Assembly (NCBI RefSeq): GCF_014279975.1
Contig: NZ_CP047936.1
Span: 2,356,001 to 2,420,000 of the forward strand
Length of the DNA stretch: 64,000 bases
Source: Synechococcus sp. BIOS-U3-1
GTDB lineage: Bacteria; Cyanobacteriota; Cyanobacteriia; PCC-6307; Cyanobiaceae
Reading direction: 5' to 3'
Below the pieces are notes generated by a model. That model was not told the DNA's origin, did no database searches, and saw nothing but the letters and a program-made list of their open reading frames with translations. The position numbers were made by a program, and so were the translations under genes. The stretch's first letter is position 1, and each line of letters starts with the position of its first letter. This document shows positions 1-64,000 of this stretch, piece by piece.

Positions 1-206
1 CGTCAGTTCCTAAACTTTTCGATTGTCCAGGTTCTGCCGGCGCGTTCCCTCTCAGGAACGGTTGGCGGTGCGGTCTCGCGACCGCTTGTGAAACTTACAA
101 CACCGTGGGATCTCTCCCTCTAGGCCTTGTAAGCACCCCCAAACATTACAAGCTCGCGCTCTTCATGCTTAGAAGCTGCGCTCCAGGCTTCCGCCTGCCG
201 CGCAGT
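1..206 (-). ncRNA. Candidate structured RNA (six consecutive hairpins)
   Basis: No credible protein gene lies here, but six inverted repeats follow each other: 43-48/55-60, 70-75/80-85, 107-110/115-118, 126-132/146-152, 161-164/172-175, and a two-part stem 176-181/200-205 plus 184-188/193-197. Read on the minus strand, three of the loops are GNRA tetraloops (GCGA at 76-79, GAGA at 111-114, GGAA at 189-192), and the last hairpin has a G/A-rich internal loop. This favours an RNA transcribed leftward, possibly continuing past the window edge. I see no landmark sequences of RNase P RNA, tmRNA, SRP RNA or 6S RNA. It could instead be the 3' untranslated region of the phosphatase gene that ends at 254. 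Strand and extent are inferred. Bases 207-253 show nothing further. Confidence 0.3.
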
Positions 207-253
207 CCAAAAACATAGCCCACTTACACCCCTCTTCGCAACTGATTAGCGAA

Positions 254-1075
254 TCAAGGAAGCAGAAGTGACTCTCCCCATGGCCTTAGGCGCTCAAGTT
301 CAGCCTGCGAACTCGCTGCAAGCACAGGAAAACTGACATCAGAAAGATCTTGTCCAGGCGTCAGGGCCGCGGGATCGTGATCAAGCCATTGCAGGGAACA
401 GCCCAGTTCGCTCAGAACGAGCCAAGCTGCCGCTAAATCCCAAATCTTGGGTGTGGCCTCCAAGGCTGCCACTGTCTGCCCCATCGCCACGCTGACCAGA
501 TTCAGGCTGGCAACACCAAGCAAACGAATTTTTCCTGGGAAAGGATCCTGATGGCGGCGCTGCAGCACCCGAATTGCACGACTACAAAGCGACACACAAG
601 CACTGCCAGCTTGCAGGCGGGTCTCAGGTGAGAGAGGTTTGCCATTGCGCCAGGCGCCTCGACCGCGGATCGCCACAATGCGCTGACGCAGAGAAGGAAT
701 CTCAAGAAAAGCCTCGGTAGGACGTCCGTCAACAAAACGAGCCACGGAGATCGCCCAATAAGGAATGCCAGCAGCGAAGTTGGTGGTGCCGTCAAGAGGA
801 TCCACCACCCAGAAGGCTGAAGAGGAGGGGCAGCTCTTGTCACCCTCCTCACTGAGGGTGAATTCCCCGGGAGCGAGCTCAGAAAGCCCTTCCACCAGGG
901 CCTCATCGCTCCAGCGATCACAGGCAGTGATCAAGGAACCATCAGCCTTGATATCGGAAACAATATGCCCGAAATCTTGTCGTTGCCGATCGGCGACCCT
1001 GTCGAGCAGCTGATGAACTGCAAGTAACTGCTGAGGATTAAGGAGTCTTGAGGTCAACGTCGCATCATTGTTCAA
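254..1075 (-). CDS. Inositol monophosphatase family protein
   Basis: A 273-residue soluble enzyme of the Mg-dependent IMPase/FBPase superfamily. The metal-binding core VDPLDGTTNF is at residues 91-100, the SEEG acidic segment at 75-78, the N-terminal K-DGS-T-D segment at 43-53, and the C-terminal WDLAAAWLVL motif near residue 215. The family hydrolyses phosphate monoesters such as myo-inositol-1-phosphate or histidinol phosphate; the substrate cannot be read from the sequence. The start is TTG at 1075, which overlaps the stop of the upstream TolC-type gene in a TTGA arrangement, so the two are probably translationally coupled. It is the last gene of a leftward cluster uppP, PDZ-radical SAM, TolC-type protein, phosphatase. 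Confidence 0.85.
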   Translation of the reverse strand: MNNDATLTSRLLNPQQLLAVHQLLDRVADRQRQDFGHIVSDIKADGSLITACDRWSDEALVEGLSELAPGEFTLSEEGDKSCPSSSAFWVVDPLDGTTNFAAGIPYWAISVARFVDGRPTEAFLEIPSLRQRIVAIRGRGAWRNGKPLSPETRLQAGSACVSLCSRAIRVLQRRHQDPFPGKIRLLGVASLNLVSVAMGQTVAALEATPKIWDLAAAWLVLSELGCSLQWLDHDPAALTPGQDLSDVSFPVLAASSQAELERLRPWGESLLLP

Positions 1076-2751
1076 GAACCCAATAGGGACGCTTGGCAGG
1101 CAGGAAGGTTGGGTGAGGGTTTGATCTGAACCTCTTCCGATTCAGGGCGTTGTGGCTTATTAGACGGCAAAACTTTAGGTGGGCAGGAAATGACCTGGTC
1201 GAGCCCGGTGTATCTCCTTAACTCAGCAATGGTGATGTTGTAGAGGGAAATAGCATCAACATACTGAAACTGTGCTCGAGTGAGGTCTCTTTGGGCATCA
1301 ACCACTTCACGTTGTGACGTGACGCCTGCAGCAAAACGAAGTCTTGAGAGTCGCAATGATTCGCGTGCTGATAAAACCTCTCGAGTGCTCGTGAAGATGG
1401 TCTGCTGATTAGCACGCAAATCGTAGAAACTTTGTTCAACTTGAAGGCGAATGACACCACGTTGGTTCGCAAATTCGTAAGCGCTTGCCTCGGCAGCTTG
1501 CTTTTTGCGGCGATAGTCAGCGCGTGCCCTTCCCCCATCAAAAATATTCCAAGTTGCTGAAAGACCGACTGCATTGTTCATATTCCAACCGTAAAGATCC
1601 CTGTCAGTGGAGGGATCCTGATATACCTGAGTATCATTCCGTTGCGTATTAAAAGTGTTATAAAGAGATAGAACTGGTTGCACCGCAGCAAGAGCAGCAT
1701 TAGCACTGCTATTATTGATTGAAATATCAAGAATGAACTGATCGAGCTCTTCGCGGAAGGCATAGGCAGCAACGATACTCTCCTGTAATGAGGGCTTCCA
1801 ACTCCCCACAATCACCGAAGGCGAAGCTGCAGTCGGAGTAATATCTTGAGGCAGATTAATAATTTTGGCCAAGCTTCTACGAGCTTTAGATTGAGTACTC
1901 AGAGTTTCGATTAGTTGACTCTGATTTCTAGCAAGTTGCGTTTCAGCTTCAAAGACTGCCAATTTATTAGCAACGCCGGCCTGAAAACGTGCTCTTGCAT
2001 AACGCAAACTCAACAATGAGGCAGCTACAGACTCCTTGCCAACATTGACCTGAGAGTCTGATCTTTGAAGATAGTAATAAGCCTTGGCGGCTTCTAAGCG
2101 CAGATTTCTTAATGCAATCAGGTAGGCGTCGCGAGATCTCTCAAAGCGGTCGCGGGCAGCTGAAATTTGAGGAACTCGGGCTGGATCAATCAATTTCCAA
2201 TTCAGCTGTGCACGGAAGTTGGCCGTATCTTCCTCAGTAAATTGAACCTGACCTTGAGTCTGCTGCTTTTGATCGAACTGCTGGTCCTGTCTTGATAAAT
2301 ATTGGGGCAGGCCATTGGCCGTGAGATTGAGTGTTGGGTACCAGCTGGAAATTGCTGCTCTCAAGCTCGACTTGGCTTGCTGCACCTCGAGAGCCACAGC
2401 CTTGAGCTGTGGATTATTGACTTCAGCAAGTTGTTCAACTTCAGCGAGCGTGAGCGGCCTGAGCTCGCGAATACGCACCTGATCGGGCTGACTCGGCAGC
2501 ACAAGACTCGGTGGTGAGCTCAACGAATCGAGCGTCTCAGGCAGTGTTGTCGCTGCCGGTGGAAGAACAGAGGGATCTGCCTGCGGCCGAGATCCTTTCT
2601 GTTCAATGGCCGTCGGCAATGTGCTCTGATCAATGAGGGCCGCGCCGTTGTCTGACGAAGAGTCAGAAAGCTCTTGAGCGGAGGCAACTCTAGAGATTTG
2701 GACGGGCACGATGCCTGCAATCAAAAGAAGGCTTGCAGCTGTCCGACGCAC
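1072..2751 (-). CDS. TolC family outer membrane efflux protein
   Basis: A 559-residue protein with an N-terminal signal peptide (hydrophobic stretch, then ASA-Q near residue 25), a proline/serine-rich linker to about residue 90, and two copies of the OEP domain. Signatures include LTLAEVEQLAEVNNPQLKA at the start of the first repeat, the LNWKLIDPAR strand, and in the second repeat the phrase LSATWNIFDGGRARADYRRK, with long alpha-helical heptads between. TolC-type trimers form an outer-membrane channel and periplasmic tunnel used by type I secretion or RND/MacAB pumps. No inner-membrane partner is nearby, so its pump is unknown. Start is GTG at 2751. The gene lies 24 nt after the PDZ-radical SAM gene and overlaps the phosphatase by 4 nt. 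Confidence 0.9.
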   Translation of the reverse strand: MRRTAASLLLIAGIVPVQISRVASAQELSDSSSDNGAALIDQSTLPTAIEQKGSRPQADPSVLPPAATTLPETLDSLSSPPSLVLPSQPDQVRIRELRPLTLAEVEQLAEVNNPQLKAVALEVQQAKSSLRAAISSWYPTLNLTANGLPQYLSRQDQQFDQKQQTQGQVQFTEEDTANFRAQLNWKLIDPARVPQISAARDRFERSRDAYLIALRNLRLEAAKAYYYLQRSDSQVNVGKESVAASLLSLRYARARFQAGVANKLAVFEAETQLARNQSQLIETLSTQSKARRSLAKIINLPQDITPTAASPSVIVGSWKPSLQESIVAAYAFREELDQFILDISINNSSANAALAAVQPVLSLYNTFNTQRNDTQVYQDPSTDRDLYGWNMNNAVGLSATWNIFDGGRARADYRRKKQAAEASAYEFANQRGVIRLQVEQSFYDLRANQQTIFTSTREVLSARESLRLSRLRFAAGVTSQREVVDAQRDLTRAQFQYVDAISLYNITIAELRRYTGLDQVISCPPKVLPSNKPQRPESEEVQIKPSPNLPACQASLLGS

Positions 2752-2775
2752 ATCAAATCCTGATCTCGGTGGAGC

Positions 2776-4173
2776 TTAGGTGGTTTTCTCAGGATCTCCG
2801 AGCACCGCAGCCACGATGTCAGCTGCTCCATGCACGATCCGAATTGGAACAGGAAGTTGCTCCTGAACCTGATCCAGAGTCATGTCATCGAGGAAGACAG
2901 GCTGCCCCTGCCGCAACATCACTGAAGGGAGCAGCACCTGATCCCCTAGGTCCTGATCCTTGAGTCCGTCTAGCAGATCCTGACCAGTCAGCAGCCCGGT
3001 GACCACCTGGTCCTGTCCCCAGTATGGACTGGGAAGACCATGCATCCGAAGACTGACGCCATCAATCCTGTTAAGACGCTCGGTCACCGTCTCCAGAGCC
3101 CTATCCACGAGACGGCCCACCACCCAGCTGCTGCGCAGCGGCTCAGCGATACGCTCTGGCAGTGATGTCGTGGCCTCATCCAACGACTCGAGAAACGCCC
3201 GGATCGTTCCCACACCATTTTCTTGCTGAGGAAGATCCTCGTAGCTGAGGCGTGGGGGAAGTGGACGACCCGCAATCAAATACCACTCATCCGACAACCA
3301 AACAAAACGACTGCCGAAACGCCCTTGGAACTCAGTCTGGAGCGGTTCCACTGCATCGATGACCTGCCAGGCATCTTCAGGGGTGACAGCCCGCAGCCCA
3401 TCACCAGGCGGGCGGAAACGAGTCAGACCCACCGGTACCACTGCTGCCGAAAGCACAGCAGGCCACTCAACACCTGCAAAACGGGCGAGATCACGCAAGG
3501 TGTTCAGGAGCGCGTCACCGTCATTGAGGCCCGGACACACCACCACCTGCGCGTGAATCTGCAAGTTGCGCTGCGCAAACCACTCCAGCTGCTTCAGCAG
3601 CTGGCCTGCTCGTGGATTCTCCAGAAGGGTGGATCGCAAATTGGGGTCTGTTGCATGCACTGAGACGAACAGCGGAGTCAGCCGTTGCTGCTCAATTCTC
3701 TCCCAGTCTGCGGCGTTCAAGTTGGTGAGCGTGAGATAGGAGCCGTAAAGGAAACTGAGTCGGTAATCGTCATCCTTGAGATAAAGACTGTCTCGATGGC
3801 CTGGCGGCTGCTGATCGATGAAGCAGAAAGGGCAACGGTTGGTGCATTGACGAAGGCCGTCAAAAAGGGCTTCGGTGAAAGCAAGCCCCAAGCCATCGTC
3901 AGCATCCTTCTCCAGCTCAACGCAATGCAGTGCACCGGCGCTGTCACGAACCTCGAGCGTCAGCTCCTCTTCAACAATGAGGTAGCGGTAATCAATCAGA
4001 TCGCGGGGGCGCACACCATTAATGCTGAGCAGTTGATCCCCTGGCTCAAATCCCAGTTCCTCTCCGATTGAACCTGTCTCCACGGAGGCCACCACCGCAG
4101 GCTCAGGCTGTCGTGAGGGGCTTGCGGGGTTCAGAGCCGAAACAGCGACCCCTGCGGAAGGCTCATTCCACAC
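2776..4173 (-). CDS. PDZ/radical SAM protein with DUF512-type C-terminus
   Basis: About 465 residues. An N-terminal PDZ-like domain (VETGSIGEELGFEPGDQLLSING) leads into a short cysteine module CTNRCPFCF, a C-x3-C-x2-C arrangement like a radical-SAM iron-sulfur site, followed by a TIM-barrel-like region (FVSVHATDPNLRSTLLENP) and a conserved C-terminal region of the DUF512 type. Such proteins occur across cyanobacteria as putative FeS oxidoreductases; the reaction is not known. The reading frame is open to 4239, but that start would lie inside uppP; the GTG at 4173, 19 nt after the uppP stop, is a better choice though it lacks a clear Shine-Dalgarno. Probably co-transcribed with uppP. Confidence 0.8.
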   Translation of the reverse strand: MWNEPSAGVAVSALNPASPSRQPEPAVVASVETGSIGEELGFEPGDQLLSINGVRPRDLIDYRYLIVEEELTLEVRDSAGALHCVELEKDADDGLGLAFTEALFDGLRQCTNRCPFCFIDQQPPGHRDSLYLKDDDYRLSFLYGSYLTLTNLNAADWERIEQQRLTPLFVSVHATDPNLRSTLLENPRAGQLLKQLEWFAQRNLQIHAQVVVCPGLNDGDALLNTLRDLARFAGVEWPAVLSAAVVPVGLTRFRPPGDGLRAVTPEDAWQVIDAVEPLQTEFQGRFGSRFVWLSDEWYLIAGRPLPPRLSYEDLPQQENGVGTIRAFLESLDEATTSLPERIAEPLRSSWVVGRLVDRALETVTERLNRIDGVSLRMHGLPSPYWGQDQVVTGLLTGQDLLDGLKDQDLGDQVLLPSVMLRQGQPVFLDDMTLDQVQEQLPVPIRIVHGAADIVAAVLGDPEKTT

Positions 4174-4192
4174 AGCAAGGAGGCGACTGTGA

Positions 4193-5041
4193 TCAGTTTG
4201 GAACGGCGGCGGACCACCACACCAGCAGCAACACTCCAAAGAGAAGCCGGTAGATCACGAAAATCCAGGTGCTGTGACGTTGCAGGTACTTCAACAACCA
4301 GTCGATGGCCAGCCAGGAGACCACTGCTGCAGAACCAATTCCGATCAGCAGAGGGAGTGCACCGCCAGCGCTGGGCTCACTAAATGCATCCTTGATTTGC
4401 ACCAAACCCGCCAGGGTGATGGCTGGAATTCCCAACAAAAATGAAAACCGGGCCGCATCCGGGCGCTTCCAGCTGTCGAAAAGTGAAGCGGTGAGAGTGC
4501 TTCCCGATCGGGAGACCCCAGGGATTAACGCGAGCACCTGCGCGAGACCCACCACCAGGCCATCTCGTCCTTGCACCTGGTCGAGTCGCTTGAGGCGCGG
4601 GCCAAGCTTCTCTGCCAAAGCCAGCAACAACGCCATCACAATCGACACGACGGCGATCACCGGTTCGCTGCGCAACGGAGACGTTTCATAACCGGGCCAG
4701 AACAATTTGATGCCAAGGCCCACCACCAAGATCGGCACGGTGCCAATGGCCATCGCAATCCCCAAGCGGGCTTCCGGCTCGCGCCACTGCCCTCTGCGCA
4801 GGGCAGCGCATATTCCGTTCCACACCCCAACGAGGTCGTCGCGGAAGTAACCGATGACGGCAACGATGCTGCCCAGCTGAATCACAGCTGTGGCAGAGAC
4901 ACCGGGGTCCTGCCAACCGGCAAGAGCGGGCACCACCTTCAAATGGGCCGTGCTGCTAATCGGCAGAAACTCAGTCAGGCCCTGGACAACACCCAGAACA
5001 ATATTTCTCCAGATGGCCTCGAGCAGTCCGGGTTCTGACAC
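4193..5041 (-). CDS. uppP: Undecaprenyl-diphosphatase
   Basis: A polytopic membrane phosphatase that recycles undecaprenyl pyrophosphate to the monophosphate carrier used for peptidoglycan and surface polysaccharides. Near the N-terminus is the signature VVQGLTEFLPISSTAHL (catalytic E and the SS motif), and later the second active-site loop PGVSRSGSTLTASL. About eight hydrophobic segments follow, as in the family. The frame is open upstream to 5125, but homology-like sequence begins at LLEAIWRN, so the GTG at 5041 (282 residues, normal family length) is preferred. It heads a leftward gene cluster and is divergent from the DUF3120 gene. Confidence 0.92.
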   Translation of the reverse strand: MSEPGLLEAIWRNIVLGVVQGLTEFLPISSTAHLKVVPALAGWQDPGVSATAVIQLGSIVAVIGYFRDDLVGVWNGICAALRRGQWREPEARLGIAMAIGTVPILVVGLGIKLFWPGYETSPLRSEPVIAVVSIVMALLLALAEKLGPRLKRLDQVQGRDGLVVGLAQVLALIPGVSRSGSTLTASLFDSWKRPDAARFSFLLGIPAITLAGLVQIKDAFSEPSAGGALPLLIGIGSAAVVSWLAIDWLLKYLQRHSTWIFVIYRLLFGVLLLVWWSAAVPN

Positions 5042-5142
5042 CTCTGAAGTCCTGAACACACGTTTAGGGACGCTATCGCCAGACCCAACGTCGAATGACA
5101 TCAGACGCCTCACAAAAACGCTCAATGAGGCGCAAATCTTCT

Positions 5143-5916
5143 ATGGTCACAGTCCTTTCTTCACATAAAGGCGGGAGCGGATCGTTGTTCAGTGGGCTGA
5201 TACGCAACCAAGCCCTTGCTGAGCCGGTCCAGCCGATCGCTCTTGGGATGGCTGGGCTGCCCTTCTGGGCATCCACGCTGGTAGTGCTGCCTGTATTCGT
5301 GCAGGCGCCCTGGGTGCGCGAACAACCCTTCACCTCCTGTCTGTTCGGTCTTGTGCTCCTTTCAGTGGGCGTGATCACCAATTCGATTGCGCCCAAACAA
5401 TGGAAAGATTTCGGAGCACTACTGGTTGGTTTTAGTGGCAGCTGGTTGGCTGGCAGCCTTTTCTGGGGGTGGCTTGCCATACATCCTTTGCTGCACCTGC
5501 CTGTTGAAGCTTTTGCTTTGCCTTTGGCGATCACCGGACTGGGAACTCGATGGCGCCTTGGATGCGCCTTTTATTTGGCTTCTCTACTGGGAACCGCGTT
5601 CACCGATTTGGCCATGGCCCTCACAGGCGTTATGGCCCTCTGGCCTGCGGTCATCGGAGCTTCTGCGTCAGACGCAACTGGTCTGCTTCAGGACGCTGCA
5701 GCCTACGTACTCAGACCAACTTCTCTGCTGACGGTCACCGCGACAGGAGTGATCATTGTGCAGTTCGTTCAGTACTGCAGATCTCGCAGCAGCCTGTCTG
5801 CAGCGAATGACAAAGCTTGGGCTGTGGCGGCGGCCGTACTGCTCACAACCCTTCTGATTGACGGATTGTTTCTGTTGCTGTCTCTGCTCGCACCTGAACT
5901 CAGCGGCCTGGTCTGA
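5143..5916 (+). CDS. DUF3120-type cyanobacterial membrane protein
   Basis: A 257-residue integral membrane protein with about six hydrophobic segments. The conserved stretch LPVFVQAPWVREQPF near the first membrane segment and the later GLGTRWRLGCAFYLASLLGTAFTDL match my memory of the cyanobacterial DUF3120 family, which has no assigned function. The frame opens with an ATG at 5095, with further ATGs at 5125 and 5143; the last is chosen because it leaves about 100 nt for a divergent promoter region with uppP. It is followed by psbU after 117 nt. Function unknown. Confidence 0.65.
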   Translation: MVTVLSSHKGGSGSLFSGLIRNQALAEPVQPIALGMAGLPFWASTLVVLPVFVQAPWVREQPFTSCLFGLVLLSVGVITNSIAPKQWKDFGALLVGFSGSWLAGSLFWGWLAIHPLLHLPVEAFALPLAITGLGTRWRLGCAFYLASLLGTAFTDLAMALTGVMALWPAVIGASASDATGLLQDAAAYVLRPTSLLTVTATGVIIVQFVQYCRSRSSLSAANDKAWAVAAAVLLTTLLIDGLFLLLSLLAPELSGLV

Positions 5917-6033
5917 AACGAACTGCAAAAAACTGCGACCCCTTGCAACAAATCCCGGCAATGGCACTTGTAAGGTTTGCAAGCCGGCAATGCCGGTAAT
6001 CATCCCGTTCCGATCTTCTAGACGGAGAGTTCC

Positions 6034-6411
6034 ATGAAGCGTCTGCTGTCCTGGCTGACAGGCATTCTTGTGATGGCAGGCCTGCTGATGGGCCTGCTGC
6101 TACCCGCGAGCGTTCAGGCTGCTGACATCCGCAACGTGGCTGACGACAAGATCGCTGAGCGTGGCGAAAAGGTGGATCTGAACAATTCCTCCGTGCGTCG
6201 TTTCCAGCAGTTCCCTGGTATGTATCCCACCCTCGCCGGCAAGATCGTGCTGGGTGGCCCCTACGAGAGCGTTGATGACGTTCTTTCTCTTGATCTCACT
6301 GATCGCCAGAAAGAGCTTTTCGAGAAATACCGCGACAATTTCACCGTCACAGAACCATCGATTGCTCTCAACGAGGGATTCGATCGCATCAATGATGGCC
6401 AGTACCGCTGA
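6034..6411 (+). CDS. psbU: Photosystem II 12 kDa extrinsic protein PsbU
   Basis: A 125-residue precursor. Residues 1-29 form a thylakoid-lumen signal peptide ending SVQA-A. The mature part carries the helix-hairpin-helix-like PsbU fold: VDLNNSSVRRFQQFPGMYP, then AGKIVLGGPYESVDDVL. PsbU sits on the lumenal face of photosystem II and stabilises the manganese cluster and chloride requirement. ATG is preceded by a GGAG ribosome site. The gene has its own terminator at 6465-6493, so it is likely a single transcription unit. PsbU is a cyanobacterial and red-algal protein, present in marine Synechococcus and missing from many Prochlorococcus, which helps place the organism. Confidence 0.95.
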   Translation: MKRLLSWLTGILVMAGLLMGLLLPASVQAADIRNVADDKIAERGEKVDLNNSSVRRFQQFPGMYPTLAGKIVLGGPYESVDDVLSLDLTDRQKELFEKYRDNFTVTEPSIALNEGFDRINDGQYR

Positions 6412-6464
6412 GGCAGCTCACTGAAATCGCCGATCTCCACTGATTGGATTGCTTCGATTGCGGT

Positions 6465-6493
6465 AAAACCGCCGGACAACCCGGCGGTTTTTT
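6465..6493 (+). terminator. Rho-independent terminator of psbU
   Basis: An 11-bp perfect stem (6465-6475 with 6481-6491), five-base loop, GC-rich core, and a T-run at the 3' side. It ends only 10 nt before the nadB start codon, so nadB must use a promoter overlapping or inside this short interval, or depend on read-through. Confidence 0.88.
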
Positions 6494-6502
6494 GGTGCTG
6501 AC

Positions 6503-8188
6503 ATGAAACACTCCGGCCCTGGCAACGAACCCATCCCCTCAGGTCCCTGGGACGTCGTGGTAGTTGGCGCCGGGGCAGCAGGCCTGATGACCTGCCTTGA
6601 ACTGCCGGACGGGCTGCGAGTGCTGCTGGTGAATCGCAACACCAGCCGGCGCTCATCGAGCCGTTGGGCTCAGGGCGGAATCGCGTCCGTCACGCGTCGG
6701 GATGACAACAGCGGCAGCCATGCAACAGACACGATCCAGGCGGGCGCTGGCCTTTGCGACGGTGATTCCGTCCGTTTTCTCGTTGAGAAGGCTCCGCAAT
6801 GTGTCGACAGGCTGCTCCAGCTGGGGATGGATTTTGATCGAAACAGTGACGGGAGCCTGGCCACCACCCTCGAGGCTGCGCACAGTCATCACCGAGTGCT
6901 GCATGTACAGGACAGAACCGGCCATGCTCTTGTCGATGTGCTTCGACAGCATGCAGAGCAGAGGCCCGGACTGCTGCATCGGAGGGGTGTTCGCGTCAGC
7001 CAGCTCTGGGTGGAGAACGGGCGTTGCTGCGGCGTCCAGGTGCTGGATGGGTTCAGGCTGCAATGGATCCGATCCAGAGCAGTGGTTCTGGCCACTGGAG
7101 GCGGAGGTCACCTCTATACGAACACCACAAATCCAGCTCAAGCAGCAGGGGAGGGCATCGCCCTGGCCTGGGCGGCCGGGGCTGCGGTTGAAGATCTCGA
7201 GTTCGTTCAGTTTCATCCCACTGCTCTGAAGCTTCCTGGAGCTCCCTGCTTTCTGATCTCCGAGGCCGTACGTGGTGAAGGAGGACGACTCGTGGACGCT
7301 GCTGGGAACAGTCCGGTCTCCGACTTACCAGGGTCTGATCTCGCCCCCAGAGACCAGGTCAGCCGTGCTCTCTTGAAAAGCATGCGCCTGCAGGGCATCG
7401 ACCACATCGGCCTTGATCTTTCAGGGATTCCCCGCCACCAGGCTGAGCGTCGCTTCCCAACAATTCTTGAGCGGTGCCGCAACCACAATCTCAATCCTCT
7501 TGAGCAACCAATCCCCGTGGCGCCCGCAGCCCATTACTGGATGGGAGGGGTGTCAACCGACCTTAATGCCGCCACATCACTGCCAGGGCTCTATGCAGTG
7601 GGGGAGGTGGCCTGCACCGGGCTGCACGGAGCCAATCGTCTGGCCAGCAACTCGCTCATGGAGTGCCTGGTCTTTGCTCGCCAACTGGGAGCGATCGACC
7701 TACCGGCTGTTTCAGAAGACGATCGCGAGCACTGGAGAAATCGAAGAGACACAGCCAGCACCAGTCAGATCCATGCCCGCAGCAACACCAGCATCGGCGT
7801 ACTAACGCGCAGCATCAACCAGCTGAGTGAACAGTGCTGGGATGTGGCCGGAGTCAATCGCTCCGCAGCTGGGATGCAGACGCTGCTGCAGTGGACCAAG
7901 AGGTCCATGAGCCCCTTGGAGCAAGAAGAGCTGCTCTGCGTGGTCAACCGCCAATCCCATCAACAACTGCTGGAACTGGAGGAGCCCAGTCGCCAGGAAC
8001 TGAACTTGCTACTGGACCTCATCCATCGGCAGCGCACTACTGCTCTGCTGCTGGAAGCCTGTCTGTTTAGAACCGAAAGCCGAGGAGGACATTTCCGCAG
8101 TGATGCCCCCTGCTCCCTCCCCCAATGGCGCCGGCACAGTCGGCAGCTGAGGGGACAAGGAATCAAAACTCGCGGTGTCACGGAATAA
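6503..8188 (+). CDS. nadB: L-aspartate oxidase
   Basis: A 561-residue FAD enzyme that oxidises aspartate to iminoaspartate, the first step of de novo NAD synthesis with NadA. The dinucleotide-binding motif VVVGAGAAGL is at residues 20-29, followed by the family motif SSRWAQGGIASV. Substrate and flavin motifs AAHSHHRVLHVQDRTGHAL, LEFVQFHPTAL and HGANRLASNSLMECLVFA are all present in the expected order, and the C-terminal helical domain is complete. The length is normal. It is convergent with the VKOR-type gene, with a 48-nt gap that contains a short direct repeat. Confidence 0.95.
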   Translation: MKHSGPGNEPIPSGPWDVVVVGAGAAGLMTCLELPDGLRVLLVNRNTSRRSSSRWAQGGIASVTRRDDNSGSHATDTIQAGAGLCDGDSVRFLVEKAPQCVDRLLQLGMDFDRNSDGSLATTLEAAHSHHRVLHVQDRTGHALVDVLRQHAEQRPGLLHRRGVRVSQLWVENGRCCGVQVLDGFRLQWIRSRAVVLATGGGGHLYTNTTNPAQAAGEGIALAWAAGAAVEDLEFVQFHPTALKLPGAPCFLISEAVRGEGGRLVDAAGNSPVSDLPGSDLAPRDQVSRALLKSMRLQGIDHIGLDLSGIPRHQAERRFPTILERCRNHNLNPLEQPIPVAPAAHYWMGGVSTDLNAATSLPGLYAVGEVACTGLHGANRLASNSLMECLVFARQLGAIDLPAVSEDDREHWRNRRDTASTSQIHARSNTSIGVLTRSINQLSEQCWDVAGVNRSAAGMQTLLQWTKRSMSPLEQEELLCVVNRQSHQQLLELEEPSRQELNLLLDLIHRQRTTALLLEACLFRTESRGGHFRSDAPCSLPQWRRHSRQLRGQGIKTRGVTE

Positions 8189-8197
8189 CTAACGCAC

Positions 8198-8225
8198 TGA
8201 GCAAACAGTTGGTTGAGCAAACAGT
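8198..8225. repeat. Two copies of a 12-base direct repeat
   Basis: TGAGCAAACAGT occurs at 8198-8209 and again at 8214-8225, a 16-nt period, in the gap between the convergent nadB and VKOR-type genes. It is probably a local duplication. Confidence 0.6.
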
Positions 8226-8236
8226 GAATCAGGCGC

Positions 8237-9184
8237 TCAGAAGTTGTTGTCTCCCTTGAAGCCGGACAAACCCGCCAGGGTTTTCAGATCTTTGACACCT
8301 GAATCAAGCTTGCCGTTGATCTCCCAGGTGGGGAAACCTTCGATCTTCTTGCTCTGGCAAAGCGCCCGTTGACTGTTCTGACCGTCCTCAGCGCATTCAA
8401 CGACGGTGAGCTTTTTGGCAGCTTCCAAACCGAAGTCCTCCTTCTGCTCATGACAGTGAGGACACCAGTAGGCGCTGTACATGACAGCTCCAGTCGCGGT
8501 GAGATGTTCAGCCAGAGCCACCTTGGCGGGAGTGCTTGCGCTGGTGACAAGCGGAGGCGCACCAGGACCGGTCACGGCCGCCTCAGGACGGGCAGGATCC
8601 AGCACCGAGGCCCAGATCAGACTGCCCAGCAACACAGCCAAAGCCAGAAGAATTCCACGGAAGAACAGCTGCGAGGGGTCGTCCCATCCACCGCCAATCA
8701 CGCAAAGGATCAGCAGCAGAACCGACAACGTCGCTGAGAGCACGCAGAAGAAACAGAAGGCCTGAATCTTGAAGACCATCAAGCCCAGCAGCACCATGCT
8801 GAAGACAGCCATCCCCAGCGAAACAGTGAACAGTCCCCACCAAGTGCGCCGGGACAGATCACTGCGGTTCTCCATCAACCCCGGTAGCAATGGCACTAGG
8901 GCCATCACCAGAACAGCGAGGTAAGCAAGCAGACCGGCAAAAGACAGCGGGATGCTGAAGGTCTCCGTCTGGGCAAGGGTTCCCCAGGGACTATTTAGGA
9001 CCATGTCGCAACCATCACCGCCCATCGGGCAGGTGAGGTCACCGAGCATCCCCCAACGCTTCAGGGTGATCGAACCCGTATCGATCACTCCGACGGTTCC
9101 CAGCACCGCCATGCTGATGCGCGCCCATTTGAAGCCCTGGTCTTGGCGACGACGGCTGGTGAGTCGGGTGGTGCCCATGCGCAC
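8237..9184 (-). CDS. VKOR-thioredoxin fusion (disulfide bond formation)
   Basis: A 315-residue membrane protein. The N-terminal half is a vitamin K epoxide reductase domain with about four to five membrane helices, the loop cysteines in CPMGGDGCDMV and the CFFC redox pair in KIQAFCFFCVLSA. The C-terminal half is a thioredoxin-like domain facing the lumen or periplasm with a CPHC active site in AYWCPHCHEQKEDFG. Cyanobacterial homologues reoxidise their own thioredoxin domain and pass electrons to quinone, so that disulfides form in lumenal proteins. The start at 9184 lies 63 nt from the divergent rimO. Length and layout are typical of the fusion. Confidence 0.92.
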   Translation of the reverse strand: MRMGTTRLTSRRRQDQGFKWARISMAVLGTVGVIDTGSITLKRWGMLGDLTCPMGGDGCDMVLNSPWGTLAQTETFSIPLSFAGLLAYLAVLVMALVPLLPGLMENRSDLSRRTWWGLFTVSLGMAVFSMVLLGLMVFKIQAFCFFCVLSATLSVLLLILCVIGGGWDDPSQLFFRGILLALAVLLGSLIWASVLDPARPEAAVTGPGAPPLVTSASTPAKVALAEHLTATGAVMYSAYWCPHCHEQKEDFGLEAAKKLTVVECAEDGQNSQRALCQSKKIEGFPTWEINGKLDSGVKDLKTLAGLSGFKGDNNF

Positions 9185-9247
9185 TGAACGGATTACTCAA
9201 ATTTTGGCAGCAATCAGCACGAGATTTATGGTGAAAGTCGATGCGCA

Positions 9248-10654
9248 GTGCCCATGTCACCGGACCAACCTCCCGGACGCGACATGGTCAGCACACGGCC
9301 GACCGTGGCTTTCGCCCATCTGGGATGCGAAAAGAACCGGGTCGACACTGAACATATGCTCGGACTGCTGACGCAAGCGGGCTATGGCGTCAGCAGTGAC
9401 GAAAGTGACGCCAACGTGGTGGTTGTGAACACCTGCAGCTTCATCCAGGAAGCCCGAGAAGAATCGGTCCGGACCCTGGTAGGACTCGCTGAGCAAGGCA
9501 AGGAACTGATCATCGCCGGCTGCCTGGCACAGCATTTTCAGGAGGAGCTGCTCGACTCCCTACCGGAAGCCAAAGCCATCGTCGGCACTGGCGATTACCA
9601 ACACATCGTGGAGGTTCTGGAGCGGGTCGAGGCCGGGGAACGCGTTAATCGGGTCAGCAAGAACCCGACGTTCGTCGGCGATGAAACACTGCCTAGGTAT
9701 CGCACCACTGGAGAAGCGGTTGCTTATCTGAAAGTGGCCGAAGGTTGCGATTATCGCTGCGCGTTTTGTATCATTCCGCATCTACGCGGCAATCAGCGTT
9801 CCAGAACGATCGAATCGATCGTGACAGAAGCCCATCAACTGGCTGAGCAGGGCGTTCAGGAACTGATTCTGATCAGCCAGATCACCACCAATTACGGGCT
9901 TGATATCTATGGACGACCTCGCCTTGCGGATCTTCTCAGGGCTCTCGGTGAGGTGGAGATTCCCTGGATCCGGGTTCATTACGCCTACCCCACAGGTCTG
10001 ACCCCTGAAGTGATCTCGGCTTACAGAGAAGTCCCCAACGTTCTTCCCTATCTCGATCTGCCTCTTCAGCACAGCCACCCCAAGGTGTTGAGGGCCATGA
10101 ACCGTCCCTGGCAGGCGGATGTCAACGAACGGTTGATGAGTCAGTTACGAGAGCAGCTACCGGATGCCGTGATGCGCACCACCCTGATCGTGGGCTTTCC
10201 CGGTGAAACGGAGGAGCAATTCGAGCACCTGGCTGGGTTCCTCGAGAGCCAGCGCTTCGACCATGTTGGAGTGTTCACCTACTCAGCAGAGGAAGGAACC
10301 GCCGCGGCCAAGCTCCCGAATCCGGTGCCAGCCGAGATTGCCACCGCCAGGAAAGATCGGCTGATGACCCTGCAACAACCAATCTCAGCCGAAGCCAACA
10401 CTCGCTGGGTGGGACGCACCGTGGATGTGCTGATCGAACAGCACAACCCGAGCACAGGAGCCATGATTGGGCGTTGCGCTCGCTTCGCACCTGAAGTAGA
10501 TGGCGAAGTGCAAGTCCAGCCACGCGCGGATGGCATGCAAGCAGGACCAGGGACCATGGTTCCAGTTCGAATCAATGGAGCCGACATCTACGACCTAAAC
10601 GGCGAAATCGTGGGAGCAACCGAAATGGTGGCCTCAGCTCGCACCAGCCATTGA
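9248..10654 (+). CDS. rimO: Ribosomal protein S12 methylthiotransferase RimO
   Basis: A 468-residue radical-SAM methylthiotransferase acting on the conserved aspartate of ribosomal protein S12. The N-terminal MTTase domain has three cluster cysteines (LGCEKN, NTCSF, AGCLAQ), the radical SAM core has [11 protein letters not shown] (C-x3-C-x2-C) followed by LRGNQRSR, and a TRAM domain occupies roughly the last 70 residues. GxxE-type SAM motifs are present in the barrel. The frame could also start at a downstream in-frame codon near [14 protein letters not shown]. It overlaps the following MFS gene by 4 nt (TTGA). Confidence 0.93.
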
Positions 10655-11877
10655 GCCACCCTTCATCACATGCACGCCAACGCATCATCTTCCTGATCGC
10701 ATCTGGCTTGAGCACTGCCGGTTCCTTCGCAGGGCTCACCGCTAAGGGATGGATCCTGATGGATGAAACCAAGGCACCCATGGTGCTAGCCCTGCATTTC
10801 GCCGCTCTCTCCCTGCCCACCATGCTGGTGAGCGGTCCCGCCGGCGTGCTCACCGACCGGGTTGGCTGTGAGCGGGTGTTGATTCAGGCGCAGTGGGCAC
10901 TGCTCGGAGCTGGCTTGCTGGGAGCTCTTTCCATCCCAGTGTTCGATGGGCAAGCACAGATTTTGATGCTGCTAGCCAGCACCTTGCTAGTGGGCATTGC
11001 CGGTGCCTATGAACTCACAGCTCGCAATAAGTACTGCGCTCTGCTGGTAGACGAAAACTCCGAGCTGGCACCCTTCCTGACGAGCTTCTCGGTGGTCTTC
11101 AACGTCGGCAAGCTAGTGGGACCTCTTTTAGGGGGCTGGCTTATCACTCTGACGGGACCGGCCACAGCCCTCACCCTGGATGCAGGCACCTATCTGATAC
11201 CGATCGCCAGTGTGATTTGGCTGCTGAATCCGAGAACAGAACTGGAGGAGCGCAGTGCTCCTGGAGAAAAGGCATCACTACGTGTGGCCTGGCGGGAATG
11301 CGGCAGCACCCTGAGGCATGTGTTGATGTTCACCGGCTTGATGTGCGTGGTGGGGTTTTTCCACCCTGGGCTTGGGCCCTTGATCGCCGCTCGCGAGCTG
11401 GGAAATACACCCATGGATCTTGCGATTTTCACCAGCGTTCTGGCCCTCGGGAGCATTGCTGGTGGACTACTGCTGCAACGCAACAGTCATCGCTTCTGCC
11501 GAAGACCCTCGCGAACTCTGGCCGGTTTTGCACTGATTACAGCCATAGCTCAGCTGGGCATGGCCTACGGCGGGGACGTGCCCTTCTTGCTTGCCATGAC
11601 GCTGTTAATTGGAGCAGGTACTGCAGGACTGCTAAGCAGCAGCAATCTGATCACCCAAGTGGGTTCAACGCAGATCTTGCGCGGACGAATGGCCGGCCTT
11701 GGTCAGATTGCCTTTCTGGGAGGGGGTGGACTCAGTGGTCTGATCGCCGCGCAACTCACTGTGACGATCGGGCTTCAGGCAACCTTCGCCATCAGCGGGT
11801 CCGTCGGTGTTGTGCTTGCCCTGTTTGAAATCTGGCGGCGCGGTGGAACAGTGCTGAATGAGGTCAGATCAGTTTGA
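10651..11877 (+). CDS. Major facilitator superfamily transporter
   Basis: A 408-residue polytopic protein with about 12 hydrophobic helices. The loop [19 protein letters not shown] between helices 2 and 3 matches the MFS motif A (G-x3-D-R-x-G-R/K-R type), and the sequence resembles the EntS/MefA group of drug or siderophore exporters. The substrate is unknown. The start is TTG at 10651, within a TTGA overlap with rimO, which implies coupled translation. Its 3' end overlaps the tiny convergent petL candidate by 14 nt. A second possibility is a start further downstream near residue 10, since the first residues are hydrophilic. Confidence 0.85.
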
Positions 11878-11956
11878 TCCGGCGAAGCACGAAACTGAGT
11901 GCCACAGCGGTGGTGAGCCCAGCTCCGACCAGACCTACGTAGATGAGGACGCCCAT
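11864..11956 (-). CDS. petL: Probable cytochrome b6f complex subunit PetL
   Basis: A 30-residue open frame on the minus strand starting MGVLIYVGLVGAG, followed by one hydrophobic helix and ending LRRIKLI. A single membrane helix of about 30 residues with a C-terminal basic 'xIKLI' tail is the pattern of PetL, a small stabilising subunit of cytochrome b6f in the thylakoid membrane. The reading uses an ATG at 11956 and a TGA at 11864. The last 14 nt overlap the 3' end of the convergent MFS gene. Other small thylakoid proteins (PetG, PetN, PetM, Psb30) fit less well because their conserved residues are absent. Identity rests on a short sequence. Confidence 0.62.
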   Translation of the reverse strand: MGVLIYVGLVGAGLTTAVALSFVLRRIKLI

Positions 11957-12115
11957 GCCTGTCACAGATTGCAGCACCTATTAGATCAGAGATTAGGTCT
12001 GGAATCAGCCGATCCCCCTTAAGCTTCTGCACAACGAAATCAAATAAAAACGGAAGGTTCTGTCCGCAGGGTCGACCGCACGTCACAGACAGGCCCACCT
12101 TCCTCGCCACGGATC

Positions 12116-13690
12116 ATGCGCACCTTATTTATTTATCCCCTCTTCCCGAAGACTTTCTGGAGTTACGAGAAGATCCTGGAGCTGGTGAATCGCAAGGTAC
12201 TGCTCCCTCCCCTGGGACTGGTCACCGTGGCTGCACTGCTCCCCCAGGAATGGGACATGAAGCTCGTCGATCGCAACGTTCGGGAGATCAGTGAAGAGGA
12301 ATGGAATTGGGCCGAGCTGGTGGTGATATCAGGAATGATCGTCCAAAAAGACGATATGCAGATTCAAATCGCTGAAGCCAAGCGCCGCGGGTTGCCAGTG
12401 GCCGTGGGAGGCCCCTACGCCAGTTCCACGCCGGATGCGCCGGAAATCGAACAGGCCGACTTCAAAGTTCTAGATGAAGGTGAAATCACCCTTCCGATGT
12501 TCATCGAGGCCATTCAAAAAGGTGATAGCGGCGGTCGATTCAGCTCAGAAGGAGAAAAACCTGATGTCACGGCAACTCCGATTCCCCGCTTCGACCTGCT
12601 GCAGCTCGATGCTTACGACTCGATGAGTGTGCAGTTCTCGAGGGGCTGTCCATTCAATTGCGAGTTCTGCGACATCATCGTTCTCTACGGACGCAAACCA
12701 CGCACCAAGAATCCTGAGCAGCTCATCGCTGAGCTCCAGAGCTTGTACGACCTGGGCTGGAGACGATCCATCTTCCTTGTGGATGACAACTTCATCGGCA
12801 ACAAGCGCAACGCCAAGCTGTTACTGCCTCAGATCAGAAGCTGGCAGGAAGAGCGGGGCTACCCCTTCAGCTTCGCGACTGAAGCGTCGGTCGATCTTGC
12901 CGATGACGAGGAGATGATGCGCATGATGCATGAAGCACGCTTTGAAAGTGTGTTCCTCGGCATCGAGACTCCGGATGAGGCGAGTCTTGCAACCTCTAGA
13001 AAACTTCAGAACACACGCAACCCATTAGATGCGGCCGTGGACCGAATCACGGCGAACGGTATCCGCGTGATGGCAGGTTTCATCATCGGTTTCGACGGTG
13101 AAAAAGACGGCGCAGGCCGTCGCATTGTGGACTTCGTGACCAGAACCGGAATTCCTGCAGCCATGATGGGAATGCTGCAGGCGCTTCCGAATACCGCGCT
13201 CTGGCATCGCCTCGAGAAAGAAGGGCGTCTGATTCAGGACAAGTCCGCCGCAAAGGGTGTGAATCAGACCAACCTGCTGAATTTCAAACCCACTCGCCCG
13301 ATCCGGGACATCGCCAATGAATACGTCGATGCCTTTTGTGCGCTTTATGAACCCAATGCGTACATGGATCGCGTTTACTCCTACTACCTGAAAATGGGTG
13401 CTCCCCGCTGGAAAGGCACATCCAAGCTGCCAACCTGGACTGACATCAAGGCCCTGTCCATCGTGGTCTGGAGACAGGGGCTTAAGCGTGACACCCGAAG
13501 TCGCTTCTGGCGCTACATGCTCAGCATGGCTCGACGCAATCCAGCGATGCTCGAGCAATTCCTTGTAGTGCTTGCACACAACGAGCACTTCCTCGAATAC
13601 CGCGCAATCGTGCAACGCGAAATCCGTGAACAATTGGAATCCTTGCCACCTGAGGAGCCCAGCACGTCGCGCGAACTGCTAACTGCCTGA
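12116..13690 (+). CDS. B12-binding domain radical SAM protein
   Basis: A 524-residue protein with an N-terminal cobalamin-binding-like Rossmann domain (residues ~1-135, including VAVGGPYASSTPDAPE), a radical SAM barrel with the cluster motif RGCPFNCEFCDIIVLYGRK (C-x3-C-x2-C, residues ~174-192), and a C-terminal DUF4070-type region. The layout is that of class B radical SAM enzymes such as the hopanoid C-2 methylase HpnP and the magnesium-protoporphyrin cyclase relative BchE. No hopanoid genes are seen nearby, so the substrate is left open. ATG at 12116, with a leader of about 160 nt after petL. Its terminator (13713-13745) lies within the convergent neighbour. Confidence 0.85.
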   Translation: MRTLFIYPLFPKTFWSYEKILELVNRKVLLPPLGLVTVAALLPQEWDMKLVDRNVREISEEEWNWAELVVISGMIVQKDDMQIQIAEAKRRGLPVAVGGPYASSTPDAPEIEQADFKVLDEGEITLPMFIEAIQKGDSGGRFSSEGEKPDVTATPIPRFDLLQLDAYDSMSVQFSRGCPFNCEFCDIIVLYGRKPRTKNPEQLIAELQSLYDLGWRRSIFLVDDNFIGNKRNAKLLLPQIRSWQEERGYPFSFATEASVDLADDEEMMRMMHEARFESVFLGIETPDEASLATSRKLQNTRNPLDAAVDRITANGIRVMAGFIIGFDGEKDGAGRRIVDFVTRTGIPAAMMGMLQALPNTALWHRLEKEGRLIQDKSAAKGVNQTNLLNFKPTRPIRDIANEYVDAFCALYEPNAYMDRVYSYYLKMGAPRWKGTSKLPTWTDIKALSIVVWRQGLKRDTRSRFWRYMLSMARRNPAMLEQFLVVLAHNEHFLEYRAIVQREIREQLESLPPEEPSTSRELLTA

Positions 13691-13695
13691 CCTGG

Positions 13696-14073
13696 TCAAT
13701 CCTGACTGTATGGAAGCCCTGCTTTCAAGCAGGCTTCGGCTTTTTGCAGCTCCCTGCCTAGGTACAAGGCGTGATCAAGTCGGCTAACAGGAAGTGGTCC
13801 ATCGGCTTCAGTCAAAGCAATCCCTAACTCCTTAGCGGTTCTGCCTCGGAAGCAAGTACTCGGCAACCGCGGGCCACCGCCACGGCAGGACAGAACTTCT
13901 CCGGTTTCCGGATCGATGGCACGGCCTCGTTCGTCCACATCATTGCTGTAGTGCTCTGCAATGAGCTCACCGGACTCGGCATCAAGCTTGATCAGGAAAT
14001 ACCCAGATGGATCAAGCTCGATGAACCGCTGCGAAAGCTGGTCGTCAAGTGAGGAAGTGCCTTCTGCCATCAT
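13696..14073 (-). CDS. Small DUF4346-type cyanobacterial protein
   Basis: A 125-residue soluble protein without signal peptide. The core DPSGYFLIKLDAESGELIAE resembles the DUF4346 family, which in other cyanobacteria is also found attached to larger proteins. An SxCFRGRTAKELGIALTE stretch follows. No catalytic motif is evident. Two ATG codons (14073, 14070) follow a GTG; ATG at 14073 is taken. The gene is convergent with the B12-radical SAM gene (5-nt gap), and the last ~45 nt of its coding sequence contain that gene's terminator hairpin. It is 22 nt upstream of the FemAB-like gene's stop, in the opposite order of transcription (FemAB-like first). Confidence 0.7.
   Translation of the reverse strand: MMAEGTSSLDDQLSQRFIELDPSGYFLIKLDAESGELIAEHYSNDVDERGRAIDPETGEVLSCRGGGPRLPSTCFRGRTAKELGIALTEADGPLPVSRLDHALYLGRELQKAEACLKAGLPYSQD
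13713..13745 (+). terminator. Terminator of the B12-radical SAM gene, inside the convergent ORF
   Basis: A stem of about 10-11 bp with one bulged C (13713-13724 with 13727-13737, the innermost pairs opening to a small loop), followed by GGC and five T at 13741-13745. It is positioned 23 nt after the stop of the plus-strand gene and lies within the coding sequence for the last residues of the minus-strand DUF4346 gene. Confidence 0.7.
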
Positions 14074-14094
14074 CACACCTTACAAATGATCGCC

Positions 14095-15276
14095 TCAGAC
14101 CATCAATTCAGGCGGCTTAGTGCGGAAGGGAAGCTCGGCGTTGATGGCCTCGATCTCCTCCTCCATCAGACCATTCGCCCTGGGCAGCCAGGAGCGGATC
14201 AGTCCATCCATCCGCGGTTCATACCAGCGATGAAGGCTGGTCCGAGCTTGCGCCACAAAACCTCGTCTGCGCTTATGACTGCCACCCGCCCCTGGATCAA
14301 AGCTGTGCAGGCCCTGACGCAGGGCCCACTCGATCGGCGCGTAGTAACAGACCTCAAAATGAAGACAATCGATGTCTTCCTCACTGCCCCAGTAGCGCCC
14401 CCAGAGATGGCAATCGTCCTGGACACACAAGGACATCGCCACAGGTGCAAAGGGATCTCCGCGATGGGCACTGAACAGCACCACATGCTGAGCCAGTGCA
14501 GGGTCAACCAGTCGCTTGAAAAATGAACCCTGAAGATATTTGCTTCCCCAAGGGCCCCAACGGGCGCAATGCTGCTCATAGAACGAATGCATGCGCACCA
14601 ACAGCTCAGGCGTGAGTTCTGAGCCAGTCAGGGGCGTCACGACTAGCCCTGCCTGGCTCACCGCCTTGCGTTCGCGCTTAATATTGCGCCTCTGATTGGC
14701 ATTGAAGCCAGCTAGATAGTCGGAGAAATCCTTTTGGTCTTCCGCAGACCAGAGGCTCTGGTGATTCACCCATCCCGCACAGCCCGCAGCCTCAGCCAAG
14801 GGCTGCCAGAGAGGATCTACGTAGAGAAAGTTACAGCTGAGAATGTTATTGCGAGCTGCGAACTCATCAATCAGCTGAAGCATCATGACTGTGATGTCCT
14901 GAGCATCTTCATCCGGATGGATGTGGAAGCGATAGCCCTCCACAGGGCTAACTGGACTCATCCCGATCAGCTTGGGGTAGTAGCGCAGCCCGAGATCACC
15001 TGCCAGGCGTGCGAACGACTGATCAAAGATGAATTCGCCGTAGCTGTGTCCTTTGAGATAGAGAGGAGCGACTGCAATCAGGTTGTCTTCACCCCTCCAA
15101 AGCGATAGGTGCAGTGGCTGCCAGCCCTGATCCGGCGCCACACTGCCTGAATTCTCAAGAGCCTCAAGCCAAGACCAGCGATAAAAGGGGTTCGCATGCT
15201 CTGCGAGCAACTCCTCCCATTGCAGCTGTGGGATCTCTTGGATGCTGCGATGCCAACGAGCCGTGAGCGATGCCAT
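14095..15276 (-). CDS. FemAB/GNAT-like N-acyltransferase (DUF482 type)
   Basis: About 393 residues. The start of the conserved part is ELLAEHANPFYRWSWLEALENS, then APLYLKGHSYGEFIFDQSFA, and a second half with FNANQRRNIKRERKAV and the C-terminal SFDPGAGGSHKRRRGFV. These belong to the 'peptidogalycan biosynthesis/FemAB-like' family, which has a duplicated GNAT fold. The enzymatic role is unproven. The frame is open to 15363, but ATG at 15276 removes a 29-residue hydrophobic and basic extension that overlaps the divergent neighbour region, and is preferred. Neighbour 15362-15826 is divergent and would share the promoter region. Confidence 0.8.
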   Translation of the reverse strand: MASLTARWHRSIQEIPQLQWEELLAEHANPFYRWSWLEALENSGSVAPDQGWQPLHLSLWRGEDNLIAVAPLYLKGHSYGEFIFDQSFARLAGDLGLRYYPKLIGMSPVSPVEGYRFHIHPDEDAQDITVMMLQLIDEFAARNNILSCNFLYVDPLWQPLAEAAGCAGWVNHQSLWSAEDQKDFSDYLAGFNANQRRNIKRERKAVSQAGLVVTPLTGSELTPELLVRMHSFYEQHCARWGPWGSKYLQGSFFKRLVDPALAQHVVLFSAHRGDPFAPVAMSLCVQDDCHLWGRYWGSEEDIDCLHFEVCYYAPIEWALRQGLHSFDPGAGGSHKRRRGFVAQARTSLHRWYEPRMDGLIRSWLPRANGLMEEEIEAINAELPFRTKPPELMV

Positions 15277-15361
15277 CCAGGGCCAAGTGAAACGACTCGG
15301 CAACGACACTAACCAGCGAAACCTCAAGAGGAGAAAATGAAGGCGCGTTTGGGCCGGGGTC

Positions 15362-15826
15362 ATGCCCAGATGGTCTCAGCAGAACCTGAGATGGATCACA
15401 ACGCTGTTGATCTCTCCCCTGCTTCTGGAGTTGAGCTCCGCTCATCAAACTGCCAAGGCGGGGCTGTTCCAGCCCTTGATTCAACTGTTGCAACCACAGA
15501 TCGAACGCCAGCTTGTGAACGAATGCCGTCAGCTGGCTGAACAGGCTCTGGGTGGTGTTGCAGCCGAGATCGCTCCGACAGGCCGTTTGAGCAGTGCAGT
15601 CGAAGAGCCTTGCCGGAAATTAGCCCGCCCTGTCAGTGAGTGTCTGATCAGAGAAACAAGCCGAAGTGGCAGGGAGCTGGGAGTGCTAACGGAACTGCTA
15701 AGAGGCAGGGTTGGCGACGACGCGAGTGTGGTGATTCAACGTTGCCTGGCATCCCTGACTGGCCTTCCCCCATCCAGGCTGAATCAGATTCCCGTTCAGG
15801 AATTAATCGAGCGATTACGTCGGTAG
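15362..15826 (+). CDS. Conserved small exported protein, unknown
   Basis: A 154-residue protein beginning with a basic, then hydrophobic segment (RWITTLLISPLLLELSSAHQ), which reads as a signal peptide or membrane anchor, followed by a helical, charged domain with four cysteines (near residues 55, 83, 94 and 127). No known motif was recognised. Codon choice matches neighbouring genes, so it is likely a real gene. It ends 31 nt inside the 3' end of the convergent RibD-type gene. It begins 86 nt from the preferred start of the divergent FemAB-like gene. Confidence 0.6.
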   Translation: MPRWSQQNLRWITTLLISPLLLELSSAHQTAKAGLFQPLIQLLQPQIERQLVNECRQLAEQALGGVAAEIAPTGRLSSAVEEPCRKLARPVSECLIRETSRSGRELGVLTELLRGRVGDDASVVIQRCLASLTGLPPSRLNQIPVQELIERLRR

Positions 15827-16500
15827 TGCACTAGGAGTTCATTATCGCCAAGGGAACGAGCATCCACCAAGCTCCATGCCTGCGAAGACGCGAGCGACGC
15901 TGGTAATGGAGTCTCCGCCTGCAGCAGCCAATGGAAGGATCCGCCCAGGATCCTGGGACTCAGAGTCAGTTGCAACTCATCAACGGCATCCTGGGCCAGC
16001 AAAGAGTGAGTCAAGACAGCGCCACCCAGAAGGACCAACCGCGACCAGCCCTTGGTGGCCAGATCATTCAGCGTTTTGCTCCACCGGGACGACAATCGAC
16101 AACAAGACTGGAAGCCAGGAACAGACCCGTCGCATGCAGACAGCAGATGGCGTTCGAAAGGTTGCTGGAAAAAAGGCCACTCCAAAGGAAATCCAGCCTC
16201 ACGACTGACAACTAATGCTGCCGGTTGAGGCGAGCGTCCTTGGACATGACGTTGGTTCAACAGATCCCAATCACGGATCACACAACTGGAGTGATGGGCT
16301 CTGAGTGTGCCCGCTCCGATCAGAGCTGCATCACTCCAGGCAAGCGCCTCCTCTAGAACACGACGATCACCCGATCCACCTAGCTGAGCTGCCCCTCCAG
16401 TCGGCGGAGCAAGACGGCCATCGAGACTGACAGCGAGCACCAAGCGAACCTTGGGTTGCAGGAGCGATGAGGGGAATTCAGACAGGAACCGCCGCCTCAA
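15796..16500 (-). CDS. RibD C-terminal-type reductase
   Basis: A 234-residue protein of the RibD_C/dihydrofolate-reductase-like fold without a deaminase domain. Motifs: VRLVLAVSLDGRLAPPTGG near residue 18, GSGDRRVLEEALAWSDA, the NADPH-site phrase WSDAALIGAGTLRAHHSS, and the late LVLLGGAVLTHSLL...DELQLTLSPRILGG. It may be the reductase of riboflavin synthesis acting with a separate deaminase, or a pterin/folate reductase, which its position after a pterin-synthase-like gene makes attractive. Start is TTG at 16500, overlapping the upstream gene by 23 nt, so the two are probably co-transcribed. Its 3' end overlaps the convergent small gene by 31 nt. Confidence 0.82.
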   Translation of the reverse strand: MRRRFLSEFPSSLLQPKVRLVLAVSLDGRLAPPTGGAAQLGGSGDRRVLEEALAWSDAALIGAGTLRAHHSSCVIRDWDLLNQRHVQGRSPQPAALVVSREAGFPLEWPFFQQPFERHLLSACDGSVPGFQSCCRLSSRWSKTLNDLATKGWSRLVLLGGAVLTHSLLAQDAVDELQLTLSPRILGGSFHWLLQAETPLPASLASSQAWSLVDARSLGDNELLVHYRRNRSINS

Positions 16501-17398
16501 GCGTCGAAGGAGTCATCTCCAGCTGGGGGACTTCGGCATAAACCTCAGCCGCATTGTTGGGGCTTTCCTGCAAGCGCACCTTGTGGAGACTGGCACCAAT
16601 CGCCTTGATGGGAGACGACAGACGGTCTGCGATATGCAGCGCAATGTTCTCTGCTGTGGGAACACATTCAGCGAAAAAGGGCACATCCTTGTTCAGGAAC
16701 GTGTGATCAAACGGCTCAACCACAAGGTCATCCACGAGGCGTTGCAGCGCGGAGAGATCGCAGACCATGCCGGAGCGCGGATCGATCGGGCCTCGCACCG
16801 TGACATCAACTAGATAGTTGTGGCCATGACCGTGGGGACGTGCGCACTTGCCATAAATGCGCTCGTTCTCTTCCTGGCTGAGTTCAGGTCTTGCCAAGCG
16901 ATGGGCAGCAGCGAAATGGGTGCGGATCGTGAGAAAGGCGTCCATGGGATGTCCGAGATAGTCGGCCCAGAGGCCTGGTTGTTCGTAGAGGCGCAATGCC
17001 GTGATGGGCAGATGAGGGCTCAGACGAGCCCAAATCTGCCGGACGATGGCCTCAGTGGTGGGTAGACAACCCTCCGGCTTGGACACATCGAATTCGGGCC
17101 AGGCGTCGTTGAGAAAGCGAAAGTCGAGCTGGCCGGTGACCTCGCTGCGGATGGCGTGCTTCACCTCCGAGAGATTGAGCACCATGCCATGCGAATCAAG
17201 GCCACCGGCCATCGAAACAATCAGCTCATAGTTGTGACCATGGCCAGGAGCCAGTGCGCAGGGGCCGAAACGCGCGGCATTGTCATCAGCGGACAATTCA
17301 GGCAACCAATACCGGTGGCTCGCACTGAAACAAGCACGTCGGGTGATGACGCAACCACGTCCGCGGCCATGACGTGCAATTGACTTCATTTCAGTCAT
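16478..17398 (-). CDS. Tandem 6-pyruvoyl-tetrahydropterin synthase-like protein
   Basis: A 306-residue protein with two PTPS/QueD domains in a row. Domain 1 (about 20-150) has the zinc histidines in FSASHRYW and GHGHNY and a cysteine in GPCALAPGHGHNY. Domain 2 (about 155-295) has AAAHRL, GKCARPHGHGHNY, the catalytic pair in PFDHTFLN and the substrate glutamate in RLQESPNN. The C-x5-HGH spacing is that of PTPS proper. Domain 1 has LDFRFLN where the catalytic Asp-His pair should be, so it may be impaired. The protein probably makes a tetrahydropterin, for a queuosine-type base or a pterin glycoside. It overlaps the RibD-type reductase gene by 23 nt. Confidence 0.88.
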   Translation of the reverse strand: MTEMKSIARHGRGRGCVITRRACFSASHRYWLPELSADDNAARFGPCALAPGHGHNYELIVSMAGGLDSHGMVLNLSEVKHAIRSEVTGQLDFRFLNDAWPEFDVSKPEGCLPTTEAIVRQIWARLSPHLPITALRLYEQPGLWADYLGHPMDAFLTIRTHFAAAHRLARPELSQEENERIYGKCARPHGHGHNYLVDVTVRGPIDPRSGMVCDLSALQRLVDDLVVEPFDHTFLNKDVPFFAECVPTAENIALHIADRLSSPIKAIGASLHKVRLQESPNNAAEVYAEVPQLEMTPSTLEAAVPV

Positions 17399-17449
17399 GT
17401 GACGGTCCGGCCAGAGGGCATCCTAATGAGCTAACGGCAATTCCGAGTC

Positions 17450-18025
17450 ATGGCGGAGACCTCTCCAACCCTGCGGCAGCGTCTGGGAGGACGCAGTCTC
17501 TATCTGGTGGGCATGATGGGCAGCGGCAAAACCAGCACCGGCAGGCCCTTAGCGGAGAAGCTGGGGTATGGATTCGTCGACGCGGATGCGGTAATCGAGC
17601 AGGTGGCTGGCTGCACCATCTCCGAAATCTTTGAACGTGATGGTGAAGAGGAATTCCGCAGCCTCGAAACGCAGGTGATGAGGTCCATCAGCGAACGTCA
17701 TTCACTCGTCGTGGCTACCGGTGGCGGGGTTGTCACCCGAATCGAAAACTGGGGAATGATGCAGCAGGGCATCGTGATCTGGCTCGACGTCGAACGCCGT
17801 CAGCTGCTGCAACGCCTGCAGAGCGACTCCACTCAACGGCCGCTATTGATGACAGAGGATCCTGCCGAAGCACTTGACGCGATTCTCAAGCAGCGACGGC
17901 CTCTGTACGACGAGGCCGATCTCACAGTGGTGATCGAGTCCGAATCAGCCGACGTCGTTGCAGACGGAATCATTCAGCTGCTGCCGGAATTGATCAAGGA
18001 TCCACCCAAAGAACGACCGGAATGA
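17450..18025 (+). CDS. aroK: Shikimate kinase
   Basis: A 191-residue P-loop kinase that phosphorylates shikimate in aromatic amino acid synthesis. Walker A is [15 protein letters not shown] (residues ~21-35), the shikimate-binding aspartate is in DADAVIE, and FRSLE and ATGGGVVTR match the substrate-binding motifs in order. The LID arginine is in the STQRPLLM region. The length is normal. ATG at 17450 is 51 nt from the divergent pterin-synthase gene. It is convergent with the small gene ending at 18029. Confidence 0.95.
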
Positions 18026-18028
18026 GAA

Positions 18029-18292
18029 TCAGGAGCCAGGTGGATCCAGACGCACCGCGTACCACTGCAGAGCGATGCCAGGCGAAATTTCCAGTTCACA
18101 GGCTGTATCCATCAGGCGAAGTGCCGCCTGTTCAGGGCTCTCACAACTGCTGAGATCCGAAGGCCAGGGATCCAGATCCTGCAGTCGGCCGGCAAGCCAT
18201 GTCAGGGTGTCGTCCGCTGTCAGCAGCTGTTCAGGTTCGCCTGGCACCAACACCACGTAGTGATCGAGGGATCGAATCAGAGGGTCGGACAT
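18029..18292 (-). CDS. Conserved small cyanobacterial protein, unknown
   Basis: An 87-residue acidic soluble protein (start MSDPLIRSLDHYVVLVPGEPE, end ALQWYAVRLDPPGS). No domain was recognised. The frame is open for 11 more codons (to 18325), but ATG at 18292 avoids a larger overlap with the divergent gene. With this choice the two divergent start codons share the tetranucleotide CATG at 18290-18293, so the promoter of each would lie inside the other's coding sequence. Ends 3 nt after the convergent aroK stop. Confidence 0.6.
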   Translation of the reverse strand: MSDPLIRSLDHYVVLVPGEPEQLLTADDTLTWLAGRLQDLDPWPSDLSSCESPEQAALRLMDTACELEISPGIALQWYAVRLDPPGS

Positions 18293-19001
18293 GGCAAAAC
18301 CGTTGTTGACACTGCTGATCACCATGCTGCTGCAGATTGTGTCGGTTCAGTCCGCCGATGCGGCCAGTGATCGTGGAATCAGCTTCCTTGAGCAGCGATT
18401 CCAAAACTGGCCGCAATGGTCCTTGCCGGCACCTCTGCCTCGACCCCGCGCCAAACAAGACCTGATCTATCCCGACTGGTTTTTAGGGACATGGCAGGTG
18501 ACCAGTGAGGCACTCGATGATTCAGGCCAACCCATTCCCAACGATCGCCCCCTTGTGCATGAGGTCCGTTTCCTGCGCAACCGTCGCAGCGAACTCATTG
18601 GTGACCGCCCCTTCAACGCTGCTGCGGTTGGGAAAGCACTGCTTGGCGATCAATTGCTGTCGGTCGAACAGGATCCCAACCAGGTGAACCGTCAACTGGC
18701 GAGGTTTCGAGACGATGTGTTGCTCGAAACCACCGTGATTGGCCGGCGAGAGACGAGCCCGCAAAAGGGCTCTGATTTCTTCAGTGATGAACTCGTCTTG
18801 CAGATCCTGCACGGACCGGGGGCGCCGCGGCTGAGCAGGATTGAAACCCTCACGCACTACATGCAGTGTGGAGAAGACATCTGCGCCGACCAGCGTCAGG
18901 TGAGCCATGCAGGGCCTGGCCTGGAAACCGACCAGACACTGGCGGGACGCAGCAGCCGTTTCAAGCTCAGGCTCAGACCACTGGAGCTGGATCAAGGTTG
19001 A
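18291..19001 (+). CDS. Exported cyanobacterial protein (DUF6816-like), unknown
   Basis: A 236-residue protein with an N-terminal signal peptide (hydrophobic LLTLLITMLLQIVSV, then SADAAS), followed by DLIYPDWFLGTWQVTSEAL, a phrase typical of a lipocalin-like or lumenal protein family shared by cyanobacteria and plastids. The mature domain looks beta-rich and includes two cysteines in MQCGEDICADQ. Likely located in the thylakoid lumen or periplasm. Its family assignment to DUF6816 is from memory and uncertain. The C-terminus overlaps the convergent GST gene by 29 nt. Confidence 0.6.
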   Translation: MAKPLLTLLITMLLQIVSVQSADAASDRGISFLEQRFQNWPQWSLPAPLPRPRAKQDLIYPDWFLGTWQVTSEALDDSGQPIPNDRPLVHEVRFLRNRRSELIGDRPFNAAAVGKALLGDQLLSVEQDPNQVNRQLARFRDDVLLETTVIGRRETSPQKGSDFFSDELVLQILHGPGAPRLSRIETLTHYMQCGEDICADQRQVSHAGPGLETDQTLAGRSSRFKLRLRPLELDQG

Positions 19002-19707
19002 TCAGCCGACTCTCCAGTTGATCGCGCCAGCGAAACAGGTCCTGAAGACGGGGATGATCACTGATCCCTGGAACACCTCGACCGGCGAGTGATTCTCCCG
19101 AGGAAGCAGGAAAACGAAGCAGCGACAACTGAGCAGATACAGCAAGATCCGCAAGGCTGACGCCATCTCCAACCAGAAAGCCATTGAGATCCAGGCCCTC
19201 CGCGACGGCACACAGGCTGCTGAGCATTGACGCTCTCTGCTCCTGACCGAGCAATTCACCAAGACTGCTGAGCCAACCACCTGGCAGACCCGACATCACC
19301 TGACGCACCGGTGAGGGAACATCATCCGGGAGCAGCACGTCTCGCAGCTGAGCATCATCGGCAGCCGCCTGAACAAGCGCAGCCCTGACCGCAGCGGCAA
19401 GGGTGGTATCGGCCCAATCTTCAATCAGCTGCATCTGAGCGCGCTGGCGGGGATCAGAGGGAATCAACGCCGGCTCGGGCCGGAGTTCTTCCAGATAGCG
19501 GCAGATGGCACTGGAATCAGACACCACAACCTCCCCATCCACAAGAACGGGGACTTGCCGTTGGCCGGAAAGCCGGAAGAGTGAAATCTGACCAATGCCA
19601 GGGGTGACTTCAACCTCGCGATAACTGAGTCCCTTGGCTTGCAACGCCATCCGTACCTTGAGGCAGAAGGCCGAGTGACGAAACTGATGAAGCTCCAGCA
19701 CGATCAA
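18973..19707 (-). CDS. Glutathione S-transferase family protein
   Basis: A 244-residue protein. The N-terminal thioredoxin-fold domain reads LELHQFRHSAFCLKVRMALQ, with RQVPVLVDGEVVVSDSSAIC giving the cis-proline and the SDSSAI glutathione-binding motif; the C-terminal helical domain begins around residue 95 with MQLIEDWADTTL. The family conjugates or transfers glutathione, or acts in redox repair. The substrate cannot be told. It begins at 19707, just left of the AT-rich segment, and may mark the edge of the conserved backbone. Confidence 0.85.
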   Translation of the reverse strand: MIVLELHQFRHSAFCLKVRMALQAKGLSYREVEVTPGIGQISLFRLSGQRQVPVLVDGEVVVSDSSAICRYLEELRPEPALIPSDPRQRAQMQLIEDWADTTLAAAVRAALVQAAADDAQLRDVLLPDDVPSPVRQVMSGLPGGWLSSLGELLGQEQRASMLSSLCAVAEGLDLNGFLVGDGVSLADLAVSAQLSLLRFPASSGESLAGRGVPGISDHPRLQDLFRWRDQLESRLINLDPAPVV

Positions 19708-19755
19708 ATTGACTCAAATTCCAATGTAGGCACCAACTGATTTTTTCGCCGAAGG

Positions 19756-19767
19756 TGTCTGTAGACA
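19756..19767. promoter_or_regulatory. Short inverted repeat upstream of the orphan gene
   Basis: TGTCT and AGACA face each other with a 2-nt spacer in the AT-rich 134-nt leader of the orphan gene at 19842. It has the form of a dimeric operator half-site pair, but it is short enough to occur by chance. Confidence 0.2.
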
Positions 19768-19841
19768 AAAGAAAAGAAAATCACAAATTACCTGACTCCA
19801 ACGCCGGCAATTGCTAACAAAAAAGTAGCCTGAATTTTTCA

Positions 19842-20825
19842 ATGACGGAAACAGTAAATCAATACAACTTGAACAAACATCTTCTCCTAGACTGGGACAT
19901 ACCCGATCCATCCGCAGACCTCATTCTTTGGCATGAGGGCTACAAGGCAGCAACTAATTCCACAAGCAAACTCTTTAACGATCAAGAGTGGGAAAAATAC
20001 ACGGATTCAATTATCAATTTCGCCAATCACAACGACTTCAAAGCGATTGGAATTTCCATCGTCTTCGCTGACGACAACTCAACACTTCCCGTCAACGGAG
20101 TGGACTGGATCAACAAATTCATCGCAAAAGCCGAACCAAACTTCAAAATTGGAATTGACATTGGCTACCAAAGCGGCAAAAAACCTATTAATGACACCAA
20201 AAAGTTTCAAGCAATGGCAGAAACTTTGTCTGAGATTAAATCCAAAGAACCTTTGATTATTGGCTTAGACGGAGAACAGAAGGTAGTTGCGGACAACGCC
20301 TTAGAGTTCACAAATAATTTTAAAACGGCTCTCACCGATGCAGGTGTCAAGATCGACGAATTTGTCATTCTCTCGCAGATGAAACCTAAAGCAAACTGGG
20401 AGGGCAACCTGCTTAATGGTTTTGAATTTTACTCTCAGAAGAAAAAAGGCACTCAGAAAAAGAGCTTGAATCATCTCTATAACCAGTACGCGAATAAGCC
20501 CATAAAAGCATTCCAAGAATTCAACGACCTTGTCGAGTCAGGCCAAACAATCGCCAAAGCCTCCGACCTTCCAGGCCCTGGCACAGCACCTGTGTTTGCA
20601 ATCTCTCGGTCTGATGACAATTGCCTGGGCGGAAAGCTGGCATCTGAGTCGAAGTTAAACAAATGCGGCATTACTGATATTTTTGGCCAATGGAGATGGG
20701 ATAAATTCGAAGATTTTCTTGGTCTTTACACTGCCCACTATCCAACTACGGACAAGATCTTCATTTTCCAGGGAGAACAATTACCCTGCGACTGGCTTAC
20801 AGAGGCGCCCAAATGTGCCTGCTAA
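19842..20825 (+). CDS. AT-rich orphan gene, unknown (possible TIM-barrel enzyme)
   Basis: A 327-residue protein that I do not recognise. No signal peptide or membrane segment. Hydrophobic beta-strand-like stretches alternate with helices: HLLLDWDIP, AIGISIVFADD, FKIGIDIGY, LIIGLDGEQ, DEFVILSQM, FGQWRW, KIFIFQGEQ. This pattern, with acidic residues at the strand ends, suggests a TIM-barrel such as a glycoside hydrolase or phosphodiesterase; this is inference. All five cysteines fall in the last ~70 residues (DNC, KCG, PCDW, KCAC). Base and codon use is clearly more AT-rich than its neighbours, it has no evident Shine-Dalgarno, and a gene-poor segment follows. These are signs of recent transfer. 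Confidence 0.65.
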   Translation: MTETVNQYNLNKHLLLDWDIPDPSADLILWHEGYKAATNSTSKLFNDQEWEKYTDSIINFANHNDFKAIGISIVFADDNSTLPVNGVDWINKFIAKAEPNFKIGIDIGYQSGKKPINDTKKFQAMAETLSEIKSKEPLIIGLDGEQKVVADNALEFTNNFKTALTDAGVKIDEFVILSQMKPKANWEGNLLNGFEFYSQKKKGTQKKSLNHLYNQYANKPIKAFQEFNDLVESGQTIAKASDLPGPGTAPVFAISRSDDNCLGGKLASESKLNKCGITDIFGQWRWDKFEDFLGLYTAHYPTTDKIFIFQGEQLPCDWLTEAPKCAC

Positions 20826-21553
20826 ACAATTGCACGAGCCCACTCCGCGCAACTCAATTCTGAGCAAATTAAGCAAGGAAGCAATCAACCCATTGAATTA
20901 CTTTAGCCTCTTGAATATCCCACAATCCAGAAACTCTAATACTCAAACTGCAACATGACCTAAAAACCAAGGCCGATGATTGATTTGCCTTACACCGGCA
21001 CTTATTCAAAATCTATCGGAATTGTTCGACCACTTAAAAGCGAAACATTCCTTGGGGTGGATTGCGAGCTTCGAGGCGGTCCAGTTTCGATGCATTACTG
21101 AGCCGAGACATCAGCCAATTGAGCTAAAGAACCACCATCTGCACCTGATAGTGACCAGGCGCCCCATCACATGAGCGATCGAGCGGTCACAGGCCAGAAG
21201 ACTATGGGTGGAACAGAGCTGCTGATCCGTGGGATGGTCCCCACTGAGCTCTTGTGACTGGCTGAGCTGAGCAGCTGATTGAACAGCGGCTCTGGCACGT
21301 GGCCTTAAAGATGGTTCTTGGTCAAAGAGCGATGATCACCCAGGTTCGAGCAATAACTGCAGTGGATCGTGCCAGCCACAACTTGGGCCAAGAAAGCCGT
21401 CAATCTGATGCTTTTGGCCTAGACAGCCTGGTTAGTCTCAATATCATTTTCGAAAGAGAACTTGCTGTTCGCCGTTGAGTGCGCTCTCTCCTGCAGCATG
21501 CTCAGCCATTACGGGGGCATCGGATTCCCCAAGACACCCTGCGATAACTGGCC
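20826..21553. other. 728-nt segment without a credible gene
   Basis: The first ~150 nt continue the AT-rich composition of the orphan gene; the rest returns to the normal base composition. Short open frames here (for example 20980-21174) have no recognisable features. On the minus strand, 21115-21127 reads TTAGCTCAATTGG, identical to the common tRNA D-arm sequence, yet no anticodon arm or T-arm can be folded around it. The last ~250 nt probably hold the promoter region for the DUF751-rbfA genes. Confidence 0.5.
21104..21140 (-). pseudogene. Possible tRNA fragment (D-arm only)
   Basis: On the minus strand a stretch matching positions 8-20 of many bacterial tRNAs (TTAGCTCAATTGG, 21127-21115) is preceded by a seven-base segment that could be an acceptor 5' strand. 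Downstream there is no five-pair anticodon stem and no GGTTCGAATCC-like T-arm. If real, it is a broken tRNA, of the kind left at an integration site next to a transferred gene; chance similarity cannot be excluded. Confidence 0.2.
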
Positions 21554-21760
21554 ATGAAAGAGTTTTTCATCAACGTGACGCGCTACCCGCGCTATTTAAT
21601 CGCTTTCAGCCTGGGTGTGATCAATTCGGTTGCAGAGCCGCTCGCACGTCGTCGTAGCAACCCAGTGACCGCGGTCGCACTGATTGGGGCTCTGATCAGT
21701 GGCTTCCTCAGTCTGAGCTTTGTCCTGCGTGCCATGGTGTCCTCAGCACCGCAGAGCTGA
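21554..21760 (+). CDS. DUF751 (Ycf33-like) membrane protein
   Basis: A 68-residue protein starting [20 protein letters not shown], with two hydrophobic helices (about 13-28 and 42-62) separated by the basic loop [12 protein letters not shown]. This matches the small cyanobacterial and plastid DUF751/Ycf33 family, whose role is unknown, though a thylakoid location is likely. It ends one nucleotide before the rbfA start and is probably co-transcribed with it. Confidence 0.8.
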
Positions 21761-21761
21761 C

Positions 21762-22178
21762 ATGGCCCCGGGACGTCGGGTTGAACGCGTTGCAGCCCTC
21801 ATCAGGCGAGAGATCAGTGAACTGCTGATCAATGGGATTCGCGATGAACGCGTGCATCAGGGCATGGTGAGCATCACGCATGTGGAGGTCAGCGGCGACC
21901 TCCAGCACTGCAAGATTTTTGTCAGCGTCCTGGCGGACGACAAAGCTCGCACAGAAGTCATGGACGGTCTGCAAGCCGCCAGCGGCTACCTCAAGGGGGA
22001 ACTGGGTCGTCGTCTGCAGATGAGACGATCCCCTGAAGTGATATTCCAGCTCGACCGCGGTCTCGAGAAGGGAACCACGGTGTTGCACCTTCTCGGAGAA
22101 CTTGAGCGAGAGCGAGAGGTGAAGGGCAGCATCCCTCCTGGCAGCGACGACACTGAGTCTCCAGACTCCAATGACTGA
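21762..22178 (+). CDS. rbfA: Ribosome-binding factor A
   Basis: A 138-residue KH-fold protein needed for 16S rRNA 5' end maturation and cold-tolerant 30S assembly. Conserved phrases: [18 protein letters not shown] at the start, [21 protein letters not shown] in the middle, and [21 protein letters not shown] at 21762 gives the usual N-terminus; an in-frame extension to 21720 would overlap the upstream gene. The end overlaps the GH3 gene by 8 nt. Confidence 0.93.
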
Positions 22179-23787
22179 AGCTGAACGTCGCCAGGCTGTT
22201 GCCAGGCTGCTCGTCATCCGTGCCAGCGGTCATGCCGAAGACCGGCAGCGTCAGTACCCCGTTTGGGAGCACTGCAATCGTGAGCTGCAGAGGCTGCTGA
22301 AGTCAGGAGTTGGCGGGGTGATTCTGCTGGGTGGCAGTGCCACGGAGCTGCAACAACGATGTCGAACGCTTCGAAGCTGGAGCAACAGCGAAGACCTACT
22401 GCTCTGCGCCGACGTGGAAGAAGGAATTGGCCAGAGATTCGCGGGAGCCACTTGGTTGGCTCCACCGATGGCACTGGGCAGGCTCCATCAAACCAACCCG
22501 GATCACGCCCTGGCGCTGGCCGAGCGTTACGGCCGCACAACCGGAGATCAAGCGCACCGATGCGGCCTCAACTGGGTTCTCGCTCCGGTCTGCGATGTGA
22601 ATAGCAATCCTGAGAACCCGGTGATCAATGTGAGGGCGTGGGGCGATCAACCTGAATCCGTTGCGGATCTCGTGGCAGCGTTTCAACGTGGCCTGAATTC
22701 CGCTGGCGTTCTTGGCTGCGCCAAGCATTTCCCAGGTCACGGCGATACAGACCAGGATTCGCACTTAGAGCTTCCTCTGATTAACCACGAACGCAGCCGA
22801 CTCGACCGGGTGGAACTGGTGCCATTCCGGCGATTGATCGACTCGAAAATCGCCAGTGTGATGACAGCACATCTGCTAATCCCGTCACTGGACGACTCGC
22901 AGCCGGCGACCTTGTCGCGAGCGGTGCTGACAGATCTGCTGCGAACAGAGCTTGGTTTCAGTGGCCTCGTCGTCACTGACGCACTGGTGATGGAGGCGAT
23001 CTCCAGCAGGGCAGGTCCGGGAGAAGCCGCGGTTCAGGCCTTCGCTGCTGGAGCGGATCTGATCCTGATGCCCGCTGATGCCGATGCGGCGATCAATGCC
23101 ATCTGCACAGCACTGGCAGACGGCAGGATCCCTGAATCCCGCCTTCACGAGTCACTAAAGCGACGCACAGAAGCCTTGCAGCGCTGCGACAAGCACTCCT
23201 TGAACGACACCGTGGTCGACCTCGAAACAGCAACGGATCGTGGACTGTGCATCGAGCTCATCGACAGCTCACTCGAGGTGCAGGGCCCCCTGCTTCCACA
23301 GCATCGTGAGCAACACGGTGTGACCTTGATCCGAGTGGATGGAGTACTCCCTTGCGCATTTCTGCACGCCAATACCGCAGCGATCACCACACCCGAACGC
23401 CATGGATACAAAGCTCTGATCTGCCACGACAGGGGGATTGAGCCCTGGAGCAACGAGCAATCCCCCGCCGGGCCACTTGATCTGGAGCGATTAGGGAAGG
23501 GGCCCGTTTTCCTGCAGTTGTTTCTGCGCGGCAATCCATTCCGTGCCGGCCAGCAGCGCAAAGAACCCTGGGCTGAAGCCATCCAACAATTGCTGGCAGT
23601 TAAGCGCCTATCGGGCATGGCGATCTACGGCTGTCCCTACCGATGGGACGCGCTGCGCAAGCTCATTCCTGACAACATTCCTGCGGGGTACAGCCCGGGA
23701 CAGATGCCTGAAGCACAGCAGCAGCTGTTGGCACGAATGATGGGGGTCAGCAGCGAAGCGCACGAACGCCAAGACTTCACTGACTAA
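22171..23787 (+). CDS. Glycoside hydrolase family 3 (NagZ-like)
   Basis: A 538-residue protein. The first ~340 residues form a GH3 barrel with [32 protein letters not shown] and the motif [16 protein letters not shown], in which the His/Asp pair of the NagZ subgroup is kept; the nucleophile aspartate is in [13 protein letters not shown]. NagZ enzymes remove N-acetylglucosamine from muropeptides during wall recycling. The extra ~200 C-terminal residues are unlike short NagZ and resemble a degenerate second domain, so beta-glucosidase activity is also possible. It starts inside the end of rbfA. Confidence 0.85.
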
Positions 23788-23858
23788 ACAAACAAAGCTT
23801 GTCGAAAGCGCAGCCCTGGAACAGCCTTAGCCTCTGCGGCAGTGCTCATCACCAACAC

Positions 23859-25070
23859 ATGCTCAGCCTCTCGATGATCGTGCGCGATGAGGAAGCGCGG
23901 ATCGAGGCCTGCCTCCGCTCTGTCAAGGGCTTCGCGGATGAGATGGTTCTTCTCGATACCGGCTCAGTGGACAACACCATCGCCGTGGCAGAGGCCTGTG
24001 GAGCGCGTGTTGAACGGATGGACTGGCCAGGAGACTTTGCGCCAGCACGCAATGCAGCCCTTGAAATCGTGCGGGGTGACTGGGTTCTGGTGCTCGATGC
24101 CGATGAAGAGCTCCGCTCAGAAGCAATCCCGCAGCTCAAAGCCTTGATGGCACAGCCGGATGTGCTGGTGATCAACTTGCTGCGACACGAACTAGGAGCA
24201 GCAATGGCTCCCTATTCCAATGTGAGCCGCTTGTTTCGCCGACATCCTCGAATCCGATGGAGCAAGCCTTACCACTCGATGATCGACGAGAGCGTAGATG
24301 CTCTGCTGAAGCAGGAGCCTGGCTGGCGCATTGCCAACTGCACTGAACCAGCACTGCTGCATGAGGGATACCGGCCGGATCTGCTGGCTGGATCCGACAA
24401 AGCGCAAAGGCTGCGGCAATCGATGGAGAGCTGGCTGAAAGACCAGCCCGATGATCCCTATGCCTGCGCCAAACTCGGTGCTCTGGAAGTCAGCGACGGC
24501 AACCGGGCCAGAGGGCTCAGTCTCCTTCGCCATGGCCTGGAGCAGTTGCCCGAAGGCGATGGGAGCAGCGCTGAGCGTTATGAATTGCTGCTCAATCTCG
24601 GAATCGCGCTAGCTAGCGACGACAGCGATGCAGCCGTGAAGTGCTATCGCGAGGCTCTGCAGCAACCACTGGAGACTCGCCTGAGCCTTGGCGCGCGTCT
24701 GAACCTGGCGGCCTTGCTGATGCAGCGCAATGAACTGGACGAAGCTATTCAGCTCACCACAACCGCCTGCCAACGAGCACCTGAGGTGGCACTCGCCTGG
24801 TACAACCTTGGACTAATGGAACGTCGTCGTGGCGACCTGCTAGCAGCGATCAAGGCTTACGAGCGATCCCTGAGCGTGAATCCCACCCACGCTGAAAGCC
24901 ATCAGAACCTGGCCGTGGCCAGGCTGATGGGTGGGGACATCGATGGTGCGCGCGCAGGATTCCGCCAGGCCATCGCGCTGCTCCGCGAGCAGGAGCGTCA
25001 GGGAGAAGCCTCCGCCCTGCATGCCCAGGTGCATGGATTAGTGAAGCTGGACGATGAGGCCAGCGCATGA
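23859..25070 (+). CDS. GT2 glycosyltransferase with C-terminal TPR repeats
   Basis: About 403 residues. The N-terminal GT2 domain reads LSMIVRDEEARIEACL, VLLDTGSVDNTIAVAE, FAPARNAALE and VLVLDADEEL (the DxD-type metal site), as in SunS-like enzymes that glycosylate peptides or cysteine residues. The C-terminal half holds several TPR units (for example VALAWYNLGLMERRRGDLLAAIKAY and PTHAESHQNLAVARLM), which bind partner proteins. The frame opens at a TTG (23799), but ATG at 23859 is just ahead of the conserved start. It overlaps hemD by 4 nt. The target is unknown. Confidence 0.87.
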   Translation: MLSLSMIVRDEEARIEACLRSVKGFADEMVLLDTGSVDNTIAVAEACGARVERMDWPGDFAPARNAALEIVRGDWVLVLDADEELRSEAIPQLKALMAQPDVLVINLLRHELGAAMAPYSNVSRLFRRHPRIRWSKPYHSMIDESVDALLKQEPGWRIANCTEPALLHEGYRPDLLAGSDKAQRLRQSMESWLKDQPDDPYACAKLGALEVSDGNRARGLSLLRHGLEQLPEGDGSSAERYELLLNLGIALASDDSDAAVKCYREALQQPLETRLSLGARLNLAALLMQRNELDEAIQLTTTACQRAPEVALAWYNLGLMERRRGDLLAAIKAYERSLSVNPTHAESHQNLAVARLMGGDIDGARAGFRQAIALLREQERQGEASALHAQVHGLVKLDDEASA

Positions 25071-25879
25071 GCTCCGATCAGGCCCAGCCTTTGCAGGGAT
25101 ACACGGTGGTGATCACACGTGCCCGTGAACAGCAGAGCGAAGGTCGCAGGCTGCTGCAGTCTCTTGGTGCCAAGGTGCTCGATTTGCCTGCGCTGGAAAT
25201 CGGACCCCCTGACAGCTGGGCTCCCCTCGACGATGCTCTTGGCGATCTGGAGAACTTTCACTGGTTGATCGTCTCCAGTGCCAATGGCGTGGAAGCCGTG
25301 GAGTCGCGGCTGCAGCTCAGGGGACAAGGACTGATGCAACGCCCCGAGAGCCTCAAAATTGCAGCCGTGGGGCGGAAGACCGCTCAACGACTGGAAGAAC
25401 TGGGTGCACCTGCTGATTTCGTGCCCCCCACATTCGTGGCCGACAGCCTGATCGACCATTTCCCGACCTCTGGTTGGGGGTTGAGAATTCTGCTGCCGCG
25501 GGTGCAGAGCGGCGGACGCACACTGCTTGCAGAAGCTTTTGGAGAAGCGGGCTCACGGGTGGTGGAAGTAGCGGCTTACGAATCACGCTGCCCCACATCC
25601 ATTCCCGCAGACACCCTTGAAGCGCTGGAGAAAGGGGAGGTCGATGTGATCAGTTTCAGCAGCGGTAAAACCGTGACCCACACCGTGCAGCTGCTCGAGA
25701 AAACGCTTGGAAACACATGCACTGACCAGCTATTCAATAAACCTGCTGTGGTTTCAATCGGTCCACAAACCAGTCAACGCTGCAGAGAATTGCTGGGGAG
25801 AGTGGACCAAGAAGCGGCTCCTCACGACCTTGAGGGACTGGTCCAAGCCTGCGTTCAGGCAATGCAGCGGGGGCGCTGA
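25067..25879 (+). CDS. hemD: Uroporphyrinogen-III synthase
   Basis: A 270-residue enzyme that closes and inverts ring D of hydroxymethylbilane to give uroporphyrinogen III, the precursor of chlorophyll, heme and phycobilins. The two-domain fold shows GYTVVITRAREQQSEGRRLL at the N-terminus, DWLIVSS-type strand HWLIVSSANGVEAV, AVGRKTAQRLEELG and LRILLPRVQSGGRTLLAEAF, and the late VDVISFSSGKTVTHTVQLL. It begins in an ATGA overlap with the GT2-TPR gene, and its end overlaps a convergent lipoprotein gene by 25 nt. Confidence 0.9.
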   Translation: MSSDQAQPLQGYTVVITRAREQQSEGRRLLQSLGAKVLDLPALEIGPPDSWAPLDDALGDLENFHWLIVSSANGVEAVESRLQLRGQGLMQRPESLKIAAVGRKTAQRLEELGAPADFVPPTFVADSLIDHFPTSGWGLRILLPRVQSGGRTLLAEAFGEAGSRVVEVAAYESRCPTSIPADTLEALEKGEVDVISFSSGKTVTHTVQLLEKTLGNTCTDQLFNKPAVVSIGPQTSQRCRELLGRVDQEAAPHDLEGLVQACVQAMQRGR

Positions 25880-26391
25880 GACTCTCCGGAGATTGAAAAG
25901 CTCAGACACCCTCGGTCCAGATCAATACTTTGTATGGCCCAACCGATTGGCAGCAGAGTCGCTGCATCGCCAGAGCAGCGGCCACGCGGACCAATGCAGA
26001 CGGTTCCAGACACTTCAGAAAGGCTGACGAGTGCCCGCAATTCAGCACCGACAGCCACCACACCCCGGACCTTGAAATCCGGTACAGAGGCTGCGTTCGG
26101 ATCAATTTGAGAGGCTTCAACAGAAGAACTGATCACGGTTGGCGCGAAAGGGTCGGTTCGGCCTTCCGGCACGGATGACAAAACCTGCTCACGGGTGGGT
26201 AAGGGGGTTAGGCCGGTCGAGGGTGAAGCGGGACTTGGCAGAGACATCTCTGCGACAGGCTTCTCAGCCAACCTCTCATCCGCTGCTGCCTCGGTGTTGT
26301 TGTGCTGTTCACAACCGCTAAGGCATCCCATCGCAACAAGTAGAAGCAAAGCCAGACCAGAAGTTGCAGCTGGAATGGGAGAAGCGATCAC
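25855..26391 (-). CDS. Putative lipoprotein, unknown
   Basis: About 178 residues from GTG at 26391, which directly follows the TGA of the SRPBCC gene. The N-terminus is a lipoprotein signal: hydrophobic GLALLLLVAMGCLSGC with a lipobox LSGC. A variable, proline-rich linker leads to GRTDPFAP, a motif also seen in pilus-assembly and type II secretion lipoproteins (PilP, GspC types), then a small beta domain. A homologue in type IV pilus assembly is possible but the evidence is one short motif. Its end overlaps hemD by 25 nt. Confidence 0.6.
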   Translation of the reverse strand: MIASPIPAATSGLALLLLVAMGCLSGCEQHNNTEAAADERLAEKPVAEMSLPSPASPSTGLTPLPTREQVLSSVPEGRTDPFAPTVISSSVEASQIDPNAASVPDFKVRGVVAVGAELRALVSLSEVSGTVCIGPRGRCSGDAATLLPIGWAIQSIDLDRGCLSFSISGESQRPRCIA

Positions 26392-26392
26392 C

Positions 26393-26842
26393 TCAGCTCT
26401 GCGTTGCGTATCCGCTTTCCACCAGATCTCGGAATCGGTCAATATTCGCTTGAAGTTCCTTGGTCACAATTCCACCGAGAATGCTGGGTTCCATCAAGGG
26501 GGCAAGAACACCTGGGAGTTCGTAGGTGACGCTGAGTTTTACCGCCGTGAGCTGAGGTTGTTCTGCGTAAAAGCGCACCCCTCCCTTGGTGGGCAAACCT
26601 CCCACCGACTCCCAGTGGAGTTGCTGGGCTTCAACTCTCTGAGTGATTCGAGCCTTCCAATGAAAACGGAAACCTTGAGCTGCAAGTGTCCAGTCGGTGA
26701 GATCGGGATCGTCGAGGGTCTTAACAGATTCGATCCAACGCATCCACTTGGGCATCGCCTCCAGATCGCTCCAGACATGCCAAACCCGCTCAACGGGAGC
26801 CTTGACCTCAGTGGTTACGGAATGTTCGAGCCAACGTCCCAT
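26393..26842 (-). CDS. SRPBCC/START-like domain protein
   Basis: A 149-residue protein of the SRPBCC (polyketide cyclase/START-like) superfamily, with the typical opening VTTEVKAPVERVWHVWSDLEAMPKWM and a long C-terminal helix (KELQANIDRFRDLVES). The fold makes a deep hydrophobic pocket for lipids or pigments. It follows crtQ by only 3 nt on the same strand, so a role with carotenoids is plausible but inferred. Such crtQ-SRPBCC neighbourhood is common in cyanobacteria as I recall it. Confidence 0.82.
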   Translation of the reverse strand: MGRWLEHSVTTEVKAPVERVWHVWSDLEAMPKWMRWIESVKTLDDPDLTDWTLAAQGFRFHWKARITQRVEAQQLHWESVGGLPTKGGVRFYAEQPQLTAVKLSVTYELPGVLAPLMEPSILGGIVTKELQANIDRFRDLVESGYATQS

Positions 26843-26845
26843 CGG

Positions 26846-28318
26846 TCAGGCAACTGCGGAGTTCACGGAAAGTCGAGCCGGTTGCCCCAGGATGGCGGCA
26901 GCGGCCAGGTGTCCACTCATGGTGGCTCCTTCCATCGAGTCGATGTAATCCTGGCGGGTATAGCTCCCGGCTAGGAAAAAATTGCTGATTGGTGTGCTCT
27001 GGTCAGGTCGGTAAGGCTCCATACCCGGCGCTTCTCTGTAGAGGGACTGAGCCAGCTTCACAACATTGCTCCAGGTGAGTGTGAGATTTCCAGCGGATGG
27101 GAACAGCTCTCGAACCTGACGATCAGTGTGCTCAACGATCTCTTTGACAGATTTCCGCATCCAGGGATCTCCAGGAGTCAGCACACACTGGAGCAGCGAC
27201 CCTTCACCGTCTTTGCGGTAATCCTCAGGGCTCGCTAAAGCAAGATCCGCAAAACAACTGAAGTCAGCATCAGCGGTGTAAAGCAGGTTATTCAGCCCGG
27301 CTGGCTGACTCAGATCGCGACGACTGACACCATTGCTTTCACCGAGTTCTGTGACCCAGCCGTCGTAACGCAACTGAACAGTGGCAACCGGAACCGCTTC
27401 GAGATTGTGAATGGCCTCAAATTGCGGGAAACGGCGCCATTCATCTGGAAGCAAACGCTGGATACCAGGCACATCACAAGCAGCCAAATAGGCATCGGCA
27501 ACAACATGCTGCTCGCCATCAGGGGTGCCCAGCTTCAGACCCGTCACTTCGGGGTGACTCCCCTCACTGAACTCGACCTGCTTCACAGGGTGGCGGAGGT
27601 GCAGCTTGCCTCCTCGCTGCTGGATGTAATCAAGAATTGGACCGGTCAGCCAACGATGGGGTGATCCTTTGAGCAGATTGAGCTTGGAAGCCTCGGTTTT
27701 GGCCGCAAACATCATGAAGATGGTCAGCATGCAACGGGCCGAAATCGTCTTGCAATCAATGAAACCAAGCGCGTAAGCGACGGGGTTCCACATCCTGCGG
27801 ATGCTCTCCGGGCTGCCACCATGGCCCACGAACCAGTCATAAAAACTGACTGAATCCAGCGCTCGGATGGTGCGCATCGCTCCTTCGTAATCGACCAGGC
27901 CCCTAACAATCGGGCTGGTGCCAAGGGCTAGAGCATTGCGCAGCTTGTCAATCCAACCCAGCTGGGGGGTGGTGAAAAAGGCTTTAAGACCATTGAAAGG
28001 AGCACCGATCGGAAATCGGAAATCCAGTTCCCTCAGGTCTCCACCCTGATTCACAAACAGATGGGTGTGGTCCTTGGGAAGCAGATTGTCGAAAGCGCCC
28101 ACCTTGCGCATCAGCGCGAACAGGTTCGCGTAATTGAAAAAGAAGACATGCAACCCCATCTCAATGTGGTTGCCATCAGGGTCCACCCAACTGCCCACCT
28201 TTCCACCCATGAAGGGACGAGCCTCGTAGAGATTCACCTCATGGCCTGCATCTACCAGATCCACAGCAGCGGAGAGGCCAGCCAGCCCAGAACCCACAAT
28301 CGCGACCCGCACCGTCAT
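26846..28318 (-). CDS. crtQ: Zeta-carotene desaturase
   Basis: A 490-residue FAD enzyme of the plant-type carotenoid desaturase family, converting zeta-carotene to lycopene. The FAD-binding N-terminus [21 protein letters not shown] is followed by [13 protein letters not shown] and the ZDS-typical [17 protein letters not shown]; the C-terminus has [19 protein letters not shown], the second flavin motif. ATG at 28318 gives a short N-terminus before the glycine-rich loop; an upstream GTG is possible. It is the first gene of a leftward unit with the SRPBCC and lipoprotein genes. Divergent from the HesB gene. Confidence 0.95.
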
Positions 28319-28423
28319 GAGCACAACTGCGAGGACTCTATGAATTGATCAGGCTGAACTGCTTTAGGCAGAACAACAGAAGGATCCATAAAGTAAGTAC
28401 AGGATCCAGTGCCAGTGCCTCCG

Positions 28424-28834
28424 ATGTCCAGCATCGAAACCACAGCGGAGACTGCGATAGCCAGTCAGTCTCATACCGCAAGAGACGGGAAAGGCATCCT
28501 GATTACGGGGCCTGCCATGCAGCAGCTGGCAAGACTGTGCAGCGATCAAGGAAGCCAACAGGTTCTGAGGGTGGGCGTGCGCTCGGGAGGCTGCAGCGGC
28601 ATGAGTTACACGATGGATTTCGTGCCTGGTGCAGACATTCAGGACGATGATGAGAGATATCAATACGAAGCACCTGATGGCGCCTGCTTCGAAGTGATCT
28701 GTGATCCCAAAAGCTTGCTCTACATCTATGGAATGCAGCTGGACTTCAGCACTGCGCTGATCGGTGGCGGCTTCAATTTCACCAACCCCAACGCCACTCA
28801 GACCTGCGGCTGCGGAAGCTCCTTCGCCGTTTGA
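28424..28834 (+). CDS. HesB/IscA family iron-sulfur assembly protein
   Basis: A 136-residue A-type carrier for iron-sulfur clusters. The three conserved cysteines are in RSGGCSGMSY and the C-terminal CGCGSSF; the core begins ITGPAMQQLARLCSDQG. A serine/alanine-rich 25-residue N-terminal extension precedes it. A GTG at 28409 is an alternative start; the ATG at 28424 is preferred. Followed after 63 nt by a TPR gene on the same strand. In phototrophs such carriers serve photosystem I and other FeS proteins. Confidence 0.92.
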   Translation: MSSIETTAETAIASQSHTARDGKGILITGPAMQQLARLCSDQGSQQVLRVGVRSGGCSGMSYTMDFVPGADIQDDDERYQYEAPDGACFEVICDPKSLLYIYGMQLDFSTALIGGGFNFTNPNATQTCGCGSSFAV

Positions 28835-28897
28835 TCCTTCAGGGAGCAACAAGCTGCTGTGGGAATCTGAAGACACTGCCCGACCGATCAGCACTCC

Positions 28898-29317
28898 ATG
28901 GAGTCCAGCCAGGAAAGTCTCTTCCAGCAGGCGATGAACCGTTACCAGCAAGGAGCTCCCGTGCAGGAGTTACTCGCTGATTTTGAGACCATCACCGCAG
29001 CGGCACCTCGCCAGTCAGCAGGCTGGACATGCCTGGCATGGCTGCAGTTGCTAAGTGACCAGTCCGATGAAGCTCTGCGTTCTGCGCGGATGGCGGTCAA
29101 GCTGAACAACCAGGATCCTCAGGCCCGCATCAATTTGTGTTTAGCGATGCTGGAAACCAAAGCCAAAGGAGTCAGAGATCAGATTGAAGTGATTCAGCAG
29201 GTGCTGGCACTTGCACCTGAAGTGGCTGTTGAGTTGAAGGAATCGATTGAAGACGGTCTCAAACGCCGACCGGAATGGCCGGCACTACTCAAGGTGAAGG
29301 CCTGGCTGGAGCTCTGA
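28898..29317 (+). CDS. Small TPR-repeat protein
   Basis: A 139-residue, all-helical protein with about three TPR-like units: SLFQQAMNRYQQGAPVQELL, APRQSAGWTCLAWLQLLSDQ and KLNNQDPQARINLCLAM. Such proteins act as scaffolds. It ends 1 nt before the LpxB-like gene on the same strand, so the two are likely co-expressed. No partner can be named. Confidence 0.75.
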   Translation: MESSQESLFQQAMNRYQQGAPVQELLADFETITAAAPRQSAGWTCLAWLQLLSDQSDEALRSARMAVKLNNQDPQARINLCLAMLETKAKGVRDQIEVIQQVLALAPEVAVELKESIEDGLKRRPEWPALLKVKAWLEL

Positions 29318-29318
29318 A

Positions 29319-30524
29319 GTGAGCCGACTGCTGCTGCTCAGCAACGGCCATGGGGAGGATCTGTCCGGTGCGCTGCTTGGGCAGGCACTTCAGTGCGAAG
29401 GCCATGCGGTGGACGCCCTTCCCCTTGTGGGCAAGGGACAGCCTTATCGAGATGCAGGCATCGCACTGATCGGGGGTACCCAAGAATTCAGCACAGGAGG
29501 CCTTGGGTACACCAGCTTGCGAGGTCGGCTGACCGAGCTGTTGCAGGGACAAGTCGTCTATCTGCTACGCCGCTTGCTGAGGTTGCTGCGTATCGCTAGG
29601 CGTTACGACCAAGTGGTCGTCATTGGAGATGTGATTCCAGTGATGGCCGCTTGGCTCAGCAGACGACCTGTCGCGACCTATCTCGTGGCGTACTCAAGTC
29701 ACTATGAGGGGAGGTTACGGCTGCCCTGGCCATGTGCTGAATGCTTGCGTAGCCCCCGTTTTCAGGCCGTATTCAGCCGCGACCAGCTCAGTGCGGACGA
29801 TCTGAGCTCCCAACTGCGCAAGCCCGTCACGTTTCTGGGAAATCCGTTTATGGATCCGATCCTTAGGGACGACAGACGCTTGCCACAGGCACGCCGACGA
29901 CTGGGACTACTGCCAGGGAGCCGCCGGCCTGAACTGGAGCAGAACCTGGTTCTTCTGCTGGGAGTGGTTGAACAACTGCCGGCTGCGTTGCTGAGCAGCG
30001 GTGAACTGCAACTTGATCTGGCACTGGTGTCCTCTCTTTCCGACGCTGCACTGTCAGAACTGGTTGTCCCGATCGGCTGGAGCCTCAAGAGAGCCGACCA
30101 GGGGCAAACAATCCTGCTGCGTCAAGACACGCACCGAGTGCAGATCCACCGTGGAGGCTTCGGAGCAGTGCTTCACAGTTCCGATCTGCTGCTCTGCATG
30201 GCAGGAACAGCAGCAGAACAGGCCGTGGGTCTGGCCCGACCGGTCCTGCAGTTGGTGGGTCGAGGTCCTCAGTTCACCGCCGGATTTGCGGAAGCTCAGC
30301 GCCGCTTACTGGGTCCAACCGTGTTTTGTGTGGATGGCGAGGCGGGTGCACCAGCAACCCTGGAAAGCACAGCTGGATTAGCCCTCGAGCTTCTGGAGCG
30401 CAGCCAGCGAGATCAGCAGCTGAAGCGTCGCTGCCAGGAGGAAGCCTTGAACCGCCTTGGCAAGGCCGGCGGTGGCAGCAGGATGGCGGCATCGATTTCA
30501 CAGTTGTTGCCGTTGTCCGAATGA
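29319..30524 (+). CDS. Lipid-A-disaccharide synthase-related protein
   Basis: A 401-residue GT-B-type protein of the cyanobacterial LpxB-like family. Motifs: LLLLSNGHGEDLSGALLG at the N-terminus, VVVIGDVIPVMAAW, TFLGNPFMDP and LGLLPGSRRPELEQNL, and the C-terminal LLCMAGTAAEQAVGLARPVLQLVG, which resembles UDP-sugar binding. It is not a standard LpxB and its substrate is not known. GTG start at 29319. The next gene begins in an ATGA overlap. Confidence 0.85.
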   Translation: MSRLLLLSNGHGEDLSGALLGQALQCEGHAVDALPLVGKGQPYRDAGIALIGGTQEFSTGGLGYTSLRGRLTELLQGQVVYLLRRLLRLLRIARRYDQVVVIGDVIPVMAAWLSRRPVATYLVAYSSHYEGRLRLPWPCAECLRSPRFQAVFSRDQLSADDLSSQLRKPVTFLGNPFMDPILRDDRRLPQARRRLGLLPGSRRPELEQNLVLLLGVVEQLPAALLSSGELQLDLALVSSLSDAALSELVVPIGWSLKRADQGQTILLRQDTHRVQIHRGGFGAVLHSSDLLLCMAGTAAEQAVGLARPVLQLVGRGPQFTAGFAEAQRRLLGPTVFCVDGEAGAPATLESTAGLALELLERSQRDQQLKRRCQEEALNRLGKAGGGSRMAASISQLLPLSE

Positions 30525-30796
30525 GTGAGCCGAGCTCCGAACCCGCCTGGAAACGCTGGCTGGATCGCATCCTTGTTCTGAATGTCTTCCTGGTCATCGC
30601 TGGGGCTGGTTGGTTCGCTGTTGCAGTCATTGGAAGCAGTCAGGGCCTTGAAGCACCCATGCGATTGTTCATGCGCCTTTGGGAACCCCTTTTCACCCCA
30701 GCCATTGGCCTGCTGATGGGCGCAGCCGTACTCAGCGGTTGCTGGAGCTGGTGGCAACGTCGAGTGCAACGGGCAAGGTCGGACAGAGAAAGTTGA
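30521..30796 (+). CDS. Small membrane protein, unknown
   Basis: A 91-residue protein with two hydrophobic helices (about 18-38 and 58-78) and a basic C-terminal tail (WWQRRVQRARSDRES). The ATG at 30521 overlaps the stop of the LpxB-like gene (ATGA), supporting both reality and coupled translation. Its last 65 nt overlap the 3' end of the convergent TIGR01777-type gene. Function unknown; it may form a membrane partner for the LpxB-like protein. Confidence 0.65.
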   Translation: MSEPSSEPAWKRWLDRILVLNVFLVIAGAGWFAVAVIGSSQGLEAPMRLFMRLWEPLFTPAIGLLMGAAVLSGCWSWWQRRVQRARSDRES

Positions 30797-31676
30797 AGCC
30801 AAGGGCATCGAGTCGACTCGAACTCACAAACTGCCCCTCAAGAACAACCTTGGAGCCATCACCCAGCAGCAGCTGCAGCATGGGACCGGGCACGGCCAGC
30901 AGACTTGGTCTGCCGAGACAACGGCCAAGACTTCCAGCAAAGACAGCCATGGTCACAGGGTCGGGGGCCACGGCGTTGATCACCCCAGACCAGGAGTCTG
31001 TTTCCAGGGAGCTCTGAATGATCCGGCATAAATCGCCACGTTCAATCCAGCTCATCCATTGCTGACCAGAACCGATCGGGCCACCGAAGCCTGCGCGGAA
31101 CACGGGCAGCATTTTGGCGAGAGCCCCTCCTTCTGATGACAAGACAATGCCGATTCGCAGCACGACGAGCCGAGTAGCTGCAGGCTTTTCAGCGGCAGCC
31201 TGCTCCCACTTCTGACAAAGACATGCAAGAAAATCCTGACCTACAGGACTGCTCTCCTCAAAGCGACCATCAAGACTGGTCCCGAAATAGCCAACAGCCG
31301 AAGCATTCACCAACACGGATGGAGGCTTGGCAAGCGTGGCTAATGCGCTCACAAGGTGACGAGTTGTACCCAGACGACTGGATTCCAATGTTTCAAGGTG
31401 CTGAACGGTCCAGCGCTGTTCTGCGATCGGTTCACCGGCGAGATTCACTACGCCGTCACTGGCGGCTAGCGCATCGTGCAGAAGCGTGGAAGGAGCCCAA
31501 TTAGACGATTCAGCTGGATCCAGCTGAATCCACTCAAGACGACTTGCAATGTCAGCGGAGAAAGCTGCCGGAGAGGCACTGCGACTGACGATGGTGAGTT
31601 GATGGCCCGCGGCCTGCAGAACGGGAATTAGACCTCGGCCAACCAAGCCCGTGCATCCGATCAGCAGAAGGCGCAT
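30732..31676 (-). CDS. TIGR01777-family NAD-dependent epimerase-like protein
   Basis: A 314-residue extended SDR protein. The dinucleotide motif LLIGCTGLVGRGL is at residues 4-16, DGVVNLAGEPIAEQRW marks the family, NASAVGYFGTS holds the active-site tyrosine, and GGPIGSGQQWMSWIERGDL is the C-terminal signature. The group includes YfcH and the plant SDR39U1; activity and substrate are unknown, and an old link to cell-division inhibition is weak. The end overlaps the small membrane protein gene by 65 nt, most of it coding for the C-terminal tail. Confidence 0.88.
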   Translation of the reverse strand: MRLLLIGCTGLVGRGLIPVLQAAGHQLTIVSRSASPAAFSADIASRLEWIQLDPAESSNWAPSTLLHDALAASDGVVNLAGEPIAEQRWTVQHLETLESSRLGTTRHLVSALATLAKPPSVLVNASAVGYFGTSLDGRFEESSPVGQDFLACLCQKWEQAAAEKPAATRLVVLRIGIVLSSEGGALAKMLPVFRAGFGGPIGSGQQWMSWIERGDLCRIIQSSLETDSWSGVINAVAPDPVTMAVFAGSLGRCLGRPSLLAVPGPMLQLLLGDGSKVVLEGQFVSSSRLDALGFNFLCPTLPVALDVATSSSNR

Positions 31677-31703
31677 GGCAATGGCAGCGTCAGGTTTTCA
31701 AGG

Positions 31704-32981
31704 TTAGGAAGCGATCGAGGGATCAGTGTCTTCAACTGGCAGGGTGAGATTCATCTTGCGAGCCAAGGGCACTAGGGCAAAGCCCTGGATGAAGAGGCCA
31801 AAAAGCACCACGGCCAGAGCAAGAGAAGGCATGGAAACACCCCAGCTCACACCTGGCGTGGACCAGGCCTTGATGGCCATTGCGATGGGCACCGCGCCAC
31901 GCAAACCTGCCCAGCACACAAAGATTCTTTCGCTATGGCTGAAGGGGGTGCGCCACAGAAGGATCTGCACCATCAGCAAACGCACGAGCTGCATCACCAA
32001 AAACAGCACGAAAGCGAGACCGGCGGCATGCACCACATCCTGAGGATTCACCACCAGCCCCATGCAGAGAAACAGCAGGAGCTCCGCCATTTTTGCGTAG
32101 CTGGAATGGGCTTCCTCTAAGCCGTTTTGGTCAAGGTCGGCACTGTTTCCAAGGACCAGCCCGGCCACATAGGCCGCGAGCAGTGGACTGCCACCCAGCA
32201 ATGAAGTGCCACCGCTCAGCACCATCAGTAAGGCGAGGCTAACCACAGGCAACATCGACGTCTGGTTCAGCCCCAGGCGTGTTCCCAGCAACTGCACCGT
32301 GAGACTGCCGCCGAGGAAACCGATCAGAATCCCGAGCAGGAACTGACGCGTCAGATCCGTGACCAACAAGCCAGCGCCGACCCCCTCGCCACCGGCCAGT
32401 GCCAGAGCCAGTCCGGCAAGAACGACGGCAATGGGATCGTTAAAGCCCGACTCGCACTCGATCAGATCCGTGAGCGGCTTCGGCAGACGGCCCTGAAGCG
32501 GACGCAACAGAGCCAGAACAGCCGAAGCATCGGTGCTCGCGACCATGGCCCCAACGAAAAGACTGCGAGGGAGAAGAACGGAGACCGAGTCTGTTCCTTG
32601 CGCCAGACCAAAGCCGCAGACCACCAGAGTGATCAGCGCTGCGGTCATCAAGACTCCGATGGTGGCCAAACGAGCCGCCGGGCGAATCACACCACGCACC
32701 TGCTGCCAGTTCGTCGTGAGACCTCCGAAAAACAGCACCAGCACGAGTGCTGCTTCGGTGATCTGCTTGGCCTGGTCAACACTCAGCAGTGTGATTGCAC
32801 GGCTGGCGGAAACATCCACGTGATTTTCAATCAGCAGACCGAGCAGCAGCACCATGAGGATTCCAGGAATCCTGACCCTGGCCGCCAGGTCATCCAGCAG
32901 GACTGCAACCAGCAGCAACCCACCGAATGCAACCAGATAAAGCGAGAGACCGTTGTCCAAACCGACTGCAGAAGTGGTCAT
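31704..32981 (-). CDS. Cation/proton antiporter (CPA1 type)
   Basis: A 425-residue polytopic protein with about 12 helices. Its signatures include ARVRIPGILMVLLLGLLIENH, LVLFFGGLTTNW, the DASAVLALL segment and the ND-type ion-binding motif in CESGFNDPIAVVLAGL. It most probably exchanges Na+ or K+ for protons across the plasma membrane. The frame is open to 33098, but that would run into ndhO; ATG at 32981 is used. It shares a 37-nt divergent gap with ndhO, so the promoters must extend into coding DNA. Ends 27 nt from the epimerase gene start. Confidence 0.87.
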   Translation of the reverse strand: MTTSAVGLDNGLSLYLVAFGGLLLVAVLLDDLAARVRIPGILMVLLLGLLIENHVDVSASRAITLLSVDQAKQITEAALVLVLFFGGLTTNWQQVRGVIRPAARLATIGVLMTAALITLVVCGFGLAQGTDSVSVLLPRSLFVGAMVASTDASAVLALLRPLQGRLPKPLTDLIECESGFNDPIAVVLAGLALALAGGEGVGAGLLVTDLTRQFLLGILIGFLGGSLTVQLLGTRLGLNQTSMLPVVSLALLMVLSGGTSLLGGSPLLAAYVAGLVLGNSADLDQNGLEEAHSSYAKMAELLLFLCMGLVVNPQDVVHAAGLAFVLFLVMQLVRLLMVQILLWRTPFSHSERIFVCWAGLRGAVPIAMAIKAWSTPGVSWGVSMPSLALAVVLFGLFIQGFALVPLARKMNLTLPVEDTDPSIAS

Positions 32982-33018
32982 GAAGGGTTCTAGCCTGACC
33001 GGCGAATAACGACCCGTA

Positions 33019-33276
33019 ATGGCAGAGACAGAGTCGAGCCCTGCACCAGCTGCCAAGCCCCCCGCGCCCCTGAAGAAGGGAGCGTTGGTGCGGGTCAACC
33101 GAAAGGCCTATGCCGGCAGCGTGGAAGCCGGAGCTAGCGATCCTTATCCACCGGCGTACATCTTTGATGGTCCGGGCGAACTGTTGGTGGTGAAGGGCGA
33201 TTACGGACAGGTGCGTTGGCGGCGGCCGGTCCCAGATGTTTGGTTGCGCATCGATCAGCTGGAACCGTTCGCCTGA
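33019..33276 (+). CDS. ndhO: NAD(P)H-quinone oxidoreductase subunit O
   Basis: An 85-residue soluble subunit of the photosynthetic NDH-1 complex. After a proline/alanine-rich N-terminal stretch, the family core runs [33 protein letters not shown], and ends [14 protein letters not shown], which match NdhO. It sits on the stromal side of NDH-1 and is linked to cyclic electron flow. The stop overlaps the last 22 nt of the large convergent membrane protein gene. NdhS was considered because both are small beta-barrel proteins, but the [10 protein letters not shown] end is specific to NdhO. Confidence 0.92.
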
Positions 33277-35351
33277 GGATTGAGCGACTTCTCAACACTG
33301 GTGACCGCATCGGGAACCGACTGAATAGCCTCAGGAAGTCTCCAAATGGCGCCACCAAGAACTGCTGAAAGCGATTCAAGGCTCACAAGAATGGGATGCT
33401 GCCCATGCCGGGCGACTGCAACGGAAGCCACAGAGGCAGCAGACCAAGGATTCCAGCCTGCAAGCAACACCACACTGCGATAAGCGCTGGGCCAGGGAGT
33501 TTCAGGATGGGAGTTCTCCAGGAGCTCAAAGTGGTGAGCGGCCTCCATAGGCCGATTGGTCAGGACAGCCAGCAGAGCCAGCGTCCAGCGAGCAGAGTCA
33601 TCGGATGGATCCTGCTGAAGGCGTTCAAGAGCCGCGCGCCGCAGCGGTTCTCGATAGCTGAAATGGCCGTCAATCATGTGCTCGATCGCCACGCTGCTGA
33701 AGACAGGATCAAGACCTGCAGGCCCTTTCGCCAGTCCTGCCGCAAGCGGGGGAAACCGCTGTTCGAAACCAACGGGAGACTCTGCATCGATCCGTCGCGT
33801 CCAGAGGGAGTAACTGCCTCCCTCTGGACGAGGAAACACCTCCACCTCCTTAAAGACCCCGCTTTCACGCACGGCCTGATCGACGAAACTGGCAGATTTA
33901 CGGACCGACCCCTGGTCACCTTCAGCAAGCAAGACCCAGTGGGCATGGTCCAAAACAGGCCGGATGTGATCAGTGCTGCCGCCGAGCTGGCGACCCACCA
34001 AGCGGCCCCCGTTACGGCGGCCGTAAAAACTCACATTATGCTGATTGAGATCCGGGGTGCTGGGAACAACGATCAACGTGGTTGGCTCAGCGACAGGATC
34101 AGCGCCACCTGCTCTCTCAACGATCGCTTGAAGCGGAAAACGATTGCGCGGTCTCAGACGTGCGGACTGGGCAGTCCAAGCCGGTGCAACCGCGACCAGT
34201 GCTCCCGCCGTGAGAGCCAATCCTGGCAGCCAGGCTGATCGGGCGGGCCAGCGTTGACGGATCCATAGCCCCCATTGCCACCAGCCTCGGCTGAGCAATA
34301 ACAGCAACGGGGGTAACAAAGGGGCGATGTAACGAGAGTCCTTGTTTGGACTGAAATTTGTAAAAACCCAACCCAGCAAAAGGGTGCCTACCAACCAACG
34401 CCAAGCTGCCTTGCAATCGAGCGCATTGGAGTTCGCTTCGCTTTCAGCCCAGAAGCGCATCAAGAGCAACAACAGCCCGGCAATCCCAATGCAGAGCATG
34501 ACTAGACCAATTTGCTCAGGTAAGTGACGCAAATACCACAACCAACCCTCCACGCTGAAAACGCCAGGATCTCCCTCGATCGCTGCGGACTCAATCACGG
34601 CCCGATTCGTGCCCCCAAGGGTCGTGATCCAGTTGTGCCGAAGCCAGGGGAACACTGAAACCAAAACCAAGATCAATCCCACCAGCGCCTGCAGTCGCCG
34701 GCCTCGCCCAATGCGCTGGGCTGCAATGAGCGACCAGCCCAGCGCAGGCAGCAACACCAGAAGAGCGCTCTGTTTCACAAGCAGTGACAACGCCACAGCG
34801 AAAGCTGCGAGCAGAGCCTGCCACCAGTGACCTCCACCGCGTGGACTCCACCAGGCTCCCAACCGCCAAAGCGCCAACGTGACTAAAGCGGTCAAGGGCA
34901 GTTCCAGTACGTAGTCAGTCCTGAGTTCCAACAACATCGGTGCCAGAGCAACCGCCGCAGTTGCCAGCAAGGCGAATCCCCTGGCTGACCCTCTCGAGCG
35001 CAGGAGCTGGAGTGCCCAACCGGCACTGGAGAACAGCAGTAGCGCATTCCAGAGGCTCAGCGTCCACGCGGCCTGAGAAGGAGCATCGCCAGCCACGGCC
35101 ATCACCGTGCCGTTCACCAAGGACGCCAAAGGCGGGATCTTGGGCGAGAGGTCCAAAAGCGCATTCCACCCTTGCCAACCGCCTCCGGCCATGACTCCGA
35201 GAGCCCGACCATGGTCAAGCGCGCTGTTGAGGTAATCCGCCTGATCCCAAGACGGCAAGCCAGCGTGGTGGCCCCACCACAGACGATCAGCAACGGTGGA
35301 CACCACCCAGATCAGGATCAGCCAAAGACGGAACGGCCCAGCACCCATCAA
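33255..35351 (-). CDS. Large GT39-like membrane protein with helical C-terminus
   Basis: A 698-residue protein with about 12 membrane helices in the first ~420 residues and a soluble C-terminal part. The early loop [20 protein letters not shown] has the catalytic-type Asp expected for GT-C glycosyltransferases of the ArnT/dolichyl-phosphate-mannose type, and [14 protein letters not shown] resembles their second motif. The last ~150 residues look like TPR helices ([20 protein letters not shown]). Sugar donor and acceptor are unknown. The gene begins in a 4-nt overlap with the DnaJ-like gene end (35348-35351). Its 3' end overlaps ndhO by 22 nt. Confidence 0.75.
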
Positions 35352-36076
35352 CCAATCTCCAGCCTGCGCCGTTCCTGCTGAAGACGCTGGCGCCGTTGAC
35401 GAGCCTCCCGCAGCATCTCCCGACCGTCATGGAGATAGCTGTCGACGTAACCCATCGTGTAACGCTCCAGCTCCGCCACGGCATCCTCCACCTGAGAGAG
35501 GCAGTGATAAAGGCTTAAGCCAAAGCCACGAGCTGATGGCGGAGTCGGCAACGATTGAAACAGGTTCTTGACCTTGTCCAAGCGGTTTCGACTCTGTTCC
35601 AGATAGGTGCAAAACGCGTCCATCAGATCATCGTCATAAGGATCAGCCGAAAGAGCTTTCAGTTCTGCAGAAAAAGGATTAATCACCTGACCGAGCAGAC
35701 GGTCGATCGGGGCATAGACCTTCTGAAGCCAAGTGGCCAGTGCCTGGTCTTCGCTGGCTCCCTGGCCTGCTGCACGTCGTGCCGCCTGACTGGCTCGGGC
35801 GTTGCGGGCACCGCGGGCCCGAGCCTCATCACGGGCTGACTCTGAATATCCGAACTCGCGATCAAAGCTGCGCCTGGTCTCGGGATCCCCGATTTGCTCC
35901 CAGGCGGCGTTGAGCGCCAGGATTCGCTCGTCATCGCCTCCTGCATCGGGATGGTGCTGCTTCACCAGGCGGCGATAGGCAGCTTTGAGCTCAGCCTGGG
36001 TGGCGCTCGATGTCACCTCAAGAACTGCATAGGGATCCTGGTGGTGATCCGAACGATTGGAGAACGCAGAGCTCAA
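35348..36076 (-). CDS. DnaJ-domain protein
   Basis: A 242-residue protein whose first ~75 residues form a J domain with the HPD motif ([12 protein letters not shown], near residue 41), [21 protein letters not shown] ahead of it. There is no zinc-finger or standard C-terminal substrate domain; instead a charged helical region, rich in Arg near [20 protein letters not shown], and a C-terminal coiled-coil-like part ([19 protein letters not shown]). It probably recruits DnaK to a specific partner. Start is TTG at 36076, in a TTGA overlap with cysK; the gene is therefore coupled to cysK upstream. Confidence 0.88.
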
Positions 36077-37041
36077 AGCTGACCATCCCGACGCGCCGGC
36101 AGAACGGCAGCAGCACTGAACATCGGCGTGGAGAGATATCGCTCACCGAAGCTGGCAAGAATCACCACGATTCGGCGACCGGCCATCGCTGGACGCTGTC
36201 CCAGCTTCAACGCTGCTGCAACGGCCGCTCCGCTGCTCACTCCGCAGAGCAATCCTTCTTCCCTCGCGAGACGCCGGCCCAATTCCATCGCCTCTTCATC
36301 GGTCACGGCGATGACCTCATCAATGAGTTCCTGCTCCAGCACCGGAGGAACAAAACCGGCACCGATGCCTTGAATACGGTGCGGACCCGCCTCTCCACCC
36401 GACAGCACCGGACTGGCAGCAGGCTCCACCGCAATCACTTGAAGATCCTTCTGCAGTCCTCGCAGCACGCGGGCACAACCAGTGATGGTTCCTCCCGTTC
36501 CCACCCCGGCCACCAGGGCATCCAGTCGTCCTTCGGTGTCCTGCCAGATTTCCTTTGCAGTAGACACTGCATGAACGGAGGGATTGGCAGGGTTATCGAA
36601 CTGCTGCAGCAGATAGGCACCTGGAATCTCTTGCACCAGCTCCCTGGCGAGAGCGATCGCGCCTTGCATTCCTTCATTCCCTGGGGTGAGCTGCAATTCC
36701 GCGCCATAGGCACGCAGCATGGATCTGCGCTCCGTGCTCATCGTGTCGGGCATTGTGAGAATGAGCCGATAACCTCGCGCTGCAGCAACCATCGCCAGAG
36801 CGATGCCAGTGTTGCCGCTGGTGGGTTCCACCAAGACAGTGCTGCCAGCCACGATTGTGCCGTTCTGCTCTGCGGCTTCCACCATCGCCCCAGCGATGCG
36901 GTCTTTCACCGAGGCTGTGGGATTAAAACTCTCGAGCTTGGCAATGATCTCGGCCTGGCAACCGAAGGCCTGAGGAAGACGATTGAGCCGCACCAAAGGC
37001 GTACGACCCACCAACGCTGTGATGTCAGGAGCGATCGGCAT
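36073..37041 (-). CDS. cysK: Cysteine synthase A
   Basis: A 322-residue PLP enzyme that converts O-acetylserine and sulfide to cysteine. Motifs in order: [17 protein letters not shown], the PLP-lysine site [33 protein letters not shown], and the phosphate-binding [18 protein letters not shown] at 37041 gives the standard N-terminus; an in-frame extension of 20 residues is unlikely. First gene of a leftward unit cysK, DnaJ-like, GT39-like. Upstream, 37042-37192 holds its probable promoter region. Confidence 0.95.
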
Positions 37042-37192
37042 GTGGGTCGGGTGACTGGTGCTGCGACAACAAATCCATCCAACCATCGGAGCAAACTTCA
37101 CGGACCTGCATCACAGTCGGCGGCACCCCTCCAATGAAGGGATTGATGTGTGATGGGTCTCAAGGATGCAGCACATCTGACAAGCCAGGACT

Positions 37193-37221
37193 TAAAAAAA
37201 AGCCCCCTGATTCAGGGGGCT
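37193..37221 (-). terminator. Terminator of the porin gene
   Basis: A perfect palindromic stem of about 10 bp (37201-37210 with 37211-37221, small loop) with seven to eight A on its left side, which is a T-run on the minus strand. It lies 31 nt beyond the porin stop and separates it from cysK. Confidence 0.9.
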
Positions 37222-37251
37222 TTGCTGAAACTGGGAGCTGCTGAGCTCGGA

Positions 37252-38982
37252 TCAGAAGCGGAAGGAGGTCTTCACCAGACCACCGAACTGATTGAAGCTC
37301 TCATTCTGGGTGGCTGAGCCCAGGGGGCGGCTCAGATAGAAGAGGGCTGGAGTCACAGAGATGTTGTCGGTGACCTGGAACTGATACCAGAATTCCCAGG
37401 CGTACTGACCATCGCGCGCCAGTTGTTCTTCAGCATCGGAAGAAGAGATTCCTAGAACGTTGTTGCCGGAGAGATCAATTCCGGTCACGAACGCCTGCTG
37501 ACCAACAGCCATGCCGGCGTTGTTGCCTTTCAGGAAGACATCGCTCCACTGCAGACCCACATACCAGGACTGCGAGGTAGCGGAATCAAAGTCGTATCCG
37601 AATAGTCCGCTATCGGTAGAACCGGTCGTGGAGCTGAGGCCCCAGCCGGTGCTAATGGAGGGAATGAAGCCCGAATCTTCAGGCTGCCACCAGGCGCTCA
37701 GTCCGACATTGTTGCTGTTGCCAAGCAAGCCGACATAGGTCGCCAAAGGAGTCGCCGTTGACTCATAGACGGTTCCCCAGTTCTTGGAGCTGTAGGTGTA
37801 TGCCGCGGCGATACCCCAGCTGGAATCGGCATACGCCAGTTGAACTGTGCCCGTTCCGGACGCACCGTCGGTGGCGATGCCTCCCTTTTTGGGATTGCCC
37901 TCAGAGCCGTTTGTGGACACGTAGTTGGCACTGATGCTGAAACCGTCGTTGCTCCACCAGACGCCAGCACCAGAACCGAGATTCAAGCTGTAGGCACCGG
38001 GAGCACCTGCATAGGTGAAGTAATCAAGGATGGTGTCTGAGGGGTACGCACTCGGCCAGACGGCGAGCATGTCGTCCTGACGAACCTTGCCGCCTGCTGT
38101 GACGGTGAAAGAGCTACCCAGAGGGAACTGGTAGAAGATGCGGTCGATGTTGAGGCCATCACCCTCCTCAAACGCCACTTCCAGGCCTGATGCCGTCGAG
38201 TAGGTCCCACCGAAAGGAGTTGGAATGCCTGTCGAAGCTCCGAATCCGAAGGCACTCGTGTCGAAGTTGCCTGCCCTCAGACGCGTGCGCAGCAGATCCT
38301 TGCCAGTGAAACTGGTATCAAAATCGATCTTGATGTCGTAGTTGAAGGTGACCGCACCGAGATTGGCGTTGGCCAGGTCCGCCATATTTCGGGGATTTAA
38401 ACGCTCAACAACCTTGCCGTCGGCGTCTCTGACATCCAAATCGTCGTCACGTCCGAACTGACCGCGAACCTTGGCGTCACCGCCGTAGCTGTTGGCGCCG
38501 ATCACGAAGGTGGTGTTCCCCTTCATCTTGGTGGTGGTGGAGAACTGGGTTGCTTCCAGTTCGCCAACGCGAGCTTCCAGACCGTCAACGCGGCCCTTCA
38601 CGATCGCGAGTTCCTTTTCGAACTCTTTCATCAGACGCTTGAGCTCGTCGGTCACTTCAGTGACGCGGTCGAGACAGGCGTTCAACAGTGCAGCCGCTTC
38701 AAAGCGGGTCATCGCACGGTTGCCGCGGTAGGTGCCGTTGGGATAACCAGCAACACAGCCGTAGCGCTCGATCAGGTTGCTGAGTGCCTGATAAGCCCAG
38801 TCGGTCGGGTAGACGTCTGAGAATTGGGTGATGCTGGTGACCTGATCCACAGCAGCCGTGCCATGAGACACGGAGGCGTAGTCGGAAACACCGGCAACAT
38901 TGACTTCAGTCGCGCCAGCAGCCATCGGAGCCAGTAGGCCCAGAGCAGCAGGAGCAACCAGCAGTTGCTTGAACAATTTCAT
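37252..38982 (-). CDS. SLH-domain outer-membrane porin (SomC-like)
   Basis: A 576-residue porin with a signal peptide ending AAGA-T near residue 24, then an S-layer homology domain (SDVYPTDWAYQALSNLIERY...MTRFEAAALLNACLD, residues ~53-108), a coiled coil (RLMKEFEKELAIVKGRVDGLE), and a C-terminal OprB-type beta barrel that ends GGLVKTSFRF, with terminal phenylalanine as in outer-membrane proteins. The SLH part binds peptidoglycan-linked polymer. It probably admits small solutes or ions, and some family members have been called iron-uptake porins. Its own terminator follows. Upstream (38983-39030) a TATACA-like box is the best promoter candidate. Confidence 0.92.
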   Translation of the reverse strand: MKLFKQLLVAPAALGLLAPMAAGATEVNVAGVSDYASVSHGTAAVDQVTSITQFSDVYPTDWAYQALSNLIERYGCVAGYPNGTYRGNRAMTRFEAAALLNACLDRVTEVTDELKRLMKEFEKELAIVKGRVDGLEARVGELEATQFSTTTKMKGNTTFVIGANSYGGDAKVRGQFGRDDDLDVRDADGKVVERLNPRNMADLANANLGAVTFNYDIKIDFDTSFTGKDLLRTRLRAGNFDTSAFGFGASTGIPTPFGGTYSTASGLEVAFEEGDGLNIDRIFYQFPLGSSFTVTAGGKVRQDDMLAVWPSAYPSDTILDYFTYAGAPGAYSLNLGSGAGVWWSNDGFSISANYVSTNGSEGNPKKGGIATDGASGTGTVQLAYADSSWGIAAAYTYSSKNWGTVYESTATPLATYVGLLGNSNNVGLSAWWQPEDSGFIPSISTGWGLSSTTGSTDSGLFGYDFDSATSQSWYVGLQWSDVFLKGNNAGMAVGQQAFVTGIDLSGNNVLGISSSDAEEQLARDGQYAWEFWYQFQVTDNISVTPALFYLSRPLGSATQNESFNQFGGLVKTSFRF

Positions 38983-39491
38983 GGGGATGGGTCCTCACAC
39001 AGAACCGGCGCTTGTATAAAACGCCACATGTAACGTGGCTGATTCGGCAGGCCAACGAGCTACGCGCTGTGACAGCGAAGCGCCTGACGTGTATCGATCA
39101 ACACTAAATTCAGCAATTTGTGTAAGAACGGCAACCAAACTTGTTGACCATGCGCCCATCCCGGCAATGGCGCAAACGATAAAACTGCTTCAAAACGATG
39201 CCCCCGACCGGAAACCGATCGGGGGCTCTCGCCGGGTCCGCTCTGGCGCGGAACCGATTGATCACTCAAAGGAAGAGGCCGTCAGCCGGCATTCTCCGCG
39301 ATCAGCAGACCCTGAATTAAAGAACTGGAACTCATGGACACCTCCTCCTGAAGGATTGTGAACGCCGGCGACGCATTCGAAATCAAGCGTCGCTCCGAAA
39401 AGCGAAACCCAAGATCACGTCACTGCATCCTGTACTTCAGGACCATACTCAGATTTATCGGCCTTGTGGAGTAGCCGTGGGTCCCACCCCC
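38983..39491. other. Intergenic 509 nt between divergent porin and GT39 genes
   Basis: The left part is the porin 5' leader; on the minus strand a TTATAC-like -10 box occurs near 39013-39020. A GC-rich hairpin (12 bp with one mismatch) lies at 39201-39227 with no T-run on the plus strand and a short T-run (GTTTTG) on the minus strand. Open frames here show no protein features. Only regulatory DNA or a small RNA would be expected. Confidence 0.4.
39201..39227. terminator. GC-rich hairpin in the porin upstream gap, possible terminator
   Basis: The arms 39201-39212 and 39216-39227 pair over 12 positions with one mismatch, around a 3-nt A loop. On the minus strand it is followed by a stretch ATCGTTTTG, weakly terminator-like. 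There is no known upstream transcript for it to end, so it could also belong to a small RNA. Confidence 0.25.
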
Positions 39492-41069
39492 ATGCCATCC
39501 AAGCTTCCCTGGCGGATCCTGTTCGCTCTGTGGATTGGCGCAGCAGTTCTTTCCGTTATCGGCCTGGGCGATGTGCCCTTGAGGGACTTTGATGAAGCCA
39601 CCGTGGCGAGAGTGGCGCTCGAACTTCACCAAGGGCAAGGGGAAGCTCCTCTTTTGCCAACTCTCTGGGGGGATCCCTATCTCAATAAAGCGCCAGGACT
39701 GCATCTGATTATCTCAACGATGATCGGCATCAACCCATCTTCAGGACTGCCTGATGAATGGACGATCCGAATAGCGCCAGCACTGCTGTCCACGCTCGTT
39801 ATACCGCTGGGCGGACTACTGCAGTGGACGCTTCGACCTGGAGAGCGATCAAGCACCATTTGCACGAGCGCCATTTTGATGACGCTTCTGCCGGTCGCTC
39901 GCCATGGACGAATGGCCATGCTCGACGGCACTCAGCTCACCGTCATGGCGGTGCTTTGGCTGGGACTGATGCAACTGACCTCGACGCATCAACCGCGTCG
40001 AGCAGGCCTGCTGACTGGATTGGCCGCAAGCGGGATGCTGCTGCTGAAAGCCCCCTTACTGGTACCCGCCGCCGCCGCAGGAGCTGTGGCCATTGTCTGG
40101 GGGAAGGAATGGAGGACTTGGCAACTGCCACAAGCATGCTTTGGCATTGCAGTGGGGTTGCTACCAGGTCTTGCATGGCATGGATGGCATGCCCTGGTTC
40201 GCGGCCAGTCTGCACTGTGGCTCTGGGCGGGTGATGGCGCAGGACGCGTTCTTCTGGACGCCGGCGAGGGAAGTGACCTGGGTTGGCGAGTGCCGTTGAT
40301 CGAAATGCTGGAAGGAGGCTGGCCATGGCTCGCTCTCTTTCCAATTGCGCTGCTCTGGGCCTGGCAGCTCAAAACCACGCGCTGGGGACGATGGTGCCTG
40401 AGCCTTCTGGTCGTTCTGAGTTCATCGATCCTGCCTCTACGCACTCAGCTGCCCTGGTACAGCCACCCTCTCTGGCTCCCGGTTGCCCTGCTCTGCGCTC
40501 CGCTGTTGGCCTGGATCGTGGACCGGAAGGCCTCTCCGGAAACGCCTCTACTGATGCGAGGTCTGCTGAGCCAGGTCCCACGGTTCTGGGCTCTGATCGG
40601 CCTCATTCTGCTAATCCTTCTTGGAGTCTCCATCACCCCGCTCGGATCAGCGTTCAGCGCCTATCAGGGGCCGGCCGCAGCTCTCGGATTGGGCTGGAGC
40701 GCCGGTGGGTGCTTCCTGATGACTAAAAGCATTGGGCAAAGACGACTGGGCGCCTTAAGCCTTGTGTGCGGAAACTTGGGGGCTCTTGCCCTGATCTTCA
40801 GCTCACCGATCTGGCACTGGGAACTCAATGAAACATGGCCCGTTCAACCGATTGCTGAGCTGACAAGACAGGGGCGTGGACAGCCGATCACGATCGTTGG
40901 GCACGACGAAAGACCCAGCCTGAATTGGTACGCGGAGCAGAGAATTCCCCGCAATGGTTCAAACAAGGGGCTGCGGCTGAGCGACAACCAGCAAGATCAT
41001 TGTGAAGTCGTGGCCAGGCACCAAAAGTGGGCTTTGAGCGATTGCGATAACATGCTTTCAGAAGATTAA
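39492..41069 (+). CDS. GT39-family glycosyltransferase (ArnT-like membrane protein)
   Basis: A 525-residue GT-C protein with about 11-12 helices. The first periplasmic loop contains GDVPLRDFDEATVARVALELHQG, with DFDEA carrying the catalytic-type acidic residues, and further WGDPYLNKAPGLHLIIS, typical of PMT_2/ArnT transferases that use polyprenyl-phosphate sugars. ATG at 39492 is preferred over the GTG at 39477. The final ~70 residues are a periplasmic domain (GQPITIVGHDERPSLNWYAEQ). First gene of the envelope-glycan block; the next gene starts 4 nt later. Confidence 0.85.
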   Translation: MPSKLPWRILFALWIGAAVLSVIGLGDVPLRDFDEATVARVALELHQGQGEAPLLPTLWGDPYLNKAPGLHLIISTMIGINPSSGLPDEWTIRIAPALLSTLVIPLGGLLQWTLRPGERSSTICTSAILMTLLPVARHGRMAMLDGTQLTVMAVLWLGLMQLTSTHQPRRAGLLTGLAASGMLLLKAPLLVPAAAAGAVAIVWGKEWRTWQLPQACFGIAVGLLPGLAWHGWHALVRGQSALWLWAGDGAGRVLLDAGEGSDLGWRVPLIEMLEGGWPWLALFPIALLWAWQLKTTRWGRWCLSLLVVLSSSILPLRTQLPWYSHPLWLPVALLCAPLLAWIVDRKASPETPLLMRGLLSQVPRFWALIGLILLILLGVSITPLGSAFSAYQGPAAALGLGWSAGGCFLMTKSIGQRRLGALSLVCGNLGALALIFSSPIWHWELNETWPVQPIAELTRQGRGQPITIVGHDERPSLNWYAEQRIPRNGSNKGLRLSDNQQDHCEVVARHQKWALSDCDNMLSED

Positions 41070-41073
41070 AGAC

Positions 41074-42195
41074 GTGTCCTTCACAATTGATTCAGACAAT
41101 AACGAGACTCAAGGCTTATCGATCATTCTGCCGACATTTAATGAGGCTGGGTCCATCGAGACAATGGTGTCCTCACTTCTCGAACTCACCAATCAATATC
41201 AAATTGAAATTTTAATTGTTGACGATGATTCCCAAGATGGAACGGCAGATCTTGTTCGAAAACTGGCGAGGCAGGATTCACGAATCAAGCTAATTCAACG
41301 CGTGGGGCGTTCTGGCCTGGCAAGCGCCATTAAGGAAGGGCTCATTGCTGCCATTTATCCGTTTGCCATTGCCATGGACAGTGACGGACAACATGAACCG
41401 TCCTCCGTCATGGCAGCCGTTCGACAGCTGCATGCAGGCGCTGAACTTGTGATTGGCAGCCGCTTTCTTGTTAACTCTGAAATCCGAGGCCTCAGCAACC
41501 GACGCACAAACGGTTCCACGGTGGCGAACCGGTTAGCACGGTGGAGCCTCCATCAAAACTACAACCAACTCACTGACTACATGAGTGGCTTTATGGCCTT
41601 GGAGCTCAACAGCTGCCTGCACCTCGTACGGAAGGTAGATGTGAACGGATTCAAATTTCTCTATGAGCTTTTAGCAATCAGCAAAGGAAAACTAAAAACC
41701 ACCGAGATCCCACTTCGCTTTCAGCCGCGACTTCACGGTGATTCAAAATTGGACTATGCCATTCTCTGGGATTTCATAGTTTCCCTTCTCCACGCCGCCT
41801 CATTCCACATCCTCCCAAGAAGAGCAATCAGCTTTGGACTCGTAGGAACTTCTGGAGTTGCGGTGCAACTGATCATGACTTCTTTGCTCATGACCTTTGG
41901 GCTTAGCTTTCAGCAAGCAATACCTCTGGCGGTAGTCACTGCTGCTAGCTCTAACTATCTAGTCAACAACATTTTAACATTTAGGGACCGGCGCCAGCAT
42001 GGACTAAAGCTTTTACAAGGTCTTCTGAAATTCTTACTCGTCGCATCTCTTCCTTCGCTGGCAAATATTGGCTTAGCAACGGGATTTTATACATTGATCC
42101 AAGCCAATGCTGTTTTTGCGCAGCTCGCAGGAATCATCGTTGTTTACATCTGGAACTACGCCGCATCATCTCGATTTGTATGGAATACCCCTTAA
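41074..42195 (+). CDS. GT2-GtrA fusion (polyprenyl-phosphate sugar synthase)
   Basis: A 373-residue fusion. Residues ~1-235 are a GT2 domain of the dolichyl-phosphate mannose synthase type: LSIILPTFNEAGSIETMV, ILIVDDDSQDGTADLV, AIAMDSDGQHEP (the DxD-like metal site) and ELVIGSRF. Residues ~245-370 are a four-helix GtrA domain (RAISFGLVGTSGVAVQLI; SNYLVNNILTFRDRR) that is thought to flip lipid-linked sugar. It would supply donor sugar to the flanking GT39 enzymes. Start is GTG at 41074. Composition is more AT-rich than average. Confidence 0.9.
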   Translation: MSFTIDSDNNETQGLSIILPTFNEAGSIETMVSSLLELTNQYQIEILIVDDDSQDGTADLVRKLARQDSRIKLIQRVGRSGLASAIKEGLIAAIYPFAIAMDSDGQHEPSSVMAAVRQLHAGAELVIGSRFLVNSEIRGLSNRRTNGSTVANRLARWSLHQNYNQLTDYMSGFMALELNSCLHLVRKVDVNGFKFLYELLAISKGKLKTTEIPLRFQPRLHGDSKLDYAILWDFIVSLLHAASFHILPRRAISFGLVGTSGVAVQLIMTSLLMTFGLSFQQAIPLAVVTAASSNYLVNNILTFRDRRQHGLKLLQGLLKFLLVASLPSLANIGLATGFYTLIQANAVFAQLAGIIVVYIWNYAASSRFVWNTP

Positions 42196-42207
42196 ACCGA
42201 ATCTTCC

Positions 42208-43755
42208 ATGCCATCAAAAGCTCTTATTAGCCAAAAACAAACTTCACAGTCTGCAGGAATTTGGATTCCAGTTTTACTGGGCATCTTTCTTCGTTCCATT
42301 CAATTGTGGATGCCGATAGTTGGAATTCATAGCTGGCGGCAAGCAGACACAGCCGCGATGGCAAGAAACTTTTATTTATCAAATACTCCGATTTGGCTGC
42401 CACAGATTGACTGGGGAGGAGCATCAGCAGGTTTTGTTGAATCAGAATTCCCGCTGTTCCCATTCCTAACCAGCCAGCTTTATCTACTCTTCGGTCTTCA
42501 CGAGTGGCTCGGGCGAAGTTTGTCCGTGATTTTCAGCGGGCTCACCATATGGCTTGTCATTCGCCTTGGCAGGCGTTGGTTCAATCCAATCGCTGGCTGG
42601 TGGGGAGGGATCGCAATGGCTGTCGCCCCACTCGGGGTGTACTACGGACGTAGCTTTCAAGCAGAGGCACTTCTTCTGTTCTGTGCCGCTGCTGCACTCG
42701 AAAGCCATAGCTTGTGGCGCAGTCAAAAATCAAAATGGGCGCTGATTTTAAGCTGGGTGTTTTTCACAACAGCTGCTTTGCTCAAAGTCATACCGTTGCT
42801 TTGGCTTGGGCTTCCATTGCTGCTGGTAGAGGTCACACAGTCACGACAAACCCAGTCTGAATCGCGACGAAAACTGGCTCAAAGGTGTCTGGACCTACTG
42901 CGAAATCCAGGATTCTGGATTTATTCAGGAACATCAGTCGCAGTCGTTGCTGGTTGGTACTTACACGCCTACCAACTTGGAGCAAGCAGTGGCTTGAGCT
43001 TCGGCTTCTGGGGTGCTGGCACCGACCGCGGTGCCCTTAGCCTTGTTTTGGATGGAAACAGCTGGCTGAACCTCACACTGCGAGTCGCACTGCGACTGCT
43101 TGTTGTGGTTTGGATTCCTTTGCTGATCCTGGGAATCCACCGCAGTTGGAAAACGGGGGGAGGACAAATTGCCCTTGGCGGCCTGGCGGGAATGCTGTTG
43201 TGCACGATCGCCACCATGCGAGCAAGCACCATTCATGAGTATTACCAGCTGCCGGTTCTGTTGTTCACTTCACCCCTAATCGGACTGGGATGGCAAATTT
43301 TTCAACAGCATGGTGCACGCTGGCAATCACGAGCGCTGCTCTGCCTTGGTCTTGTCGTGAGCCTGACCGTACTGTCGGTGGATTATTGGGCTGTCGAGCA
43401 ACGCCAGAGCAGAGCCTGGATGCCCCTCGCCTTGACCATACGCCGTGATCTACCTGCCGATTCACGATTAGTCAGCGTGACAAGCACCGATCCAACCTTG
43501 CTGAATCTGGCTCGGAGCCAGGGATGGCTGATTACCAGTGAACAATTGAGCTCCGAACGCATCAAGCAATTACGAGATGCAGGGGCCACCCATCTGGCCG
43601 GCAGCTTCATCTGGGACACCACCTATCAACCCATGCCGGAAAACCAACAAGACATGTTGCGCGAGCTGGCCGCATCCAGCCCCGGAGCCTGGGTGGACAA
43701 GCGCAGCCAGACCTATCTGATTCCCATCGATGAACGGCCTTCAAACCCGGACTAG
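42208..43755 (+). CDS. GT39-family glycosyltransferase (PMT_2-like)
   Basis: A 515-residue membrane protein with about 12 helices. The early loop IVGIHSWRQADTAAMARNFY has the conserved W-R-Q-A-D-T phrase of bacterial glycosyltransferases of this class, followed by ESEFPLFPFLTSQLYLLFG. Its C-terminal ~90 residues are periplasmic, with RRDLPADSRLVSVTSTDPTLL. Predicted to transfer a sugar from a polyprenyl phosphate, perhaps the one made by the preceding GT2-GtrA protein; substrate unknown. The downstream DUF2079 gene begins 26 nt before its stop. Confidence 0.85.
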   Translation: MPSKALISQKQTSQSAGIWIPVLLGIFLRSIQLWMPIVGIHSWRQADTAAMARNFYLSNTPIWLPQIDWGGASAGFVESEFPLFPFLTSQLYLLFGLHEWLGRSLSVIFSGLTIWLVIRLGRRWFNPIAGWWGGIAMAVAPLGVYYGRSFQAEALLLFCAAAALESHSLWRSQKSKWALILSWVFFTTAALLKVIPLLWLGLPLLLVEVTQSRQTQSESRRKLAQRCLDLLRNPGFWIYSGTSVAVVAGWYLHAYQLGASSGLSFGFWGAGTDRGALSLVLDGNSWLNLTLRVALRLLVVVWIPLLILGIHRSWKTGGGQIALGGLAGMLLCTIATMRASTIHEYYQLPVLLFTSPLIGLGWQIFQQHGARWQSRALLCLGLVVSLTVLSVDYWAVEQRQSRAWMPLALTIRRDLPADSRLVSVTSTDPTLLNLARSQGWLITSEQLSSERIKQLRDAGATHLAGSFIWDTTYQPMPENQQDMLRELAASSPGAWVDKRSQTYLIPIDERPSNPD

Positions 43756-45181
43756 AAGCAATCGATCTCAGGTGGGGAGCACTCCACCGCTGCTAATCGT
43801 ACTAAGCGGGGGGATTGGGCTGATCTTCTGGTGCACCTCGGCCATCCGCCACGGTTTACTCCAAAGCAATGCCTATGACCTTGGTCTGTTCGACCAGTGG
43901 GCCTGGCTGATCGGGACTGGAGCAAACCCGATCTCTTCCATGGAACAGGTGCATGTGCTCGCTGATCACGGCGCCTGGATGCTGTACGCCGCTGGTTGGG
44001 CCTACCAACTGCTACCCAGCGTGCAGTGGCTCCTTGCAAGTCAGGCACTGGCCCTGAGCTGCACAGCAATTCCAATCTGGTGGTTGTCTCGTCAAGCTGA
44101 ATTGAGTTGGCGGCAGTGCTGGTTGATCTGTGGCCTGTGGTGGCTGCAACCAGTAGTTTTCAACGTCGTACTTTTCGACTTTCATCCAGAAACCTGGGCG
44201 ATGCCTGCTTTTGCAATGGCGCTTTGGGCCGAAAGAGCTCAACGCCCGCGCCTTTGGTTCCTACTGCTGGTGCTGATGCTTGGCTGCAGGGATGGCCTGG
44301 TGTTGATCACAGCAGGGATGGCCCTCAATCTGGCCTTGCGACGCCGGTGGCGATGGAGTCTTGTGGCTGGGAGTCTCAGCCTGGGATGGCTGTTGATGCT
44401 TAGCCGCTGGCTCTATCCGCTGTTACGCAACGGAGAGGGGCCAAAAGCCGCTGCTCAAATGTTCGGGCATTTGAGCGCAGACCCACTGTTGATTTTGAAG
44501 AGCCTCGATTGGGCAGGAGGGATCGAATACCTCGTCTTGCTTTGCTTGCCATGCATCTGGCTATGGCGACGGGCATCCCTATCCACACTGCTGATCGGAC
44601 TCCCTTTGGTCCTGGTCAACTTGCTCTCGGCTTCAAGCACCTATCGCACGCTGGTGCATCACTACAGCCTGCCTCTAGCCGTACTGGCTGTGGTGGGATC
44701 CATTGATGGCCTGTGCCATCAACACCGCCTTCGTTCAGTCTTCCCCTGGACCCTTTGCTGGGCTGTGGCCTGCTGGCTTGCCTTGGCGAAACCCTGGTTT
44801 TTCACAGGACCCTATCTGCAACGACTGCCCCAACTCACCGATGTCAGAGAAGCCATCGCAATGGTGAAGCCGAATGACGCCGTGATCACAACCAGTTATC
44901 TAGTACCGCAATTAAGTCATAGGACTGCCGTGGCTTTCCCCAAAAAAGCATTCAACAAAGATCTCACCACCATGGGCTGGACTTTGCTTCTGCTCAATCC
45001 AAACGATCCTGGTTGGGGTTCAACCAGCAAGTTGCAAAAACAACTTCTCAGCCAAGCGAGAGACAAGAGTTGGGTTTGCCACCAGTGGGCTTCTGGTTGG
45101 TCTCTGTGCCGAGATCCTGATGCTGAAGAACGACGACTCCCAGCTGGCAATACACCAACCGATAGGAGCCCGATTCAATGA
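43730..45181 (+). CDS. DUF2079 membrane protein (copy 1)
   Basis: A 483-residue polytopic protein. The signature of the family is near the N-terminus: LLQSNAYDLGLFDQWAWLIG, then VHVLADHGAWMLYAAGWAYQ, and FNVVLFDFHPETWAMPAFA. DUF2079 proteins resemble GT-C glycosyltransferases in layout and are often found in surface-glycan clusters. The C-terminal domain is periplasmic (VVITTSYLVPQLSHRTAVAF). It overlaps the previous gene by 26 nt. The last 134 nt overlap the convergent second DUF2079 gene; the extra tail after SLCRDPD may be non-essential. Confidence 0.82.
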   Translation: MNGLQTRTRSNRSQVGSTPPLLIVLSGGIGLIFWCTSAIRHGLLQSNAYDLGLFDQWAWLIGTGANPISSMEQVHVLADHGAWMLYAAGWAYQLLPSVQWLLASQALALSCTAIPIWWLSRQAELSWRQCWLICGLWWLQPVVFNVVLFDFHPETWAMPAFAMALWAERAQRPRLWFLLLVLMLGCRDGLVLITAGMALNLALRRRWRWSLVAGSLSLGWLLMLSRWLYPLLRNGEGPKAAAQMFGHLSADPLLILKSLDWAGGIEYLVLLCLPCIWLWRRASLSTLLIGLPLVLVNLLSASSTYRTLVHHYSLPLAVLAVVGSIDGLCHQHRLRSVFPWTLCWAVACWLALAKPWFFTGPYLQRLPQLTDVREAIAMVKPNDAVITTSYLVPQLSHRTAVAFPKKAFNKDLTTMGWTLLLLNPNDPGWGSTSKLQKQLLSQARDKSWVCHQWASGWSLCRDPDAEERRLPAGNTPTDRSPIQ

Positions 45182-46679
45182 GCTCCGACAATTTTGTTCG
45201 GATACTGCGCTGCCGCTCCCGTTCCAGGTTGAACACTGGTGCCAACTGTTTGTAGTAACCAGGGAATGCCACCACCCAGTCCACAAAATGCGTCTGACCC
45301 GCCCTATCGCGATATTGAACGTGATTCGGAAAGCGAATCAACTTTTCACGCTCAGCTAACAAGGGCAAGAGAGGTGTATCAGCCGAAACGCTGACATTGC
45401 TTGGAACCAAAGCAACCGCTGCCAGAGCTGCATGACGACGCTCGAGCATCTGGCTCGGAGGAACATGAATCCATGGTGAGAAACTATCAGGGATGAAAGC
45501 AGAGAGGCTGCGGTGGGGATTGGCGAGAATCGTGAGCACTAAACCGAGCGAAATTGCAGCAGTCCAAGAACGTCGTATCCATAACCGCGACCAACCCATT
45601 GGGTGCTGCTGCCACCAGAGCACGGCACCCAAATAAAGGCCAGGAACCAAAGCGAGCACGTAGCGCAATGTGACCGAAAGTGCTGATCGTCCCTGAGAAA
45701 GCAACGCAATCAACAGGGGAGCAGCCATCAGCAGCAGGGCATCCACCGAGAAGATTGGAACGAAAAGGAGTGGCAGGCTCAAAGCCAGTACAAAGCCAAG
45801 CGTCTCCCCAGGCGGCGAAATGAGTGCTTCTAACAACGCAAGGGGGCGACGCAACATCGCCAAAAGAACAGAAACCGTTCCTCCCGATGGATCATCCACC
45901 AAATGACCAAACTTTTCCTGAAGGAAGCGGTCTGAAAGGGAGGAATCCACCATCGGCTGAATCCAACCGGTGACCAGTAGAACCCATGCAAATGAAATCA
46001 GCATCAAACCAGCCCCGATCCGGCGAGCACCGGGCTGGCGGATGAGGGCCCAAAGCCCAAGAGAAAACAACAGCAAGCCACTGTCCTCACGGACAAGAAG
46101 GAGAAGAGCCCCATAGAGAGTCACCCGCCAAACACAACTCTCCAGCAGCGCTCCCACTACAAGAAAACCCAGTAGAGGCAACCAAATCAAGTCATGAAAA
46201 TTCTCTAGAGCTGGGCCTAGCACCGCACCACTGAGAAAGTAAGCAGCTGTGATCCGCTCGGCGAGTACACGAGGTAAACGTGCATCGGCCAACCGCCACA
46301 GCACCAGCCCAGCCGCGGTGAGCGCAGTGACCTGGATGAGAGGAAGCGCCCATTTGCCGATTAGAGCAACTAGTGGAGATCCAAAGAGGGTGAGCACATT
46401 GGCGTGCTGGCCTAAATGCAGATAATCAATCCTTGGCAGTTCCTCTCCAAGTGCCACTGCTGCCGAAAGCACCGATGAAAGACTGCTTTCGAAGGGCCTG
46501 CCTTGAGCTGTTGACCAAAGCTCCTGTAAAAACAAAGCCTGGTCATAAGAAGCACTTAGAGTTTCGAGCCTCCAAATCTGAATGGCCAGACAAACCAGAA
46601 AAAACCCTCCCGCCATGACCATCACTGAGCCTGGCAAGCGCCACCGATCTGAAGCACTACCTGCCGTTGGTTCGCTCAT
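45048..46679 (-). CDS. DUF2079 membrane protein (copy 2)
   Basis: A 543-residue polytopic protein with the DUF2079 signature SASYDQALFLQELWSTAQGR, DYLHLGQHANVLTLFGSPLV and LENFHDLIWLPLLGFLVV. The C-terminal part ends YRLVYCQLGVVVLQHQD, a natural family end, followed by a ~22-residue tail. That tail is coded inside the convergent DUF2079 copy 1 (overlap 45048-45181). It belongs to a different subgroup than copies 1 and 3 and is oriented leftward. Likely a role in envelope glycan transfer. Confidence 0.82.
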   Translation of the reverse strand: MSEPTAGSASDRWRLPGSVMVMAGGFFLVCLAIQIWRLETLSASYDQALFLQELWSTAQGRPFESSLSSVLSAAVALGEELPRIDYLHLGQHANVLTLFGSPLVALIGKWALPLIQVTALTAAGLVLWRLADARLPRVLAERITAAYFLSGAVLGPALENFHDLIWLPLLGFLVVGALLESCVWRVTLYGALLLLVREDSGLLLFSLGLWALIRQPGARRIGAGLMLISFAWVLLVTGWIQPMVDSSLSDRFLQEKFGHLVDDPSGGTVSVLLAMLRRPLALLEALISPPGETLGFVLALSLPLLFVPIFSVDALLLMAAPLLIALLSQGRSALSVTLRYVLALVPGLYLGAVLWWQQHPMGWSRLWIRRSWTAAISLGLVLTILANPHRSLSAFIPDSFSPWIHVPPSQMLERRHAALAAVALVPSNVSVSADTPLLPLLAEREKLIRFPNHVQYRDRAGQTHFVDWVVAFPGYYKQLAPVFNLERERQRSIRTKLSELIESGSYRLVYCQLGVVVLQHQDLGTETNQKPTGGKPNSCLSLG

Positions 46680-47106
46680 GCAGCAAGAGATTGATCTTGA
46701 AGCACGCTAAGAAAGACCAGGATCACACTTCAACAGATTGCTGCTCTGAGCCGCTCAGTAGAACATGAGTTCTCAGCAACAACAGCAAAAGGGATGCATA
46801 CAGGACGAGCTCGCCCCATTCCTGATCACGGTTGTAGATCGTTTCTGAGAACGAGCCTGTCGCAACGCAAAAAGTAATACCGGCCGCAAACAGAAATAAA
46901 GGCCAGGTGTTTTACACCGCAGGCAATAATGACATCACAAGCTCGCGACGATCGAGGGAGGATTGTCGCAATGCAATTCAGCAGATTAGTGGCGCCAAAA
47001 CCACCACCGCCTGAATGACCACCGCAACCGATTCACACAAATATCTTTCCACAAAGATCGAACGACGATTCAGGACCAAAGCGACTATTCAAGGAAAGTG
47101 CAAGAA
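46680..47106. other. 427-nt gap with gene debris
   Basis: Between the start of DUF2079 copy 2 (46679, minus strand) and the end of copy 3. The first part contains the relic described at 46723-46911; further right, on the minus strand, 46981-47040 also reads as a hydrophobic segment (ESVAVVIQAVVVLAPLIC) in a different frame before a stop. The remaining bases show nothing else. It looks like the remains of a membrane-protein gene. Confidence 0.5.
46723..46911 (-). pseudogene. C-terminal relic of a membrane protein gene
   Basis: On the minus strand, 62 codons are open between a TAA at 46912-46914 and the TGA at 46723. The reading includes WPLFLFAAGITFCVATGSF, then SETIYNRDQEWGELVLYASL, a poly-leucine helix, and ends SGSEQQSVEV. 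There is no start codon in the segment. Two hydrophobic helices joined by a polar loop look like the end of an O-antigen ligase or polymerase-type protein. The upstream coding is interrupted by stops and frame changes. It is therefore read as a broken gene, probably once part of the same glycan cluster. Confidence 0.45.
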
Positions 47107-48540
47107 CTAAACCTTACGGCAGACACGAATATAATCATTAGGCTGACTACAATTCATCCCTAACAGCTCCGCCTTCCCAAGAATTTGGTTCATCTGCAAG
47201 CCTATCTCAGTCCTTCTTACTTTCTTGAGCTTGCCACTGACATTAATGAGAGCATTTTCACTTGGCAAAATTACTACATCGAAAGGCCAGTTGCTGTCAT
47301 AAGTATCTTTTTCAATCTGAGATATGCGTTTACGCCCTGCAAGATGAACCGCATAGCTGGCAGTGGTTAGAACACTTTCACCAGAGCCAATTCCTGCCAC
47401 AACTGACTGAAACGCGCGCGCTTCTGGCAACCTTGGGAAATATCTAGTTTGATAATATACTGTTCGAGAATAGCCAAGGAAAGCAGCCAAAGAAAGAATC
47501 AATGTAATAATCAATAGATTCTTCCGAACCTGAGTAGCTTTAACTGAAATCGATGGCAATGAATCAATGCACCCTGCAATCAAGAAAGCCAAAATAGCAA
47601 CAGAATAATGATGATTCAACTCACGATGAATTCCTGAGCCTGAAATGATATTTGTGAAATAAACAGGAGTAGCCCCAAGCAAACACGCTAAGGCCGGCTT
47701 ACGCAAAAGAGCAAGAAAAGGGAGCGAAAGACCTAAGCTATATAACAAAATATCCGAAGGAGATGCAACGCTAAAAACAATCCACGGCCGCGACAGCAGA
47801 GTCGTCAACATTTCGATCTTAGTATCACCCAGATACTCCAAACGAATGGCGACATGATCGCCACCAGCCGACGAAAAATGAGTAGCCAAAAACCACCAAA
47901 TCAGTGAAATCAAAAATGTAATCAGGCCTCTTCTGTATTTGCCTCTAGCAAAGCAGTAAAAGCACAAACCGATGCCAAACAGTGCTTGTGCATTCTTAGC
48001 AAACAGTGTAACTATGAGGCAAAAATAATAACGAAACCTTCGATTCTTAGTGGCTTCAAAAATAGCCACAACCATCAGGGGAACAGTTAAAACATCAGGA
48101 TGGAAGTCTCCTCTATTAACAAGGAAGCTATACGGAGAAAGTACAATCGCGCAGACCAAAGCCCAAATCAATGTTGCGTTGACTCGCCGACTAACAGCCA
48201 GACAAGAGGCAACAGCCGGAAGCGATCCCAAGGCAATTGATTGCAATCCGATCAGGGTATAGGTAGAAGGGAACAGCTTATAAATGAAACCAATTGGAAG
48301 AAGAAGAAGAGAGAAATGATCTTGCAATGGTGCAATATTTCGCAAGCTACTGATCGTCCATATCTGACCCTCACCGATCAGCCAACTAAATTGCTCAAAA
48401 AGTCCAATATCCCAAACCTGAGTACCAAATAAATAATGTTGAAAAGCAGCCGAAGTGAAGAGAACACTTCCATACGCGATTGATACGATCAAAGCCGCGC
48501 GCTGGATTGAAATACCTTTCTCCTTACTAAGAGAGCTCAT
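47107..48540 (-). CDS. DUF2079 membrane protein (copy 3), AT-rich
   Basis: A 477-residue polytopic protein with the DUF2079 signature FGTQVWDIGLFEQFSWLIG, NIAPLQDHFSLLLLPIGFIY and LVNRGDFHPDVLTVPLM. Family members are thought to be GT-C-like transferases; activity is unproven. ATG at 48540 is preceded by a strong GAGGTGG ribosome site. Base composition is much more AT-rich than copies 1 and 2 and the surrounding backbone, suggesting a separate, more recent arrival. The C-terminus has a cysteine pair (GMNCSQPNDYIRVCRKV). Confidence 0.82.
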   Translation of the reverse strand: MSSLSKEKGISIQRAALIVSIAYGSVLFTSAAFQHYLFGTQVWDIGLFEQFSWLIGEGQIWTISSLRNIAPLQDHFSLLLLPIGFIYKLFPSTYTLIGLQSIALGSLPAVASCLAVSRRVNATLIWALVCAIVLSPYSFLVNRGDFHPDVLTVPLMVVAIFEATKNRRFRYYFCLIVTLFAKNAQALFGIGLCFYCFARGKYRRGLITFLISLIWWFLATHFSSAGGDHVAIRLEYLGDTKIEMLTTLLSRPWIVFSVASPSDILLYSLGLSLPFLALLRKPALACLLGATPVYFTNIISGSGIHRELNHHYSVAILAFLIAGCIDSLPSISVKATQVRKNLLIITLILSLAAFLGYSRTVYYQTRYFPRLPEARAFQSVVAGIGSGESVLTTASYAVHLAGRKRISQIEKDTYDSNWPFDVVILPSENALINVSGKLKKVRRTEIGLQMNQILGKAELLGMNCSQPNDYIRVCRKV

Positions 48541-48787
48541 TCCACCTCGCGCTATTCATGAGATTTTTTGAGATGCCAACATAATAAGGGATGACTCCAC
48601 TGACGAAGTCATTTGCTGCACTCACTGAGCGTTCAAACCAGTAGAGCGAAACCGAACCAAAGAATCAAACCAAAGAGTCGAATACAACACTCTCAGCAAA
48701 AACAAGCAAAAATCTTGTTGATTCGAAGACTTCTTCTAGAAGGCCATCAATATCAAAAAATGCATTAGAGACTCTCTACAAAGACAT
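48541..48787. other. AT-rich intergenic segment left of psbD
   Basis: About 250 nt with no credible gene. On the minus strand a TATTAT-like -10 box near 48585 precedes the DUF2079 copy 3 gene. No repeats or tRNA found; the junction between the AT-rich block and the psbD backbone lies here. Confidence 0.4.
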
Positions 48788-48815
48788 AAAAAAACCCTTC
48801 CGTAAGCGGAAGGGT
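48788..48815 (-). terminator. Terminator of psbD
   Basis: A 9-bp perfect stem (48794-48802 with 48807-48815), 4-nt loop, and seven A on the left side, i.e. a T-run on the minus strand. It stands 26 nt after the psbD stop, so psbD is transcribed alone and not with psbC. Confidence 0.92.
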
Positions 48816-48840
48816 CTAATCCTCGAGGTATGGACTCTAA

Positions 48841-49896
48841 TTAGAGCGCATTACCACGGGGCAGAACCTCTTCAGGGAAGACGAAGTTTTCGTGCGGCTG
48901 GTCAGCCGGTGCCATCCAGGCACGCAGACCTTCATTCAGAAGGATGTTCTTGGTGTAGAAGGTCTCAAATTCGGGATCTTCTGCAGCGCGGATTTCCTGT
49001 GACACGAAGTCATAGGCGCGCAGGTTGAGGGCCAAACCGATGATGCCGATGGAGCTGGTCCACAGGCCCATCACAGGCACGAACAACATGAAGAAGTGCA
49101 GCCAGCGCTTGTTGGAGAAAGCAATTCCGAAGATCTGACTCCAGAAGCGGTTGGCGGTGACCATCGAATAGGTCTCTTCTTCCTGTGTGGGCTCGAACGC
49201 CTTGAAGGTGTTGGCCTGCTCACCATCCTCAAACAAGGTGTTTTCCACGGTGGCGCCGTGAATGGCGCAAAGCAGTGCACCGCCGAGAATGCCGGCGACG
49301 CCCATCATGTGGAAGGGGTTCAGGGTCCAGTTGTGGAAGCCCTGCAAGAAGAGGAGGAAGCGGAAGATCGCTGCCACACCAAAGGAGGGCGCGAAGAACC
49401 AGCTGCTCTGGCCGAGGGGGTACATCAGGAAGACACTGACGAACACCGCAATCGGGCCTGAGAAGGCGATGGCGTTGTAAGGACGGATGCCGACCAGACG
49501 AGCAATTTCGAACTGACGCAGCATGAAGCCGATCAGGGCGAAAGCACCGTGCAGGGCAACGAAGGCCCAGAGGCCGCCGAGCTGACACCAGCGAACAAAG
49601 TCACCCTGGGCTTCAGGGCCCCAGAGCAACAGAAGGCTGTGACCCATCGCATCAGCGGGGGTGGACACAGCAGCAGTCAGGAAGTTGCAACCTTCCAGGT
49701 ACGACGACGCGATGCCGTGGGTGTACCAAGAGGTGACAAAGGTGGTGCCTGTAAGCCAGCCACCGATGGCCAAGTAGGCCGTTGGAAAGAGAAGAATGCC
49801 GGACCAGCCGACAAAAACGAAGCGGTCGCGCTTGAGCCAGTCATCGAGGACGTCGAACCATCCCCGCTGTGGCGCGCGTCCTACAGCGATCGTCAT
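48841..49896 (-). CDS. psbD: Photosystem II D2 protein
   Basis: A 351-residue reaction-centre protein of photosystem II (PsbD), which binds chlorophyll, pheophytin, the quinone QA and the non-heme iron. Seen are the D2 start [20 protein letters not shown], the [17 protein letters not shown] helix, the histidine-bearing [17 protein letters not shown] and the C-terminus RGNAL. D1 was excluded because the N-terminus, the APQRGWFD segment and the C-terminus are D2-type. The usual cyanobacterial psbD overlaps psbC; here a terminator directly follows, so this is a stand-alone copy. An AGCTTCAT-type palindrome is near its start codon. Confidence 0.97.
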
Positions 49897-49902
49897 GAGA
49901 GG

Positions 49903-49916
49903 AGCTTCATGAAGCT
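49903..49916 (-). promoter_or_regulatory. Palindrome in the psbD leader
   Basis: AGCTTCATGAAGCT is a perfect 14-nt palindrome starting 7 nt upstream of the psbD start codon. In the mRNA it can fold as a small hairpin close to the ribosome entry site, and there is no GGAG-type Shine-Dalgarno in the adjacent CU-rich segment. It may control translation, as is known for psbA-type leaders in other cyanobacteria. A protein operator is the alternative. Confidence 0.3.
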
Positions 49917-50052
49917 TTACGTGCCGAGCCTAGTTGCAGTCTCCGATTCTGTGGGCATTGATCTAGAAATTCATCGCGACATGAGTAAAAACACTTACCA
50001 CTCCACACCTGCCGTCCATTCGCGAAGATGAGCTGAGTGAAGAGATCCGACC

Positions 50053-50316
50053 GTGTACGTGATTGAGCTGGCTCTGCGGATGAGCCCCATGCCCGTGTCC
50101 GTGCAGCGCAAGGAGCATGAAGCTGCTGAGGGGCTTTACCAACAAGTACGCACGGCCCTCGAACAGGGGCAGCCACGCTTGCTCGAACTCACTTGCGAAA
50201 AGGTTGAGGGCAAACGTCTCAGCGTGCTCACGAGCGATCTACTGGCGGTGCAGATCTATGAAAAAACAGCTGCTGCGGGTGGCAGCAAGCGTCCAGGCTT
50301 CTCCCTGGATAGCTGA
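50053..50316 (+). CDS. UPF0367 family protein
   Basis: An 87-residue protein, [20 protein letters not shown] at the start and [12 protein letters not shown] at the end, matching the small cyanobacterial UPF0367 family. Its function is unknown. GTG start at 50053, with the next gene following after 6 nt. It is divergent from psbD (156-nt gap, which carries both promoters). Confidence 0.88.
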
Positions 50317-50322
50317 ACCTGC

Positions 50323-51021
50323 ATGGGCCCGGATCAAAAGACCTTGCAAGCAGGACTGAGGTTCGAAAGAGTCAGCTTCAGCTGGCCCTGCGGCACAAAA
50401 GCTCTTGATCGCTGCAGTTTCCAGATCCCCGGTCCGGGGCTGTGGATGCTTGTCGGCAGTAATGGCAGTGGTAAGAGCACTTTATTCAGGATCATCGTTG
50501 GCCTCATCAGTCCGCAGTCAGGACAGGTTCGCCATGACCTGAGGCCAGCGTTGGTTTTTCAGAACCCCGACCACCAGCTCTTGCTACCCAGCTGCGGCAG
50601 CGAACTTTTGCTCAATCTGCCCTGCGGCTTGAGCCGTCATCAACAGAAGCAGAGAATTCATCAACTGTTGGAGCAAGTCGGACTTGCAGGCATGGCGGGC
50701 CGTCCGATTCACACCCTGAGTGGTGGCCAGAAGCAACGTTTGGCCATCGCTGGCGCGCTGGCCAGCGAAGCAACACTTTTGCTTCTTGACGAACCCACGG
50801 CGCTGCTGGATCCCACCAGTCAGTCAGCCATCTTGAGCACGGTCCAACAGCTCTGCCACCGTTCAAGATCTCCCTTAACAGCTCTCTGGATCACCCACCG
50901 ACTTGGAGAGCTGGATCATGCCGATGGAGCCGCCCGGATGGAGCGGGGACGAGTCGGCGCTTGGCAAAACGGACCATTGCTGCGAAGTCGGCTTGAACCT
51001 CTTGCGGGACGGCATGGCTGA
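50323..51021 (+). CDS. ABC transporter ATP-binding protein
   Basis: A 232-residue ATPase. Walker A GSNGSGKST (near residue 43), Q-loop FQNPDHQLLLPS, signature LSGGQKQRLAIAGAL, Walker B LLLLDEPTALLD and H-loop WITHRLGEL are all present. The sequence is like those of the ECF/CbiO-type ATPases that power small-solute importers. No membrane subunit or substrate-specific component is in the window, so its transporter and substrate are unknown. The tRNA-Asn gene is 23 nt downstream. The UPF0367 gene precedes it by 6 nt. Confidence 0.88.
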   Translation: MGPDQKTLQAGLRFERVSFSWPCGTKALDRCSFQIPGPGLWMLVGSNGSGKSTLFRIIVGLISPQSGQVRHDLRPALVFQNPDHQLLLPSCGSELLLNLPCGLSRHQQKQRIHQLLEQVGLAGMAGRPIHTLSGGQKQRLAIAGALASEATLLLLDEPTALLDPTSQSAILSTVQQLCHRSRSPLTALWITHRLGELDHADGAARMERGRVGAWQNGPLLRSRLEPLAGRHG

Positions 51022-51044
51022 GGGGTAGGTTCTGCACGGCGCAT

Positions 51045-51116
51045 TCCTCGGTAGCTCAGCGGTAGAGCGGTCGACTGTTAATCGATTGGTCGCAGGTTCG
51101 AATCCCGCCCGGGGAG
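51045..51116 (+). tRNA. tRNA-Asn (GTT)
   Basis: A 72-nt cloverleaf: acceptor 51045-51051 pairs with 51109-51115 (one T-G), D arm from GCTCAGCGG, anticodon loop CTGTTAA with GTT at 51077-51079, and the T arm with GGTTCGAATCC. Discriminator G at 51116; the CCA end is not encoded. A Rho-independent terminator follows at 51131. Confidence 0.96.
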
Positions 51117-51130
51117 TTTCATCAGTTTGA

Positions 51131-51165
51131 TCACCACGACTCAGTCAGGCGTGGTGATTTTTTTT
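51131..51165 (+). terminator. Terminator after tRNA-Asn
   Basis: 8-bp stem 51131-51138 with 51150-51157 (TCACCACG/CGTGGTGA), 11-nt loop, and eight T at 51158-51165. It ends the tRNA transcript and possibly that of the upstream ABC gene. Confidence 0.9.
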
Positions 51166-51481
51166 GCAAAAAATTCCCAAAAAGGATCGCCAAGTCGAAG
51201 CACTCGAAGCTGAATCATCTCTGCCCAGCGCCTAGAAAATGCTTTGAAAAACGGAAATTCCTTAACAGTTACGCCCCGAAACCGAAGACTTTCTATAGAG
51301 GCCGTGAAGTCGAGTTGAATGAAATGACCTCAAAACCTCAATAGCAGCAGCAGTTCTCACCGAACAGATCCTATTGACTCCTTTCAAAGGCATTACTGCA
51401 AGCCTCAAGAAACCTTGAGAGAATCTGTCAAGCAATGACGCGGAACACCCTCGTCCCCCTTTTTCCTCCGCCGCCCTGTCG
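51166..51481. promoter_or_regulatory. Leader region of rpaA
   Basis: 316 nt without a credible gene, between the tRNA terminator and the rpaA start. It holds a small hairpin at 51404-51419 (CTCAAG and CTTGAG around AAAC) and a TATAG-like box near 51290. Promoter(s) for rpaA are expected here; none can be fixed with confidence. The leader before ATG at 51482 is pyrimidine-rich (CCCCCTTTTTCCTCC). Confidence 0.4.
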
Positions 51482-52279
51482 ATGAAGCCTTGCATTTTGC
51501 TAATCGAAGACGACCGGGACATGCGCGAGCTGGTGAGCGGTCACCTCGAACACAGTGGCTTCGACGTTCAAAGCGCTGACGATGGAATTAAGGGCCAGGC
51601 ATTAGCACTGCAGTACAGCCCGGATCTGATCCTGCTGGACCTGATGCTGCCGAAGGTTGATGGACTCACCCTCTGCCAGCGTCTTCGCCGTGATGAGCGC
51701 ACTGCGGGCATTCCAATCCTGATGCTGACAGCCCTCGGTGGAACCAAGGACAAGGTCAGTGGGTTCAATTCCGGAGCCGACGACTACCTGACCAAGCCTT
51801 TCGACCTGGAAGAGCTTCAAGTGAGAGTCAAGGCCTTGTTGCGCCGCAGCGATCGAGCGCCGGTTGGAAGCACCAGCAACCATCACGAAATCCTCAGTTA
51901 CGGACCACTGACCCTGGTTCCTGAGCGTTTTGAAGCGATCTGGTTCGATCGACCTGTACGCCTCACGCACCTTGAATTTGAATTGCTGCACTGCCTCTTG
52001 CAGCGTCATGGCCAAACCGTTGCGCCCTCTCTGATCCTCAAGGAAGTTTGGGGATACGAGCCAGACGACGACATTGAGACCATCCGAGTGCATGTGCGCC
52101 ATTTGCGCACCAAACTTGAGCCTGATCCTCGTAAACCGCGCTTCATCAAAACTGTTTACGGAGCTGGCTACTGCCTAGAGCTTCCAACTGGAGCTCAGCT
52201 TGAAGGTCTGCAAGACGTTTTGGCTCAGGCACGCCAGGAACGTGAACAGAAAGAACAGGACAGTCGAGCAAGCGCTTGA
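51482..52279 (+). CDS. rpaA: Response regulator RpaA
   Basis: A 265-residue OmpR-type regulator. The receiver (1-120) has the acidic pocket IEDDRD, the phospho-aspartate in [13 protein letters not shown], and the switch MLTALG and YLTKPF; the DNA-binding winged helix ends with [21 protein letters not shown]. The linker [13 protein letters not shown] and [26 protein letters not shown] are almost word-for-word those of RpaA, the output regulator of the circadian clock and of phycobilisome-photosystem energy coupling. A charged C-terminal tail of ~30 residues follows. Its DNA-binding partner RpaB is encoded 6 kb away in this window. Confidence 0.93.
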
Positions 52280-52290
52280 TTCCTAGCTGA

Positions 52291-53256
52291 TCAAACTTCA
52301 ATCAGATTGAGCAGTGCAACCTCCCAGGCCAGCCTGGGTTGCACAAACGACAACAAATGCTGGCGGAGACGATCCAGCCTCTTAAGACGTTCAGGCTGAG
52401 TGGATGCATTCCAGAGGTAGTACTGCCACCAGTTGATCATCCAGAGTTGCTGATCTCCTTCCAACTGCTCCGCCACATCTCGCGCCAAAGCAAGCGCTTG
52501 CAAGGGCGTGACTGGAGGGGTTTGCAGTCTTTGCTTCAGCTCCTCAGGAATGCTGTTCCAGACCCGCACATGCTCCAGCAGGGCTCCAGGTGATCCACCT
52601 GCCAGGGTCAGGAGCTCGGGGTGAGTGGCTGCCAGGGCGAGTGCTTGCTCACCTTGTCCATCTGGCAATTGCGCAAGCACTGAGCGCATGCACTCCTCGC
52701 TAAGGCGTGTAAATCGGATCTGCTGACATCGCGAGCGAATGGTGGTCAGGAGTCTTTCCGGTGCAGCGGACAACAGAATCAACAGCCCGTGCCCTGGCTC
52801 TTCAAGGGTCTTCAGCAGTGCATTGGCCGCGCCTTCCGCCATCGCCTCAGGTTGTTCCAAAATCACTAAACCTCTTGGCGATTGCAGGGGCTGACGGGCC
52901 AGAAATCTGCTCAACTCGCGGATCTGCTCCAATCGCACCTGCGGTGGCGTCCGCTTGCTCACGCCCATGGACTCGGCTTCCGATCGTGGGATCAAGCGAC
53001 CCTGATGGTTGTAGGTGGGCTCCACCCAAAGCAAGTCAGGGTGGTTGCGTTCTTCCAGACGACGGCGTTCGCGCGGAGTGGAGTCACCTCCCCCCAGCAA
53101 ACCTTCTAGAAAACGGAGTGCCGCAAGACGTCGTCCCACCCCATCAGGACCACTGAACAAATAAGCGGGAGCCAGTCGACTGTTCTTCAGAGCCGCAGCG
53201 AGCAACCGTTGCGCTAGCGGCTGCCCCTGCAACTCGCTGAACAAGATCTCAGTCAC
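52291..53256 (-). CDS. holB: DNA polymerase III subunit delta prime
   Basis: A 321-residue AAA+ clamp-loader subunit. The N-terminus reads LFSELQGQPLAQRLLAAAL, the degenerate P-loop is in FSGPDGVGRRLAALRF, and the 'sensor' regions GLVILEQPEAMAEGAANAL and LLILLSAAPERLLTTIRSRC follow. It lacks the cysteine cluster for zinc seen in many homologues (sequence GGGDSTPRERRRLEERNHPD). GTG at 53256 overlaps the tmk stop as GTGA, and is preferred over a TTG at 53277. It is the last gene of copper ATPase-tmk-holB. Confidence 0.87.
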   Translation of the reverse strand: MTEILFSELQGQPLAQRLLAAALKNSRLAPAYLFSGPDGVGRRLAALRFLEGLLGGGDSTPRERRRLEERNHPDLLWVEPTYNHQGRLIPRSEAESMGVSKRTPPQVRLEQIRELSRFLARQPLQSPRGLVILEQPEAMAEGAANALLKTLEEPGHGLLILLSAAPERLLTTIRSRCQQIRFTRLSEECMRSVLAQLPDGQGEQALALAATHPELLTLAGGSPGALLEHVRVWNSIPEELKQRLQTPPVTPLQALALARDVAEQLEGDQQLWMINWWQYYLWNASTQPERLKRLDRLRQHLLSFVQPRLAWEVALLNLIEV

Positions 53257-53894
53257 AGCAATGCCTGTGCAAGCCAATCTTTCAGCAGGCCACGAATGAC
53301 CTGCTGCACCTGATCAGCGCTCTGGTCCGCTGCCACCGGAGCCCAGCCACGCTCAGCGGATAGACGCTGGAAGCCCTCTGACACCCGGGCCAGAAAAGAC
53401 TCTCCTTCCGCTTCAATCCGATCATCGATGCGGGCGCCGCGACGTTTGAGGCTCTCCTGCAGTGGCAGATCAAGCCAGAAGGTGAGATCTGGAGTGACAC
53501 CAGCCGTGGCGATTCGCTCCAGATCAAGGATGGTTTGCAGATCCAGCCCCCGACCATCACCCTGATAAGCGACGGTCGATCCGCTGAAACGATCGCTCAG
53601 AACCCAGTCCCCACGATTCAAGGCAGGGCGGATCAAGCGTTCAACATGCTGAGCACGATCTGCGGCATAAAGCAGCAATTCAGCGGTGGGACCTGGAGCC
53701 GACTCGTCCGGTGGACTAAGCAAAAGCTCGCGTAACGCACGACCAAGAGGAGTCCCGCCAGGTTCACGCGTGAGATGCAGCTGCGCTCCGGACGGCATCA
53801 GACCACTGTCTGGAAGCCAGTCGGCCAGTTGACGTAGCTGCGTGGTTTTGCCGCAGCCATCGATGCCTTCAAGCACCAGAAAACGTCCAGACAT
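53253..53894 (-). CDS. tmk: Thymidylate kinase
   Basis: A 213-residue P-loop kinase making dTDP from dTMP for DNA synthesis. It starts RFLVLEGIDGCGKTTQLRQL with the P-loop GIDGCGKTT, has the DR motif in VLSDRFSGSTVAYQGDGRGL, and a C-terminal lid with RISE-type residues (RGARIDDRIEAEGE). The gene begins 2 nt after the copper ATPase stop and overlaps holB by 4 nt, so the three are one operon. Confidence 0.95.
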   Translation of the reverse strand: MSGRFLVLEGIDGCGKTTQLRQLADWLPDSGLMPSGAQLHLTREPGGTPLGRALRELLLSPPDESAPGPTAELLLYAADRAQHVERLIRPALNRGDWVLSDRFSGSTVAYQGDGRGLDLQTILDLERIATAGVTPDLTFWLDLPLQESLKRRGARIDDRIEAEGESFLARVSEGFQRLSAERGWAPVAADQSADQVQQVIRGLLKDWLAQALL

Positions 53895-53896
53895 GA

Positions 53897-56251
53897 TCAG
53901 CGGATACTCAGGCTGAGGGCATTCAGAACCACCGACACGGAGCTGAGAGCCATGAGCAGTGCCGCAAGCGGCGGAGACAACAGCAGGTTGAATCCTGGCA
54001 ACAGAACGCCTGCTGCGACAGGCAAAGCGATCATGTTGTAGCCGAATGCCCAGAACAGGTTCTGTCGAATCTTGGCCATCGTGCGTCTGGCCAGAGTCAG
54101 GGCTTCCGGCAGAGCCTCGAGCCGATCACCAAGCAACACCAGATCTGCTGTGTCCTGGGCAATCTGAGTTCCAGTACCCACGGCGATTCCCAGATCCGCC
54201 GCAGCTAAGGCAGGCGCATCGTTAATGCCGTCCCCAACCATTCCCACCGTCTCGTTTTTGCGCCAATGTTCGAGGTGCTCCAGCTTCTGATTGGGCAGGA
54301 GTTGCCACGCCAGTTCGTCGTCGGCGAAGCCGAGCATCTGGGCGATCTTTTCAACCGCCTGACGGCGATCCCCACTAAGCATCCCCAGTTTCAGCCCCTG
54401 ATCCCTGAGGCGCTGCAGAGCAACAGGGGCATCGGGCCTGAGGCGGTCATCAATAGCCACCACTCCCAGCGGCTCGGAATCCAGACCAACGGCCACGAGA
54501 GTCTGTCCACGCTTCAGAGCTTCCTCAAGCGCACGCCATTGGTGTTCAGACCACACCACACCCTCATGCTGCAGCCATTCGGGAGAGCCCACGCGCAGTT
54601 GCCCCTGAAGAGAGTCGAGTGTGCCTTCCATGCCTGAACCTGGCAGGGTCCGACTGGCCGTGACTGGCAACAGTGTGAGATTGAGCCGCTGAGCCTCCTG
54701 CAACAGAGCATGGGCAAGAGGATGACGGCTCGTTTGTTCCAGGCTCGCTGCCAGTTGAATGGTGCGGGAGGGATCCTCACTGGCTATCACCGCATCCACA
54801 AGCGGACGACCCAGAGTGAGCGTTCCTGTCTTGTCAAAGACCATTCGCTGGATAGACGCGGACTGCTCAATGACGTCCCCGCCGCGGAACAGCCAACCCT
54901 GACGTGCAGCGAGTCCGGAGGAGACTGTGATCACGGTGGGGGTCGCTAGACCGAGGGCGCATGGGCAGGCCACCACAAGCACGGCAATGGCCAACTGGAG
55001 TCCGAGTCCGAACGGCGTCTGCGCCCCGGCACCCATTGCACCGTGAAGAGCCTGATCATGACCGTGGTCCATCAGAACGACAGGGACTTCCAGAACCTGC
55101 GGCCAGAGACGACTACCCAGCTGCCACCAGAACAGAAAGGTCAACACCGCCAGGCTGACAACGCCGTAACAGAACCGTCCCGCGACCCTGTCAGCAAGCC
55201 CCTGGATGGGAGCTCGTCTGGCCTGTGCCTGCTCCACAAGGGCAATAATCCTGGCCAGAGCTGTGTCACTGCCGACACGCTGAACCTTCATTTCAAGAGT
55301 GGCCTCGAGGTTGAGGCAACCGGAATTCAACTCAGTACCGGGCTCGGCCTCGAGAGGCAGGGGCTCCCCGGTGAGGCTCGACAGATCGATTGCAGAGCGG
55401 CCGTTGCTCACCACTCCATCTACAGGAATTCTGTCCCCAGCAAGCAGCTGGATCGATTCGCCGGGTCGGAGCACCGCAACTGGTACCTCTCGAACCGTTG
55501 AATCCGCCATCAGCAGGCGGGCGGTGTTCGGCTGTAGTGCAGCAAGATCTTGGAGTGCTCTTCCCGTTCTCCGACGGGCGCGTTCCTCAAGGAATCGCCC
55601 CAGCAGCACGAAGCCGAGAAGCATCACCGGTTCGTTGAAGAAACAGGGCCACCCCACCGAAGGCCAGATCAGCGCCACAAGACTGGCCAGATAGGCGCTG
55701 CCGACGCCCAGGCTGACCAGCGTGTCCATGCTGGGCACACCATTGCGAACCGCAGACCAGCCGCTCGCAAGGATCGGGCGTCCCGGCCCGAGCAGAGCAA
55801 TCGTGGCCAGGCTGGCATGGAAGGCGAGTGTGCCGATCAACGGCAATGCAAGCGTTCCGGCCTCAGCCAGATGACCAAGCACAGACAACAGCAACAACAC
55901 CAAAGCGACCATCAGCTGTCGCCACTGCAGCCACCAACCTCTGTTTCTTTCTGACTCCGTGTCTTGAGAACCCAGTGCGCTCTGACGGGGCTTCGCGGAA
56001 AAACCACGGCCATCAAGAGCCGCCAGCACCTGATCCAGCAATGGCTCAGACGCCGTGGTTTCCTCACTCTCCAGTCGCAGCCAAGCACTACGTGTCACGA
56101 GGTTGACGCTGGCCTCCTTCACACCTGGCTGAGCCAGAAGGGTGCGTTCGACAGCACGAACGCAGGCGCCACATTTCATCCCCTCCACATCCAATAACAC
56201 CGCATGGGAGTCGGCGGTTGGCTCATGGGGATGGGAAGTCGCTGCTGACAC
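53897..56251 (-). CDS. Copper-transporting P1B-type ATPase
   Basis: A 784-residue heavy-metal pump. The N-terminal metal-binding domain has GMKCGACVRAVE (residues ~24-35). Eight membrane helices include the ion motif CPCALGLATP; DKTGTLT holds the phosphorylated aspartate; VGDGINDAPALAAADLG is the hinge motif. In cyanobacteria two such pumps supply copper to plastocyanin and cytochrome oxidase: CtaA in the plasma membrane and PacS in the thylakoid. Which of them this is cannot be determined. A His-rich extracellular loop (DHGHDQALHG) is unusual. Starts GTG at 56251. Confidence 0.92.
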   Translation of the reverse strand: MSAATSHPHEPTADSHAVLLDVEGMKCGACVRAVERTLLAQPGVKEASVNLVTRSAWLRLESEETTASEPLLDQVLAALDGRGFSAKPRQSALGSQDTESERNRGWWLQWRQLMVALVLLLLSVLGHLAEAGTLALPLIGTLAFHASLATIALLGPGRPILASGWSAVRNGVPSMDTLVSLGVGSAYLASLVALIWPSVGWPCFFNEPVMLLGFVLLGRFLEERARRRTGRALQDLAALQPNTARLLMADSTVREVPVAVLRPGESIQLLAGDRIPVDGVVSNGRSAIDLSSLTGEPLPLEAEPGTELNSGCLNLEATLEMKVQRVGSDTALARIIALVEQAQARRAPIQGLADRVAGRFCYGVVSLAVLTFLFWWQLGSRLWPQVLEVPVVLMDHGHDQALHGAMGAGAQTPFGLGLQLAIAVLVVACPCALGLATPTVITVSSGLAARQGWLFRGGDVIEQSASIQRMVFDKTGTLTLGRPLVDAVIASEDPSRTIQLAASLEQTSRHPLAHALLQEAQRLNLTLLPVTASRTLPGSGMEGTLDSLQGQLRVGSPEWLQHEGVVWSEHQWRALEEALKRGQTLVAVGLDSEPLGVVAIDDRLRPDAPVALQRLRDQGLKLGMLSGDRRQAVEKIAQMLGFADDELAWQLLPNQKLEHLEHWRKNETVGMVGDGINDAPALAAADLGIAVGTGTQIAQDTADLVLLGDRLEALPEALTLARRTMAKIRQNLFWAFGYNMIALPVAAGVLLPGFNLLLSPPLAALLMALSSVSVVLNALSLSIR

Positions 56252-56324
56252 TTCAACGGTTCACACCACTCCACGCTAGGCAGCACCTGTTGGGTTCAGG
56301 ATGGTTTAATCCGTCCGGCTTTCC

Positions 56325-56846
56325 GTGCCACGCAGCAACCGCAACGACAACTTCATCGACAAGAGCTTCACGGTCATGGCCGACCTGATCGTGAAGCTGC
56401 TGCCGATTAACGCCCGGGCCAAGGAGGCCTATGTGTACTACCGCGACGGCCTGTCCGCGCAAAATGACGGCGATTATGCCGAAGCTCTCGAGAATTATGA
56501 AGAGAGCCTAAAGCTTGAGGAAAACCCGATCGATCGTGGAGAAACCCTCAAGAACATGGCGATCATCTACATGAGCAACGGCGAAGAAGACAGGGCCATC
56601 GAGACCTATCAACAGGCTCTTGATGAAAACCCCAAACAGCCGTCCTGCCTTAAAAATATGGGACTGATCTACGAAAAGCGCGGTCGAATTGCTGAAGAGG
56701 AGGGTCGGCGCGATGAAGCAGACGTCTGGCTTGATAAAGCAGCTGAAGCCTGGACGCAGGCAGTGCGATTGAATCCAGGGGGATATCTGGATATCGAGAA
56801 CTGGCTCAAATCCAGCGGACGCAGCAACGTGGATGTCTACTTCTGA
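56325..56846 (+). CDS. ycf3: Photosystem I assembly protein Ycf3
   Basis: A 173-residue TPR protein that helps assemble photosystem I. It begins [20 protein letters not shown], as in all Ycf3, and has three TPR units: [40 protein letters not shown] and [16 protein letters not shown]. The end is [23 protein letters not shown] start at 56325. The gene is divergent from the copper ATPase gene by 73 nt. The convergent radA ends 15 nt after it. Confidence 0.95.
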
Positions 56847-56860
56847 GGCAACAGAGCGAT

Positions 56861-58258
56861 TCAGGCCTCACTGTCTTCAGGGTTCACACCCAACCCCAGC
56901 ACGAGAGCTTCAGTAATCGATCCCGCCTCCAGCAGTTCTAGATCGAGGCTTGCAGCCACCGGGCCTAGGCCGCTTCCACGTGGCACGACAGCACGTCTGA
57001 AACCAAGACGAACCGCCTCCTGCAGGCGCAACTCCAGCTGACCTACCGATCGCAGCTGCCCCCCCAGGCCTAGCTCACCGAGCAGAACGGTGCCGGCAGG
57101 CAGAGTCAGATCCCTGAAACTGGCCACCACCGCCGCGGCCACTCCCAGGTCTGCCGCAGGCTCCTCCACATCCAAGCCACCAGCCACTGCCAAATAGCAA
57201 TCGAAGCGTGAGAGGGGCAAACCCATGTGTTTTTCGAGCACGGCCAGGATCTGATGGAGACGGTTGACGGCGATACCGGTGGCTGTGCGACGGGGACTGG
57301 CGTAGCTGGTGGCGCTGACCAGCGCTTGCAGATCAACCACCAACGGCCGGGTGCCTTCACAGGCAACAATCGTTGCCACACCATTGGCCCGCTCTCCACT
57401 CAGGAACAGCTCACTGGGATTGCTGACCTCCTCTAGGCCCTGACCACGCATCTCAAAGACCCCCAGCTCGTGGGTGGCCCCGAACCGGTTCTTGACTGCC
57501 CGAAGCAGGCGATGGCTGGCGAAGCGGTCTCCCTCGAAGGTGAGCACCGCATCCACCAGGTGTTCAAGCACCTTTGGCCCGGCCAGCGCGCCTTCCTTCG
57601 TGACATGCCCCACAAGCAGCAGCACGGTGTTCTGGCGCTTTGCCAGTCTCTGCAGGGCGGCTGCACATTCCCTTACCTGAGCAACGGAACCAGGCGCACT
57701 GGAGAGTTCGGCATCGTGCAAAGCCTGGATGCTGTCGATGACTGCCACATCTGGCCTCAAAGCCTCGAGTTCCTGCAACACAAGCTCGAGATCTGTCTCT
57801 GCCAGTAACTGCAGATCACTGCTGTCAGCAGTGAGCCGCTGCCAACGCAGCTTCACCTGCTGCGCAGATTCCTCGGCACTGACGTAGAGCACCACACGAT
57901 CCCGTGCAATAGCCGATGCGCTCTGCAGCAGCAGTGTGCTCTTGCCGATACCAGGATCCCCTCCCACCAGCACCAGTGATCCAGGGACCAGTCCACCTCC
58001 GAGAACGCGGTTCAGTTCCTCATAACCACTGCCGATCCGCTGAAGGGGCTGATCACCAAGGGATGCCATCGATGTGGAACGACGCGCCTTCGGTGCGGCT
58101 GCGGGATCGCCCCCGGAGCGACGGCGTCGACCGTCGTCCTTGGGTGCCGATTGCTCCACCAGAGAATTCCAGCTACCGCAGCTGCTGCAGCGGCCAAAGA
58201 ACTGCCGTGTCTGGGCACCACAGCTCTGACAGACGTAGAGATTGCTCGATCGGGGCAC
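56861..58258 (-). CDS. radA: DNA repair protein RadA
   Basis: A 465-residue RecA-like DNA helicase for branch migration. The N-terminus is a zinc finger CQSCGAQTRQFFGRCSSCGSW, the ATPase has GGDPGIGKSTLLLQ (Walker A), the RadA-specific KNRFG motif is in AVKNRFGATHELGVFEM, and the C-terminal Lon-like domain ends with LGELGLGGQLRSVGQLELRL. Full length, all domains intact. It shares a 90-nt gap with the divergent rpaB. Confidence 0.95.
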   Translation of the reverse strand: MPRSSNLYVCQSCGAQTRQFFGRCSSCGSWNSLVEQSAPKDDGRRRRSGGDPAAAPKARRSTSMASLGDQPLQRIGSGYEELNRVLGGGLVPGSLVLVGGDPGIGKSTLLLQSASAIARDRVVLYVSAEESAQQVKLRWQRLTADSSDLQLLAETDLELVLQELEALRPDVAVIDSIQALHDAELSSAPGSVAQVRECAAALQRLAKRQNTVLLLVGHVTKEGALAGPKVLEHLVDAVLTFEGDRFASHRLLRAVKNRFGATHELGVFEMRGQGLEEVSNPSELFLSGERANGVATIVACEGTRPLVVDLQALVSATSYASPRRTATGIAVNRLHQILAVLEKHMGLPLSRFDCYLAVAGGLDVEEPAADLGVAAAVVASFRDLTLPAGTVLLGELGLGGQLRSVGQLELRLQEAVRLGFRRAVVPRGSGLGPVAASLDLELLEAGSITEALVLGLGVNPEDSEA

Positions 58259-58348
58259 TTCGAATGATGAAGAAAGTTGGCGCTACGTGAACGACTGAAC
58301 CCGCTGATCACCTATTTGTGAGCACTATCTTCGCTTTTTGCCGGCGAT

Positions 58349-59101
58349 ATGACGGCCTCAGCACCCTCCACATCTAAGGAAACCATCCTCGTAGTGGATG
58401 ACGAGGCCAGCATCCGCAGGATCCTCGAAACCCGGCTCTCGATGATCGGGTACAACGTTGTCACGGCCTGTGACGGGACCGAGGCCCTGGAAAGCTTCCA
58501 GGAATGCAACCCGGACCTGGTCGTACTCGACGTGATGATGCCGAAGCTGGACGGCTACGGGGTCTGCCAGGAACTGCGCAAAGAGTCGGATGTTCCGATC
58601 GTGATGCTCACAGCTCTCGGCGATGTCGCCGACCGGATCACTGGTTTGGAGCTCGGAGCCGATGACTATGTGATCAAACCCTTCAGCCCGAAAGAGCTTG
58701 AGGCTCGGATCCGCTGCGTTCTGCGCCGTGTGGAAAAAGAGCATGCTGCCGGCATCCCCAACTCTGGGGTGATCCAGGTCTCAGACTTGAAGATCGACAC
58801 CAACAAGCGGCAGGTGTTCCGCAACGATGAGCGGATCCGTCTCACCGGGATGGAGTTCAGCCTGCTTGAACTGCTCGTGAGCCGATCAGGTGAACCGTTC
58901 AGTCGCGGTGAGATCCTTAAGGAGGTTTGGGGTTACACCCCTGAACGCCATGTCGATACCCGGGTCGTGGATGTCCACATCTCACGTCTTCGTTCCAAAT
59001 TGGAAGACGATCCGGCCAACCCCGAGCTGATCCTCACCGCTCGCGGCACCGGCTACTTGTTCCAGCGCATCATCGATTCTGTTGCTCCCGAAGGATCCTG
59101 A
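58349..59101 (+). CDS. rpaB: Response regulator RpaB
   Basis: A 250-residue OmpR-type regulator. The receiver has VVDDEASIRRILETRLSMIG, the phospho-aspartate in VVLDVMMPKLDGYGV and the switch MLTALGDVADRITGLELGAD; the winged helix contains [40 protein letters not shown] and LILTARGTGYLF. This is RpaB, which binds HLR1 sites upstream of photosystem and high-light genes and responds to redox. It is essential in all studied cyanobacteria. Its 3' end overlaps plsX by 20 nt. Confidence 0.94.
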   Translation: MTASAPSTSKETILVVDDEASIRRILETRLSMIGYNVVTACDGTEALESFQECNPDLVVLDVMMPKLDGYGVCQELRKESDVPIVMLTALGDVADRITGLELGADDYVIKPFSPKELEARIRCVLRRVEKEHAAGIPNSGVIQVSDLKIDTNKRQVFRNDERIRLTGMEFSLLELLVSRSGEPFSRGEILKEVWGYTPERHVDTRVVDVHISRLRSKLEDDPANPELILTARGTGYLFQRIIDSVAPEGS

Positions 59102-60422
59102 CCTCACCCCGGACGCTGCGCCGAGGATCAAAGCCCGCCGGTCCAAGGCTGTTCGCCGCCTTGTGATTTGGTATCGGCGCAATGCTGCAGTAACCACCCT
59201 GGTGGACACAGCAACCACTTCAGCCAATGCCGCTGGCAATGTGGCAGGCTCCGTCACCTCCATGGCGGGAACGGTGGTAAACAGCGCCGGCAGCATGGCT
59301 GGCTCAGTCCTGCAGCCTGTGATGGATCCGCTCCGACGCCTTCAGGGCGGGATCCCAGGCGAGGAACTCGAGATCGACGACAGCGACCGCATCTGGATGG
59401 CCGTGGACGGCATGGGAGGGGACAGCGCCCCTGTTCCAATTCTTGAGGGATGCCTCCAGGCCATCGAACGGCTGGCCGTGAAAATCCGCTTCGTCGGTGA
59501 AACGGACCGGGTGCTGAAAGCTGCCGCCGCCGCAGGACTGGATGAAGCCTTGCAGGCGGCGGTCGATGCAGGCCTACTGGAGCTGGTCACCAGCGGCCCC
59601 TCCGTGGAAATGCATGAGGAGGCCACGGTGGTGCGACGCAAACGCGACGCCAGCATCAACGTGGCCATGGATCTCGTAAAGCGAGGCGAGGCCCAAGCCA
59701 TCTACTCCGCAGGCAACTCTGGGGCCGTCATGGCTTCCGCCATTTTCCGGCTAGGACGACTGGCCGGCATCGACCGGCCCGCCATCGGAGCACTGTTTCC
59801 CACCAAAGATCCCGGACAGCCAGTGCTGGTTCTCGATGTCGGAGCCAACATGGATTGCAAGCCCTCCTACCTGCACCAATTCGCCCTGCTGGGAGACATC
59901 TACTGCAGGGATGTGCTGCAGGTCAGCCAACCCAGGATCGGATTGCTCAACATCGGCGAGGAGGAGTGCAAGGGCAATGACCTTGCAGTTCGCACCCATG
60001 CGTTGCTGGCCGAGGAATCACGTCTGCACTTCGCTGGCAATTGTGAGGGTCGTGATGTGCTGTCGGGTGAGTTCGATGTGGTGGTCTGTGACGGCTTCAC
60101 CGGCAATGTTCTACTCAAGTTCCTTGAGTCGGTTGGCAGCGTGCTGCTTGGTGTCCTCAGAGCCGAACTGCCGCGTGGTCGTCGAGGCAAAGTGGGTTCC
60201 GCTTTCTTGCGAAGCAACCTCAAGCGCATCAAAAAGCGGTTGGATCATGCCGAACATGGCGGAGCACTGCTACTAGGCGTGAACGGCATCTGCGTGATTG
60301 GCCACGGCAGCAGCAAGGCCTTGTCAGTGGTCAGTGCCTTAAGACTGGCGCATTCCGCTGCAAGTCATGGCGTGATGGATCACCTGGCCCAGCTTGGGGC
60401 CAAAGCCACCTCGCGAGCATGA
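59082..60422 (+). CDS. plsX: Phosphate acyltransferase PlsX, with N-terminal extension
   Basis: A 446-residue protein. The normal PlsX core begins only near residue 105 with IWMAVDGMGGDSAPVPILEG and continues with YSAGNSGAVMASAIF, LVLDVGANMDCKPSYLHQFA and DGFTGNVLLKFLE. The core makes acyl-phosphate from acyl-ACP for phospholipid synthesis. The first ~104 residues are an addition: a basic part (KARRSKAVRRLVIWYRRNAA), then an Ala/Gly/Ser/Val repeat (SVTSMAGTVVNSAGSMAGSV) that resembles an amphipathic membrane-binding segment. The TTG start at 59082 lies in the end of rpaB. A shorter start is possible, so the extension's exact length is uncertain. Confidence 0.9.
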   Translation: MLPKDPDLTPDAAPRIKARRSKAVRRLVIWYRRNAAVTTLVDTATTSANAAGNVAGSVTSMAGTVVNSAGSMAGSVLQPVMDPLRRLQGGIPGEELEIDDSDRIWMAVDGMGGDSAPVPILEGCLQAIERLAVKIRFVGETDRVLKAAAAAGLDEALQAAVDAGLLELVTSGPSVEMHEEATVVRRKRDASINVAMDLVKRGEAQAIYSAGNSGAVMASAIFRLGRLAGIDRPAIGALFPTKDPGQPVLVLDVGANMDCKPSYLHQFALLGDIYCRDVLQVSQPRIGLLNIGEEECKGNDLAVRTHALLAEESRLHFAGNCEGRDVLSGEFDVVVCDGFTGNVLLKFLESVGSVLLGVLRAELPRGRRGKVGSAFLRSNLKRIKKRLDHAEHGGALLLGVNGICVIGHGSSKALSVVSALRLAHSAASHGVMDHLAQLGAKATSRA

Positions 60423-60478
60423 GCAACCCCCTTGCCTGACAGGCGTTCTGGCGGACTGTGATTGACTGACGCCACTGC

Positions 60479-61504
60479 TTGGACCCTCTTTTGGCTGGAG
60501 CATCACCGCACTCTCGAGGCGTCGCTCTCATCGGCAGCGGCAGCGCTCAGGCAGCCCAGGTGATCACAAACAGCCAGCTGGGTCTGCGTGTGGAGACCAG
60601 CGATGAGTGGATTCGTAGCCGCACAGGCATCTCCACGCGACGAGTGAGCAGCGCCGATCAGCGCCTGAGCGACCTTGCGGCTGAAGCGGGCCGATCTGCC
60701 TTGGAGATGGCCGGATGGTCCGCCGACAGCCTCGACTTGGTCTTGCTGGCGACTTCAACACCGGATGATCTGTTTGGCTCAGCCCCTTCAATACAGGCCG
60801 CGCTTGGGGCTTCGAATGCCGTGGCTTTTGATCTCACAGCCGCCTGCAGCGGCTTTTTGTTCTCACTGGTAACGGCCGCTCAGTACCTGCGCACAGGCGC
60901 GATGAGGCGAGCCCTTGTGATCGGCGCCGACCAGTTGAGTCGTTTCGTGGACTGGGATGACCGACGCAGCTGCGTGCTCTTCGGCGATGGTGCCGGAGCT
61001 GTCGCCCTTGAAGCCGCCGATGACGACGGACTCCTGGGTTTTCTGCTGCGCAGCGATGGCGCACGCGGTGGCGTACTCAACCTGCCTGCTCTCGACAGCG
61101 ATGAGCCCCTAGCAGCCGATGCACGCCATCGTCAGGGTGGCTACCGGCCGATCGAGATGAATGGTCAGGAGGTGTACAAATTCGCCGTGCGTGAAGTCCC
61201 GGCAGTTCTGCAATGCCTGCTTGAACGCTGTGAAGTTGGCCCTGAGACTGTCGACTGGCTGCTCCTGCATCAAGCTAATCAGCGCATCCTCGATGCCGTT
61301 GCCGATCGTTTTGCGATTCCCAGGACCAAGGTGCTGAGCAACCTGGCGCATTACGGCAACACCTCCGCGGCAACCATCCCTCTGGTTCTCGATGAAGCAG
61401 TGCGAGGTGGCCAGATCCAACCCGGACACCTCCTGGCCAGCAGCGGGTTTGGAGCTGGCCTGAGTTGGGGAGCAGCCCTATTCCGCTGGCAGGGTCCCGC
61501 TTAG
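60479..61504 (+). CDS. fabH: 3-oxoacyl-ACP synthase III
   Basis: A 341-residue enzyme that starts fatty acid synthesis by condensing acetyl-CoA with malonyl-ACP. The active-site cysteine is in FDLTAACSGFLFSL, the histidine in LLHQANQRI, and the asparagine in HYGNTSAAT. The N-terminus GVALIGSGSAQAAQVITNSQ and DEWIRSRTGISTRR are typical. TTG at 60479 is taken as start. It is followed by fabD after 27 nt, in the order plsX, fabH, fabD, plsC. Confidence 0.94.
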   Translation: MDPLLAGASPHSRGVALIGSGSAQAAQVITNSQLGLRVETSDEWIRSRTGISTRRVSSADQRLSDLAAEAGRSALEMAGWSADSLDLVLLATSTPDDLFGSAPSIQAALGASNAVAFDLTAACSGFLFSLVTAAQYLRTGAMRRALVIGADQLSRFVDWDDRRSCVLFGDGAGAVALEAADDDGLLGFLLRSDGARGGVLNLPALDSDEPLAADARHRQGGYRPIEMNGQEVYKFAVREVPAVLQCLLERCEVGPETVDWLLLHQANQRILDAVADRFAIPRTKVLSNLAHYGNTSAATIPLVLDEAVRGGQIQPGHLLASSGFGAGLSWGAALFRWQGPA

Positions 61505-61531
61505 GCTCCCAGCACTATTGCGCCACTGTGA

Positions 61532-62428
61532 ATGTCGATCGCCTGGGTGTTCCCCGGTCAGGGGTCTCAGAAACAGGGCATGGCCGATCCCATCCTCAGC
61601 CTGCCGGGTGCGGAGGAACGTTTCGTTCTGGCTTCCAAGCTGCTCGGGAGAGACCTTCTCTCAATCTGCAGAGGTGAAGGCTCAGATGCCAGCAGCCCCT
61701 CTGATCTGAACGACACCCGGAACACCCAGCCGGCTTTGTTTGCGGTGGAATCCCTGATTGTGGATGAATTGCTGCGTCAAGGGAGGCAACCCGACCTGGT
61801 GGCGGGGCACAGCCTTGGAGAGTTGGTGGCGCTCTACGCGGCTGGTGTGTTCGATGCCGCCACGGGCCTGGAGCTGATGCAACGCCGATCAGAGCTCATG
61901 GCAAGCGCAGGAGGAGGGGCCATGACGGCAGTGATCGGATTCGACCGCAGCCAACTGGAGGCCCTTGTGGAGTCCGCTGAGGGTGTGGTGATTGCCAACG
62001 ACAACAGTGATGCCCAGGTGGTGCTATCAGGCAGCCCAGAAGCTGTGAACGCGCTGAGCGAAGCACTCACCTGCAAGAGAGCCATTCCCCTCGCCGTTTC
62101 AGGGGCCTTTCATTCCCCTTTCATGGCGCAGGCGGCAGACGCCTTCTCCTCCCATCTCGACAGTGTGGCCTTCGAGGACGCGCGCTTCCCGGTCTTCAGT
62201 AACACCGACCCCACACCGTGCCGCGATGCCACAGAGCTAAAGCAACGACTGCGTCGCCAGATGATTACTGGCGTGCGCTGGCGAGAAACGATGGCAGGAA
62301 TGACTTCTTCCGGCGTGGAGACGCTCATCGAGATCGGTCCAGGCAATGTGCTCAGCGGTCTGGCCAAACGTGCCATGAAAGGGGTCACCACGTCACAGCT
62401 GGCGAGCGCTGGCGACTTAGGTCTTTGA
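61532..62428 (+). CDS. fabD: Malonyl-CoA-ACP transacylase
   Basis: A 298-residue acyltransferase that loads malonyl groups on ACP. It begins AWVFPGQGSQKQGM, carries the nucleophile in AGHSLGELVALYAAG (GHSLG), the catalytic histidine in VSGAFHSPFMA, and the end region TLIEIGPGNVLSGL. Length typical. It ends 2 nt before the plsC start. Confidence 0.95.
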   Translation: MSIAWVFPGQGSQKQGMADPILSLPGAEERFVLASKLLGRDLLSICRGEGSDASSPSDLNDTRNTQPALFAVESLIVDELLRQGRQPDLVAGHSLGELVALYAAGVFDAATGLELMQRRSELMASAGGGAMTAVIGFDRSQLEALVESAEGVVIANDNSDAQVVLSGSPEAVNALSEALTCKRAIPLAVSGAFHSPFMAQAADAFSSHLDSVAFEDARFPVFSNTDPTPCRDATELKQRLRRQMITGVRWRETMAGMTSSGVETLIEIGPGNVLSGLAKRAMKGVTTSQLASAGDLGL

Positions 62429-62430
62429 AT

Positions 62431-63105
62431 GTGAGCAGCAACCTTGCAGCCAACACCAGCGACCTGGAGTTACTGAAGGCGCCACGTCCAAGCCTGGCCT
62501 ACAGGTTGGTCAGTGGCTTGCTGGTGTTTCCTGTGTTCAGGATGCTGTTCCGAGGACGCACCCGCGGCAACGACAACGTGCCGATGGGGGGACCTCTGGT
62601 GGTTGTGGCCAACCATGGATCGCATCTCGATCCACCCTTGCTTGGCCATGCTCTGGGGCGACCGGTGTCGTTCATGGCCAAAGCCGAGTTGTTCCGCATC
62701 CCGCTTCTGGGCCATGTGATCCGAGCCTGCGGCGCCTATCCGGTGAAGCGTGGAGCGAGCGACCGTGAAGCCATTCGCACAGCCACCGCAAGACTCAAAG
62801 AAGGCTGGGCCATCGGCGTCTTTCTCGATGGGACCCGACAGTCGGATGGGCGCGTGAACCAGCCCATGCCGGGCGCAGCTCTCCTGGCGGCGAGATCAGG
62901 AGCTCCCCTTCTGCCTGTCGCCATTCTCAACAGCCACAGAGCTCTTGGCATGAGACGCAATCTGCCGCGATTAGTGAGGCTTGAAATGCGAATTGGCGCA
63001 CCGATTCCCGCACCGAACAGCAGGCGAAAACCGGACTTGGAAGCGACCACACGCGAACTACAGAGACGCATCAACGCCCTTCTCGATCACGTCCCGCTCG
63101 ATTAG
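62431..63105 (+). CDS. plsC: 1-acylglycerol-3-phosphate acyltransferase
   Basis: A 224-residue acyltransferase that adds the second acyl chain in phosphatidic acid synthesis. It has the NHGSHLDPPLL (HX4D) catalytic block, VFLDGTRQSDGRV where the FPEGTRS motif normally stands, and PVAILNSHRAL; one hydrophobic segment lies at the N-terminus. The GTG at 62431 is 2 nt after the fabD stop; the frame is open further upstream but that is inside fabD. Its end overlaps the convergent YdcF gene by 4 nt. Together with plsX, fabH and fabD this forms one lipid operon. Confidence 0.88.
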   Translation: MSSNLAANTSDLELLKAPRPSLAYRLVSGLLVFPVFRMLFRGRTRGNDNVPMGGPLVVVANHGSHLDPPLLGHALGRPVSFMAKAELFRIPLLGHVIRACGAYPVKRGASDREAIRTATARLKEGWAIGVFLDGTRQSDGRVNQPMPGAALLAARSGAPLLPVAILNSHRALGMRRNLPRLVRLEMRIGAPIPAPNSRRKPDLEATTRELQRRINALLDHVPLD

Positions 63106-63689
63106 TGAGCACTGAACAGCTGAGGCCAGTTTCTGCGAGCCCAGGGCTTGAAATCACGACCGGTGATGACCCAGACAGCAGCGCGTAATCCATCTCCAAC
63201 CCGCTTGCCCAGACTTTCATCACGGCATTTGGGATTACAACTGACTGGAACACCTGTAAGCCGGATTCCACGACTTCCAGCAACGATGCCGCCTACAGCC
63301 ATGGCCCGCGGCAGATGGTCTTCGCTTGTGACCAAGAGCAGATGATGCACCCCATCTTGCTGAAGTTCATCCACCAGCGACGTGAAATTTCCGAGCGTGT
63401 CCTTCGCTCTGTAATCCAAGCGAACCCTGTCCTGTGCGAGACCAGCATCAAGGACCAGGTACTGGGCGTATTCAGGATTGGTCCCCCCGCTTACGACCAG
63501 TGGCAGGTTCATCCGGCGTGCCAGATGCAGACCCATGCGCTCACGATCAGCATCGCCTCCGAGAACCAAAATCCGCTGGGGCTGATGATTCGTGAGAGCA
63601 GCTTCCATGAAGGGGCGCAGGGGACCAGCAACAGCGGCTCCAGCCAGAACGGACGCACAGAGAAGCAGCGAGCGTCGACCTAGCCCCAT
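63102..63689 (-). CDS. YdcF family (DUF218) protein
   Basis: A 195-residue protein with a signal or anchor segment (LLLCASVLAGAAVAGPLRPF) and a DUF218 domain: QRILVLGGDADRERMGLHLA, LPLVVSGGTNPEYAQYLV, LDYRAKDTLGNFTSLVDEL and LLLVTSEDHLPRAMAVGGIV. Family members such as SanA and YdcF act on the envelope by an unknown mechanism. Start ATG at 63689 overlaps the TGA of the upstream gene as TGATG, which supports it over the open extension to 63740. The 3' end overlaps plsC by 4 nt. Confidence 0.8.
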   Translation of the reverse strand: MGLGRRSLLLCASVLAGAAVAGPLRPFMEAALTNHQPQRILVLGGDADRERMGLHLARRMNLPLVVSGGTNPEYAQYLVLDAGLAQDRVRLDYRAKDTLGNFTSLVDELQQDGVHHLLLVTSEDHLPRAMAVGGIVAGSRGIRLTGVPVSCNPKCRDESLGKRVGDGLRAAVWVITGRDFKPWARRNWPQLFSAH

Positions 63690-64000
63690 CAGATTGGCCC
63701 CACGGGCGAGGTGGGATAGATCGGAAGGACCGGGTCCCATGGACCAGGAAGATCTCGGTCATGACACTGCCGGCAAAAGCGCAGAAGCTCAAGCACATCC
63801 GCGGGTACGTCAACGGCCATCGCAACAGCGGGGGCGGGTCGATCCTGCTCGCTGAGCAAACGGGGGGATTCCAGTTCCTCCACCTCGGTCTTGACAATTC
63901 TGTAGCGACCGGCGACCTGCCCCCTGCGGGGAAGGGTCTGCACAATCGAAAACGACTCGTCCCGCTGCAGCTCCGGCAGCTGATGACGAAGCCTGGGAGC
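63689..64000 (-). CDS. C-terminal part of an unknown protein (runs off the window)
   Basis: The frame is open from the window edge to a TGA at 63689-63691, so 103 residues of a longer protein are seen, starting APRLRHQLPELQRDESFSIV. A charged region (GRYRIVKTEVEELESPRLL) and a Pro-rich end (WDPVLPIYPTSPVGPI) contain two cysteines in LRFCRQCHDRD. No family was recognised. The YdcF-type gene begins at its stop codon, so the two are one transcription unit. Confidence 0.55.
   Translation of the reverse strand, partial: APRLRHQLPELQRDESFSIVQTLPRRGQVAGRYRIVKTEVEELESPRLLSEQDRPAPAVAMAVDVPADVLELLRFCRQCHDRDLPGPWDPVLPIYPTSPVGPI

Follow-up and report, generated by a model that had tools for sequence, protein, structure and literature searches.

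Compositionally deviant accessory genes are common in marine Synechococcus genomes, as stated in the parts of two earlier studies considered here (PMC2441476, PMC7522525), and the same part of the second gives a share of 1.5–31.2% unique genes per Synechococcus genome (PMC7522525). The share of orphan genes in marine Synechococcus genomes varies and is often large, while their roles are mostly unknown. Here we describe an orphan open reading frame (ORF) in a junction between two conserved genes, found in the 64-kb stretch of DNA that was analysed, hereafter called the window (positions 2356001–2420000 of a single-contig 2.71-Mb genome). In window coordinates, the features of the locus are the following.

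18973–19707, minus strand: flanking glutathione S-transferase (GST) gene; the insert begins right upstream of it
19708–20999, no strand: probable inserted block of about 1.29 kb with 42.8% GC, common to the window and genome G312 (Synechococcus sp. AG-679-A04); right edge approximate
19842–20825, plus strand: orphan ORF of 327 amino acids, ATG at 19842 and stop at 20823–20825, predicted (beta/alpha) barrel
20268–20276, plus strand: codons of D143-G144-E145, which ends modelled strand 4 and contains a candidate catalytic pair judging by the alignment and structural model 1
21008–21384, minus strand: decayed 2OG-Fe(II) oxygenase gene with internal deletions, frameshifts and stops (tblastn pieces in several frames, best E 8e-18)
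21554–21760, plus strand: DUF751 (PF05421) gene, the other border of the variable junction
21762–22178, plus strand: a gene that we take to be rbfA-like, the anchor of the site in the genus

The ORF is almost certainly a real protein gene. The longest open stretch of the 1290-bp insert is 335 codons, against 230 in 1000 first-order Markov shuffles. Its GC content is 43.6%, compared with a mean of 56.8% (SD 4.2) for 981-bp segments of the 64-kb stretch. A GC content as low was reached by 32 of 1261 overlapping segments, all starting at 19.55–20.1 kb or 46.95–48 kb, and the tetranucleotide distance of the ORF was exceeded by 21 of 631 segments, some of which overlap the ORF itself. By codon position, the GC content is 47/34/50%, compared with 66–74/42–46/57–66% in five neighbouring genes. 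Both profiles thus bear out the initial annotation, which had called the gene AT-rich and out of line with its flanks: the window has two strongly deviant spots, of which this gene is one and the other (46.95–48 kb) is the stronger. No operon partner is evident, as the GST gene is divergent and the next intact downstream gene lies beyond the oxygenase wreck. The terminator search gave 0 hits (2.5 in shuffles) and the promoter search 2 (1.9 in shuffles).

Elsewhere in the window, three genes for DUF2079 membrane proteins lie close together within 43730–48540 (43730–45181, plus strand; 45048–46679 and 47107–48540, minus strand). The last of these lies where the window is richest in AT, and 300 bp separate it from a Photo_RC (D1/D2-type) gene (48841–49896). 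A gene for a glycosyltransferase 2 with a GtrA membrane domain (41074–42195) lies within a further AT-rich patch (46–49% GC) and adjoins PMT_2 and DUF2079 genes.

An orthologue of the same length and 80% identity is encoded in G312. The two genes differ at 142 nucleotides, distributed 46/21/75 over the codon positions, with no indel in 981 bp, and the NG86 estimates are 0.104 for dN and 0.432 for dS (dN/dS about 0.24). This comparison of two coding sequences shows that the ORF has been maintained as a protein, evidently under purifying selection. Its dS is similar to that of the neighbouring GST (0.477) and DUF6816 (0.418) genes on one flank, so the gene was in place before the two species split; on the other flank, the rbfA-like gene (0.169) and GH3 (0.289) both have lower values. 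The dN of the ORF is 2–4 times that of these four neighbours (0.024–0.051). The gene is constrained, yet faster-evolving than its neighbours. No mention of ‘AG-679-A04’ was found in the literature searched.

All five cysteines of the product (residues 261, 275, 316, 325, and 327) fall within the last 67 residues, in agreement with their annotated C-terminal location, and they occupy identical places in the orthologue. Strongly hydrophobic stretches are absent from the product (highest Kyte-Doolittle mean over a 19-mer, 0.86), and its hydropathy points to neither a secretion signal nor a membrane segment. An internal substrate is therefore likelier than an extracellular glycan.

To model the structure, AlphaFold was run with the single protein (model 1) and with a two-row alignment that included the orthologue (model 2); the two models are not independent evidence. 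Model 1 has a mean pLDDT of 48.5, with means of 51–86 for the ten-residue blocks of residues 41–180. Its strands lie at 27–31, 68–75, 102–109, 138–143, and 171–177, with helices between them, and, after a poorly predicted part, at 251–255 and 305–309. In model 2 the mean pLDDT went down to 41.5 and the strand order was unchanged. Out of the eight strand-helix units of a barrel, seven alternating strands are thus modelled and an eighth is assumed near 193–198, pLDDT being low from about residue 178. When compared with the PDB by Foldseek, E never fell below 1e-3, and the best 50 rows were mostly of what we take, from their titles, to be TIM barrels of many activities: glycosidases, YihT aldolase, PEP-mutase-type lyases, tagatose epimerase, dihydropteroate synthase, and others appear at similar E-values. 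Because the list mixes aldolases, lyases, epimerases, and glycosidases, the barrel says little about the reaction.

VIA re-ranks only the first 1000 Foldseek matches, and the product may also belong to a family outside its lists; moreover, the PDB is rich in glycosidase barrels. For model 1, its best 50 matches had Z-scores of 10.3 to 8.4 over residues 8–198, with many GH5 and GH6 enzymes; by title, 48 were glycoside hydrolases, one was CutC, and one was uninformative. For model 2, the best 50 (Z 8.9 to 7.9, span 20–326) were mostly GH5 with some GH1, and by title comprised 45 glycosidase-type proteins, four SghA entries (presumably a GH1 enzyme), and one enolase-type protein. The best scores of 10.3 and 8.9 lie above the 7–8 that the tool quotes as the typical best score for models without a clear match, and are therefore suggestive rather than proof. 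Among viral structures, a single match had an E under 0.001 (rmsd 20.5, TM 0.16), and no coherent family emerged. Although both models are of low confidence, their matches are mostly barrels and neither gave a barrel-free fold; the TIM-barrel-like strand pattern noted in the initial annotation has gained support, and we consider that the product probably adopts a barrel fold.

Acidic residues at the strand ends had been taken as a sign of an enzyme, perhaps a glycosidase. They do occur within three positions after five of the seven modelled strand ends, but residue shuffles reach this in 5.5% of 20000 trials (P 0.055), and the pattern on its own proves little. The alignment is more specific: residues 139–142 all differ between the orthologues, while D143-G144-E145 is kept. 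GH18 and GH25 enzymes have such a D-x-E at strand 4, and GH84 also has an acidic pair there. The GH18 signature on this strand is DxxDxDxE, whereas GH5, of clan GH-A, has an N-E-P that closes strand 4 and supplies the acid/base Glu. The GH18 motif occurs in neither orthologue; N-E-P is absent from the window protein, and the only one in the orthologue (135–137) lies before strand 4, not at its end. A strand-4 acid combined with the later D258/D259 would instead mimic clan GH-A. A glycosidase is plausible, at the level of a guess, from the fold matches alone; no family signature was found, and we regard an action of the product on glycosides as possible though somewhat doubtful.

Alternatively, the product could have the (beta/alpha)8 barrel fold without being a glycosidase, either as an enzyme of aldolase, lyase, epimerase, or phosphodiesterase type or as a non-catalytic protein. 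The mixture of activities at similar E-values among the best 50 Foldseek rows and the missing glycosidase signatures speak for such a protein. However, the VIA lists of both models consist mostly of glycoside hydrolases, numerous as such barrels are in the PDB, and the D-x-E after strand 4 was conserved while the strand itself changed. We consider this alternative credible but short of probable.

Relatives were sought in genome samples of increasing breadth; those of the family, order, class, and phylum were evenly drawn and overlapping. Among 31 genomes of the genus (E 0.01), the ORF was found in two, the window's own and that of G312, which has a completeness of 73%. When only the 24 genomes with completeness of 90% or more and contamination of 5% or less are counted, the window's own is the sole carrier. 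The order (1/399) and class (1/388) samples (E 0.001) each returned the window's own genome. The family sample (400 genomes, E up to 1) gave 24 matching genomes, of which only the window's and G312 are credible and 22 are weak (E 0.02–0.91), and the phylum sample (386 genomes, E up to 0.1) gave 12, with only the window's own credible and 11 weak (E 0.007–0.1). Of the 33 weak matches, the 18 that were read on the correct strand were rejected as chance; they fell in what we presume to be Ffh-, PurL-, antiporter-, DnaX-, and RibBA-like proteins, in other, unrelated-looking frames, or across stops. A peptide-pattern scan of 84,980 species genomes found AG-679-A04 alone.

Sequence collections of other kinds gave the same picture. 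Up to E 10, no Pfam family matched the product, and the single matches in NCBIfam (a HAD hydrolase model, E 0.078), PHROGs (phrog_25476, E 0.3), and PADLOC (PDC-M15B, E 0.035) are at chance level. Among the PDB sequences, the single protein had no match and a two-row profile had three (best E 0.26, dihydroneopterin aldolase), none a credible relative. With no credible family in Pfam, NCBIfam, PHROGs, or the PDB sequences, the annotation of the gene as an unrecognised orphan agrees with our results. The advised check for viral relatives likewise gave none: tblastn of 50,697 phage records produced three matches (best E 4), and four pattern scans of IMG/VR, a method that detects close relatives only, gave no relative; among plasmids the best tblastn match had an E of 9. 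As the pattern scans detect close relatives only, ‘orphan’ means orphan in these collections. Within them, the results support the view that the ORF is an orphan, known so far from two marine Synechococcus species; neither a donor nor a credible homologue beyond the one orthologue was identified in the genus-to-phylum samples, species genomes, phages, plasmids, or IMG/VR.

The junction between the starts of the GST and DUF751 genes was measured between tblastn match starts, to within a few bp, in the 29 of 31 genus genomes with the rbfA-like anchor. It is 54–60 bp long in 18 genomes and longer in 11, namely all seven members of the clade to which the window belongs (291 to 1847 bp), G169 (563 bp), G156 (561 bp), G265 (379 bp), and G239 (1469 bp). 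The junction of G239 holds a different AT-rich insert (38.9% GC; L084, about 4768–5529, minus strand), with a 253-aa minus-strand ORF that matches Reprolysin_3 (E 2.3e-5; 25.4 bits against a cut-off of 22.4). This junction, the single one compared, has thus received unlike inserts in separate branches of the tree. Such behaviour, together with the AT-richness and orphan status of the ORF, would suit a phage- or mobile-element-derived accessory gene, for example a structural, lysis, or anti-host gene, left after its carrier decayed. Against this origin stand the phage, IMG/VR, and PHROGs results above and the site itself: no tRNA lies at the junction, no integrase was seen between the GST and DUF751 genes, and the sole repeat pair across the junction is of 15 nt with 87% identity (19613, 21536) and may be chance. 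We therefore judge it unlikely. By eye, an RNA gene or tRNA remnant had been suspected in 20826–21553, but this found no support from Rfam and ARAGORN, whose single hit in the window is the tRNA at 51044.

The stretch after the ORF (20826–21553, about 0.7 kb) had been described as gene-free. It holds no intact gene, but the oxygenase pseudogene lies inside it. In a tree of four flanking-gene proteins (685 columns), the window belongs to a clade of seven genomes with support 100/100. Four of these (G289, G301, G271, and G307) have an open minus-strand oxygenase ORF of 250–269 aa in the junction. The G289 product, the one compared with Pfam, is a 2OG-Fe(II) oxygenase (PF13759, E 1.7e-19), and those of the other three are 82–90% identical to it. 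The remaining three genomes, the window's, G312, and G277, carry oxygenase remnants broken differently in each: G312 retains about 106 of the 269 residues, split over two frames and with one stop, and G277, whose junction is 291 bp, retains only the last 15. Beside the oxygenase gene of G289 lies a small 83-aa ORF (L067, 5181–5432, minus strand) with, by eye, a secretion-signal-like start and no Pfam match up to E 0.01; similar ORFs occur in G271 and G301.

Both carriers, the window's genome and G312, have a stretch of 1.29 kb, with the ORF, at the start of the junction, between the GST gene and the oxygenase remnant. The five other clade genomes have, in place of this block, about 85–120 bp between GST and the oxygenase end, alignable among themselves and without trace of the block, and orthologues at the site in all relatives were thus not found. 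This absence at the orthologous site, together with the deviant composition, supports a horizontally acquired insert, as far as sequence comparison can tell, and we consider it very probable that the block was inserted in this lineage. The annotated recent acquisition therefore stands as regards acquisition, given that 18 of the 29 genomes have a junction of 54–60 bp and that the block is missing from five clade-mates, while ‘recent’ is only relative, since the insert predates the split of the two species (dS 0.43). The simplest reading is one insertion in the common ancestor of the two carriers, with the oxygenase decaying after or alongside it through different deletions in each. Window and G312 are not resolved as sisters in the poorly resolved interior of the clade, so as far as the tree goes a transfer between them could also have occurred. 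The same poor resolution leaves room for a gene ancestral to all seven genomes and lost in five, and losses are known here (the oxygenase of G277 is nearly gone); however, the short alignable stretch at the exact place in five clade-mates would need a single old loss or several clean ones, and we find such a history improbable. De novo birth from non-coding DNA in the lineage would account for a gene restricted to two species with no homologue beyond its orthologue, but 327 residues of predicted strand-helix alternation, a GC content below that of the local DNA, and five clade-mates without homologous non-coding DNA at the site make it highly improbable.

We thus favour a lineage-restricted accessory gene on an acquired block, encoding a soluble barrel enzyme, most likely a glycosidic-type hydrolase; taken as a whole, this reading is in our estimate evenly poised. 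The block would have arrived by horizontal transfer from an unsampled, lower-GC source, and nothing marks its carrier. The product would be a soluble (beta/alpha)8-barrel enzyme that acts where its strands have their carboxy ends. Its reaction would most likely be a hydrolysis of glycosidic type that uses D143/E145 of strand 4 and perhaps D258/D259, which follow a later strand, and the C-terminal cysteines may pair or bind a metal. A bolder version seems unlikely to us: an undescribed glycoside-hydrolase-like barrel family, with a minimal strand-4 D-x-E pair and a cysteine-bearing tail, delivered into marine Synechococcus via a small junction that repeatedly takes single cargo genes (an oxygenase, the barrel protein, and a metalloprotease-like gene in another species) without a tRNA or visible integrase. 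Should the protein be an active enzyme, it would represent a new barrel family in which few residues need testing; if not, the locus merely adds another accessory gene to those known. The close relatives also allow several states of one small insertion site to be read: a short junction, the oxygenase present, the orphan present, and the oxygenase decaying.

Among known enzymes, GH5-type clan A barrels are frequent top matches of both models (Z 7.9–9.4 over 139–218 aligned residues), but sequence identity is 5–14%, the ORF product lacks the strand-4 N-E-P, and Pfam finds nothing even at E 10. The GH6 cellobiohydrolases (Cel6A) gave the top single score with model 1 (Z 10.3, 174 residues, rmsd 3.8); in contrast, their identity is 10%, only model residues 8–189 are aligned, and they are not among the best 50 listed with model 2. 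The likeness to GH18, GH25, and GH84 lies in the conserved D-x-E that ends modelled strand 4, and GH84 O-GlcNAcases and viral GH18 proteins are among the weak Foldseek matches (E 3.8e-3 or worse). At the level of the genome, the islands of marine Synechococcus have a size of at least six genes in the part of PMC2441476 considered here, whereas this locus has one gene between two conserved genes. It further differs from the islands and islets, as covered in the same parts of PMC2441476 and PMC7522525, in that an older insert is visibly decaying beside the ORF.
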